A DNA stretch of 39,591 bases from Accumulibacter sp. (GTDB lineage Bacteria > Pseudomonadota > Gammaproteobacteria > Burkholderiales > Rhodocyclaceae). Where the stretch lies: positions 1 to 39,591 of the forward strand of contig NZ_JAMTDV010000024.1 of NCBI RefSeq assembly GCF_023806565.1, read 5' to 3'. This document shows positions 1 through 39,591 of the stretch, piece after piece. The notes beneath the pieces are model-generated. The model worked only from the letters and a program-made list of their open reading frames with translations. It had not been told where the DNA came from and did not search any database. The translations under genes and the position numbers were made by a program. Numbering within the stretch: position 1 is the stretch's first letter; the number at the start of each line of letters is the position of its first letter.

Positions 1-1781
1 GCTGCTGCTCGCGCAGGAGGGCGACGCCCCGCTGCAGGGGCGCGCGGCGCTGTTCACCGCTTTCGTTCGCCAATGCCTGCGGCGCGAGATCGACACGCCG
101 ACCACCCGCTCTTTCGCCCCGGCTCGCTGCTCACCGCCCGCGATCACCAGCGCTGCCTGCAGCATGACTGGCGGCAGCCGACCGAATTGCCTGCGCGCGG
201 CCCGTTGCTGCCGGCACTCGGCCGCCTCGCCTACGCCATGCAGGTACGGCGGGCGCCGGGGGAAAGCGCGCGCGCGTTCCGTACGACGACGCGCTCGATC
301 TGCTCGGCGCACCGGCCGAGGACCTGCTGCACGCCGGTGTCGCGCTGCAGGTCGTCGAAGTCCAGTGGGACGACGTGCTCTACGTCCACCAGTTGCTGCA
401 GGAATACTTCGCCGCGCGCGTCGTTGCCGCCGAAGCGCAGCCGGCGCTCGCCGCCAGCGCGTGGCGTGCCGACGAGATCGTGCCGCGCCTGGCCGAAACG
501 CTCGCCACGCGCGCCGACTCCGACCCGCTCCCCGAGGCGCCGGCGACCGGCTGGGAGGAGACGTTCGTCCTCGCCAGCGCGATGGCCGCCGATCCGGAGA
601 AGTTCGTCACCGACCTGATCGCCGTCAACCTGCCGCTCGCCGGGCGCTGCGCCGCGCAACCCGAAGTGCGCCTCTTGCCTTCGCTGCGCGAGCGCCTGCA
701 GAAGGCGCTCGTCGAACGCAGCCGGGACCCGGCGGCCGACCTGCGCGCGCGCATCGCCGCCGCGCGCGCGCTTGGCCAGCTCGGCGATCCGCGCTTCGCG
801 CGCCGGCGCGGGCCATTCGGCGACTACCTCCTGCCGCCGGTCGTCGAGATCGCGGGGGGCGACTACCGCATCGGTAGTGACGAAGGGCTGTATCAGGACG
901 AGGCGCCGGTGCATGAGCTGAAGCTCGCGCCGTTCGCGGTCGGCCGCTTCCCGGTGACCAACGCCGAGCGGCAGCGCTTCGTCGCCGCCGGTGGCTACGC
1001 AGACGAGCGCTGGTGGCAGGGGGAAGCGGCGAAGCGCTGGCAGCGCGGCGAAGGGACCGACAAAGGGCCGAAGGAGCAGTGGCGACAGAACCGCCGCTTC
1101 GTATGCGCGAACCCCGGATTGGCGGCGACGCAGTTGCGCGAAGGCCGGATCAGCTCACGCCAGGCCGAATTCTGGGAAGAGATTCGGCGGATGTCCGAAG
1201 ACGACTTCGAGCAGAAACTGCGCACCCGGTACGCAGGCGGTCGCCGGTCGGAGCCGGCGCTTTGGAATGACCCGGCGTTCAACGACGCGACCCAGCCGGT
1301 GGTCGGCGTCTGCTGGTACGAAGTGCGCGCGTACTGCGCGTGGCTCTCGGCACAGACTGGGCAGGACTGGCGGCTGCCGAGCGAAGCCGAGTGGGAAGCC
1401 GCCGCACGTGGCCGCGCAGGTCACCGCTACGCCTGGGGCGACGAATTCGACGCCGCGCGCTGCAACGTCTTCGAGACGCACGTGCGCCGGACGACCCCGG
1501 TCGGCGTCTTCCCCGGCGGCGACACTCCGGAAGGGCTGTCGGAAATCACCGGCAACGTCTGGGAATGGACGAGCAGCGCCTACGAAACGTATGCCTACCG
1601 AGCCGACCGACGGCGCGAAGACACAGATCGGGCGGATGCCCGGCGCGTGGTGCGTGGCGGCTCATGGAACAGCTACCGCGTCGTCGCGCGCGGCGCGTGC
1701 CGCGACGGCGGCGACCCTGGCGCCCGTAGCGACGACGTGGGTTTGCGGTTGGTGTGTGTCTCTCCCATCCTGAAACGCTGA
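1..1781 (+). CDS. NACHT/STAND-like protein with C-terminal FGE-sulfatase (SUMF1) domain, 5'-partial, apparently frameshifted
   Basis: The gene begins before the window. Protein-like sequence runs in three frames: frame 2 at about 2-85 (ALFTAFVRQCLRREID), frame 1 at about 88-245 (HPLFRPGSLLTARDHQRC... LPALGRLAYAMQ), then frame 3 from about 265 to the stop at 1781. This implies two single-base shifts, by mutation or sequencing error. The segment to about 480 (DALDLLGAPAEDLLHAGV, VHQLLQEYFAARVV) resembles the helical region that follows a NACHT NTPase. From about 840 an FGE/SUMF1 fold is clear: GDYRIGSDEG, FAVGRFPVTNAE, WRLPSEAEWEAAARG, YAWGDEF, GNVWEWTSS, VVRGGSW, GLRLVC. NACHT-FGE fusions are common in multicellular or conflict-prone bacteria as signalling or immune-type proteins; the ligand here is unknown. 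A GTG at 375 could only start a truncated product. Domain call firm, integrity doubtful. Confidence 0.7.
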
Positions 1782-1889
1782 TCACCGTTACTCTGATTTC
1801 TGACGCCTCTGACTCACTGAAACTCTCCGTCGAGGAACAGTGCAAGGCCCGCCACGGCACCACGAACGCAATGGATCGGGTGAGCCGGG

Positions 1890-2603
1890 TCAGCGTTGCG
1901 AAGTGCTGTCGCTCGCCTGCGGCGGTGCGTGCAGGTTGCTGATCAGGATCTGCACGCTGACCAGCAGTACCCAGAGCGGAAAGACGACGACGATGCCTTC
2001 GACGTAACGGCTGCTGAGCAGCAGCAGGAGTGCCAGCGCGTAGCCGAGAAAGGCGTTGCGGCGGGCGATGAAGCCGGTACGCAGCGCCAGCGTCGAGGTG
2101 GCGATCATGAATACGGCAGCCATGCGGATGGCGTAGATGTTCATGATCTCGTAGGCGATGGCGCGCGCCAGCGTGAAGGAGGCGGTGCCGAGCAGGCGCT
2201 CGGGATGGGCCAGGAAGACGATGATGATGGCACCGATCATCGCTGCCGCGACGAACAGCATGGCCAGGAAGAGCAGCCCGCTGCCGAAAAAGACGGTCGC
2301 GAAGAAACGGTCCTCGCGCTCGCCCAGGCGGTCGCGCAGCACGCCGATGAACCAGAGAAAGGCGATCCCCGCGAACGGCACCAGATTGAGCGCCAGCGCG
2401 ACGCGGCCGGCGTGGTGCTGCAGCCAGGCGCCGGCTTCGAGCGGATCGGCAGGCACCGACAGCCGGAGCAGGACGGCGCTGGCGATCAGCAGCAGGGAAA
2501 AGACGATGCCGGCGATCGCCGCAGCACGCGGCGCGCGCAGACGCGCGGAGATCGAGTCCGGGTGATCGCCGGCAGGGTCGGGCGGAGTCGGGTGGCTGCT
2601 CAT
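1890..2603 (-). CDS. Hypothetical polytopic membrane protein (237 aa)
   Basis: Not recognised as a named family. The 237-residue product starts [10 protein letters not shown] and has a polar N-terminus of about 25 residues. At least five hydrophobic segments follow: [83 protein letters not shown] and [24 protein letters not shown]. The long loop between segments one and two, and the [11 protein letters not shown] loop, are the hydrophilic parts. It is convergent with the FGE-domain gene and divergent from aroC, so it is likely monocistronic. An integral inner-membrane location is clear; function cannot be assigned. Confidence 0.75.
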
Positions 2604-3003
2604 CGCATGCTCGCTTCCTGTTCAGTCGGCGCCACCGGCCTGGGCACGCTTGCCGTTGCGCCAGCGCCTGCGCGCGGTCGTGCGCGCCGCAGGCAGAGGT
2701 CATGCGTCCGCGGTGTGCGCGCCAGGCGGGCAGTACCCGGTCCGCAGGCGCCACACCCGCGCGGAATCAACGCCCGCCTCTGCTGCCCCCCTTGTCCCAG
2801 CCGTAGCGGGCGGTGCGTTGCCAGCGGGCATCGGCGCGGCGCAGGTCGGCAGCCGGCGGGCTTGCCGCGGTGGCCTGCTGGCGAGTGGTCTTGAGCGATC
2901 GTCGAAGGGAACGGGAAGGCCTGGCGTTCATCGGTTTGCGCCGCGAGGGGGCGGCTGGCGCTGTGGTAGACTTTGCCGTCATTCTAGCGCGCAAGAGGCG
3001 GCC
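2604..3003. other. 400-bp intergenic region between the 237-aa membrane protein gene and aroC
   Basis: This gap separates two divergent genes. It holds one possible 54-codon minus-strand ORF, listed separately, and the aroC leader. A weak -10-like TAGACT lies at 2967-2972 with no convincing -35 box. I see no RNA gene, repeat or terminator here. Confidence 0.5.
2767..2931 (-). CDS. Possible small basic protein (54 aa), unrecognised
   Basis: A 54-codon ORF reading [20 protein letters not shown] and ending in a [13 protein letters not shown]-type tail, with its ATG at 2931 and a TGA at 2767-2769. It is strongly basic, with several Arg/Lys clusters and a Trp/Tyr-containing C-terminus that looks protein-like. 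It shows no clear Shine-Dalgarno. It could be a short DNA- or ribosome-associated protein, or a chance ORF in GC-rich DNA. Low confidence. Confidence 0.25.
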
Positions 3004-4107
3004 ATGTCCGGCAACACCATCGGCACCCTGTTTGCCGTCACTTCGTTTGGCGAATCGCACGGACCGGCGATTGGCTGCGTGGTCGACGGCTGCCCGCCCG
3101 GACTGGCGCTTTGCGAGGCCGACATCCAGGCCGAACTGGATCGCCGCAAGCCGGGGACTTCGCGGCATGTGACGCAGCGGCGCGAGCCGGATGCGGTCGA
3201 GATTCTTTCCGGAGTTTTCGCCGGTCGGACGACCGGAACGCCGATCGCCTTGCTGATCCGCAACCAGGATCAGCGCAGCAAGGATTACGGGTCGCTGGCC
3301 GAAACCTTCCGCCCCGGACACGCCGATTACGTCTATACGCAGAAATACGGTTTCCGCGACCACCGCGGCGGCGGTCGTTCGTCGGCGCGCGAGACGGCGG
3401 TGCGGGTCGCGGCCGGTGCCATCGCGCGCAAGTGGCTGGCCGAACGTTACGGTGTGGCGATCCGCGGCTGGATGAGCCAGCTCGGTCCGATCGAGATTCC
3501 CTTCGTCGCCGCTGCCGAGATCGCGGGCAATCCCTTCTTTGCCCCGAACGCCGCCATCGTGCCGCAACTCGAGGAATACATGGATCAACTGCGCAAGTCG
3601 GGCGATTCGGTCGGGGCGAAGATCACGGTGACGGCGAGCGGCGTGCCGCCGGGCTGGGGCGAACCGGTCTATGGCCGGCTCGACGCCGAGATCGCCTACG
3701 CGATGATGGGAATCAACGCGGTCAAGGGAGTCGAAATCGGCGCCGGCTTCGCCAGTGTCACGCAGAAGGGCAGCGAGCACGGCGACGAAATGACGCCACA
3801 GGGCTTTCTCAGCAACCATGCCGGCGGCGTGCTTGGCGGCATCTCCAGCGGGCAGGACGTGGTCGTCCGTCTGGCGATCAAGCCGACTTCGAGCATTCGG
3901 CTGCCGCGCCGCTCGCTGACCGCAGGTGGCGAAGCGACGCTGGTCGAGACGCACGGCCGGCACGATCCCTGCGTCGGCATCCGGGCGACGCCGATTGCCG
4001 AGGCGATGCTGGCGCTGGTGCTGATCGATCAGGCCCTGCGCCATCGCGCGCAGTGCGCGGATGTGCTGTGCACGACGCCGATGATTCCCGGTCGCCCGAC
4101 GGGGTGA
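3004..4107 (+). CDS. aroC: Chorismate synthase
   Basis: Converts 5-enolpyruvylshikimate-3-phosphate to chorismate in the cytoplasm using reduced FMN; it is the last common step to aromatic amino acids and folate. The 367-residue product has the usual length. Family signatures are visible: [22 protein letters not shown] at the N-terminus with the catalytic His of GESHG, the RPGHAD and [10 protein letters not shown] motifs, and [15 protein letters not shown] near residue 265. ATG 3004 is chosen because AAGAGG lies five bases upstream and the homologous N-terminus starts there; an in-frame extension to 2650 looks non-coding. It is followed at 74 bp by a separate promoter, so it probably ends its own transcript. 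Its product feeds the trp genes further along the window. Confidence 0.97.
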
Positions 4108-4133
4108 CGGGGGCTCGTGGCAATGGTTATAAT
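4104..4133 (+). promoter_or_regulatory. Candidate sigma70 promoter for the YdcH-like gene
   Basis: A perfect -10 TATAAT lies at 4128-4133. A -35-like GTGACG at 4104-4109, overlapping the aroC stop, precedes it with an 18-bp spacer. The small downstream gene starts about 50 bp later. Confidence 0.55.
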
Positions 4134-4186
4134 CGCGCGATCCGGTGGCGCATGGGGCGGGCCGGGGTCAGCCAGAGGCGATGATC

Positions 4187-4438
4187 ATGCAAGTTGAGCA
4201 CCACGACCTTCACCACGAGTTCCCGGAGTACCTGGATCACATCCACGCACTGCAATCCTCGGACGAGCAGTTTGGCCACCTCTACAACCAGTACCATCAA
4301 GTGACGCGAGAGGTCGAGCGCCTCGAGGAAGAAGACGTGCCGGTCGACGATTTCACGATCGAGAACATGAAGAAGCAGCGCGTCTGGCTCAAGGATCAGA
4401 TGTACCGCATGCTGGTCGCGCACAAGAACGGCGGCTGA
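4187..4438 (+). CDS. YdcH-like DUF465 family small protein
   Basis: An 83-residue, highly charged, helical protein beginning MQVEHHDLHHEFPEYLDHIH. It contains the DUF465/YdcH pattern of a LxxxxxxF segment, an LYNQYHQVTREVERLEEED coiled coil and a C-terminal MKKQRVWLKDQMYRML helix. Family members are 65-85 residues long and of unknown function, probably oligomeric coiled coils. An ATG six bases upstream (4181) is also in frame, but AGAGG at 4175-4179 is spaced correctly only for 4187. A strong TATAAT element sits upstream, so it is likely well expressed on its own. Confidence 0.85.
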   Translation: MQVEHHDLHHEFPEYLDHIHALQSSDEQFGHLYNQYHQVTREVERLEEEDVPVDDFTIENMKKQRVWLKDQMYRMLVAHKNGG

Positions 4439-4464
4439 CCCCATCGCGACCGGTGGCGCCGGCT

Positions 4465-4488
4465 GCATCCGGTAGAATCGCCGGATGC
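4465..4488 (+). promoter_or_regulatory. Inverted repeat spanning the -10 box and start codon of the MFS gene
   Basis: GCATCCGG (4465-4472) and CCGGATGC (4481-4488) are perfect 8-bp inverted arms around an 8-nt centre containing TAGAAT (4473-4478), a good -10 box. The ATG of the MFS gene (4485-4487) lies inside the right arm. If this -10 box is used, transcription starts at or next to the ATG, giving a leaderless or near-leaderless mRNA. The arms could instead be an operator. Confidence 0.45.
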
Positions 4489-5690
4489 ACCCGCTGCCCT
4501 ACTGGCGTCTCTCCGGCTACTACTTCTTCTATTTCGCGTTCATCGGCGCATTCTCGCCGTATTTCGGGCTGTACCTCCAGTCGCTGTCGTTTTCGGCTTG
4601 GGACATCGCTCTGCTGATGTCGCAAATGCAGCTGATGCGCCTGTTCGCCCCCTACCTGTGGGGGGCGTTCGCCGACCGTCTCGGGCAGCGGATGGTCATC
4701 GTCCGTCTGGCGGCGCTGCTCAGCCTGCTCGGCTTCGCGAGCTTTTTCCTGGTGCACGGCTTCGTCGCGGTGCTGCTCGCCATGGCGCTGCTGGCCTTTT
4801 TCTGGAGCGCCGCGCTGCCGCTGGTCGAGACGACGACCTTCGATCATCTGCGCGACCAGCCGGCGCGGTACAGCCGCATCCGGCTGTGGGGATCGATCGG
4901 TTTCATCATCGCCGTGATGGCCACCGGCGCCTGGCTCGATCGCGTGCCGCTGTCCGCTCTGCTGTGGGTGATCGTCGGCACGCTGCTCGGCATTCTGGCC
5001 TGCGCGCTGGCGGTTCCCGAGGCAAGGTCGCAGGCAGCGGCCGGCGAGCAGCTGCCGCTCGCGACGATCGTTCGTCAGCCGCGAGTGCGGGCGCTGTTCG
5101 CCGCCTGCTTCGCGATGTCGGCGGCGCACGGTGCGCTGTACGTCTTCTATTCGATCTATCTCGCCGATCATCACTACAGCAAGTTCCTGGTCGGCTCGCT
5201 GTGGTCGCTGGGAGTGGTCGCCGAGATCGTCGTCTTCTTCTACATGGGCGAGCTCATGCGCCGATTTGGTCTGCGCAGGCTGTTGCTGGCCAGTTTTTCC
5301 GCAGCGGTGGCGCGTTTCCTGATGATCGGCTGGGGAGTCGAGTGGCCGTGGCTAATCGTCGTCGCGCAGGTACTGCACGGGCTGACCTTCGGTGCCTACC
5401 ACGCGGCAGCGATCGCCGCGGTCAACCGCTGGTTCACCGGCCGCAGTCAGGCGCGCGGACAGGCACTGTATTCGAGCCTGTCGTTTGGCGCCGGCGGCCT
5501 CGCCGGCAGTCTGCTGAGCGGCTGGACCTGGGACGCCTGGGGCGCGGCAGCGACCTATGCGATCAGTTCGGCCTTCGCGCTGCTCGGCCTGCTCCTCGTC
5601 GTGCGCTGGGTGAGCGACGAGGACGAAGTCGGCGGCCGGGGCTCGTGGCGGGTTGCAGAAGATCTGTCTGCTCCGGGAATTCGTCGATGA
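4485..5690 (+). CDS. MFS transporter, MFS_1-like (PPP/HcaT-type) family
   Basis: A 401-residue inner-membrane transporter with about 12 hydrophobic segments, beginning MHPLPYWRLSGYYFFYFAFIG. Charged loop motifs include GAFADRLGQR between the second and third helices. The ARYSRIRLWGSIGFI segment and N-terminal YYFFYFAFIGAFSPYFGLYL are characteristic of the MFS_1-like group that includes HcaT, a phenylpropionate permease, and LacY relatives. Substrate is not predictable. No Shine-Dalgarno precedes the ATG, and the start lies within an inverted repeat that also holds the -10 box. Its stop overlaps the M48 start (ATGA), so the two genes are co-translated. Confidence 0.9.
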   Translation: MHPLPYWRLSGYYFFYFAFIGAFSPYFGLYLQSLSFSAWDIALLMSQMQLMRLFAPYLWGAFADRLGQRMVIVRLAALLSLLGFASFFLVHGFVAVLLAMALLAFFWSAALPLVETTTFDHLRDQPARYSRIRLWGSIGFIIAVMATGAWLDRVPLSALLWVIVGTLLGILACALAVPEARSQAAAGEQLPLATIVRQPRVRALFAACFAMSAAHGALYVFYSIYLADHHYSKFLVGSLWSLGVVAEIVVFFYMGELMRRFGLRRLLLASFSAAVARFLMIGWGVEWPWLIVVAQVLHGLTFGAYHAAAIAAVNRWFTGRSQARGQALYSSLSFGAGGLAGSLLSGWTWDAWGAAATYAISSAFALLGLLLVVRWVSDEDEVGGRGSWRVAEDLSAPGIRR

Positions 5691-6517
5691 GGTGCCCGCA
5701 ATCCTGGCTGCTGCTCTTCGCCATCGCGCTCGCCGCCGGTTGCGCCACGACCCGCACCACTGCACCCGGTGTGGTTGGCGTCAACCGGGAGCAAACCATG
5801 CTGGTCTCCTCGGGCGAGGTCGATCGCTCGGCGGCCAAGGCGTATCAGGAGACCCTGCGCGACGCGAAGGGCAGCAATCTGCTCAATCGCGATCCGCGCG
5901 AGGTCGAACGTGTGCGGCGCATCGCTGCGCGACTGATTCCGGCAACCGCCGCCTTCCGCAGCGATGCGCCGGGGTGGAACTGGGAGGTCAATGTCGTGAC
6001 TTCGCGCGAGCTCAACGCCTGGTGCATGCCGGGTGGCAAGATCGCGGTTTACAGCGGGCTGATCGAGCAACTGCAGCTCACCGACGACGAACTCGCCGCA
6101 GTCATGGCGCACGAAATCGCGCACGCCTTGCGCGAACACGGGCGCGAGAAGGCGGGGCAGGCGGCCGGCGTCAACGCGGCCGCGGCCATCGGTGGCGCCT
6201 TGCTGGGCGCGTATTTCGGGATCGATTCGGGGATCGGCCGCAGCGTCCTCGGTGGCGTCGGCGAACTCGCCTTCATGCGTCCGAACTCGCGTGAAATGGA
6301 ACAGGAAGCCGACCGCGTCGGCGTCGAGCTGGCGGCCCGCGCGGCGTATGACCCGCAGGCGGCGATCACGCTGTGGGAAAAGATGGAGCGGGCAGGAGGC
6401 GCACAAGCGCCACAGTGGCTATCGACGCATCCATCGCACGCATCGCGCCTCGCCGACCTGCGCGTGTACGCGGCGCGAGTGCAACCCCTGTACGCAGCCG
6501 CCCGCAAGTCCCGCTGA
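5687..6517 (+). CDS. M48-family zinc metallopeptidase lipoprotein (intact copy)
   Basis: A periplasmic M48 peptidase of 276 residues, of the kind linked to envelope protein quality control (BepA/LoiP-like group). The signal peptide MRCPQSWLLLFAIALAAGC ends in a lipobox with lipidated Cys19. The zinc motif HEIAH is at 142-146 (His142, Glu143, His146), and the third-ligand region EMEQEADRVG is at 203-212. A Gly/Ala-rich segment at 160-192 probably packs against the membrane. The start ATG overlaps the stop of the MFS gene by ATGA. The 3' part from codon 154 is duplicated at 8857-9228 downstream of the inserted element; this upstream copy is complete. Confidence 0.93.
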   Translation: MRCPQSWLLLFAIALAAGCATTRTTAPGVVGVNREQTMLVSSGEVDRSAAKAYQETLRDAKGSNLLNRDPREVERVRRIAARLIPATAAFRSDAPGWNWEVNVVTSRELNAWCMPGGKIAVYSGLIEQLQLTDDELAAVMAHEIAHALREHGREKAGQAAGVNAAAAIGGALLGAYFGIDSGIGRSVLGGVGELAFMRPNSREMEQEADRVGVELAARAAYDPQAAITLWEKMERAGGAQAPQWLSTHPSHASRLADLRVYAARVQPLYAAARKSR

Positions 6518-6535
6518 CTCGCCGCAAGCAAGCGG

Positions 6536-6565
6536 CAGACAGCGGCGACGACGCTGTGACATAAT
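6536..6565 (+). promoter_or_regulatory. Candidate leuC promoter, left (orphaned) copy
   Basis: CAGACA (6536-6541) and CATAAT (6560-6565), separated by 18 bp, resemble sigma70 -35 and -10 boxes ahead of the truncated leuC fragment. The identical sequence recurs at 9247-9276 before the intact leuC. This copy could transcribe into the inserted element and its ATPase gene. Confidence 0.4.
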
Positions 6566-6617
6566 CGGAACCCTCGAACCGGCCCACGCGGGCCCAGACT
6601 CGCCGGATTGACAAGCG

Positions 6618-6684
6618 ATGCCGCAGACCCTGTCCGAAAGGCTTTGGCAGGGCCGCGTAGGCCATCAGGAAGCCGATGGCACCG
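6618..6684 (+). pseudogene. leuC: leuC 5' fragment (22 codons), truncated by the insertion
   Basis: Reads MPQTLSERLWQGRVGHQEAD, against [20 protein letters not shown] in the intact gene at 9329. Tyr6, Lys8, Asp12, His13 and Val15 of the normal LeuC N-terminus are replaced by Ser, Arg, Gly, Arg and Gly, so this copy is drifting. Homology stops at 6684, ten bases before the left inverted repeat of the element. It makes no functional product. Confidence 0.85.
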
Positions 6685-6694
6685 GAGAGTTGGT

Positions 6695-6724
6695 GGCCAG
6701 TTCTCGTATTGGCACATTGAATGC
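6695..6724 (+). repeat. Left terminal inverted repeat of the element
   Basis: Starts GGCCAGTTCTCGTATTGGCA. It matches the complement of 8800-8829 at 27 of 30 positions. A subterminal hairpin also exists here: CAGTTCTCG at 6698-6706 pairs with CGAGAACTG at 6732-6740, which may be a further transposase-binding copy. Confidence 0.75.
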
Positions 6725-6789
6725 AATCACGCGAGAACTGATCCCTCTTGCGCTATTCTTTAGGCCTCTTCCACACCTAGGAAACCAGC

Positions 6790-8259
6790 ATGCTGCGTAG
6801 TGAGATCAGAGAATCAACAAAGCAGGAGCTTCTCAAGAAGGTTCGAGAACATGACTACGGTAAATATCTCCTAAAAGCTAGCATATTAAAAATAAGGGGA
6901 TTCTCTGAAGAGGATATAACATTCGAATTTCCCGTTACCGCCTTGATTGGCCCTAACGGAGGTGGGAAGTCTTCTGTACTTGGCGTAGCAGGATGTGCAT
7001 ACAAAGACATAAAACCAGGCCTGTTCTTCCCAAAAAGCGCCGTTGGCGACGAGTCAATGTCTGGCTGGCGTATTGAATATGAGTTGATTGACAAAACACT
7101 AAATCCGAAGCAGCTGACCAAGCGCTCCTCCAACTTCCGACAAGCAAAGTGGGTAAGGGGCGACGTTGTTATCCGTGAAGTTTTGTTCTTTGGTATTGAA
7201 CGAACTGTTCCCGCTGGAGAGAAGGCAAGATACAAACGACTCATGCGTTCAACATACGTTCACAAACCTCCGCTTGAAGCTATCGACTCAACAGTAGCGA
7301 AGCAGGTTGAACATATTCTCGGAAAGCCTGTCTCTAATTATCAGGTTACTGACTATGGGTCGGATGACAAATTTCTGGTAGGCAAGTCGGATGGAAATAA
7401 ATTCTCGGAATTTCACTTTGGTGCTGGCGAATCTTCCATAATTCGCATGGTAACAAAGATTGAACAAGCACCACAAAATAGCCTGATTCTAATAGAGGAA
7501 ATAGAGAACGGCTTACATCCAATCGCCACAAAGCGCATGGTCGAATACCTTATCGATGTTGCGTCGAGAAAGTCATTGCAAGCGATATTTACCACTCATA
7601 GCGATTACGCACTTTCCCCACTCCCCAATGAGGCCATATGGGCAAGCATAAGTGGGAAGTTGCGCCAAGGAAAATTATCGGTCGAGGCATTACGCGCCGT
7701 ATCCGGACGAGTGGACAAAAAACTAGCGATCTTCGTAGAAGATGAATTCGCAAAGACCTGGGTTGACGCAATTCTACGCGAGAAACTTGGGGCATCATAT
7801 GATCAGGTAGAAGTCCATGCAGTGCATGGGGATGGGAATGCTGTAAAAACGCACAATGGGCACCTCCTCAACCCGGCAATTAATTTCAAGTCACTTTGCG
7901 TAATTGATGGCGACTCAAAGCAAGATGATAAACCGGAAGACGGAATTTACCGCCTTCCTGGATCACAGCCGGAATTGACCGTTTTTGAATCAGTGAGGAA
8001 TAATCTAGACGAAAATATTGCAATCCTTACGGTCTCCTGTCAAAGAGCACCGGATGCGCAAGCCCGTGTCAAAAATGTAATCGAGAGCATTTCAAGGACC
8101 AACAGAGACCCACATGTAATATTTAGTCAGGTTGGCATAGAAATTGGGTTCGTAGCCGAAGCCATTGTTCGAGGCGCTTTCTTGGCCCTATGGATTCGTG
8201 CCAACACTGATTTTTGTGATGTTTTTTCTAATGCTGTTCGCAAGAAAATTGGGGCCTAA
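6790..8259 (+). CDS. ABC-type AAA ATPase with TOPRIM-like C-terminal domain (OLD-family-like), candidate defence protein
   Basis: A 489-residue protein. Visible in order: N-terminal beta strands ILKIRGFSEEDITFEF; Walker A GPNGGGKS at 54-61; an insert of about 140 residues; an ABC-signature-like FGAGESS at 210-216; Walker B SLILIEEIENGLHP from 231 with catalytic Glu236/237; and a switch His in TTHS at 268-271. The C-terminal part has TOPRIM-like acidic motifs, IFVEDE at 314-319 and VIDGDSK at 371-377. This is the layout of OLD-family nucleases and their relatives (GajA of Gabija, AAA/TOPRIM effectors), known for anti-phage DNA cleavage or abortive infection. ATG 6790 has AGGAAA (6780-6785) upstream. 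Composition is far AT-richer than its neighbours, indicating transfer. The TAA stop lies inside an attC-like GCCTAAC box. No partner gene is adjacent. Confidence 0.85.
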   Translation: MLRSEIRESTKQELLKKVREHDYGKYLLKASILKIRGFSEEDITFEFPVTALIGPNGGGKSSVLGVAGCAYKDIKPGLFFPKSAVGDESMSGWRIEYELIDKTLNPKQLTKRSSNFRQAKWVRGDVVIREVLFFGIERTVPAGEKARYKRLMRSTYVHKPPLEAIDSTVAKQVEHILGKPVSNYQVTDYGSDDKFLVGKSDGNKFSEFHFGAGESSIIRMVTKIEQAPQNSLILIEEIENGLHPIATKRMVEYLIDVASRKSLQAIFTTHSDYALSPLPNEAIWASISGKLRQGKLSVEALRAVSGRVDKKLAIFVEDEFAKTWVDAILREKLGASYDQVEVHAVHGDGNAVKTHNGHLLNPAINFKSLCVIDGDSKQDDKPEDGIYRLPGSQPELTVFESVRNNLDENIAILTVSCQRAPDAQARVKNVIESISRTNRDPHVIFSQVGIEIGFVAEAIVRGAFLALWIRANTDFCDVFSNAVRKKIGA

Positions 8260-8317
8260 CGAATAAGGTTAGATCGTGCGAGCGACGCGAAGCCACGATC
8301 TGAAGCGTTTGTTGGAC
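8254..8317 (+). other. Integron attC-like recombination site
   Basis: GCCTAAC (8254-8260) fits the R'' consensus RYYYAAC, and GTTGGAC (8311-8317) fits the R' consensus GTTRRRY. Between them AGATCGTG (8271-8278) and CACGATCT (8294-8301) are perfect 8-bp arms with a 15-nt loop, as expected for L''/L' pairing. The 64-bp total is within the normal attC size. The ATPase stop codon TAA falls inside R'', a common arrangement in gene cassettes. No GTTRRRY cassette boundary is found upstream of the ATPase gene and no integrase is in the window, so a relic cassette is the likely reading. Confidence 0.55.
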
Positions 8318-8320
8318 GAG

Positions 8321-8369
8321 CCCTGGGGAGCCCCGGGGAAGCCCAGGGGGACATAGAAAATATGTCTTT
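8321..8369 (+). terminator. Hairpin cluster after the ATPase gene, weak terminator candidate
   Basis: CCCTGGG (8321-8327) pairs with CCCAGGG (8342-8348) around an inner CCCCGGGG. A second hairpin follows, GACATA (8350-8355) with TATGTC (8361-8366), and then only three T residues. It could slow or end transcription from the ATPase gene. The short T-run makes intrinsic termination uncertain. Confidence 0.35.
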
Positions 8370-8407
8370 GGGAAATAGCCCGGCTGGGCGTTCTGGCAGG
8401 CTGCCGA

Positions 8408-8458
8408 GCAGGCGGCGGGGTCAGTCAGCAGGCGGCGGGGTCAGAGACGGCGGGGTCA
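8408..8458. repeat. Short tandem repeat, three copies of GGCGGGGTCA
   Basis: A 17-bp unit (8408-8424) recurs exactly at 8428-8444 with a 20-bp period. A third partial copy shares GGCGGGGTCA at 8449-8458. Only two full units exist, so it is not a CRISPR array. Confidence 0.8.
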
Positions 8459-8462
8459 CCCA

Positions 8463-8705
8463 TTAGCCGGCTCCGGTCAACAAGGCGAACAAATTTGTTC
8501 GCGCTGTAGGGGCGACATATTTTTCGTTGCCCGCACTCTTGGCATTCCCTCGACGATCGCGCGCAGGTTTTCGTTCTTGCGGTGTCGGAACCGGTCCGCA
8601 CCAGTCACCCATCAGGATCAAGGCCTTCGTCCGGCGCGAGTCCGGATGACGCCCCTGGCCGCCATGGCGGCCCCAGAAAACCGTCGGTGCCCTACGCGTG
8701 TCCAT
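8463..8705 (-). CDS. Doubtful 80-aa ORF inside the element
   Basis: The 80-residue reading begins MDTRRAPTVFWGRHGGQGRH and ends with an NEKYVAPTARTNLFALL-type tail, rich in Arg, Gly and Pro. No domain or signal is recognisable. It covers the palindromic non-coding part of the element and crosses both large palindromes (8485-8502 and 8657-8672), so it is more likely a reading of a conserved DNA structure than a gene. Kept only because it spans most of an otherwise gene-free stretch. Confidence 0.2.
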   Translation of the reverse strand: MDTRRAPTVFWGRHGGQGRHPDSRRTKALILMGDWCGPVPTPQERKPARDRRGNAKSAGNEKYVAPTARTNLFALLTGAG

Positions 8706-8799
8706 GTCCTACGGCTCGCGCCGATGACAGATCTGTGGTTGCCCGAAGATGGGGTTTCGGGCACCAACCGCTGCGAACGGCGTCAGGTCTCGCGCGATC

Positions 8800-8829
8800 G
8801 CATTTAAGGTGCCAATGCGAGAACTGGCC
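8800..8829 (-). repeat. Right terminal inverted repeat of the element
   Basis: Ends GTGCCAATGCGAGAACTGGC plus C at 8829. It is complementary to 6695-6724 with three mismatches. A 27-bp stretch of unassigned sequence (8830-8856) separates it from the right copy of the chromosomal repeat. Confidence 0.75.
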
Positions 8830-8856
8830 TCGAATCACTACCCCAACCGCGAACTC

Positions 8857-9228
8857 GAGAAAGCGCGGCAGGCGGCCGGGGTCAGTGCTGCCGCGGCCAT
8901 CGGTGGCGCCTTGCTGGGCGCGTATTTCGGGATCGATTCGGGGATCGGCCGCAGCGTCCTCGGTGGCGTCGGCGAACTCGCCTTCATGCGTCCGAACTCG
9001 CGTGAAATGGAACAGGAAGCCGACCGCGTCGGCGTCGAGCTGGCGGCCCGCGCGGCGTATGACCCGCAGGCGGCGATCACGCTGTGGGAAAAGATGGAGC
9101 GGGCAGGAGGCGCACAAGCGCCACAGTGGCTATCGACGCATCCATCGCACGCATCGCGCCTCGCCGACCTGCGCGTGTACGCGGCGCGAGTGCAACCCCT
9201 GTACGCAGCCGCCCGCAAGTCCCGCTGA
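8857..9228 (+). pseudogene. M48 peptidase 3' fragment (codons 154-276)
   Basis: Encodes the last 123 residues of the lipoprotein peptidase from EKARQAAGVSAAAAIGG to the same stop, but lacks the signal peptide and the HEIAH zinc motif. Its first codons differ from the intact gene (Gly-to-Arg and Asn-to-Ser among them). An open frame extends back into the element to 8749 through the right inverted repeat, which would give a chimeric, inactive product. Interpreted as a by-product of the duplication. Confidence 0.85.
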
Positions 9229-9246
9229 CTCGCCGCAAGCAAGCGG

Positions 9247-9276
9247 CAGACAGCGGCGACGACGCTGTGACATAAT
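9247..9276 (+). promoter_or_regulatory. Candidate leuC promoter, working copy
   Basis: CAGACA (9247-9252), an 18-bp spacer and CATAAT (9271-9276) sit about 50 bp before the intact leuC ATG. It lies inside the identical core of the direct repeat, so leuC kept its native control region after the insertion. Confidence 0.45.
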
Positions 9277-9328
9277 CGAAACCCTCGAACCGGCCCACAC
9301 GGGCCCAGACTTGCCGGATTGACAAGCC

Positions 9329-10735
9329 ATGCCGCAGACCCTCTACGAAAAGCTTTGGCAGGATCACGTAGTCCATCAGGAAGCCGATGGCACCGCGCTG
9401 ATCTATATCGATCGCCACCTGGTGCACGAAGTGACCAGCCCGCAGGCATTCGAGGGACTCAAGCTGGCTGGTCGCAAGCCCTGGCGCGTTTCCTCGATCG
9501 TCGCCACCGCGGATCACAACACGCCCACCGATCACTGGGATCGCGGCATCGAGGATCCGGTGTCGCGCCTGCAGGTCGAGACGCTGGACGCCAATATTCG
9601 CGAAGTCGGCGCGCTCGCCTATTTCCCTTTCCGCGATCCGCGCCAGGGCATCGTGCATGTCGTCGGCCCGGAGAGTGGCGCCACGCTGCCGGGAATGACG
9701 GTCGTCTGTGGCGACTCGCATACCAGCACGCACGGCGCGTTTGCCTGCATGGCGCACGGCATCGGCACCTCCGAGGTCGAGCATGTGCTGGCGACGCAAT
9801 GTCTGCTGCAGAAGCGCTCGAAAACCATGCTGGTGCGTGTCGAAGGCGTGCTCGGCAAGGGCGTGACGGCGAAGGACGTGGCGCTGGCGATCATCGGTCG
9901 TATCGGCACCGCGGGCGGCACCGGTTATGCCATCGAGTTCGGCGGCAGCGTGCTCCGCGCCCTGTCGATGGAGGGGCGCATGACGATCTGCAACATGGCG
10001 ATCGAGGCCGGCGCGCGCCTCGGCCTGGTGGCGGTGGACGAGGTGACGATCGACTATCTGCGCGGCCGTCCGCTGGCGCCCAAGGGCCACCTCTGGGAGC
10101 AGGCAGTCGCCGCCTGGCGCCAGCTGCACAGCGACGCCGACGCCAGTTTCGATCGCGTCGTCGACATCTCTGGCGACGAAATCCGGCCGCAGGTGACCTG
10201 GGGCACGTCGCCCGAGATGGTCGTGCCGGTCGATTCCTGCGTTCCTGATCCGTCCAGCGAGCCGGACCCGGTGAAGCGCGAAGGGATGGAACGTGCGCTG
10301 CGCTACATGGGGCTGCGCGCGCGCCAGCCGATTCGGGAGATCCGGCTGGACAAGATTTTCATCGGCTCGTGCACCAACTCGCGCATCGAGGACCTGCGCG
10401 CGGCGGCCGCAGTCGTCCAGGGGCGCAAGGTCGCTGACGGTATCCGCCTGGCGCTGGTTGTTCCCGGTTCGGGCCTGGTCAAGCGGCAGGCAGAGGACGA
10501 AGGGCTGGATCGGGTCTTCCGCGCCGCCGGCTTCGAGTGGCGGGAGCCCGGCTGCTCGATGTGCCTGGCGATGAATGCCGATCGTCTACAGCCCGGCGAA
10601 CGCTGCGCCTCGACCTCGAACCGCAATTTCGAGGGGCGGCAGGGCACCGGCGGACGCACACACCTGGTCAGCCCGGAGATGGCGGCGGCGGCGGCGATCG
10701 CCGGGCATTTCTGTGACGTCGACGAGTGGCAGTAG
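9329..10735 (+). CDS. leuC: 3-isopropylmalate dehydratase large subunit
   Basis: Isomerises 2-isopropylmalate to 3-isopropylmalate with LeuD in leucine synthesis. The 468-residue length is normal. The N-terminus [20 protein letters not shown] and [20 protein letters not shown] are canonical. The [4Fe-4S] cysteines are Cys348 (GSCTNSR), Cys409 and Cys412 (GCSMC). [11 protein letters not shown] and the C-terminal [20 protein letters not shown] are also present. It is the first gene of a leuC-(entericidin)-leuD-leuB-asd run. No strong Shine-Dalgarno is visible. Its first 67 bases are duplicated at 6618 on the far side of the inserted element. Confidence 0.97.
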
Positions 10736-10751
10736 CTTGCGGAGAAGGAGC

Positions 10752-10874
10752 ATGAGCAGACTGAATCTTCTGGTGATCGTTTCGATCCTGTCATTGACCG
10801 CCTGCAACACCGTGCAGGGTATCGGCAAGGACATCCAGAAAGGCGGTGAGGCGGTCGAAAGGGCGGCCAGGTAG
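10752..10874 (+). CDS. Entericidin-like small lipoprotein (40 aa)
   Basis: A 40-residue peptide, [20 protein letters not shown] followed by [20 protein letters not shown]. It has a lipoprotein signal with lipobox LTAC, then the entericidin EcnA/EcnB pattern of NTVxGxGxDIxxGGxAxxxAA. Entericidins are small membrane-associated lipoproteins; in E. coli EcnB promotes lysis in stationary phase and EcnA opposes it. The gene lies between leuC and leuD in the same direction, with GGAGAAGG (10741-10748) as ribosome-binding site, so it is cotranscribed with leucine synthesis. Too short for many gene finders but convincing. Confidence 0.85.
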
Positions 10875-10893
10875 GCAGGCGGAGAGGGCAATC

Positions 10894-11532
10894 ATGGAAA
10901 AATTTGTGCGTCTGGATGGATTGGTGGCACCGCTCGATCGGGCCAATGTCGATACCGACGCGATCATTCCGAAGCAGTTCCTGAAGTCGATCAAGCGCTC
11001 CGGTTTCGGCCCCAACCTGTTCGACGAATGGCGCTATCTGGACGTCGGCGAACCCGGCCAGGACGTTTCGCAGCGGCCGCTCAATCCGGACTTCGTCCTC
11101 AATCAGGAGCGCTATCGTGGCGCGCAGATTCTGCTGACGCGCAAGAACTTCGGTTGCGGCAGTTCGCGCGAGCATGCACCCTGGGCCCTGCTCGACTTCG
11201 GCTTTCGGGCGGTGATTGCCGAGAGCTTTGCCGACATTTTCTTCAACAATTGCTTCAAGAACGGCATCCTGCCGATCGTGCTGTCAGCCGGCGAAATCGA
11301 TCGCCTGTTCTGGCTCGTCGAGGCGACTCCCGGTTGCCGCCTGATCGTCGACCTCGAACGGCAACGGGTGATTCGCACGGATGGCGAGACACTGCCGTTC
11401 GTCGTCGATGCTTTCCGGCGGGAGTGTCTGCTCAACGGCTGGGACGACATCGGTCTCACCCTGCGCCACGCCGACCTGATCCGGGCATTCGAGGACAGGC
11501 GTCGCAGCGAGCAACCCTGGCTGTTCGCGTGA
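10894..11532 (+). CDS. leuD: 3-isopropylmalate dehydratase small subunit
   Basis: Partner of LeuC; it supplies the swivelling domain that completes the active site. The product is 212 residues, normal for LeuD. It begins [20 protein letters not shown] and has the conserved [29 protein letters not shown] and [17 protein letters not shown] motifs. ATG 10894 is supported by the AGAGGG-type Shine-Dalgarno just before it; an in-frame ATG at 10846 inside the entericidin gene would add an unlikely Arg-rich extension. Spacing to leuB is about 10 bp. Confidence 0.96.
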
Positions 11533-11542
11533 GGGATTGGAA

Positions 11543-12631
11543 ATGAAGATCTGCATTCTCCCGGGAGACGGGATCGGTCCGGAGATCGTCGCCGAAGCGG
11601 TGCGCGTGCTGCGCGTGCTGCGCGCGCTGCAGCTCGACTGCGAACTGGAGGAGGGGCTGCTCGGTGGTTGCGCAGTGGATGCCACCGGCGAGCCCTATCC
11701 GGAAGCCACACAAAGACTCGCGCAGCAAGCAGACGCCGTGCTTCTCGGGGCGGTCGGTGGCCCGCAATGGGACAGTCTGCCACGGGCGCAGCGCCCGGAG
11801 CGGGGGCTGCTGGGAATTCGCCAGCAGCTTGGACTGTTCGCGAATCTGCGTCCGGCGATCCTCTATCCGGAGCTGGCCGGCGCTTCGACGCTGAAGCCGG
11901 AGGTGGTGGCCGGTCTCGACATGCTGATCGTCCGCGAACTGACCGGCGACATCTACTTCGGCCAGCCGCGGGGAATCGAGACGCGGGTGGTCGACGGCCG
12001 GCCGCAGCGCTTCGCTTTCAACACCATGCATTACAGCGAAGACGAGATTCGCCGCATCCTGCGGGTCGCTTTCGCCGCCGCACGCAAGCGTCGCCGGAAG
12101 CTGTGCTCGGTAGACAAGATGAACGTGCTCGAGACCACCCAACTGTGGCGCGACGTGGCGAACGAGACGGCGGCCGAGTATCCCGACGTCGAACTCAGTC
12201 ACCTGCTCGTGGATAATGCAGCGATGCAGCTGGTGCGCAATCCGTCACAGTTCGACGTGCTGGTGACCGGTAACATGTTCGGCGACATTCTGTCCGACGA
12301 AGCGGCGATGCTGACCGGATCGATCGGCATGCTGCCGTCGGCTTCGCTCGACGCGAACAACAAGGGCCTTTACGAGCCCTGTCACGGTTCCGCTCCGGAC
12401 ATTGCCGGTCGCGGTGTGGCCAACCCGCTGGCGACGATCCTCTCGGCGGCGATGATGTTACGCTACACCTTTGCGCAGGAGGACGCCGCCCGGCGCATCG
12501 AAGACGCGGTGAGGAAGGTGTTGGCAGATGGCTATCGAACGGCCGACATCTACCAGCCGGGAACGCGGAAAGTGGGAACGCGGGCGATGGGTGATGCGGT
12601 GCTGGCGGCACTTACGGGAGTGAAGGAATGA
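11543..12631 (+). CDS. leuB: 3-isopropylmalate dehydrogenase
   Basis: NAD-dependent oxidative decarboxylation of 3-isopropylmalate to 2-oxoisocaproate. The 362-residue product starts [20 protein letters not shown]. It carries [14 protein letters not shown], the [17 protein letters not shown] segment with catalytic Lys, and the [20 protein letters not shown] metal/NAD motif. ATG 11543 fits the family N-terminus better than an in-frame TTG two codons upstream. Its stop overlaps the asd start (ATGATGA), indicating translational coupling. Confidence 0.97.
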
Positions 12632-13758
12632 TGAGGCTTGGTCTGGTTGGCTGGCGTGGCATGGTCGGCTCGGTGCTGCTGCAGCGGATGCTCGAGGAGG
12701 GCGATTTCGCGTACGTCGAACCGCACTGCTTCTCGACTTCGGCGGTCGGCGGCAAGGCTCCGCAACTGGCGGGCAAGGACGTGGGAATGCTGCAGGACGC
12801 TCGGTCGATCGAGGCGCTCCGTGCCATGGATGTGATCATTACCTGCCAGGGCGGGGATTACACCAAGGAAGTCTTCCCCCGGCTGCGTGCCGCCGGTTGG
12901 CAGGGGCACTGGATCGACGCCGCTTCGACGCTGCGCATGCACGACGAAGCGGTGATCATTCTCGATCCGGTCAATCACGACGTGATCAGGAACGCGCTCG
13001 CGCGGGGTGGTCGCAACTGGATCGGCGGCAACTGTACGGTTTCGTTGATGTTGATGGCTCTCGGCGGTCTCTTTCGTCATGACCTCGTGGAATGGGTCAG
13101 CGCCATGACCTATCAGGCAGCCTCCGGCGCCGGCGCACAGAACATGCGGGAATTGCTGCAGCAAATGGGTGCGCTGCACGATGCGGTGAAGGCCGAGCTT
13201 GCTGACCCCGCTTCGGCGATCCTCGACATCGATCGCAAGGTGGCCGAGACGATGCGTTCGCCGGCGTTTCCGACGAGCAACTTTCGCCAGACGGCGCTGG
13301 CGGGAAGCCTGATTCCGTGGATCGACGTGCCGGTCGACAACGGTCAGTCGAAGGAGGAGTGGAAGGGCGGCGCCGAGTGCAACAAGATCCTCGGACGTCC
13401 GGCATTTCGAACTCCGGGCAGCGTTCCCGTCGACGGCCTGTGCGTGCGCATCGGGGCGATGCGTTGCCATGCCCAGGGACTGACGATCAAGCTGCGGCGT
13501 GACGTGCCTCTCGCCGATCTGGTCGACCTCATCGGCGGGGCCAGTGCGTGGGTGAAAGTCGTGCCCAACGAACGCGAGCTCACCGAGCGCGAACTGACTC
13601 CAGCGGCGGTGAGCGGAACCCTGTCGGTGCCGGTCGGCCGCCTGCACAAGCTGGCAATGGGACCGGAATATCTCGCCGCCTTCACGGTCGGCGATCAACT
13701 GCTGTGGGGAGCCGCCGAACCGCTTCGCCGCATGCTCCGGATTCTGCTGGACGCCTGA
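12628..13758 (+). CDS. asd: Aspartate-semialdehyde dehydrogenase
   Basis: Reduces aspartyl phosphate to aspartate semialdehyde for lysine, threonine, methionine and diaminopimelate synthesis. The 376-residue protein has the NADP-binding start [19 protein letters not shown], the catalytic Cys136 in [10 protein letters not shown] and the substrate-binding His in [10 protein letters not shown]. Length and motifs fit the gammaproteobacterial-type Asd. Two adjacent ATGs (12628, 12631) are possible starts; both overlap the leuB stop. It closes the leu run and precedes fimV after a 105-bp gap. Confidence 0.97.
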
Positions 13759-13884
13759 GCGGGCGAGGGAAAAGGGTGGCAGCGACTGCTGGCACCGCTC
13801 GGACCGCGAAGGCACGTTCGGCTTGCGTGGCTAAGTTCATGATGTTATTTTAATAATTCCGATTTGGACGCTCAGGGTTGCGCC

Positions 13885-16800
13885 GTGGCCAAGAAACGAC
13901 ATCACACAGCAGGCAGTCTCCGACCAAGGACCTCGGCGTGGGCAGTTGCCTCAGCGCTGGCGCTGGCCGCCGTACCCCTGACCGGAGGGGCGGCAGGGCT
14001 GGGCAAGGTCACTGTCTATTCGGCCCTCGGTCAGCCTTTGCGCGCCGAACTCGAGGTCTTTGCAAGCCGAGAAGAACTCGCCGGAATGCGTGCGCAAGTC
14101 GCTTCCCCGGATACGTTCAGGCAGGCGGGCGTGGAGTTCTCGCCGACGCTGTCGGGGATCACGCTGACCGTCGACAAGCGCGCAAATGGCCAGTCGATCA
14201 TCCGCCTGACTTCGGCGAAGCCGATCAACGATCCTTTCGTCGATCTTCTGCTGGAGCTCAATTGGCCCACCGGACGCCTGGTTCGCGAATACACCTTTCT
14301 GCTCGATCCTCCCGACTTTGCCGCCAGGAGTGGCGCGGCGGCAGCGCCCGTCATTACCCCGCCGCTGGTCGCCAGGCCGGCCGTCGAAGCGCGGGTGGCA
14401 GAGGCGAAGCCGGCGAGAGTGTACCGACCGCGGGGCGGCGAGGCAGAACGCCGGCCAGCAGACGGGGCCGCCACCTACGAGGTGAAACGGGGCGATACGC
14501 TGGGCAGCATCGCCAAGGAGCTGCGGCCGGAGGGCGTGTCCCTCGACCAGATGCTGCTGGCGCTCTTCCGGGCCAACCAGGACGCTTTTGACCAGGGCAA
14601 CATCAACCGTCTGAAGGCCGGCAAGATTCTTTCGGTTCCCGATCGGGCAAGCGTCGAGGCGGTCCCGCGCGAAGAGGCGAGGTCCGCGATCGTCGCGCAG
14701 TCGACGAACTGGGGTGCCTATCGGCAGAAGCTGGCGACGGTGGCGGCCGACAGCCCAGCGCGCGACGAGGCGGCGAAGCAGCAGGTCGCCGGCAGGATCA
14801 CCACCCGAGTGGAAGACAAGGCCAGTCCGCCGGTCGAACCTCGGGATCAACTCAAGGTGTCGAAAACCGAGCTTCCCGGCGCCAAACCGCAGCCCTCGGC
14901 GGCGAAACGCAGCGACGAGGATCTGATTGCGAAGGAAAAGGCGCTCAAGGATGCCAATGAGCGTCTGGCGAGCCTCGAGCGCAACGTTGCCGAACTGCAA
15001 CGGCTGGTCGAGCTGAAGAGCCAGAATCTGGCCGAGCTGGAGCGACAGGCGGCCGCCAGGAATGCGCCCGCAGGCGACGCGAGGAAGCCGGCGGAAGCAC
15101 CGCCGCCGCCCCCGGCCGCTGTGCCCGCGCCGGCACCGGTCAGACCCGAGCCGCCACCGCCCGCGGCCGTGCCAGCACCTGCCGGCAAAGCGTCCGAGCT
15201 GCCGGCGGAGGCGAAACCGGCGGAAGCGGTTGCCCGGCCGGAGACCAGGCCGGAAGAACCCAGGGTCGAGGCGAAGGCGGAAGCGCCGGCAGCGGCGGTC
15301 GAAGCGCCCAAGCCGGTTGAGCCTGCCAAGCCGGCAGACATGCCGAAAGCCAGGGCGGTGATGCCGCCGCCACCCGAAGAGCCCGGTTTCTTCGAGGAGT
15401 TGCTGGGCAGCACGGGCTTCCTGGCGGGCAGCGCGGGTATCGCCGCACTGCTCGGCGCCTACTGGTTTGCCAAACGCCGTCGCGAGAGCGACGGCGAACT
15501 GCCGCTGGATGATGCCAGGACGTTGGCGCCAACGCACGACAGCATCGCCGCGAAGTCGGTATTCCGCAGCACGGGCGGCCAGAGTGTGGATACGACGAAT
15601 TCGATGCCGCATACCGATTTCAGCCAGGCCGGTCCGGGCAGCATCGATACCGACGAAGTGGACCCGGTGGCGGAAGCCGATGTGTACATGGCCTATGGTC
15701 GTGACGCGCAAGCCGAGGAGATCCTGCTCGAGGCCAAGCTGAAGGATCCCAGGCGGCATGCCATTCACCTCAAGCTGCTGGAGATTTACGCCAGTCGCAA
15801 GGATGCCAAACCCTTTGGCCTGCTGGCGACGGAACTGTTCAATTCCACCGGCGGCGTCGGCGCCGACTGGGAAAAGGCGGTGGCCATGGGTCGGCAATTC
15901 GATCCCGGCAACCCGCTCTTTGCTTCGGCCAAGAGGGACGAAGCCGTAACCGAAGCGCCCGTCGCACGGGCCGAGGAAACTCCGGAACCGACCGCCGATA
16001 CGGTCACCCGGCCGGAACAGGTTCTCCAGATGGCGAGCGCAGCGGCAGTTGCGGCCGGGCGTCCGGAAGAAACCGCTGCCCGCGCTGCGCTGGCAGAGGC
16101 ACGACCGGTGCCGGCGGATGTGGCGGATCTCGATTTCGATCTCGGTGCCAGCCAGCCGGCTCCGGCGCCTGCGGCCGCTGCCAACGATGGCTATCTGGAG
16201 ACGACGCTCGCCTTTTCCAATGCGACCGCCGGCGACGCGCTGGATTTCGATCTGGCGGCTTCGCTGCCGTATTCCTCCTTGCCGGCGGAAGCAGATCATC
16301 GGGAAGACGTGCAACTGGTCGACGACGCCAGCTCGCTGGAAGAGACCGTGCTGGTCGCGTCGGCACCAAAACCGGAGACGGCGAAGGCCGCGAGCGATGG
16401 TCTCGACTTCGCGTTCGACCTGAGCCCCGAATCACCCGGCGAGCCGGCTTGGGAAGAGCGGACGTTGACCCAGGGCAGCGCCACGGACGACGAGGCTGTC
16501 TTGCCACAGGCGCTGGAGTTCGACCTCGCGCTCGATGAATCACCGACCGCCGGCAAGGAGGCAGCCCGCCCGACGTTCGACATGTCTTCGATCAATCTGG
16601 ATTTGGCGAGCACGGATGTCCAGGTCGGCACTGCCACGGTGATTCCGGGAGAGCCGCTGGAGTTCTCGTTCGACGAGGACCAGGAGGATACCCTGGTCAA
16701 CGCCGATTTCTCGATGGAGAAGACGGATGCCGGAGCGGAGAACTCGTTCGGCGTATTGACCGACGTCACCGTCGGTCCCGAGATCAGCTCCAGCGAAGAA

Positions 16801-16947
16801 GTGGCGACCAAGATCGACCTGGCCAAGGCCTACCAGGAAATGGGCGATATCGAGGGGGCGCGCGAACTGCTGCAGGAAGTGGTCAATGAAGGGGATGCGG
16901 TGCAGCGGGAAACGGCTCTCGCCCTGCTGAGCGGCCTGCGCGAGTAA
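13885..16947 (+). CDS. fimV: FimV-family peptidoglycan-binding protein
   Basis: A large inner-membrane/periplasmic scaffold protein; in Pseudomonas FimV organises type IV pilus assembly and polar signalling. The product is about 1020 residues from GTG 13885 (AGGG at 13874-13877); a TTG at 13864 is an alternative. An N-terminal signal segment (AWAVASALALAAVPLTGGAAG) leads into the FimV N-domain GLGKVTVYSALGQPLRAELEV. Then come a LysM-like repeat (TYEVKRGDTLGSIAKELRPE), a coiled coil (ALKDANERLASLERNVAELQ), a Pro/Ala/Glu-rich linker, one transmembrane helix (FLAGSAGIAALLGAYWFA) with a KRRRE stop, an acidic cytoplasmic region with DLDFDL-type repeats, and the TPR-like FimV C-domain IDLAKAYQEMGDIEGARELL. 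The asd-fimV-truA order is conserved in betaproteobacteria. Confidence 0.93.
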   Translation: MAKKRHHTAGSLRPRTSAWAVASALALAAVPLTGGAAGLGKVTVYSALGQPLRAELEVFASREELAGMRAQVASPDTFRQAGVEFSPTLSGITLTVDKRANGQSIIRLTSAKPINDPFVDLLLELNWPTGRLVREYTFLLDPPDFAARSGAAAAPVITPPLVARPAVEARVAEAKPARVYRPRGGEAERRPADGAATYEVKRGDTLGSIAKELRPEGVSLDQMLLALFRANQDAFDQGNINRLKAGKILSVPDRASVEAVPREEARSAIVAQSTNWGAYRQKLATVAADSPARDEAAKQQVAGRITTRVEDKASPPVEPRDQLKVSKTELPGAKPQPSAAKRSDEDLIAKEKALKDANERLASLERNVAELQRLVELKSQNLAELERQAAARNAPAGDARKPAEAPPPPPAAVPAPAPVRPEPPPPAAVPAPAGKASELPAEAKPAEAVARPETRPEEPRVEAKAEAPAAAVEAPKPVEPAKPADMPKARAVMPPPPEEPGFFEELLGSTGFLAGSAGIAALLGAYWFAKRRRESDGELPLDDARTLAPTHDSIAAKSVFRSTGGQSVDTTNSMPHTDFSQAGPGSIDTDEVDPVAEADVYMAYGRDAQAEEILLEAKLKDPRRHAIHLKLLEIYASRKDAKPFGLLATELFNSTGGVGADWEKAVAMGRQFDPGNPLFASAKRDEAVTEAPVARAEETPEPTADTVTRPEQVLQMASAAAVAAGRPEETAARAALAEARPVPADVADLDFDLGASQPAPAPAAAANDGYLETTLAFSNATAGDALDFDLAASLPYSSLPAEADHREDVQLVDDASSLEETVLVASAPKPETAKAASDGLDFAFDLSPESPGEPAWEERTLTQGSATDDEAVLPQALEFDLALDESPTAGKEAARPTFDMSSINLDLASTDVQVGTATVIPGEPLEFSFDEDQEDTLVNADFSMEKTDAGAENSFGVLTDVTVGPEISSSEEVATKIDLAKAYQEMGDIEGARELLQEVVNEGDAVQRETALALLSGLRE

Positions 16948-16951
16948 TTCG

Positions 16952-17617
16952 GTGCAGGCGCACCGTGGCCCTGCCGGCCGCGGCGTCTCGCTCGGTCGCC
17001 GAGAAGGTTCCGGGATTGCCGTGCATCCAAGCACCTGCCTGATCGTCTGGCTGTTGCTGCTGGTGTTCATTCAGGGTCTGGAAGGTGTCCCGCTGATGGT
17101 CGCCCTCCTTGCCCTGCCAGTTCTCGGACGTCCGGCCTTGCGACATTTTGGGCAGCTTACCTGGCGCGCGCGCTGGCTCCTGCTGTCACTGTTCGTGATT
17201 CTTGCCTGGGGGGCGGCTGGTGATCCCGTATGGGACGGACCCATGGCAGCAACGCGAGAGGGTCTGATCGACGCATCGACGCATGTCGGACGTCTGCTGC
17301 TGGTGTTGATGGCAGTCGCGGTGTTGCGCCAGCGCATGTCACAAGCGGACCTGCTGACCGGCCTGCACCAACTTCTCGAGCCGCTGCGGCGTTGCCGGCT
17401 CGACGCTGATCGCGGCCTGGTGCGGCTGTTGCTGGTCCTGCGCTACCTGGAGACGATGCCGCGGCCACGCGACTGGCGTCGCCTGCTCGATCTCCCGGCC
17501 AGTGACGGGGGCGAGTGGATCGAACTGGCCGACCGCCACATGCGCACGCGTGATTACCTGGCGATCGCCCTGCTCGTCGTCGGCATCGTCGCGCTATTCT
17601 GCTTCCGGCAGGACTGA
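16952..17617 (+). CDS. Membrane protein resembling CbiQ/EcfT-type transporter subunits
   Basis: A 221-residue integral membrane protein with five hydrophobic segments: CLIVWLLLLVFIQGL, LMVALLALPVLG, WLLLSLFVILAWGA, VGRLLLVLMAVAVL and a C-terminal YLAIALLVVGIVALFCF. A cytoplasmic stretch around LLTGLHQLLEPLRRCRLDAD and RGLVRLLLVLRYLE resembles the coupling region of EcfT/CbiQ T-components. No A- or S-component gene is nearby, so a transport role is only a suggestion. The GTG at 16952 may not be the true start; GTG 17021 (reading VHPSTCLIVW) is equally possible. It sits four bases after fimV and four bases before truA, so it is cotranscribed. Confidence 0.7.
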   Translation: MQAHRGPAGRGVSLGRREGSGIAVHPSTCLIVWLLLLVFIQGLEGVPLMVALLALPVLGRPALRHFGQLTWRARWLLLSLFVILAWGAAGDPVWDGPMAATREGLIDASTHVGRLLLVLMAVAVLRQRMSQADLLTGLHQLLEPLRRCRLDADRGLVRLLLVLRYLETMPRPRDWRRLLDLPASDGGEWIELADRHMRTRDYLAIALLVVGIVALFCFRQD

Positions 17618-17620
17618 AGC

Positions 17621-18415
17621 ATGCGCATTGCCCTCGCCGTCGAGTACGATGGGAGCTGCTTTCGCGGCTGGCAGAAGCAACCGGGCGGCGGTACCGTCCA
17701 GGACGCACTGCAGGACGCCTTGCAGCAGTTCGCCACGCTGCCGGTCAACGTCGTTTGTGCCGGACGTACCGATGCCGGCGTCCATGCCACGGGGCAGGTG
17801 GTGCATTTCGATACGCCGCTCGATCGCGCGATGCATGCCTGGGTGCGTGCCGCCAACACCTTCCTGCCACCGGCAGTGGCGGTACGCTGGGCGCAACTGG
17901 TCAGCGACGATTTTCATGCGCGCTCTTCGGCGCACTCCCGGCATTACCGCTATCTGCTGCTCAATCGGCCGCACCGGACCGGTGTCTGGCAGGGCAGGGT
18001 CGGCTGGCATCATCATCCGCTTGATCTCGGCAGGATGCAGGCAGCGGCGCAGCTCTTGCTCGGCGAGCGCGATTTCTCCGCCTTCCGGGCAGCCGAATGC
18101 CAGGCCAACTCGCCGGTCAAGATCATGCGGCGTGCCGAGATTCGGCGTTTCGGCGACCTGCTGGTCTTCGACTTCGAGGCTTCGGCCTTCCTTCACCACA
18201 TGGTGCGCAATCTGGTCGGCAGCCTGGTCTTCGTGGGTCAGGGCAAACGCCCGCCGGAGTGGATCGGAGAACTGCTGGCGGCCGCAGACCGCCGCCTGGC
18301 TGCGCCAACCTTCGTCGCGGCCGGTCTTTATCTGGTGGCTGTTGGCTATTCGCCGCGCTGGGGGCTGCCGGCTGTCGGCGACCCCTTGTTCTTTCCCGGG
18401 ATTCCCGGACTCTGA
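17621..18415 (+). CDS. truA: tRNA pseudouridine(38-40) synthase
   Basis: Converts uridines 38-40 of the tRNA anticodon arm to pseudouridine. The product is 264 residues, the normal length. It has the N-terminal RIALAVEYDGSCFRGWQKQP and catalytic Asp51 in AGRTDAGVHATGQV. It also shows the conserved FHARSSAHSRHYRY, RDFSAFRAAECQ and FLHHMVRNLVGSL segments. It lies between the EcfT-like gene and trpF with short spacings. Confidence 0.97.
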   Translation: MRIALAVEYDGSCFRGWQKQPGGGTVQDALQDALQQFATLPVNVVCAGRTDAGVHATGQVVHFDTPLDRAMHAWVRAANTFLPPAVAVRWAQLVSDDFHARSSAHSRHYRYLLLNRPHRTGVWQGRVGWHHHPLDLGRMQAAAQLLLGERDFSAFRAAECQANSPVKIMRRAEIRRFGDLLVFDFEASAFLHHMVRNLVGSLVFVGQGKRPPEWIGELLAAADRRLAAPTFVAAGLYLVAVGYSPRWGLPAVGDPLFFPGIPGL

Positions 18416-18425
18416 GGAGTTGCCG

Positions 18426-19043
18426 ATGCCTCCCCGTATCAAGATTTGCGGGCTGACCCGTGTCGAGGACCTGGAACTCGCCGTGCAGGCCGGCGCCGAT
18501 GCACTTGGCCTCGTCTTCTACCCGCCGAGTCCGCGCTGCGTCGACCTGCCGACTGCGACGTGCCTGGCGCGCGCCGCGCCACCCCTGGTCAGCGTCGTCG
18601 GACTGTTCGTCAACGCCGCTCCGGCGGTGGTGCGCGCTACCCTGGCGGCAGTGCCGATCCATCTGCTGCAGTTCCACGGCGACGAGGACGAGGCGTACTG
18701 CCGACAGTTCGATCGACCCTACATCAAGGCCGCCCGCGTTCGGCCGGGCATCGATTTGGTACAATACGCGGCTGCGTTCCCTTCGGCGCAGGCCATCCTG
18801 CTCGACGCCTTCGTCGACGGCTACGGCGGCGGTGGCAAGGTTTTCGACTGGTCGCTGGTACCTCGGGCGCTGGCCAAGGGGATGATTCTCTCCGGTGGTC
18901 TCGATGCCGACAACGTCGGCGAAGCCGTACGTCGCCTGCGACCGGCCGCGGTCGACGTCTCTTCCGGGGTCGAGGCGAGCAAGGGCATCAAGGATGCCGG
19001 CAAGATGCGTGCTTTCGTGGCGGCAGTGCGCGCGGCCGGTTAA
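18426..19043 (+). CDS. trpF: Phosphoribosylanthranilate isomerase
   Basis: Amadori rearrangement of phosphoribosylanthranilate, the third step of tryptophan synthesis. A TIM-barrel of 205 residues starting MPPRIKICGLTRVEDLELAV. The catalytic Cys is in KICGLT and the catalytic Asp is in LLDAFVDGYGGGGK. The phosphate-binding LSGGLDADNVGEAV and DVSSGVEASKGIKD motifs are intact. ATG 18426 has GAGGAG (18414-18419) upstream. It is separate from trpC, as is usual in betaproteobacteria. Confidence 0.97.
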   Translation: MPPRIKICGLTRVEDLELAVQAGADALGLVFYPPSPRCVDLPTATCLARAAPPLVSVVGLFVNAAPAVVRATLAAVPIHLLQFHGDEDEAYCRQFDRPYIKAARVRPGIDLVQYAAAFPSAQAILLDAFVDGYGGGGKVFDWSLVPRALAKGMILSGGLDADNVGEAVRRLRPAAVDVSSGVEASKGIKDAGKMRAFVAAVRAAG

Positions 19044-19207
19044 TCCACGCAGCGAGCGAAAGAGGTGGATGGCTGATGCGTAGGAAATGCGGTGGTCGAA
19101 CGCGCGCCTGTTGGCGACGGCACGCGGCCAAACATACGTGATGTGGCAACGGTTGCTGCGGACGCGGCGCGAGCATTTTGTCCCAACCGCTTGCAAGGAG
19201 AGTGTGG

Positions 19208-20413
19208 ATGGCCGAGCATGATTATGATTTACCCGACGCCAAGGGCCATTTTGGTCCCTACGGAGGCGTCTTCGTCGCGGAGACCCTGATCGCGGCACTC
19301 GATGAACTCAGGGCGGGATACGCTGCCGCGCAGCGCGATCCGCAGTTCATCGCCGAATTTGCCTACGAACTCAAACATTACGTCGGTCGGCCGAGCCCGA
19401 TCTATCACGCCAGACATTGGTCGGAACTTCTCGGTGGTGCGCAGATCTACCTGAAACGCGAGGATCTCAACCACACCGGTGCGCACAAGATCAACAACTG
19501 CATCGGACAGGCACTGCTGGCGCGGCGCATGGGTAAGCCACGGGTGATCGCCGAAACCGGCGCCGGTCAGCATGGCGTGGCGACGGCTACCGTGGCCGCG
19601 CGCTACGGGATGCGCTGTGTCGTATACATGGGTGCAGAAGACATGCGCCGGCAGGCGGCCAACGTCTACCGCATGAAGTTGCTCGGAGCCACCGTGGTGG
19701 CGGTGGAAAGCGGTTCGCGGACGCTCAAGGACGCCTTGAACGAGGCGATGCGCGACTGGGTGACGAATGTTTCGGACACCTTTTATATCATCGGCACGGT
19801 GGCGGGTCCGCACCCCTATCCGATGATGGTACGCGACTTTCAATCGGTCATCGGTCGCGAGTCGATCGATCAGATGCAGGAGCAGTGCGGGCGTCAGCCA
19901 GACGCCGTGATTGCCTGCGTGGGCGGTGGCTCCAATGCAATGGGGATTTTCCATCCCTACATCCCGCTTGCCGGAGTGCGCCTGATTGGCGTCGAGGCGG
20001 CCGGTGACGGGATTGCCAGCGGACGCCATGCGGCCTCCCTGACGGCGGGTCGCCCCGGCGTACTGCACGGCAACCGGACCTATCTGCTGCAGGACGAGAA
20101 CGGTCAGATCACCGAAACCCACTCGATTTCCGCCGGTCTCGATTATCCGGGCGTCGGCCCCGAGCATGCCTGGCTCAAGGACAGTGGTCGGGCGGAGTAT
20201 GTCAGCATCAGCGATGGCGAGGCCTTGCAGGCGTTCCACGACCTCTGCCGTTTCGAGGGGATCATTCCGGCGCTCGAGTCGAGCCATGCCCTGGCGTACG
20301 CCAGCAGGTTGGCGCCGACCCTGGCGAAAGACACCATCCTGCTGGTCAACCTCTCCGGGCGCGGTGACAAGGACATGCACACCGTTGCCGAAAGATCAGG
20401 GATCCACTTCTGA
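19208..20413 (+). CDS. trpB: Tryptophan synthase beta subunit
   Basis: PLP enzyme that condenses indole with serine to give tryptophan. The 401-residue product starts [23 protein letters not shown]-binding Lys94 lies in [10 protein letters not shown]. The [27 protein letters not shown] and [12 protein letters not shown] motifs are all present. ATG 19208 is supported by AAGGAG at 19195-19200. A 164-bp gap separates it from trpF and shows no clear terminator. trpA follows two bases after the stop. Confidence 0.98.
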
Positions 20414-20415
20414 CC

Positions 20416-21249
20416 ATGACGAAAATCAAGGCTGTATTTGAACGGCTGCAGGGGCAAGGGCGCAAGGCGCTGATTCCGTTCATCACCGCCGGTGATCCCG
20501 ATCCGGCACTGACCGTCCCGCTGTTGCACGCGCTGGTCAAGGCCGGTGCCGACATCGTTGAATTGGGCGTGCCGTTCTCCGATCCGATGGCCGACGGACC
20601 GACCATCCAGCGGGCGTCGGAGCGGGCGTTGGCGAAGGGGGTGAGCCTGCGGCAGGTGCTCGCGCTGGTCACCGAGTTTCGGGGCGACGACCAGGAGACC
20701 CCGATCGTCCTCATGGGTTATGCCAATCCGATCGAGGCAATGGGGGTCGAGGCGTTTTCCCGGGCGGCGGCAGCGGCTGGTGTGGACGGTGTCCTGGTGG
20801 TCGACTATCCGCCCGAGGAAGGAAGCGAATTTGCCGAGATCCTGCACCGCCACGGACTCGATCCGATCTTCCTGCTCGCACCGACCTCGAGCGAGGCACG
20901 CATCGCGCAGGTGGGCGCGCTGGCCAGTGGTTACATCTACTACGTGTCGCTCAAGGGGGTTACCGGATCTGCGTCGCTCGACGTTGCTGCCGTGGCCGAG
21001 CGGATTCCCGAGATCAGGGCGCGTACCGGCGTTCCGGTGGGCGTTGGCTTCGGCATCCGTGACGCGGCGACGGCGGCTGCGGTGGCAGCGGTTGCCGATG
21101 CCGTGGTGGTTGGCAGCCGGATCATCGAGGAGATCGAGCGCGCGCTTCCCGAACAGGCCTGCGCGCAGGTTTTCGCACTGGTCGCGGAGCTTCGCAGCGG
21201 GATCGATGCGGCCGTCGTTGCCGCGGGGAGAAAGACATGGGCTGGCTGA
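20416..21249 (+). CDS. trpA: Tryptophan synthase alpha subunit
   Basis: Cleaves indole-3-glycerol phosphate to indole, which is channelled to TrpB. The product is 277 residues, somewhat longer than the 268 of enterobacteria. Catalytic Glu49 ([11 protein letters not shown]) and Asp60 ([10 protein letters not shown]) occupy the canonical positions. The [15 protein letters not shown] loop 6 and the [13 protein letters not shown] phosphate-binding segment are intact. The gene overlaps the start of accD by 13 bp, so accD is probably translationally coupled to it. Confidence 0.98.
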
Positions 21250-22109
21250 ACAGGCTGTTGCCACCAAAGATCAAGCGCAATGACGATGGTGCCGCGCGTC
21301 GCTCATCGCTGCCCGGGGGGCTTTGGAGCAAGTGCCCGGCTTGCGATACGGTGCTCTATGCGACCGATCTCGCGAACAACTGCAACGTCTGTCCAAAGTG
21401 TGGTCATCACAAGCGCCTCGAATCGCGGGCGCGCATCGATCTGCTGCTCGATGCCGAAGGCCGCACCGAGATAGCCGCCGAGGTGCTGCCCGTAGATAGC
21501 CTCTCCTTCAAGGACAGCCGGCGTTATCCGGATCGTCTGCAGGAGGCCGCCCGGTCCACCGGCGAGACCGACGCACTGGTCGTCATGCGTGGTTCGATCC
21601 ATTCGCTGCCCGTGGTGCTCGCCGTTTTCGAGTTCGAATTCATGGGCGGGTCGATGGGGTCGGTGCTCGGTGAACGCTTCGTGCGTGGGGTGCAAGCGGC
21701 AATCGAGAACGCGCTGCCGTTCGTCTGTGTTACCGCTTCGGGTGGGGCGCGCATGCAGGAAGGCCTCTTTTCCCTGATGCAGATGGCCAAGACGACGGCC
21801 GTCCTGACCTGCCTTTCGGAGGCCAGGCTGCCGTTCATCTCGATCCTCACCGATCCGACGATGGGTGGCGTTTCCGCCTCGTTCGCCTTCATCGGTGACG
21901 TCGTGATTGCGGAGCCGGGTGCCTTGATCGGTTTTGCCGGACCGCGCGTCATCGAACAGACGGTCCGCGAGACCTTGCCGCAAGGGTTTCAGCGCTCCGA
22001 ATTCCTGCTCGAGAAAGGAGCGATCGACATGATCGTCGACCGCCGGGAAATGAAGAAGCGCTTGACTGGCCTGCTCGCTCTGCTGCAGAAGCGGTCCGCA
22101 TTGCCGTGA
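21237..22109 (+). CDS. accD: Acetyl-CoA carboxylase carboxyltransferase beta subunit
   Basis: Beta subunit of the carboxyltransferase that makes malonyl-CoA for fatty acid synthesis. The 290-residue protein begins [20 protein letters not shown]. It has the N-terminal zinc ribbon of Cys33/Cys36 (CPAC) and Cys52/Cys55 (CPKC), followed by the crotonase-like core with [32 protein letters not shown] and [13 protein letters not shown]. The alpha subunit AccA is not in the window. trpBA-accD-folC is a widely conserved order. Confidence 0.97.
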
Positions 22110-22119
22110 GCGGGCGGGC

Positions 22120-23529
22120 GTGAGCGGGCAGTCGGCAAGTTCCGTTGCGCTCTCGTACCCCACGCTGCAGGCCTGGCTGGCGCACATCGAGAACCTGCAC
22201 CCGCGGGGCCACGCGGGGATCGAACTGGGGCTCGAACGCGTCCTGTGCGTCCGGCAAGAGTTGGCGCCGCCTCCGCAATGCCCGCTGATCACGGTAGGCG
22301 GTACCAATGGCAAGGGGTCGACCTGTGCCTATCTCGAAGCGATCTACTGCTTTGCTGGTTACCGTGTCGCCTGCTATACGTCCCCTCACCTGCTCGAATA
22401 CAACGAACGCGTACGCATCGATCGGTTGCCAGTGGCCGATGGCACGCTTTGCCAGGCATTCGCCAGCGTCGAGAAGGCGCGACTGGCGGCGGGAGGTGTC
22501 CCCCTGACCTACTTCGAGTTTGGCACGCTTGCCGCCATGGAGGTCTTTCGTCTGCAGCAGGCCGAGGTGCTGATTCTCGAGGTGGGGCTGGGTGGCCGTC
22601 TCGATGCCGTAAATGCCTACGATCCCGATTGTTCGGTGGTGACCGGCATTGCGCTGGATCACACCGAGTGGCTTGGTTCGACGCGCGCCGCGATCGGTTT
22701 CGAGAAGGCGGGAATCTTCCGTTGTGGAAAGCCGGCGCTTTGCGCTGACCCTGACCCGCCGCAGTCGCTGCTCGACCACGCCCAGGCAATCGGTGCCGAC
22801 CTGCACTTGCTCGGTCGCGATTTCGGATACGTCGGGGACAGGCAGCAATGGACCTTCTGGGGCCGTCACGGTTTGCGGCGTGCCGGCCTGGCGCCGCCGG
22901 GTCTGCGCGGCGCCTGTCAATTGCGCAATACCGCTGCTGCCCTGGCGGTCGTCGAACTGCTCAAGCCACGGCTGCCGGTTTCCATGCAGGCGCTTCGGCG
23001 CGGCCTGATCGAGCTGGAATTGCCGGCGCGTTTTCAGGTTCTGCCCGGTCGTCCGGCAATCGTTCTCGACGTCGCGCACAACCCCCAAGCCGTCGCCGGA
23101 CTGGCCGAAAACCTGGCCGACATGCCGTTCTTCGCCCACACCATCGCGGTGGTCGGCATGCTCGCCGACAAGGATCTCGCCGGTTCGCTGGCCGCGCTCG
23201 CCGCCCGCGTTGACGCCTGGTTGCTGGCGGACCTGGACGTGCCGCGCGGCGCTCCGGCGGCGTCACTGGCGGCGGCAATCGGCACGGCGCGTGTTGGCGG
23301 CCGGGTCGAATGCCTTGCATCGCCGGCGCAAGCCTTCGCGCGGGCGGCCGAGTTGGCCGAGGAAAATGATAGAATCGTCGTTTTTGGATCGTTCCACACG
23401 GTCGCTGCAGTCGTACGCAGCATGCGTGCCGGCTGCCAGGGACTTGTGAAGTATCGTGGCGAGCAGGCCCAGATGTCAGACCAGAGCGAGCAGCGCAGCA
23501 GACTGGCCGTGCGGCAGATTGGTTCATGA
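22120..23529 (+). CDS. folC: Bifunctional folylpolyglutamate/dihydrofolate synthase
   Basis: Adds glutamate to dihydropteroate and folate derivatives in the cytoplasm, as Mur-ligase-type ATPases do. The product is 469 residues from a GTG start, about 40 longer than E. coli FolC. The P-loop TVGGTNGKGSTCAYLEA is at about 58-74. SPHLLEYNERVRI, the omega-loop region, EVGLGGRLDAVNAYDPD and ALDHTEWLG are present, and the C-terminal domain contains VLDVAHNPQAVAGLAENL. The C-terminal 35 residues after VFGSFHTVAAV are extra, polar and poorly conserved. It lies 10 bp after accD. Confidence 0.95.
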   Translation: MSGQSASSVALSYPTLQAWLAHIENLHPRGHAGIELGLERVLCVRQELAPPPQCPLITVGGTNGKGSTCAYLEAIYCFAGYRVACYTSPHLLEYNERVRIDRLPVADGTLCQAFASVEKARLAAGGVPLTYFEFGTLAAMEVFRLQQAEVLILEVGLGGRLDAVNAYDPDCSVVTGIALDHTEWLGSTRAAIGFEKAGIFRCGKPALCADPDPPQSLLDHAQAIGADLHLLGRDFGYVGDRQQWTFWGRHGLRRAGLAPPGLRGACQLRNTAAALAVVELLKPRLPVSMQALRRGLIELELPARFQVLPGRPAIVLDVAHNPQAVAGLAENLADMPFFAHTIAVVGMLADKDLAGSLAALAARVDAWLLADLDVPRGAPAASLAAAIGTARVGGRVECLASPAQAFARAAELAEENDRIVVFGSFHTVAAVVRSMRAGCQGLVKYRGEQAQMSDQSEQRSRLAVRQIGS

Positions 23530-23563
23530 GCCTTGACCGGAACAACGCGAGCGTACGCCCCTG

Positions 23564-24571
23564 ATGACCGAAACCCCTGACCCGCAACTGCAACTCAAGA
23601 AACGGGCCCGCCGCCGCCTCGTCGGGGCGGTGGCGTTTGCCGGGCTGGCTGCGGTGATCCTGCCGATGGTCATGGACGACGAACCCAGGCAGCCAGTGCA
23701 GGAAGTTCCGATACGCATTCCCGGCCAGGATCAGGTGCCTCCCTTCAACCCCCCGGGGTTGGCGGCCAAGGCTGCGCCGGCAGCAGCGACGACCGGTGCC
23801 GCGGTGGTCAGTGGTGACGAGCAAGCCAAGGCGTCCGGCACCTCGCAGCCGGCAGCGCCGCCAGTGGCCAAGGCGTCGGCCGAGACGAGCGACAAGGCAG
23901 GCGGCAAGGTGCCGGAAAAGAAGGTCGCCAAACCGGCGGAGAAGCCGGCGGAGAAGCCGGCGGAGAAGAAGACGAGCAAGGCAGCAGAAGGGCCTCCCGA
24001 CAAAAAGGCAGTCGTCAAGCCGCCAGAAAAGCCAGCCGAGAAGGCTGTGGAGAAAAAGCCGCCTGCGCCGGTGGCAAGCCCGCCGGCCGACAAGACCACC
24101 GACAAGAAACTTGCCAAAGCCGCCGAGAAGCCGGTCGAGAAGAAGGTCGAAAAAAGCCCGGAGAAGACCCCGGAGAAGGCGGCCGAAAAGGTGCCCGCCA
24201 AGAAAGTCGAAAAGCCGGCCGAGAAACCGTCAGCCGATTCGCCGACCGACGATTCCGCCAAGGCTACTGCGGAAGATGCCCCGCACGCCAGCCCGGCACC
24301 TGCCGGCAAGCCGGCGGAAGGCGCTGCCGCCAAACCGGCCGGGCAGCAGGTGATTCTGATCGGCACCTTTGCCAACCCGGAAAACGCCAAGCAACTGCAG
24401 AGCAAGATTGGCGGCGCCGGTGTCAATAGCTATACCGAAGTGCTCGACACTGCGGAGGGCAAGAAAATTCGCGTCCGTGCCGGGCCTTTCGCAACTCGCG
24501 AGGCCGCCGAGAAAGCGCTCGAACGCTTGAAGAAGGCGGGTGTGACCGGAGTTGTCGCCGGCCGGCAATGA
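23564..24571 (+). CDS. SPOR-domain cell-envelope protein (DedD-like)
   Basis: A 335-residue, type II-oriented inner-membrane protein. A basic N-terminus (LQLKKRARRRLVG) precedes one transmembrane helix (GAVAFAGLAAVILPMVM). A long, low-complexity Lys/Ala/Pro/Glu linker follows (about 65-255) with many PAEKPAEK-type repeats. The C-terminal SPOR domain (about 260-335, VILIGTFANPENAKQLQSKI to FATREAAEKALERLKKAG) binds denuded septal peptidoglycan. The folC-dedD-cvpA-purF order also occurs in E. coli, so it is probably the DedD equivalent acting in division. Its stop overlaps the cvpA start. Confidence 0.9.
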   Translation: MTETPDPQLQLKKRARRRLVGAVAFAGLAAVILPMVMDDEPRQPVQEVPIRIPGQDQVPPFNPPGLAAKAAPAAATTGAAVVSGDEQAKASGTSQPAAPPVAKASAETSDKAGGKVPEKKVAKPAEKPAEKPAEKKTSKAAEGPPDKKAVVKPPEKPAEKAVEKKPPAPVASPPADKTTDKKLAKAAEKPVEKKVEKSPEKTPEKAAEKVPAKKVEKPAEKPSADSPTDDSAKATAEDAPHASPAPAGKPAEGAAAKPAGQQVILIGTFANPENAKQLQSKIGGAGVNSYTEVLDTAEGKKIRVRAGPFATREAAEKALERLKKAGVTGVVAGRQ

Positions 24572-25056
24572 CAGGTTTCGACTACCTCGTGCTGGTGATC
24601 GTCGTCGCTTCGCTGTTGCTGGGCATGTGGCGCGGTGTGGTGGGCGAGATCATCGCACTCGTGGCCTGGGTGCTTGCCTTCTTCGCGGCCAAATGGTGGG
24701 GTACGCAGGTTTCGGTGTGGTTCGGGGGGATCGCCGACCCGAGCTTGCGCCTGGTCGCTGGCTGGGTGGCGGTGTTCGTCGGCGTCCTGGTCGCGATGGC
24801 GCTTCTTCGCCTGGCGGTGCGCGGCCTGATCCGGGCATTGGGAATGAGTTTGAGCGATCGTCTGCTGGGGATCGTTTTCGGCTTGGCGCGCGGCTTGCTG
24901 ATCGTGCTGATCCTGGTTGCCATGGGCGGCATGACCGCGCTACCGAAAGAAAAGTGGTGGAGCGATGCGTATTTCGCTGCTCCGCTCGAAACAGCCGTGG
25001 TCGCCGGCAAACCGTGGTTGCCATCGGACGTGGCCAAACGAATCAGGTTCGGGTAG
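24568..25056 (+). CDS. cvpA: CvpA-family inner-membrane protein
   Basis: A 162-residue membrane protein with four hydrophobic segments, beginning MTGFDYLVLVIVVASLLLGM with the family's FDYxxLxIxxxSxLLGxxRG start. It includes GLARGLLIVLILVAMGG and the C-terminal segment LPKEKWWSDAYFAAPLE. CvpA was named for colicin V production and is implicated in envelope homeostasis. It overlaps the SPOR gene by four bases and lies 10 bp before purF, the classic cvpA-purF pair. Confidence 0.93.
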   Translation: MTGFDYLVLVIVVASLLLGMWRGVVGEIIALVAWVLAFFAAKWWGTQVSVWFGGIADPSLRLVAGWVAVFVGVLVAMALLRLAVRGLIRALGMSLSDRLLGIVFGLARGLLIVLILVAMGGMTALPKEKWWSDAYFAAPLETAVVAGKPWLPSDVAKRIRFG

Positions 25057-25066
25057 GGAAGACACT

Positions 25067-26593
25067 ATGTGCGGAATTCTCGGGGTCGTCGCCACCACAC
25101 CAGTCAACCAGTTGCTTTACGACGGCTTGATGGTTCTCCAGCATCGCGGCCAGGACGCCGCCGGTATCGTGACTGCCGAGGACGATACCTTCCACATGCA
25201 CAAGGGGTCCGGGCTGGTTCGCGACGTATTTCGCACGCGCAACATGCGTGCCTTGCCGGGCAACATGGGTATCGCGCACTGCCGCTATCCGACGGCCGGT
25301 TCGGCTTTCGACGCCGCGCTCTCGCAACCGTTCTACGTCAACTCGCCGTTCGGAATCGTACTCGGGCACAACGGCAACCTGACCAATACCGAACAGCTCA
25401 AGGACGAGATGTTCCGTCAGGACATGCGCCATATCAATACCGGCTCCGATTCGGAAGTCCTGTTGAATACGCTGGCGCATGAGCTGCAGGCCACCGCCAG
25501 GGGGTGTCGGCTCGATCTCGACACGATATTTGCCGCGGTGGCAGCGGTGCATCGTCGCTGCCGTGGCGCCTATGCGGTGGTGGCGATCATCTCGGGCCAC
25601 GGACTGCTGGCGTTTCGCGATCCCTTCGGTATTCGGCCGCTGGTTTTCGGGACCAACGAAACGCGCGAGGGTACCGAATATCTGTTTGCTTCCGAATCGG
25701 TGGCACTCGATACCCTGGGCTTTCAGGTGTTGCGCGACGTCGAGCCGGGAGAGGCGATTTTCGTCGATCTCGACCACCGCCTGCATCAACGCCAATGTGC
25801 GCCGAATGCCGAGCTGTCACCGTGCATTTTCGAATTCGTCTATCTCGCGCGGCCGGATTCGGTGATCGACGGGGTGTCGGTTTATGAAGCGCGCCTGAAC
25901 ATGGGCGAGCATCTCGCGGACAAGCTGCTCAAACGGATTCCTGTCGAGCAAATCGACGTCGTCATTCCGATTCCTGACTCGAGCCGCCCTTCCGCGATGC
26001 AGCTCGCACAGCGTATGGGGGTTCCCTACCGCGAAGGCTTCGTCAAGAACCGCTACATCGGCCGCACTTTCATCATGCCCGGACAGGCGACGCGCGCGCG
26101 CTCGGTGCGCCAGAAGCTGAACACCGTGGCGCAGGAATTCAAGGGCAGGCGAGTCCTGCTGGTCGATGACTCGATCGTGCGTGGCACGACCAGCCGCGAA
26201 ATCGTCGAGATGGCGCGCGCCGCCGGCGCCCTGAAGGTCTACTTCGCATCCGCTTCGCCGCCCGTGCGTTATCCCAACGTTTATGGAATCGATATGCCGA
26301 CGCGCGCCGAACTGATCGCGACGGGCCGCAGCGGAGAAGAGATCGGCCGGGAGATTGGTGCCGATGCCCTGGTCTACCAGGACCTCGACGCGCTCAAGGC
26401 GTCCATCAGTGACCTGAAGCCCGACCTCTGTCGTTTCGATACGTCCTGCTTCGATGGCTGCTATGTCACCGGCGACGTCACGTCGGAGTACCTGACGGCG
26501 ATTGAGCGCGCGCGCGCGGGTCACCACGCGCCGACCAAGGAAGAACGGCGGGCATCCAGGCAACTGCAGCTCAACCTGATGTCGGAGGGCTGA
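25067..26593 (+). CDS. purF: Amidophosphoribosyltransferase
   Basis: First committed step of purine synthesis: PRPP and glutamine give phosphoribosylamine. The 508-residue product starts MCGILGVVATTPVNQLLYDG, exposing nucleophile Cys2 after Met removal. The glutaminase domain has LQHRGQDAAGI, HCRYPTAGS and GHNGNLTN. The phosphoribosyltransferase domain carries the PRPP loop VLLVDDSIVRGTTSREIVEM. The class lacks the iron-sulphur propeptide, as in E. coli. ATG 25067 is fixed by the catalytic Cys; an upstream in-frame extension overlaps cvpA and is not real. Confidence 0.98.
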   Translation: MCGILGVVATTPVNQLLYDGLMVLQHRGQDAAGIVTAEDDTFHMHKGSGLVRDVFRTRNMRALPGNMGIAHCRYPTAGSAFDAALSQPFYVNSPFGIVLGHNGNLTNTEQLKDEMFRQDMRHINTGSDSEVLLNTLAHELQATARGCRLDLDTIFAAVAAVHRRCRGAYAVVAIISGHGLLAFRDPFGIRPLVFGTNETREGTEYLFASESVALDTLGFQVLRDVEPGEAIFVDLDHRLHQRQCAPNAELSPCIFEFVYLARPDSVIDGVSVYEARLNMGEHLADKLLKRIPVEQIDVVIPIPDSSRPSAMQLAQRMGVPYREGFVKNRYIGRTFIMPGQATRARSVRQKLNTVAQEFKGRRVLLVDDSIVRGTTSREIVEMARAAGALKVYFASASPPVRYPNVYGIDMPTRAELIATGRSGEEIGREIGADALVYQDLDALKASISDLKPDLCRFDTSCFDGCYVTGDVTSEYLTAIERARAGHHAPTKEERRASRQLQLNLMSEG

Positions 26594-26598
26594 GGAAG

Positions 26599-27780
26599 GT
26601 GGCACAGCATCCGGAGTATTCGCTCGAAACGCTGGCCGTGCGGGCCGGTCAGGAGCGTAGCCAGTTCAATGAGCACAGCGAGGCGCTTTATCTCACCTCG
26701 AGTTTCGTCTTTCGTACCGCGGCGCAGGCCGCCGCCCGTTTTTCCGGCGAGGAGGAGGGCAACGTCTACTCCCGCTTCACCAATCCGACGGTGGCGTGTT
26801 TCCAGGATCGTCTCGCCGCGCTCGAGGGCGCCGAGGCGTGCATTGCCACGGCTTCCGGGATGTCCGCCATACTCGCGCTGGTCATGGCCTTGTGCAGCGC
26901 AGGCGATCACGTCGTTGCCTCGACCGGATTGTTCGGCGCGACGCAACAGTTGCTTGGCACGATCATGCCGCGCTTCGGCATCGAGACCACTTTCGTTGCC
27001 CAGACCGACGTCAGCGCCTGGCGGGCCGCGTTGCGGCCGCAAACCCGATTGTTCTTTCTGGAAACGCCGTCGAATCCGCTGACCGAAATTGCCGACATCG
27101 CGGCACTGGTCGACGTGGCGCGCTCGCGGGGTGTGCTGGTGGCGGTGGACAACTGCTTCTGTACGCCGATACTCCAGCGACCGCTCGATCTGGGCGCCGA
27201 CCTGGCAGTGCATTCGGCCACCAAGTTCCTCGACGGACAGGGCAGGGTGCTGGGTGGAGCGGTTGCCGGGCCGAAACGGCTCACCGACGAAGTGTTCAAG
27301 TTCCTGCGTACCGCGGGCCCGGCGCTCTCGCCCTTCAACGCATGGATCCTGCTGAAAGGCTTGGAAACGCTGCAGATTCGCCTCGAAGCGCAGTCGGCGA
27401 ATGCTTTGCAACTGGCGCTGTGGCTGGAAAAGCATCCCAAGGTGAAGCGCGTGTACTATCCTGGTCTGCCGTCGCATCCCCAGTTCGAACTCGCCGGCCG
27501 ACAGCAGAAGAGTGGCGGCGCGGTCGTCTCGTTCGAGATCTGCGGATCGCGCGCCGAAGCGTGGAAGGTGGTCGATAGCTGTCGGCTGCTGTCGATTACC
27601 GCCAACCTCGGGGACACCAAGACGACGCTGACGCATCCAGCGTCGACGACGCACGGCCGCATCACCCCCGAACAGCGCGCCGCTGCGGGAATCACCGAGG
27701 GCTTGCTACGCATCGCAGTAGGCCTCGAAGCCGTGGTCGATCTGCAGAACGACCTCGAGAGCGGTTTGTCTTCGATCTGA
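26599..27780 (+). CDS. metZ: O-succinylhomoserine sulfhydrylase
   Basis: PLP-dependent Cys/Met-metabolism enzyme that uses free sulphide to make homocysteine from O-succinylhomoserine. The product is 393 residues from a GTG start preceded by GAGGAAGG. PLP Lys209 lies in VHSATKFLDGQGRVLGG; YSRFTNPT, TASGMSAILAL and ETPSNPLTEI are family motifs. The position after purF matches metZ in Pseudomonas and betaproteobacteria, which separates it from cystathionine gamma-synthase. It closes the long forward block. Confidence 0.95.
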   Translation: MAQHPEYSLETLAVRAGQERSQFNEHSEALYLTSSFVFRTAAQAAARFSGEEEGNVYSRFTNPTVACFQDRLAALEGAEACIATASGMSAILALVMALCSAGDHVVASTGLFGATQQLLGTIMPRFGIETTFVAQTDVSAWRAALRPQTRLFFLETPSNPLTEIADIAALVDVARSRGVLVAVDNCFCTPILQRPLDLGADLAVHSATKFLDGQGRVLGGAVAGPKRLTDEVFKFLRTAGPALSPFNAWILLKGLETLQIRLEAQSANALQLALWLEKHPKVKRVYYPGLPSHPQFELAGRQQKSGGAVVSFEICGSRAEAWKVVDSCRLLSITANLGDTKTTLTHPASTTHGRITPEQRAAAGITEGLLRIAVGLEAVVDLQNDLESGLSSI

Positions 27781-27922
27781 CCCGGCAAGCCCAGCCGAGG
27801 ATTTCCGCAGGTCATTTCTCGCGCTTGGCCGGCGCCGAGCCCCGGCTCGTCGATTCGCGGCAAGAGCAGGTCGTCCGCGATCCGCGCCCTCCGTCAACGG
27901 TCGGAGAGCGGCCAAGCGCCGC

Positions 27923-28222
27923 TCAATGGCTGCTGCCGCCGGGTTCCCGACGCTTCGGTCGGGCCAGATCCTCGCGTTCGTTGGCTGCCTTTCGGAGTGC
28001 CTCCCTGGCAACGTCCGGCATCATGGCGTAGGTCATCAGGCTGGAGCAGACGCACACCAGCCAGAAAAGCAGGAAACCGGTCGAGTAGGTCGCCATCGGC
28101 GACCATTGCACCTGCTGTCCGAACAGGTAAAGCTGGGCCGGATCGATCATCGTGAAGAAAAGCGTTTCCGCAATGCCTGCGGCGATGAACGCTGGCCAAA
28201 ATACCCAGATGATGTGTCTCAT
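27923..28222 (-). CDS. Small membrane protein with two helices (99 aa)
   Basis: Starts MRHIIWVFWPAFIAAGIAET, with its ATG at 28222 preceded by GGAGAA on the minus strand; an upstream in-frame ATG at 28279 gives a less likely extension. Two hydrophobic helices are visible, IIWVFWPAFIAAGIAETLFFTM and STGFLLFWLVCVCSSLMTYAM. A charged C-terminal tail follows (REALRKAANEREDLARPKRR). No named family is recognised with certainty; similar short proteins are widespread in betaproteobacteria. It is convergent with metZ and lies downstream of the M23 gene on the same strand. Confidence 0.75.
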   Translation of the reverse strand: MRHIIWVFWPAFIAAGIAETLFFTMIDPAQLYLFGQQVQWSPMATYSTGFLLFWLVCVCSSLMTYAMMPDVAREALRKAANEREDLARPKRREPGGSSH

Positions 28223-28391
28223 GCATTCTCCATGGTCCTGCTGTTGACGGATCGTTCCAATCCCGAACGCTCGGCTCACACCGTGCCGGGACCGCGGTCA
28301 GATGGCGAATGTCGCACAGAGAGAGCCGGCATTCAAGCGCCGATCGATTGTCCCGATGCGAGATCGCGGGCGCCGACGCAAGCCATGAATT

Positions 28392-29258
28392 TCACTCGAT
28401 TTTTCCGGAACGGGCGAGGAACAGCCGGGGGTCGACCAGCGCGCCGTTGAGGATCACGCTCCAGTGCAGGTGTGGGCCGGTGGCGCGGCCGGTCATTCCC
28501 GACAGACCGAGAGCTTCCCCTTTGCTGACGGCTTTGCCGGCCTGCACGTCGATGCGGTCGAGGTGGCAGTACATGCTGATCAGGCCGTTGCCGTGATCGA
28601 CGAACACGGTTTTCCCGTTGAAAAAGTAGTCACCGCTCGCCAGCACGATGCCATGGGCGCTGGCGCGGACGACACTGCCGCGCGCCGCGGCAATGTCGAA
28701 TCCGGCGTGTGGCGAACGCGCCTCGCCGTTGAAGAAGCGGCGCAGCCCGAAACGGCCGGTGAGGCGTCCCTCTGCCGGCACCAGGAAGCTGGTATCGGTG
28801 TCGCTGGCCTCGCGCCAATGGCTCCTGATTTCCCGAATTGCCGCGATCTCGCTGTTGACGCGCTCCAGATCGCTGGCCGAGAGCTGTACCTTGCTGCTGT
28901 CCTTGAGCGTAATCCGCTGTTCGGGATAATCCTTCGCGCGGACCGTGAACTGCGCTTCTCGGCGCTGCTCCGTGTCCGCTTCGACGCGCAGGGTGTACGC
29001 GCCGGGCACGGTATCCAGTGCCAAACCGACGACGGCAATCCACTGGCCCGCATCGGCGGTCACCAGGACACGCTGCTCTCCCAGCCAGGCACGCGGCGCT
29101 TGTCCGGTCGTGGCCGGGCCGAGCGGAACCAGTGCGACGCCGCCAGGAACACTCGCCGCTCTGGGCAGAGTGGCCTGCGCTGGTCTGGGGAGCGTCAGGA
29201 CGAGCAGCACGCCAGCGCAAAGCGACGCAATGCCGGAGCGGACTCTTAGTGGCCTCAT
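28392..29258 (-). CDS. M23-family (LytM) peptidoglycan endopeptidase
   Basis: A 288-residue exported protein. An N-terminal signal peptide (GIASLCAGVLLVLTLPRPAQA) ends near residue 29. A beta-rich domain at about 35-110 resembles an M23 N-terminal domain. The LytM catalytic domain spans 155-285: zinc ligands His184 and Asp188 (SPHAGFDIA), His265 in GPHLHW, and catalytic His232/His263. All ligands are present, so it should be an active cross-link hydrolase rather than an EnvC/NlpD-type activator. The intergenic space to the 99-aa gene is about 170 bp; the YpfJ gene lies upstream. Confidence 0.92.
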   Translation of the reverse strand: MRPLRVRSGIASLCAGVLLVLTLPRPAQATLPRAASVPGGVALVPLGPATTGQAPRAWLGEQRVLVTADAGQWIAVVGLALDTVPGAYTLRVEADTEQRREAQFTVRAKDYPEQRITLKDSSKVQLSASDLERVNSEIAAIREIRSHWREASDTDTSFLVPAEGRLTGRFGLRRFFNGEARSPHAGFDIAAARGSVVRASAHGIVLASGDYFFNGKTVFVDHGNGLISMYCHLDRIDVQAGKAVSKGEALGLSGMTGRATGPHLHWSVILNGALVDPRLFLARSGKIE

Positions 29259-29267
29259 CGCTCCGCC

Positions 29268-30125
29268 CTACAGTGACGCTGCATTGAACGTATTGCACTG
29301 GCGGACGTCGCCGCTTTCCATGCCGCGTTTGAACCAGCGCACCCGTTGCTCCGAAGTGCCATGCGTAAAGGATTCCGGGACGATCTGCCCCTGCGTCTGA
29401 CGTTGCAGACGATCGTCGCCGATCGCCGAGGCGGCGGTCAGCGCCTGCTCGATCTCGCCTGGTTCGAGGATTTTCTGCATGCTGTCGGCACGATGTCCCC
29501 AGACCCCGGCGAAGCAGTCGGCCTGCAATTCCAGCCGCACCGACAGGGCGTTGGCCGCAGCGCGGCTGCTGCTGCGCTGTTGCGCCGCATGTACCTTGTC
29601 CGAGATGCCGAGCAGATTCTGCACGTGATGGCCGACTTCGTGGGCGATCACATACGCCTGGGCGAACTCGCCGGGGGCGTGGAAACGGTCGCGCAGATCA
29701 CGGTAGAAGGCGAGGTCGATATAGACCTTGCGATCCGCCGGACAATAGAAAGGACCCATGGCCGACTTGCCCGTCCCGCAGGCGGTCGGCGTCGCGCCGG
29801 TGAACAGCACCAGTTTCGGTTCCTGATAGCGCTGCCCGGCCTCGCTGAATACGGCTCGCCAGGTCGTTTCGGTGCTGCCGAGCACCTTGGCGACGAAGGT
29901 GGCCATTTCGTCGTCGGCCGGTGGTCTGGGCGCCGGTCGTGCCACCGACGGAGCATGGCCGCCACCGGTCATCAGGCCGAGGATCACTCCCGGGTCGATG
30001 CCAAAAAAATAGCCGGCCGCAAGCGCGACGAGCAGTGCCCCGATGCCGACGCCCCCGGCGCCGACGCCGCCACCGCCGCGCCGATCCTCGACGTTCAGAC
30101 TCTCGCTTTGCTCGTCCAGACGCAT
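29268..30125 (-). CDS. YpfJ-type neutral zinc metallopeptidase
   Basis: A 285-residue protein of the KPN_02809/YpfJ family. The N-terminal MRLDEQSESLNVEDRRGGGG is followed by one transmembrane segment (GIGALLVALAAGYFFGI) and a periplasmic zinc domain. The HEVGHH motif (His162, Glu163, His166) and downstream ELQADCFAGVWGH supply the active site; GPFYCPADRKVYIDLAFY is a family signature. Function is not established beyond predicted metallopeptidase. It is divergent from pit. Confidence 0.93.
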   Translation of the reverse strand: MRLDEQSESLNVEDRRGGGGVGAGGVGIGALLVALAAGYFFGIDPGVILGLMTGGGHAPSVARPAPRPPADDEMATFVAKVLGSTETTWRAVFSEAGQRYQEPKLVLFTGATPTACGTGKSAMGPFYCPADRKVYIDLAFYRDLRDRFHAPGEFAQAYVIAHEVGHHVQNLLGISDKVHAAQQRSSSRAAANALSVRLELQADCFAGVWGHRADSMQKILEPGEIEQALTAASAIGDDRLQRQTQGQIVPESFTHGTSEQRVRWFKRGMESGDVRQCNTFNAASL

Positions 30126-30173
30126 GAATTGTCCTCATCCTAGCCATGGCACGATGCCAATGTTAACAGAACG

Positions 30174-30201
30174 TGTACAACTTTTGATTTTTGTGCATAA
30201 T
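30174..30201 (+). promoter_or_regulatory. Candidate sigma70 promoter for pit
   Basis: TGTACA (30174-30179) and CATAAT (30196-30201) with a 16-bp spacer lie in an AT-rich stretch before pit. I looked for a Pho box (paired CTGTCAT half-sites) and do not see one, so regulation by phosphate is not supported by the sequence. Confidence 0.4.
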
Positions 30202-30259
30202 CGCGAAAATTTTCACAAGAACAAGGACATGCCGGCCTGCTATCAGAGGAAGGGGGCGT

Positions 30260-31306
30260 ATGGAGCATCTTTTCTGGCTCGCCGTGGCCACTGTGGTGAT
30301 CGTGTTGTTCTTCGATTACACGAACGGCTTTCATGATGCGGCGAACATCGTCGCGACGATCATCGCTTCCCGGGCGATGACTCCGGCGCAGGCGGTGGTC
30401 GTCGTCGGGGTCTTCGAGTTTCTCGGGCCGCTGTTGGGAGGGACGGCAGTGGCGAACACGATCGGCAAGTTCGTCGATCTGTCGAGTCTGGATGCCCAAC
30501 TCTCGATGCTGATCCTGTTCTGCGGCCTGCTCGGCGCCATCGTCTGGAATCTGCTGACCTGGTGGTTCGGCATTCCTTCGTCGTCTTCGCACGCGCTGGT
30601 CGGCGGCCTCGCGGGCGCAGTGGTCGCGGCGGTTGGTTCGGAGTACGTGATCTGGGGCTGGACGCCATTGATGCACGAGGGCAAGCTGCTCGGCGTGATG
30701 AAGGTGTTGGTCTCGCTCTTCGTCTCGCCGGTGCTCGGTTTCGTCGTCGGCTTCCTGATCTTCCGCATCGGCCGGCGGGTGATGGCCAACGCCAAGCCGA
30801 CGGCCAATGCCACGCTGCGCAAACTGCAGTTCCTGACCGCCGCCTGCCTCGCTTTCTCGCACGGTGCCAACGACGCGCAGAAGAGCATGGGAATGCTGAC
30901 ACTGGTGTTGCTGCTCGGCGGCTTCATCCCGAAGTTCGAGGTGCCGTTCTGGGTGATCGTTGCCTGCGCGACGGCGATCACGCTCGGCATCCTGTCGGGC
31001 GGCTGGCGCATCGTGCGCACTCTCGGTTTCGCCATTTATCGTGTCCGCCCGCTACATGCGTTTTCGTCGCAGCTCACGTCGGGATTGCTGATTCTGTCTG
31101 CTTCGTATCTCGGCGCGCCGGTGTCGACGACGCACGTGGTTGCCACGTCGATCATGGGCATCGGCTATTCGGAGCACCCGCGTGCCGTACGCTGGAAGAA
31201 GGCGGTGGATATCGCCAAGACCTGGGTGATCACGATCCCGGCTTCGGCACTCACTTCGATTGTTTGTTACGCATTGGCCAGGGTCATGCTTGGCCACACC
31301 AACTGA
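30260..31306 (+). CDS. pit: Low-affinity inorganic phosphate transporter (Pit family)
   Basis: Proton-coupled metal-phosphate symporter of 348 residues with about ten membrane segments. The two Pit signature repeats are visible: FDYTNGFHDAANIVATIIASRAM near the N-terminus and AFSHGANDAQKSMGMLTLVL in the second half. GIPSSSSHALVGGLAGA and GAPVSTTHVVATSIMGIG are the paired Ser/Thr-rich loops. The start at 30260 follows AGAGGAAGGGGG. It lies just before a DUF47 (PhoU-like) gene, as in many pit operons. In polyphosphate-accumulating bacteria Pit drives bulk phosphate uptake, which suits the presumed host. Confidence 0.96.
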   Translation: MEHLFWLAVATVVIVLFFDYTNGFHDAANIVATIIASRAMTPAQAVVVVGVFEFLGPLLGGTAVANTIGKFVDLSSLDAQLSMLILFCGLLGAIVWNLLTWWFGIPSSSSHALVGGLAGAVVAAVGSEYVIWGWTPLMHEGKLLGVMKVLVSLFVSPVLGFVVGFLIFRIGRRVMANAKPTANATLRKLQFLTAACLAFSHGANDAQKSMGMLTLVLLLGGFIPKFEVPFWVIVACATAITLGILSGGWRIVRTLGFAIYRVRPLHAFSSQLTSGLLILSASYLGAPVSTTHVVATSIMGIGYSEHPRAVRWKKAVDIAKTWVITIPASALTSIVCYALARVMLGHTN

Positions 31307-31316
31307 GGAGATGAAG

Positions 31317-31970
31317 ATGGACGATAATCAAAACGAAGAGAACAAGCCAATTTTCCGCCGTCTGTACGAGCGCGTCTTTCCGACCGTAGCCGACTTCTTC
31401 GGCATGCTCGCGCAGCAGAGCACCAATGCTGCGGAAACCACCCGCCTGCTCGTCGAATTCATGGAGACCGGTGACATCGCCGTCAGTCAGCGGGTCCGTG
31501 ACGACGAACACGAAGCCGACCGCATCAAGGCCGCCAATCTGAGCGTCTTGAGCGATGCCTTTTCGACCCCGGTCGACCGGGAAGACCTCTTTCGTGCGAT
31601 TACCACGCTCGACGACATCGTCAATTACTGCAAGTCGACCGTCGTCGAGATGGACATGCTGGGCCTGAAGCCCGACAAGCACAGTCTCGAAATGGCACTG
31701 CACATTCGCGAAGGGGCCGAGGCGCTGGCCAAGGGATTTGCTCATCTGGCGACCGACCCGGCGAGCGCTGGCGTAGATGCCAACAATGCACGGAAGGCCG
31801 AGCGCACGGTCGAAAAGTCGTATCGGCGAGCGATCGTCGCGCTCTTCGAAGGGGACGACTATCTGCACATGTTCAAGCGGCGCGAAACGTATCGCCACCT
31901 GTCGAACGCTGCCGACCGCGTGGCCGATGCCGCGCGCGCGCTGAACAACATCGTCGTCAAGCTGGTGTGA
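31317..31970 (+). CDS. PhoU-like DUF47 family protein, Pit accessory regulator
   Basis: A 217-residue all-helical cytoplasmic protein of the DUF47/Pit accessory family, distantly related to PhoU. The sequence FPTVADFFGMLAQQSTNAAETTRLLVEF and the acidic metal-binding EHEADRIKAANLSVLSDAFSTPVDREDLF motif are typical. The family is thought to gate Pit transport. ATG 31317 is chosen because GAGGAG (31305-31310) is six bases upstream, whereas ATG 31311 abuts it. The gap to pit is 10 bp, so they form an operon. Confidence 0.93.
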   Translation: MDDNQNEENKPIFRRLYERVFPTVADFFGMLAQQSTNAAETTRLLVEFMETGDIAVSQRVRDDEHEADRIKAANLSVLSDAFSTPVDREDLFRAITTLDDIVNYCKSTVVEMDMLGLKPDKHSLEMALHIREGAEALAKGFAHLATDPASAGVDANNARKAERTVEKSYRRAIVALFEGDDYLHMFKRRETYRHLSNAADRVADAARALNNIVVKLV

Positions 31971-31991
31971 AAGCCACTGCAGCCATTGGGC

Positions 31992-32020
31992 TTGAATTTC
32001 CGGCTGCTTGCGCCTAGAGT
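31992..32020 (+). promoter_or_regulatory. Strong sigma70-type promoter for the 43-aa peptide gene
   Basis: TTGAAT (31992-31997) and TAGAGT (32015-32020) with an ideal 17-bp spacer, ending 36 bp before the ATG at 32057. With the terminator at 32209-32248 this defines a single-gene transcript of roughly 220 nt. Confidence 0.6.
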
Positions 32021-32056
32021 GCTCTCGCCAATGTCGGTATTCACGAGGAGAAGCGT

Positions 32057-32188
32057 ATGGGGAAACTGACCGCCGGCCTGTTGGCCGTGGTTTTGGCGCT
32101 GTCGAGTGTGCACGCAGTTGCCTGTTCGGGCGAAAAAGCCAAGGATGGGCAAGGCGAGATGAGCACCCCGGCCAAGCCCAAGAGCTGA
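32057..32188 (+). CDS. Small secreted peptide (43 aa), unrecognised
   Basis: Encodes 43 residues: a hydrophobic signal segment MGKLTAGLLAVVLALSSVHA, then VACSGEKAKDGQGEMSTPAK and PKS. A clean Shine-Dalgarno GAGGAG (32045-32050) lies six bases before the ATG. Signal peptidase I could cut at VHA, leaving a 23-residue Lys/Glu/Ser-rich peptide with one Cys. The AVAC stretch is a weak lipobox, so lipidation is possible. The gene has its own promoter and a very strong terminator and lies just after pit-DUF47. No family is recognised; a secreted or envelope peptide is the only supportable statement. Confidence 0.7.
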   Translation: MGKLTAGLLAVVLALSSVHAVACSGEKAKDGQGEMSTPAKPKS

Positions 32189-32208
32189 CCGGTCGGAGTT
32201 GGTAGCAG

Positions 32209-32248
32209 ACGCGGCGCGATTCTTCTGGTATCGCGCCGCGTTCGTTTT
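32209..32248 (+). terminator. Strong rho-independent terminator after the 43-aa peptide gene
   Basis: Arms ACGCGGCGCGAT (32209-32220) and ATCGCGCCGCGT (32230-32241) form a perfect 12-bp stem with a 9-nt loop, followed by TCGTTTT (32242-32248). It ends the small-peptide transcript and any read-through from pit. Confidence 0.9.
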
Positions 32249-32484
32249 GCGGCGACTGTGGCGCTTGTGACCGGCGCGAATTCGGCGTTGCCGGGACTCC
32301 GGATCGGTCTCGGACGCGACCGCAGGATGCGTCTTCCCGGCCCAGGTACCGGGCGGATCCCTGGCGCCACCGGCGTTGCCAGCATGGCCGGGTCCGACTG
32401 GACCGCCGTTCATGCGGGGTGCCGGATCACTTCACTTCGTTCGCACTTTCCTCCTGCGAAAAAGCCTGTTACACGGGACTGCGC

Positions 32485-33675
32485 ATGGCTCAACTGGTTC
32501 TTCTCCCGGGCAGGGATCGATCGCTTGCTCGCCGCCATCCGTGGATTTTTTCGACTGCCGTCGCAAAGCTGGAGGGCCGTGCGCGCCCGGGCGATACGGT
32601 CGAGGTTCTTGCCGCAAATGGGCGCCCTCTGGCGAAGGCAGCCTGGAGCCCGGAGTCGAAAATCCGGGCGCGCGTGTGGACCTTCGACCCGGACGAGGCC
32701 GTCGATGACGCATTTTTCAAGCGTCGCATCAGAGTTGCCGTCGAGCGCCGCCGACGCCTGCCGGACCTGCGCGGGCAAGAGGGCATGCGTCTGATTCATG
32801 GCGAGTCGGACGGCCTGCCAGGACTGATCGCCGATTGCTATGGCGACACGGTCGTGCTGCAATTGACGGCTACCGGTGCGGAGAAATGGCGAACGGCAAT
32901 CATCGGCGCGGTGCAGCGGGCGACCGGCTGCGTCCGCGTCTACGAGCGGTCGGACTCGCAAGTACGCCGCCTCGAAGGTCTGGCGCCGGTAACCGGCTGG
33001 GTATTCGGCGAGGCGCCGGAGGAAGGTCTCAGCATCGTCGAGAACGGCGTGCGCATGCGGGTCGACGTCGTTTCCGGCCACAAGACCGGATTCTATCTCG
33101 ACCAGCGCGACAATCGTCTGCTGACGCGCAGCCTGGCGGCAGATCGCGCGACGCTCAACTGTTTTTGCTATAGCGGCGGTTTCTCGCTGCAGGCGCTGGC
33201 CGGCGGCGCCGCCAGCGTCCTTTCGATCGATTCATCGGCGGCGGCGCTGGCTGCTGCCGCCGAGAACATGGCGCTGAATCCGGAACTCGACGCAAGCCGC
33301 GCCGAATGGCGCGAGGCCGACGTCTTCAGCGAGTTGCGCGTGCTGAGAAGTGCCGGTCGCGCCTTCGATCTGATCATCCTCGACCCACCCAAGTTTGCTC
33401 CGTCGGCAGCGCACGCCGAGCGCGCGGCGCGCGCCTACCGCGACATCAACGCGCTCGGCTTTCGCCTGCTCGCGCGCGGCGGCCTGCTGATGAGCTATTC
33501 CTGTTCGGGCGGCATCAGTAGCGACCATTTCCAACAGATCGTCGCTGACGCGGCCAACGACGCCGGACGCAATGCCCGCATCCTGCGTCGCCTCGCCGCG
33601 CCTTCCGACCACCCGGTGGCGCTGCATTTCCCCGAAGGCGAATATCTCAAGGGGCTGCTCTGCGAGGTGGATTGA
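32485..33675 (+). CDS. rlmI: 23S rRNA (cytosine-C5)-methyltransferase, RlmI-type
   Basis: SAM-dependent methyltransferase of 396 residues in the RlmI/YccW family, which methylates C1962 of 23S rRNA in E. coli. An N-terminal PUA domain (about 1-75, LLPGRDRSLARRHPWIFSTA, GDTVEVLAANGRPLAKAAWS) precedes the EEHEC-like RNA-binding part and the Rossmann core. Core motifs include GHKTGFYLDQRDNR, LNCFCYSGGFSLQAL (SAM loop), SIDSS and the catalytic FDLIILDPPKF; MSYSCSGGIS contains the catalytic Cys. ATG 32485 fits the family start. Its 3' end overlaps msrA on the other strand by 29 bp. Confidence 0.9.
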   Translation: MAQLVLLPGRDRSLARRHPWIFSTAVAKLEGRARPGDTVEVLAANGRPLAKAAWSPESKIRARVWTFDPDEAVDDAFFKRRIRVAVERRRRLPDLRGQEGMRLIHGESDGLPGLIADCYGDTVVLQLTATGAEKWRTAIIGAVQRATGCVRVYERSDSQVRRLEGLAPVTGWVFGEAPEEGLSIVENGVRMRVDVVSGHKTGFYLDQRDNRLLTRSLAADRATLNCFCYSGGFSLQALAGGAASVLSIDSSAAALAAAAENMALNPELDASRAEWREADVFSELRVLRSAGRAFDLIILDPPKFAPSAAHAERAARAYRDINALGFRLLARGGLLMSYSCSGGISSDHFQQIVADAANDAGRNARILRRLAAPSDHPVALHFPEGEYLKGLLCEVD

Positions 33676-34285
33676 GCGGCTCAGCGCTTTCCCAGATCTG
33701 CCTGACGCGCTGGTCGCGGCCACAAGCCTGTCGGTAGTAGGCGTAGCGAATCGGGTTCTTCTTGTAGTAATCCTGGTGATATTCCTCTGCCGGGTAGAAG
33801 GCCGACGCGGCAACGATCTCGGTTTCGATGCGAGGAAGTCTGCCACTGGCCAGCAGGACATCGCGGCTGCTTTCGGCGGCCTTTCGCTCGGCGTCGTTCT
33901 GCCAGAAGATGGCGCTGCGATACTGCCTGCCGACGTCGCAGAATTGTCGATCCTTGACCGTAGGATCGATGTGCCGCCAGAAGTATTCGAGCAGTTGCGG
34001 GTAGCTGAGCTGCCGTGGATCGTAGCGGACGCGCACCGCTTCGGCGTGGCCGGTTCTGCCCGAACTGACCTGCTCGTACGTGGGATTGACCGTGCTGCCG
34101 CCGGTGTAGCCGGATTCCGCGCCAATCACCCCCGGCAGCTTCTCGAAATCGGCCTCGACACACCAGAAGCAGCCGCCGGCGAAAATCGCCGTGCGGACTT
34201 CAGCCGGAGGATTCGCCGGCAAGTCGGCCGCGCCGGCATGCATCACGAGCAGCAGCAGCGCCGCCTGGAGCAGATGCCTGCTCAT
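33647..34285 (-). CDS. msrA: Exported peptide-methionine (S)-S-oxide reductase
   Basis: Repairs S-form methionine sulfoxide. The 212-residue product has a signal peptide (LLQAALLLLVMHAGAADL) and the catalytic GGCFWCVEADFEKL (Cys39). It also has GYTGGSTVNPTYEQVSSGRTGHAEAV and FWRHIDPTVKDRQFCDVGRQYRS. The signal sequence puts it in the periplasm, unlike cytoplasmic MsrA. Its start overlaps the msrB stop by four bases, so MsrB and MsrA are co-translated. It is convergent with rlmI with a 29-bp overlap of coding ends. Confidence 0.94.
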   Translation of the reverse strand: MSRHLLQAALLLLVMHAGAADLPANPPAEVRTAIFAGGCFWCVEADFEKLPGVIGAESGYTGGSTVNPTYEQVSSGRTGHAEAVRVRYDPRQLSYPQLLEYFWRHIDPTVKDRQFCDVGRQYRSAIFWQNDAERKAAESSRDVLLASGRLPRIETEIVAASAFYPAEEYHQDYYKKNPIRYAYYRQACGRDQRVRQIWESAEPLNPPRRAAP

Positions 34286-34794
34286 GTCCGCAGGTCCGGC
34301 AATTTCTCGCCGCGTGGCACGAATTGCAGCGCCACTCCGTTGTTGCAGTAGCGCTTGCCCGTGGGCTGCGGACCGTCATTGAAGACGTGCCCCTGATGGC
34401 CGCCGCAACGGGCGCAGTGGTACTCGGTGCGCGGATAGATCAGCTTGAAGTCGGTCCTGGTGGCAACCGCATTCGGCAGTGCCTGCCAGAAACTCGGCCA
34501 GCCCGTACCACTCTCGTACTTCGTCGAACTGTCGAAGAGCGGCAGGTAGCAGGCGGCGCAGAGGAAGGTGCCTTCGCGCTTTTCGTGGTTCAGGGGACTG
34601 CTGCCGGCGCGTTCGGTATCCTCCTCGAAGAGTACGCGATACGCAGGTCGCGGCAGCAGCGTTGCCCACTCCGCTTTCGGCTTCCGCAACGGGCCCACGG
34701 CGCTCTCGCTGGCCGAGCTTGCTGCGGGGGCGGCAACCGGCAGGATGAAGGCGGAGAATCCGCCAAGCCATTTCAGCGATTGACGACGATCCAT
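34282..34794 (-). CDS. msrB: Exported peptide-methionine (R)-S-oxide reductase
   Basis: Repairs R-form methionine sulfoxide. 170 residues from MDRRQSLKWLGGFSAFILPV, a twin-arginine-like signal with RR and a hydrophobic core up to AAPAASSA. Structural zinc ligands are Cys79/Cys82 (CAAC) and Cys127/Cys130 (CARC). Catalytic Cys150 lies in RYCNNGVALQF, where Asn-Asn-Gly replaces the usual Ile-Asn-Ser. YESGTGWPSFW and GHQGHVFNDGP are conserved. It is first in an msrB-msrA operon; with both products exported, it forms a periplasmic methionine repair pair. Confidence 0.94.
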   Translation of the reverse strand: MDRRQSLKWLGGFSAFILPVAAPAASSASESAVGPLRKPKAEWATLLPRPAYRVLFEEDTERAGSSPLNHEKREGTFLCAACYLPLFDSSTKYESGTGWPSFWQALPNAVATRTDFKLIYPRTEYHCARCGGHQGHVFNDGPQPTGKRYCNNGVALQFVPRGEKLPDLRT

Positions 34795-35138
34795 GATTAT
34801 CTCCAATGAAGAGGTGATTTGAACCGGGCGTGCGCGGACGCAGCAAGCTGCTGTGCCGGGCGAGCATGTCCGGGAAAGTGACTGCTTGCCATTCGGCCGC
34901 GAAGAATTGCTGTAGTTCAGCCAGCGAGCCACCGGGCGCTTCCTGGAAGCAGGGCACTTCGCGGCGATTTGACGTTTCGTCGCCAATCGAAGCGGAAAAC
35001 TTACACCTTCGTGCCGTGGGCGGACGATTTTCAGCCGATTGCGACCGGGCCTGGCGTCGGCAAGCGCATGGCGTCCGGCCACGGGCTATGTTTTAATCCG
35101 TTTTCGACCGACGCAGTGGCCGTACGCGATCCCGATCC
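34795..35138. other. 344-bp intergenic region between msrB and the DOMON-like gene
   Basis: Divergent promoter region. Near the right end a CTATGTTTTAATCC stretch (around 35085-35098) is AT-rich and may hold the promoter for the DOMON-like gene, whose ATG is at 35139. A minus-strand open stretch reading SLAELQQFFAAEWQAVTFPD extends here but lacks a supported start and runs into msrB in another frame. No RNA gene is recognised. Confidence 0.4.
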
Positions 35139-35717
35139 ATGTTCCCCAGCGAATTCACCCTGCACCTCTTGTGCCATCCGGCGACGCCCGCCCGGCAGGT
35201 GCGAACGATCGAGGTGCACGCGGCACGTAGTCCGGCAGGGGGTCTCGAATTGGCGTACTGCCTGCGCGGCGACATGGCCCGCCTGCTGATTCCGGCGCCA
35301 ACGGAACCCGGTCCTGCCAATGAACTCTGGGAACACAGTTGTTTCGAGGCTTTCGTCGCCATCGCTGGCGATGCCGTCTACCATGAATTCAACTTCTCGC
35401 CATCGGGTCAATGGGCGGCTTTCGCCTTTTCCGGCTACCGTCGGCGCGACCGGGAAAGCATTCTTGCCGCTGCGCCACAGATCGCCGCGCGCCTGTTCGC
35501 CGGCCGGCTCGAACTGGAGGCAGTGATCGGCCCGGCCCTGTTGCCGCCAGGGGCCGCTACGGCGACGCTGCAGATCGGGCTGACGGCGATTGTCGAAGCG
35601 GCCGATACCGTCGATGGCAGTCACAGCTACTGGGCGCTGCGTCATCCCGCCGCTTTGCCGGATTTCCATCACCGCGACGGCTTCGTCTGCGAACTCGCGC
35701 CACCGCCCACCCGCTGA
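35139..35717 (+). CDS. DOMON-like domain protein (192 aa)
   Basis: A beta-sandwich-type protein beginning MFPSEFTLHLLCHPATPARQ. It has the ELWEHSCFEAFVAIAGDAVYHEFNFSPSGQWAAF motif characteristic of the DOMON_like type-9 group in proteobacteria. WALRHPAALPDFHHRDGFVCEL near the C-terminus is also typical. Members are thought to bind sugars or haem-like ligands, but their role is unknown. No signal peptide is visible. It precedes the NamZ gene by 10 bp with a shared orientation, a recurrent pairing that hints at a joint role in cell-wall sugar handling. Confidence 0.8.
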   Translation: MFPSEFTLHLLCHPATPARQVRTIEVHAARSPAGGLELAYCLRGDMARLLIPAPTEPGPANELWEHSCFEAFVAIAGDAVYHEFNFSPSGQWAAFAFSGYRRRDRESILAAAPQIAARLFAGRLELEAVIGPALLPPGAATATLQIGLTAIVEAADTVDGSHSYWALRHPAALPDFHHRDGFVCELAPPPTR

Positions 35718-35727
35718 GGAATCCCGG

Positions 35728-36939
35728 ATGCCTGCGCTTCAGTCTGGACTCGATCGCCTGCTCGCCACTCCGGAGCTGCGCAGACCCTTGCGCGGTCTCC
35801 GTGTCGCCCTGCTCGCCCACCCCGCTTCGTTGACCGCCGACCTGACGCACGCTCTCGACGCGCTGGCCGCTCTGCCCGATCTGCGAATCACCGCCGCTTT
35901 CGGTCCGCAGCACGGTTTGCGCGGCGACAAGCAGGACAACATGGTCGAGTCGCCGGAGTTCCTCGACCCGGTGCACGGGATCCCGGTGTTCAGCCTGTAC
36001 GGCGTCGTGCGTCGACCGACGATGGCGATGATGGACAGCTTCGACATACTGCTGATCGACCTGCAGGATCTCGGCTGCCGCATCTACACCTTTATTACCA
36101 CCCTGCGCTACCTGCTCGAAGCTGCGGCGGCATGCGACAAGGAAGTGTGGATCCTCGATCGCCCGAATCCGGCAGGACGGCCGGTCGAAGGATTGCTCTT
36201 GCGTCCCGGCTGGGAGAGCTTCGTCGGCGCCGGGCCGCTGCCAATGCGGCATGGTCTGACGATGGGGGAACTGGCCTGCTGGTTCATCCACCGCATGGAT
36301 CTCGACGTCGCCTGCACGGTGATCAGGATGCACGGTTGGCTGCCCGAGGCAGCGCCAGGTTACGGCTGGCCGCTCGGCGAGCGATGCTGGATCAACCCCA
36401 GCCCGAACGCCCCGAACCTGTCGATGGCGCGCTGCTACGCCGGCACCGTGATGCTCGAAGGCAGCACGCTTTCGGAGGGGCGTGGTACCACTCGGCCACT
36501 GGAGCTGTTTGGCGCGCCTGACATCGACGCGCGCCGGCTGATTGCGACGATGCACGGGCTTGCTCCCGTCTGGCTGCGCGGGTGTCGGTTGCGCGAATGC
36601 TGGTTCGAGCCGACCTTTCACAAGCATGCCGGCTGCCTCTGCCACGGCGTCCAGATCCATGTCGAGGATGGCAGCTACCGGCATGCCGAGTTTCGGCCGT
36701 GGCGTCTGCAAAGCCTTGCTTTCAAGGCGCTGCGGCAACTGCAGCCGGATTACCCGTTGTGGCGCGATTTCGCCTACGAATACGAACAGGATCGGCTGGC
36801 CATCGACCTGATCAACGGTTCGCCGCTGCTCCGCGTCTGGGTGGATGATCCCTTGGCGACGGCGGCCGACCTGGAAGCGCTGGCCCGGCCCGAGGAAGAG
36901 GCCTGGGAAAGCGAGCGTCGGGAGTTCCTGTTGTACTGA
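35728..36939 (+). CDS. DUF1343 / NamZ-type exo-beta-N-acetylmuramidase
   Basis: A 403-residue DUF1343 protein. It shows LLAHPASLTADLTHALDALA, AAFGPQHGLRGDKQDNMVES, PVFSLYG, DILLIDLQDLGCRIYTFITTL, WILDRPNPAGRPVEG, MRHGLTMGELACWF and MLEGSTLSEGRGTTRPLELFGAP, all landmarks of the family. NamZ from Bacillus and Bacteroidetes releases terminal MurNAc in peptidoglycan recycling. Those enzymes are usually secreted; here MPALQSGLDRLLATPELRRP is not a signal peptide, suggesting cytoplasmic action. ATG 35728 has GAGGA (35716-35720) upstream. Confidence 0.9.
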   Translation: MPALQSGLDRLLATPELRRPLRGLRVALLAHPASLTADLTHALDALAALPDLRITAAFGPQHGLRGDKQDNMVESPEFLDPVHGIPVFSLYGVVRRPTMAMMDSFDILLIDLQDLGCRIYTFITTLRYLLEAAAACDKEVWILDRPNPAGRPVEGLLLRPGWESFVGAGPLPMRHGLTMGELACWFIHRMDLDVACTVIRMHGWLPEAAPGYGWPLGERCWINPSPNAPNLSMARCYAGTVMLEGSTLSEGRGTTRPLELFGAPDIDARRLIATMHGLAPVWLRGCRLRECWFEPTFHKHAGCLCHGVQIHVEDGSYRHAEFRPWRLQSLAFKALRQLQPDYPLWRDFAYEYEQDRLAIDLINGSPLLRVWVDDPLATAADLEALARPEEEAWESERREFLLY

Positions 36940-37086
36940 GCTCGCCACTCCCGGACCACATGTGGAGCCCGTCACGCCGGATCGCCCTCTCGACATGGAT
37001 GCTTTCTTCGCGTCCACGCCTTGACGGCGGCGTGTCGGGTGCACGAGCTACAACAGGGGGAACTCGCGCTGATCGCCGAGCCTCCA

Positions 37087-37118
37087 GACCGGGCCGGCCT
37101 GAGCCGGCCCGGTCTTCT
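37087..37118 (+). terminator. Strong GC-rich hairpin between namZ and hsp20 genes
   Basis: GACCGGGCCGGC (37087-37098) and GCCGGCCCGGTC (37103-37114) form a perfect 12-bp stem with a CTGA tetraloop, followed by TTCT. The T-run is poor, but the hairpin lies between convergent genes and probably ends transcription from both sides. Confidence 0.7.
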
Positions 37119-37157
37119 CCACACGATTGCATCAGGCGCTCGTCTGCCGCCGGATGC

Positions 37158-37532
37158 TTACATCACCTGGACTTCGATCTTGCGCGGCTGCGCATGTGCG
37201 GCTTTCGGAATCGAGAGCTTGAGCACCCCTTGGCTGAACTCGGCTGCGACTTTGCTCGCGTCGAGTTCCTTCGACAGCGTGAAGACTCGCCGATAGCGCG
37301 GCAGGCTGACCTCGGCGTGACTGGCTTCGATGCCACCGGGCATGTCGAGATCGATTTCGCCTTCGATGGTCAGCGTGTCCGCTTCGACCTGCAGCGTCAG
37401 CTTCTCCTTTGGCACGCCGGGCAGATCGGCATACAGGGTGATTCCGGAAGCGTCCTCGATGACGTCTACCGGCGGCAACAGCGCTGCTTCATCGCGGGCG
37501 TTCTGCTTCTTGACAAGAGTGTTGTCGGACAT
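37158..37532 (-). CDS. Hsp20-family small heat-shock protein (124 aa)
   Basis: ATP-independent holdase with an alpha-crystallin domain. The 124-residue product starts MSDNTLVKKQNARDEAALLP and has LPPVDVIEDASGITLYADLPGVPKEKLTLQVEADTLTIEGE, a typical beta2-beta5 region, and FSQGVLKLSIPKA near the end. The C-terminal IxI anchor appears as IEV, weakly. It lies 12 bp downstream of a second Hsp20 gene, so the two form a heat-shock operon. Confidence 0.93.
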   Translation of the reverse strand: MSDNTLVKKQNARDEAALLPPVDVIEDASGITLYADLPGVPKEKLTLQVEADTLTIEGEIDLDMPGGIEASHAEVSLPRYRRVFTLSKELDASKVAAEFSQGVLKLSIPKAAHAQPRKIEVQVM

Positions 37533-37544
37533 CTTCGATCCTCC

Positions 37545-37979
37545 TTACTGAATGGTGATGCGACGAGGTTGTGCGGATTGTTTGCGGCCGACGCTGATGC
37601 GCAGAACGCCGTCGGTGTATTTCGCGTCGACGGCATTCGGGTCGATGTCGTCGGGAAGCGTCACCACGCGCCGAAAACGGCCCTCGAAACGTTCGTCGAT
37701 ATGGACGGTGGCGTCTTCGGCCGGCTTCTGCCGCTGGCGCTCGCCGGCAATCGTCAGCACACCTTTTTCGATCTGGACGTCGAGGGTACTCGGCTCGATG
37801 CCCGGCGCGAAGGCATACAGTTCGACGGATTGCGGCGTTCCGCCGACGTTCATCGCCGGGAAGCCGCCACGGGCGATGCCGCGAATGGTCGGAGAGAAGT
37901 GGAAATTCTGCTGCGTGTCACGGAGCAGCCGGTCCAGTTCCGCCATCAGGTCGCGGGGAAACAGGGAGCGATAGATCAT
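37545..37979 (-). CDS. Hsp20-family small heat-shock protein (144 aa), first gene of pair
   Basis: Starts MIYRSLFPRDLMAELDRLLR, an N-terminal oligomerisation arm. The alpha-crystallin domain follows: FPAMNVGGTPQSVELYAFAPGIEPSTLDVQIEKGVLTIAGERQ, FEGRFRRVVTLPDDIDPNAVDAKYTDGVLRISV. The C-terminal PRRITIQ contains the ITI anchor (IxI motif). TGGAGGA lies just before the ATG on the minus strand. The two unequal paralogues probably co-assemble, like IbpA/IbpB. Controlled by a sigma32-type promoter at 38034-38061. Confidence 0.94.
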   Translation of the reverse strand: MIYRSLFPRDLMAELDRLLRDTQQNFHFSPTIRGIARGGFPAMNVGGTPQSVELYAFAPGIEPSTLDVQIEKGVLTIAGERQRQKPAEDATVHIDERFEGRFRRVVTLPDDIDPNAVDAKYTDGVLRISVGRKQSAQPRRITIQ

Positions 37980-38033
37980 GGTGATTCCTCCATAGGATGG
38001 TCATGGCGCGCCAGGACTGGCGCTTGCCTCTAC

Positions 38034-38061
38034 AATTGGGGTCGCTTCGACGGACTTCAAT
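38034..38061 (-). promoter_or_regulatory. Sigma32 (heat-shock) promoter for the hsp20 pair
   Basis: On the minus strand ATTGAA (38061-38056) and CCCCAATT (38041-38034) are separated by 14 bp. They match the sigma32 consensus CTTGAA/CCCCATNT at most positions. The transcript leader would be about 45 nt. Confidence 0.7.
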
Positions 38062-38064
38062 ATC

Positions 38065-38091
38065 CTTGTTCGCGCGGCGCCGGCCCCATAT
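38065..38091 (+). promoter_or_regulatory. Sigma32 (heat-shock) promoter for cbpA-cbpM
   Basis: CTTGTT (38065-38070), a 13-bp spacer and CCCCATAT (38084-38091), a perfect match to the CCCCATNT -10 element of RpoH promoters, 40 bp before the cbpA ATG. Its -35 box lies only three bases from that of the divergent hsp20 promoter. Confidence 0.75.
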
Positions 38092-38131
38092 TGTTATTGT
38101 TGTGTACTCAGCGGCAGATCGAGGACTGCAT

Positions 38132-39088
38132 ATGGAATTCAAGGATTACTACCGCACTCTGGGGGTGCCCCGCGAAGCCACGGCGGAAGAGATCAAGAAG
38201 GCCTTTCGCCGGCTGGCGCGCAAGTACCATCCGGACGTTTCCAAGGAGGCCGACGCCGAGGAGCGAATGAAGGAGCTCAACGAGGCGAACGCGGTGCTCT
38301 CCGACCCCGAGAAGCGAGCTGCTTACGACCAGCTCGGGCGCGGCTATCAGCCGGGCGAAGACTTCCAGCCGCCGCCCGACTGGGATGCCGGCTTCGAGTT
38401 CTCGGGACGTGGCTTTGCGCCGGGGGAAGCGGCGGATTTCTCGGACTTTTTCGCCGAGTTGTTCGGTCGCGCGGGGGGCGGCGCGCGCGGTTTTCGCGGT
38501 GGCCCGCAGGCACCGTTCCAGGCGCGGGGCGAGGATCATCATGCGAAGGTGCTGCTCGACCTCGAAGATGCCTTCAGCGGTGCGACCCGGCAGATCTCGC
38601 TGCGCGCGCCACGGACCGACGCGCAAGGCCGAGTGACTCTGGCAAGCCGTACGTTGAACGTCAAGATCCCGCAAGGTGTTCACGCCGGCCAGATCATTCG
38701 CCTGGCCGGGCAGGGGGCGCCGGGAATCGGCGGGGCGCCGGCCGGCGATCTGTTGTTGGAAGTGCGCTTCCGGCCACACCCGCGTTTCCGTGTGCACGGG
38801 CGAGACCTGCACCTGACCTTGCCGGTGGCGCCCTGGGAGGCAGCGCTCGGTGCGGTGCTGGCGGTGGATCTGCCACCAGGCAGCGTCAAGGTGCGCATCC
38901 CGGAAGGTGCGCAGAGCGGACAGCAGCTGCGGGTACGTGGCAAGGGGATTCCCGGCGCGCAGGCGGGCGACCTGCTGCTCGACATTCAGGTGGTACTGCC
39001 GCCTGCCGACACGGCGAGGGCGCGTACCCTCTATGAGACCATGGCGCGCGAACTCGCCTTCGATCCGCGCCAGCAAGGGAAGGGCTGA
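38132..39088 (+). CDS. cbpA: DnaJ-family co-chaperone, curved-DNA-binding protein A
   Basis: Hsp40 co-chaperone of 318 residues. The J-domain at 1-70 begins MEFKDYYRTLGVPREATAEE and carries the HPD motif at 33-35 (KYHPDVSKE). A Gly/Phe-rich linker follows (GFEFSGRGFAPG to FRGGPQAPF). The two DnaJ C-terminal substrate-binding domains (DLEDAFSGATRQISL, VKIPQGVHAGQIIRLAGQGAPG) have no zinc-finger Cys repeats, which defines class II (CbpA) rather than DnaJ. ATG 38132 begins the J-domain directly. The next gene encodes its modulator CbpM. Confidence 0.96.
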   Translation: MEFKDYYRTLGVPREATAEEIKKAFRRLARKYHPDVSKEADAEERMKELNEANAVLSDPEKRAAYDQLGRGYQPGEDFQPPPDWDAGFEFSGRGFAPGEAADFSDFFAELFGRAGGGARGFRGGPQAPFQARGEDHHAKVLLDLEDAFSGATRQISLRAPRTDAQGRVTLASRTLNVKIPQGVHAGQIIRLAGQGAPGIGGAPAGDLLLEVRFRPHPRFRVHGRDLHLTLPVAPWEAALGAVLAVDLPPGSVKVRIPEGAQSGQQLRVRGKGIPGAQAGDLLLDIQVVLPPADTARARTLYETMARELAFDPRQQGKG

Positions 39089-39091
39089 GCG

Positions 39092-39400
39092 ATGCGTGAC
39101 GAGGAAATCCTGATCGGCAGTCTGATGGAAAACAGCTGGCTTACACTCGAACAACTGGCCGCAGCGTGCACGGTCGAACCGACCTGGCTGTTGCGCCACA
39201 TCGAGGAGGGACTGTTCCCGCATGCGGAGAGCGTTGCCGGGGTGTGGTGCTTTTCCAGCCCGAGCCTGCGGCGCGCGCGGCGCATGCGCCAGCTCGAGCG
39301 CGACTTCGACGCCGTTCCCGAACTGGCCGCCTTGGTCGCGGACCTGATGGAGGAGCTGGACGAGCTGCGCGCCCGTGTCGGCAGCGCGGGCGCCGGTTGA
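39092..39400 (+). CDS. cbpM: Chaperone modulator CbpM
   Basis: A 102-residue MerR-like helical protein that inhibits CbpA by binding its J-domain. It begins MRDEEILIGSLMENSWLTLE, includes the LAAACTVEPTWLLRHIEEGLFP DNA-binding-like helix-turn-helix remnant, and ends with a LVADLMEELDELRARVG coiled coil. It follows cbpA after three bases, the usual cbpAM operon, and shares the heat-shock promoter. Confidence 0.93.
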   Translation: MRDEEILIGSLMENSWLTLEQLAAACTVEPTWLLRHIEEGLFPHAESVAGVWCFSSPSLRRARRMRQLERDFDAVPELAALVADLMEELDELRARVGSAGAG

Positions 39401-39540
39401 GCCACCGGTTCCGACTCGCGATTGGCTGGCCGGGTGCATGAGTCCGTAGCGAGGATTCTGCCAACGCAGGTGATTGGCGTCGCCTGACCGGAAAGCTCGG
39501 CAGCCCGACCGCAAACGAGTGCGCGGGGTTGTTCCGTCGT

Positions 39541-39566
39541 GTATCCTGTCCACCAGGACAGGATAC
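39541..39566. repeat. Perfect 11-bp inverted repeat near the window end
   Basis: GTATCCTGTCC (39541-39551) and GGACAGGATAC (39556-39566) around an ACCA loop. It is not followed by a T-run, so it may be an operator or a promoter-region element for a gene beyond the window rather than a terminator. Confidence 0.7.
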
Positions 39567-39591
39567 GATCCGGTGATCGGCAAGACGATCG

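Follow-up and report, generated by a model that had tools for sequence, protein, structure and literature searches.

In Campbell-type merodiploids, as in tandem duplications that carry inserted DNA at the joint, direct copies of a chromosomal segment flank foreign DNA, the neighbouring genes are functional and recombination can remove the foreign part. Tandem duplications are common, and integron cassettes are usually promoterless. The term SALIN, for a single attC lacking an integron-integrase, is used in PMC12690207, and a CALIN with a single attC is described in PMC9024848. Anti-phage genes in integron cassettes are the subject of works cited in PMC12444791. For the HEC-04/IbfA anti-phage protein, the accessible text of PMC12111858 gives an anti-phage effect in E. 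coli that extends to T4 and T5 and is absent for T7 and lambda, and presents IbfA, which is called homologous there, as a defence factor. A precedent for genes put behind another promoter is the duplication of PatAB in Streptococcus pneumoniae, as described in the accessible text of PMC4432121.

The locus studied here is most likely an insertion-duplication, that is, of a kind already known. It was found in a window of 39,591 bp (the whole stretch of DNA analysed), which corresponds to one entire contig, C24, of a draft genome of 3.71 Mb in 139 contigs. In common with Campbell-type merodiploids it has direct, in-register copies around foreign DNA and one whole gene on each side. In contrast to these, the locus is natural and apparently old, the edges of the copies have diverged around an identical core, and the foreign part appears to carry a lone integron cassette. 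The coordinates of all features are collected in the table.

The segment-insert-segment layout is real. As the first-pass annotation had described, the two copies lie in direct orientation and in register, at a constant offset of 2711 and with no gaps; their identity, however, is 522/539, with differences at the edges only. No third copy of the segment was detected in the same genome (E <= 0.001). Both flanking genes, which had been called intact, were also found to be so by Pfam, with M48 whole on the 5' side of the insert and leuC whole on the 3' side. According to the translations, the broken downstream M48 begins 3' of the HEIAH motif, which we take to be zinc-binding, and thus lacks the HEIAH part. 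The stretch between the copies measures 2172 bp (6685-8856), and 2135 bp (6695-8829) from inverted repeat to inverted repeat, so that 10 bp and 27 bp of unaligned flank separate the inverted repeats from the broken gene ends. A short target duplication had been reported as absent, and indeed none of at least 5 bp was seen around the inverted repeats, where only two 4-bp matches were present (20 bp on the left versus 31 bp on the right).

Three mechanisms had initially been put forward for this layout. Integration of a circle and replication-coupled duplication are both still viable, whereas an older tandem duplication of the segment, into which an element was later inserted, has become less likely. 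The general commonness of tandem duplications and the apparent age of the copies agree with such a history, but the element would have needed to land almost exactly on the novel joint, given the 10 bp and 27 bp that remain beside the inverted repeats, and we regard it as very improbable.

Features of the duplicated segment and of the insert (positions in the window)
Feature	Position	Strand	Basis or remark
M48 metallopeptidase gene, whole, 276 aa	5687..6517	+	Pfam PF01435, E=1.7e-38
Left segment copy: M48 3' end, intergenic promoter region, leuC 5' end	6146..6684	+	In register with 8857-9395
Promoter-like site CAGACA, 18 nt, TG-extended CATAAT, left copy, toward HEC-04	6536..6565	+	
Broken leuC 5' end, ~22 codons	6618..6684	+	Comparison of copies, translations
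47-bp dispersed repeat, left copy	6695..6741	+	Hairpin fold -10.7 kcal/mol, z -4.3
Integron gene cassette (putative)	6760..8311	+	5' TTAGGC complements 3' GCCTAAC
HEC-04 gene, 489 aa, AAA-ATPase domain	6790..8259	+	PADLOC HEC-04, E=7.5e-219 over 1-487; AAA_21, AAA_15
attC site (putative), GCCTAAC...GTTGGAC	8254..8317	+	81% identical over 67 query bases to attC at end of contig C121 of the same genome
323-bp dispersed repeat of the genus	8451..8773	+	76-89% identical matches in G021, G009, G019; partial in G002, G043 and contig C18 of the same genome
47-bp dispersed repeat, right copy, inverted	8783..8829	-	Fold no better than shuffles (z -0.4)
Right segment copy: broken M48 3' end (to 9228), native leuC start	8857..9395	+	In register with left copy
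Promoter-like site, right (native) copy, 5' of leuC	9247..9276	+	Identical to 6536-6565
leuC, whole, 468 aa	9329..10735	+	Pfam PF00330, E=2.9e-174

The insert was found to be composed, from left to right, of a 47-bp repeat, a short attC-tail-like stretch (recognised by eye), the cassette, a stretch that is 74% like positions 93-174 of contig C63 of the same genome, a 323-bp repeat and the 47-bp repeat in inverted orientation. Four copies of the 47-bp repeat are present in the genome, two of them on contig C134 in direct orientation and 760 bp apart, together with one further 18-base match at contig C20. The repeat gave no match in 60 relatives at E <= 0.001 and one marginal match among 249 other genomes of the order (G216, E 0.0035, 15.5 bits). 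With an 18-base pattern and one mismatch, 3 of 368 other genomes of the class were matched, and two exact 18-base matches were obtained in viral contigs, both times with the rest of the repeat absent. Rfam returned nothing in 6000-9500 at E <= 1 and nothing in the whole window at gathering scores.

The first-pass annotation had regarded the insert as a mobile element, and this lead needs correction; the divergence at the edges, the identity of the core and what the duplicated promoter means for the inserted gene also go beyond that annotation. A Pfam comparison of HEC-04 and of ten other frames, taken from the insert and its edges, detected neither a transposase nor a recombinase; the ten frames matched no family at E <= 0.01. 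The insert is made up of assorted pieces, with a lone integron cassette in the middle, and its inverted ends are copies of a genome-dispersed repeat and not recognisable transposon ends. A transposon with 47-bp terminal repeats is not supported, on the grounds that no transposase was found, that the ends are dispersed in the genome, with the direct pair on C134, and that there is no target duplication; non-autonomous elements are still conceivable. A link with REP/RAYT systems was also rejected: two Y1 transposase genes are present in the genome, but no 47-bp repeat was seen in the loci surrounding them. The interpretation of C63 as the end of an IS beside an attC was abandoned as well, because the part of its recombinase remnant that matches other copies begins about 290 bp past the stretch shared with the insert.

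Judged by its sequence, the insert holds a lone, SALIN-like integron cassette, with no integrase on the contig. This reading was adopted because the two cassette ends complement each other, with GCCTAAC at 8254-8260 and TTAGGC at 6760 agreeing in 6/7 bases. Complementary ends were seen in 3 of the 15 HEC-04 loci tested, with the full 7/7 in L013 and L015, and 12/15 were without them; in the control, 0/2849 random placements gave the signature. At the left boundary, expected as G^TT, base 6759 is a T instead of G. The bottom strand of the attC forms a stem, the energy of which is no better than that of shuffles (z -0.46). The genome gave 12 integrase-profile matches, all of them outside C24; the integron integrases above the family cut-off are encoded on C15, without a stop, and on C121, with one stop. 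One cassette, one attC and a contig without an integrase gene are what the locus shares with SALIN as given in the accessible text of PMC12690207; the cassette studied here differs in adjoining a dispersed repeat and in lying between duplicated host segments. With the cassette-borne anti-phage genes to which the accessible text of PMC12444791 refers it has in common a likely defence gene as cassette, here outside an array. Searches of the open-licence literature, not targeted at this arrangement alone, brought up no title on a cassette flanked by duplicates of a host segment.

The protein encoded by the cassette is a candidate anti-phage ATPase, based on its profile matches. It matches the PADLOC HEC-04 profile over the full length, which relates it to the HEC-04/IbfA protein in the accessible text of PMC12111858, and by analogy it may act like that protein. 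A weak match to an ATPase-Toprim profile was obtained in addition (ATPase-Toprim_I-B, E=6e-16). HEC-04 was found once in the genome and, at E 1e-30, in 2/28 genomes of the genus, namely this one and G019 (28% identity). In total 16 HEC-04 loci were returned from species genomes and one from viral contigs. On plasmids, 9 records among 72,556 were positive (tblastn, E 1e-20), none of them from Salmonella, so IbfA itself would be at best distant from the HEC-04 studied here. The unbroken frame weakly suggests selection on HEC-04: the probability of no stop arising by chance was 0.04 with the point estimate for decay and 0.33 with the lower bound, a value at which chance would quite possibly suffice. 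Strong selection is at most suggested.

The promoter-like site CAGACA-18-CATAAT was the sole one in 6480-6800 (shuffle mean 0.0). The motif TGTGnCATAATC was present upstream of the leuC start in 10/10 relatives, and an upstream hexamer of the CTGACA type in 8/10, as judged by eye. Since the promoter is part of the duplicated segment, its spare copy points through the leuC stub at HEC-04. The frame of this stub stops at 6798-6800 and overlaps the HEC-04 start at 6790. We infer that HEC-04 would be expressed from the spare host promoter. The locus shows how a defence cassette could turn chromosomal behind a host promoter with an amino-acid synthesis gene left unharmed. It is a further step to see the duplication as the adaptive part, in which promoterless cassettes that leave the array would recurrently and reversibly gain a promoter, the host gene being unharmed and conversion keeping the exit; we give this step little credence. 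Tandem duplication that sets genes behind a different promoter is also what the PatAB case has in common with the locus (PMC4432121). However, the PatAB duplication is 9.2 kb long, semistable and from a laboratory mutant, with no foreign insert mentioned in the accessible text of that report, whereas the present one comprises a 0.54-kb segment and an insert of 2.2 kb and is known from sequence.

The 17 differences between the copies were distributed unevenly, with 6 in the first 33 bp, 11 in the last 117 bp and 0 in the core of 389 bp. When 17 differences were placed at random 200,000 times, the longest clean run was 325, and 389 was reached in 0/200,000. Within M48, the core shows no special conservation: towards ten relatives it averages 0.745 identity, and the left edge 0.76 (left copy) and 0.71 (right copy). 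Between the genes, identity to the relatives is higher in the core (0.69) than at the edge (0.51), so that constraint could account for some of the contrast in this region. The changes at 6634, 6640, 6652, 6655 and 6661, in the broken leuC end, are, by comparison with the relatives, to be read as derived, the native copy agreeing with 10/10 relatives at these sites. At 6632 and 6653, both third codon positions, most relatives (8/10 and 9/10) share a base that the native copy does not have. The left-edge sites 6151, 6174, 6175 and 6178 are variable among the relatives and their polarity is therefore not assignable. A diverged donor as the source of the edges is unneeded for the leuC end, where the changes fall at sites invariant in the relatives. 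The duplication is probably old; it appears to have arisen in place, after which the unneeded ends would have decayed and the core would have been converted.

The identical core also raises the question of an assembly artefact, or of a separate circle that was collapsed into the chromosome contig through these 389 bp. The assembly is a draft, and a typical short read is shorter than the core. Against this, the edges of the copies differ, so each junction requires reads of its own, and searches with junction-covering queries found no other sites with the same joins (E <= 0.001); we consider an artefact improbable.

The contrast between edges and core also bears on integration of the Campbell type, by which a small circle with integron-derived DNA and a captured M48-leuC piece would have entered through one crossover within the 539 bp of homology, the core being homogenised later by conversion or by repeated exit and entry. 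The same layout results, and diverged insert-linked edges with a core equal to the chromosome are what would be expected if a diverged circle integrated and mismatch repair or repeated cycling came after. On the other hand, the circle must previously have captured the chromosomal piece, genes for replication or recombination were not detected in the remaining insert, and the assembly contains no further copy of the segment. The changes at the leuC end, moreover, are located at sites invariant in the relatives, unlike what a working sequence from another lineage would show. Such an integration is in our view unlikely, though it deserves to be kept in mind.

We tentatively prefer, at a little under an even chance, a merodiploid insertion-duplication made by one illegitimate event, with later conversion of the core and with HEC-04 on the spare promoter. 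Long ago, after the split of the species from the sampled relatives, a piece of integron-derived DNA would have become attached at one end to leuC, behind roughly codon 22, and with its other end back to M48, about 540 bp upstream, by which the segment was duplicated and both host genes were left whole. The most likely route would be template switching during replication, with copying up to leuC, a switch to the foreign template and a switch back upstream; it is placed ahead of the Campbell-type circle, which ranks second, because one event yields exactly the segment-insert-segment layout. Afterwards the broken gene ends would have decayed and RecA-type gene conversion would have held the 389-bp core identical. 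HEC-04, the likely anti-phage ATPase, would be expressed from the spare leuC promoter and may serve in defence, and a crossover within the core would delete the insert cleanly. Junction microhomology, as for template switching, is undemonstrated: M48 homology leftward into the insert was marginal, being equalled by 94/2000 shuffles, and on the leuC side no extension of homology into the insert was present. It also speaks against this route that a template copy of the insert was not found elsewhere in the assembly and that the left inverted repeat alone folds better than shuffles. The locus offers a clean natural case in which gene conversion can be weighed against loss by deletion.

The segment was searched for in its own genome and 40 relatives, with some match in 29/41, and ten relatives of the same genus were fetched for comparison of the site. 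Genomes with a single M48-leuC junction and no element, for which the first-pass annotation had suggested a search, were found: in 9/10 of those fetched, M48 is followed by leuC without an insert, at least to window position 9699, and in one of the nine (G018) the intergenic stretch is longer. These nine bear on unequal recombination between copies of the insert located in M48 and in leuC, on sister or incoming chromosomes, which would leave one insert between duplicated pieces. It accounts for the layout and explains non-matching flanks without a target duplication, and inverted repeats do bound the insert. Yet no insertion was seen at either junction point in the nine uninterrupted relatives, the insert is without a detected transposase, and its ends are a small dispersed repeat that elsewhere occurs in direct orientation; we see only a small chance for it. 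In the tenth relative, G021, leuC has been cut after about codon 22 and fused to its own 3' end, and leuD and leuB there are stubs, as read from the sequence. The position of this cut and that of the leuC cut at the studied locus are no more than about 5 bp apart, and another contig of G021 carries a 57%-identical leuC.

In the same-genus relative G021, leuC on contig C31 (stretch L057, around 2900-3000) was found to be cut at most about 5 bp from the cut point of leuC in the window. The cut 5' part is fused there to the gene's own 3' end, and by eye GGCA is common to both sides of the joint. On the same contig leuD and leuB are stubs, and another G021 contig carries a second leuC, which is 57% identical.

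The 323-bp repeat inside the insert (window 8451-8773) is scattered across the genus, and a single 6.5-kb stretch of G021 (L065) matches it three times, once in full and twice in part. Two other contigs of the own genome carry the features listed in the table. The frame between the two copies of the 47-bp repeat on C134 is presumably YbhB-like, and the integrase gene on C121 has one in-frame stop.

Features on two other contigs of the own genome (G000)
Feature	Contig (stretch)	Position	Description
47-bp repeat, two copies	C134 (L025)	5120-5187, 5879-5948	direct orientation, 760 bp apart
Integron end	C121 (L026)	1-1877	attC at contig end, one cassette and integrase gene

Elsewhere in the window, imperfect repeats rich in GAGAAGCCG were detected at 23902-24350 (nine copies of 47 nt each), and these are probably coding.
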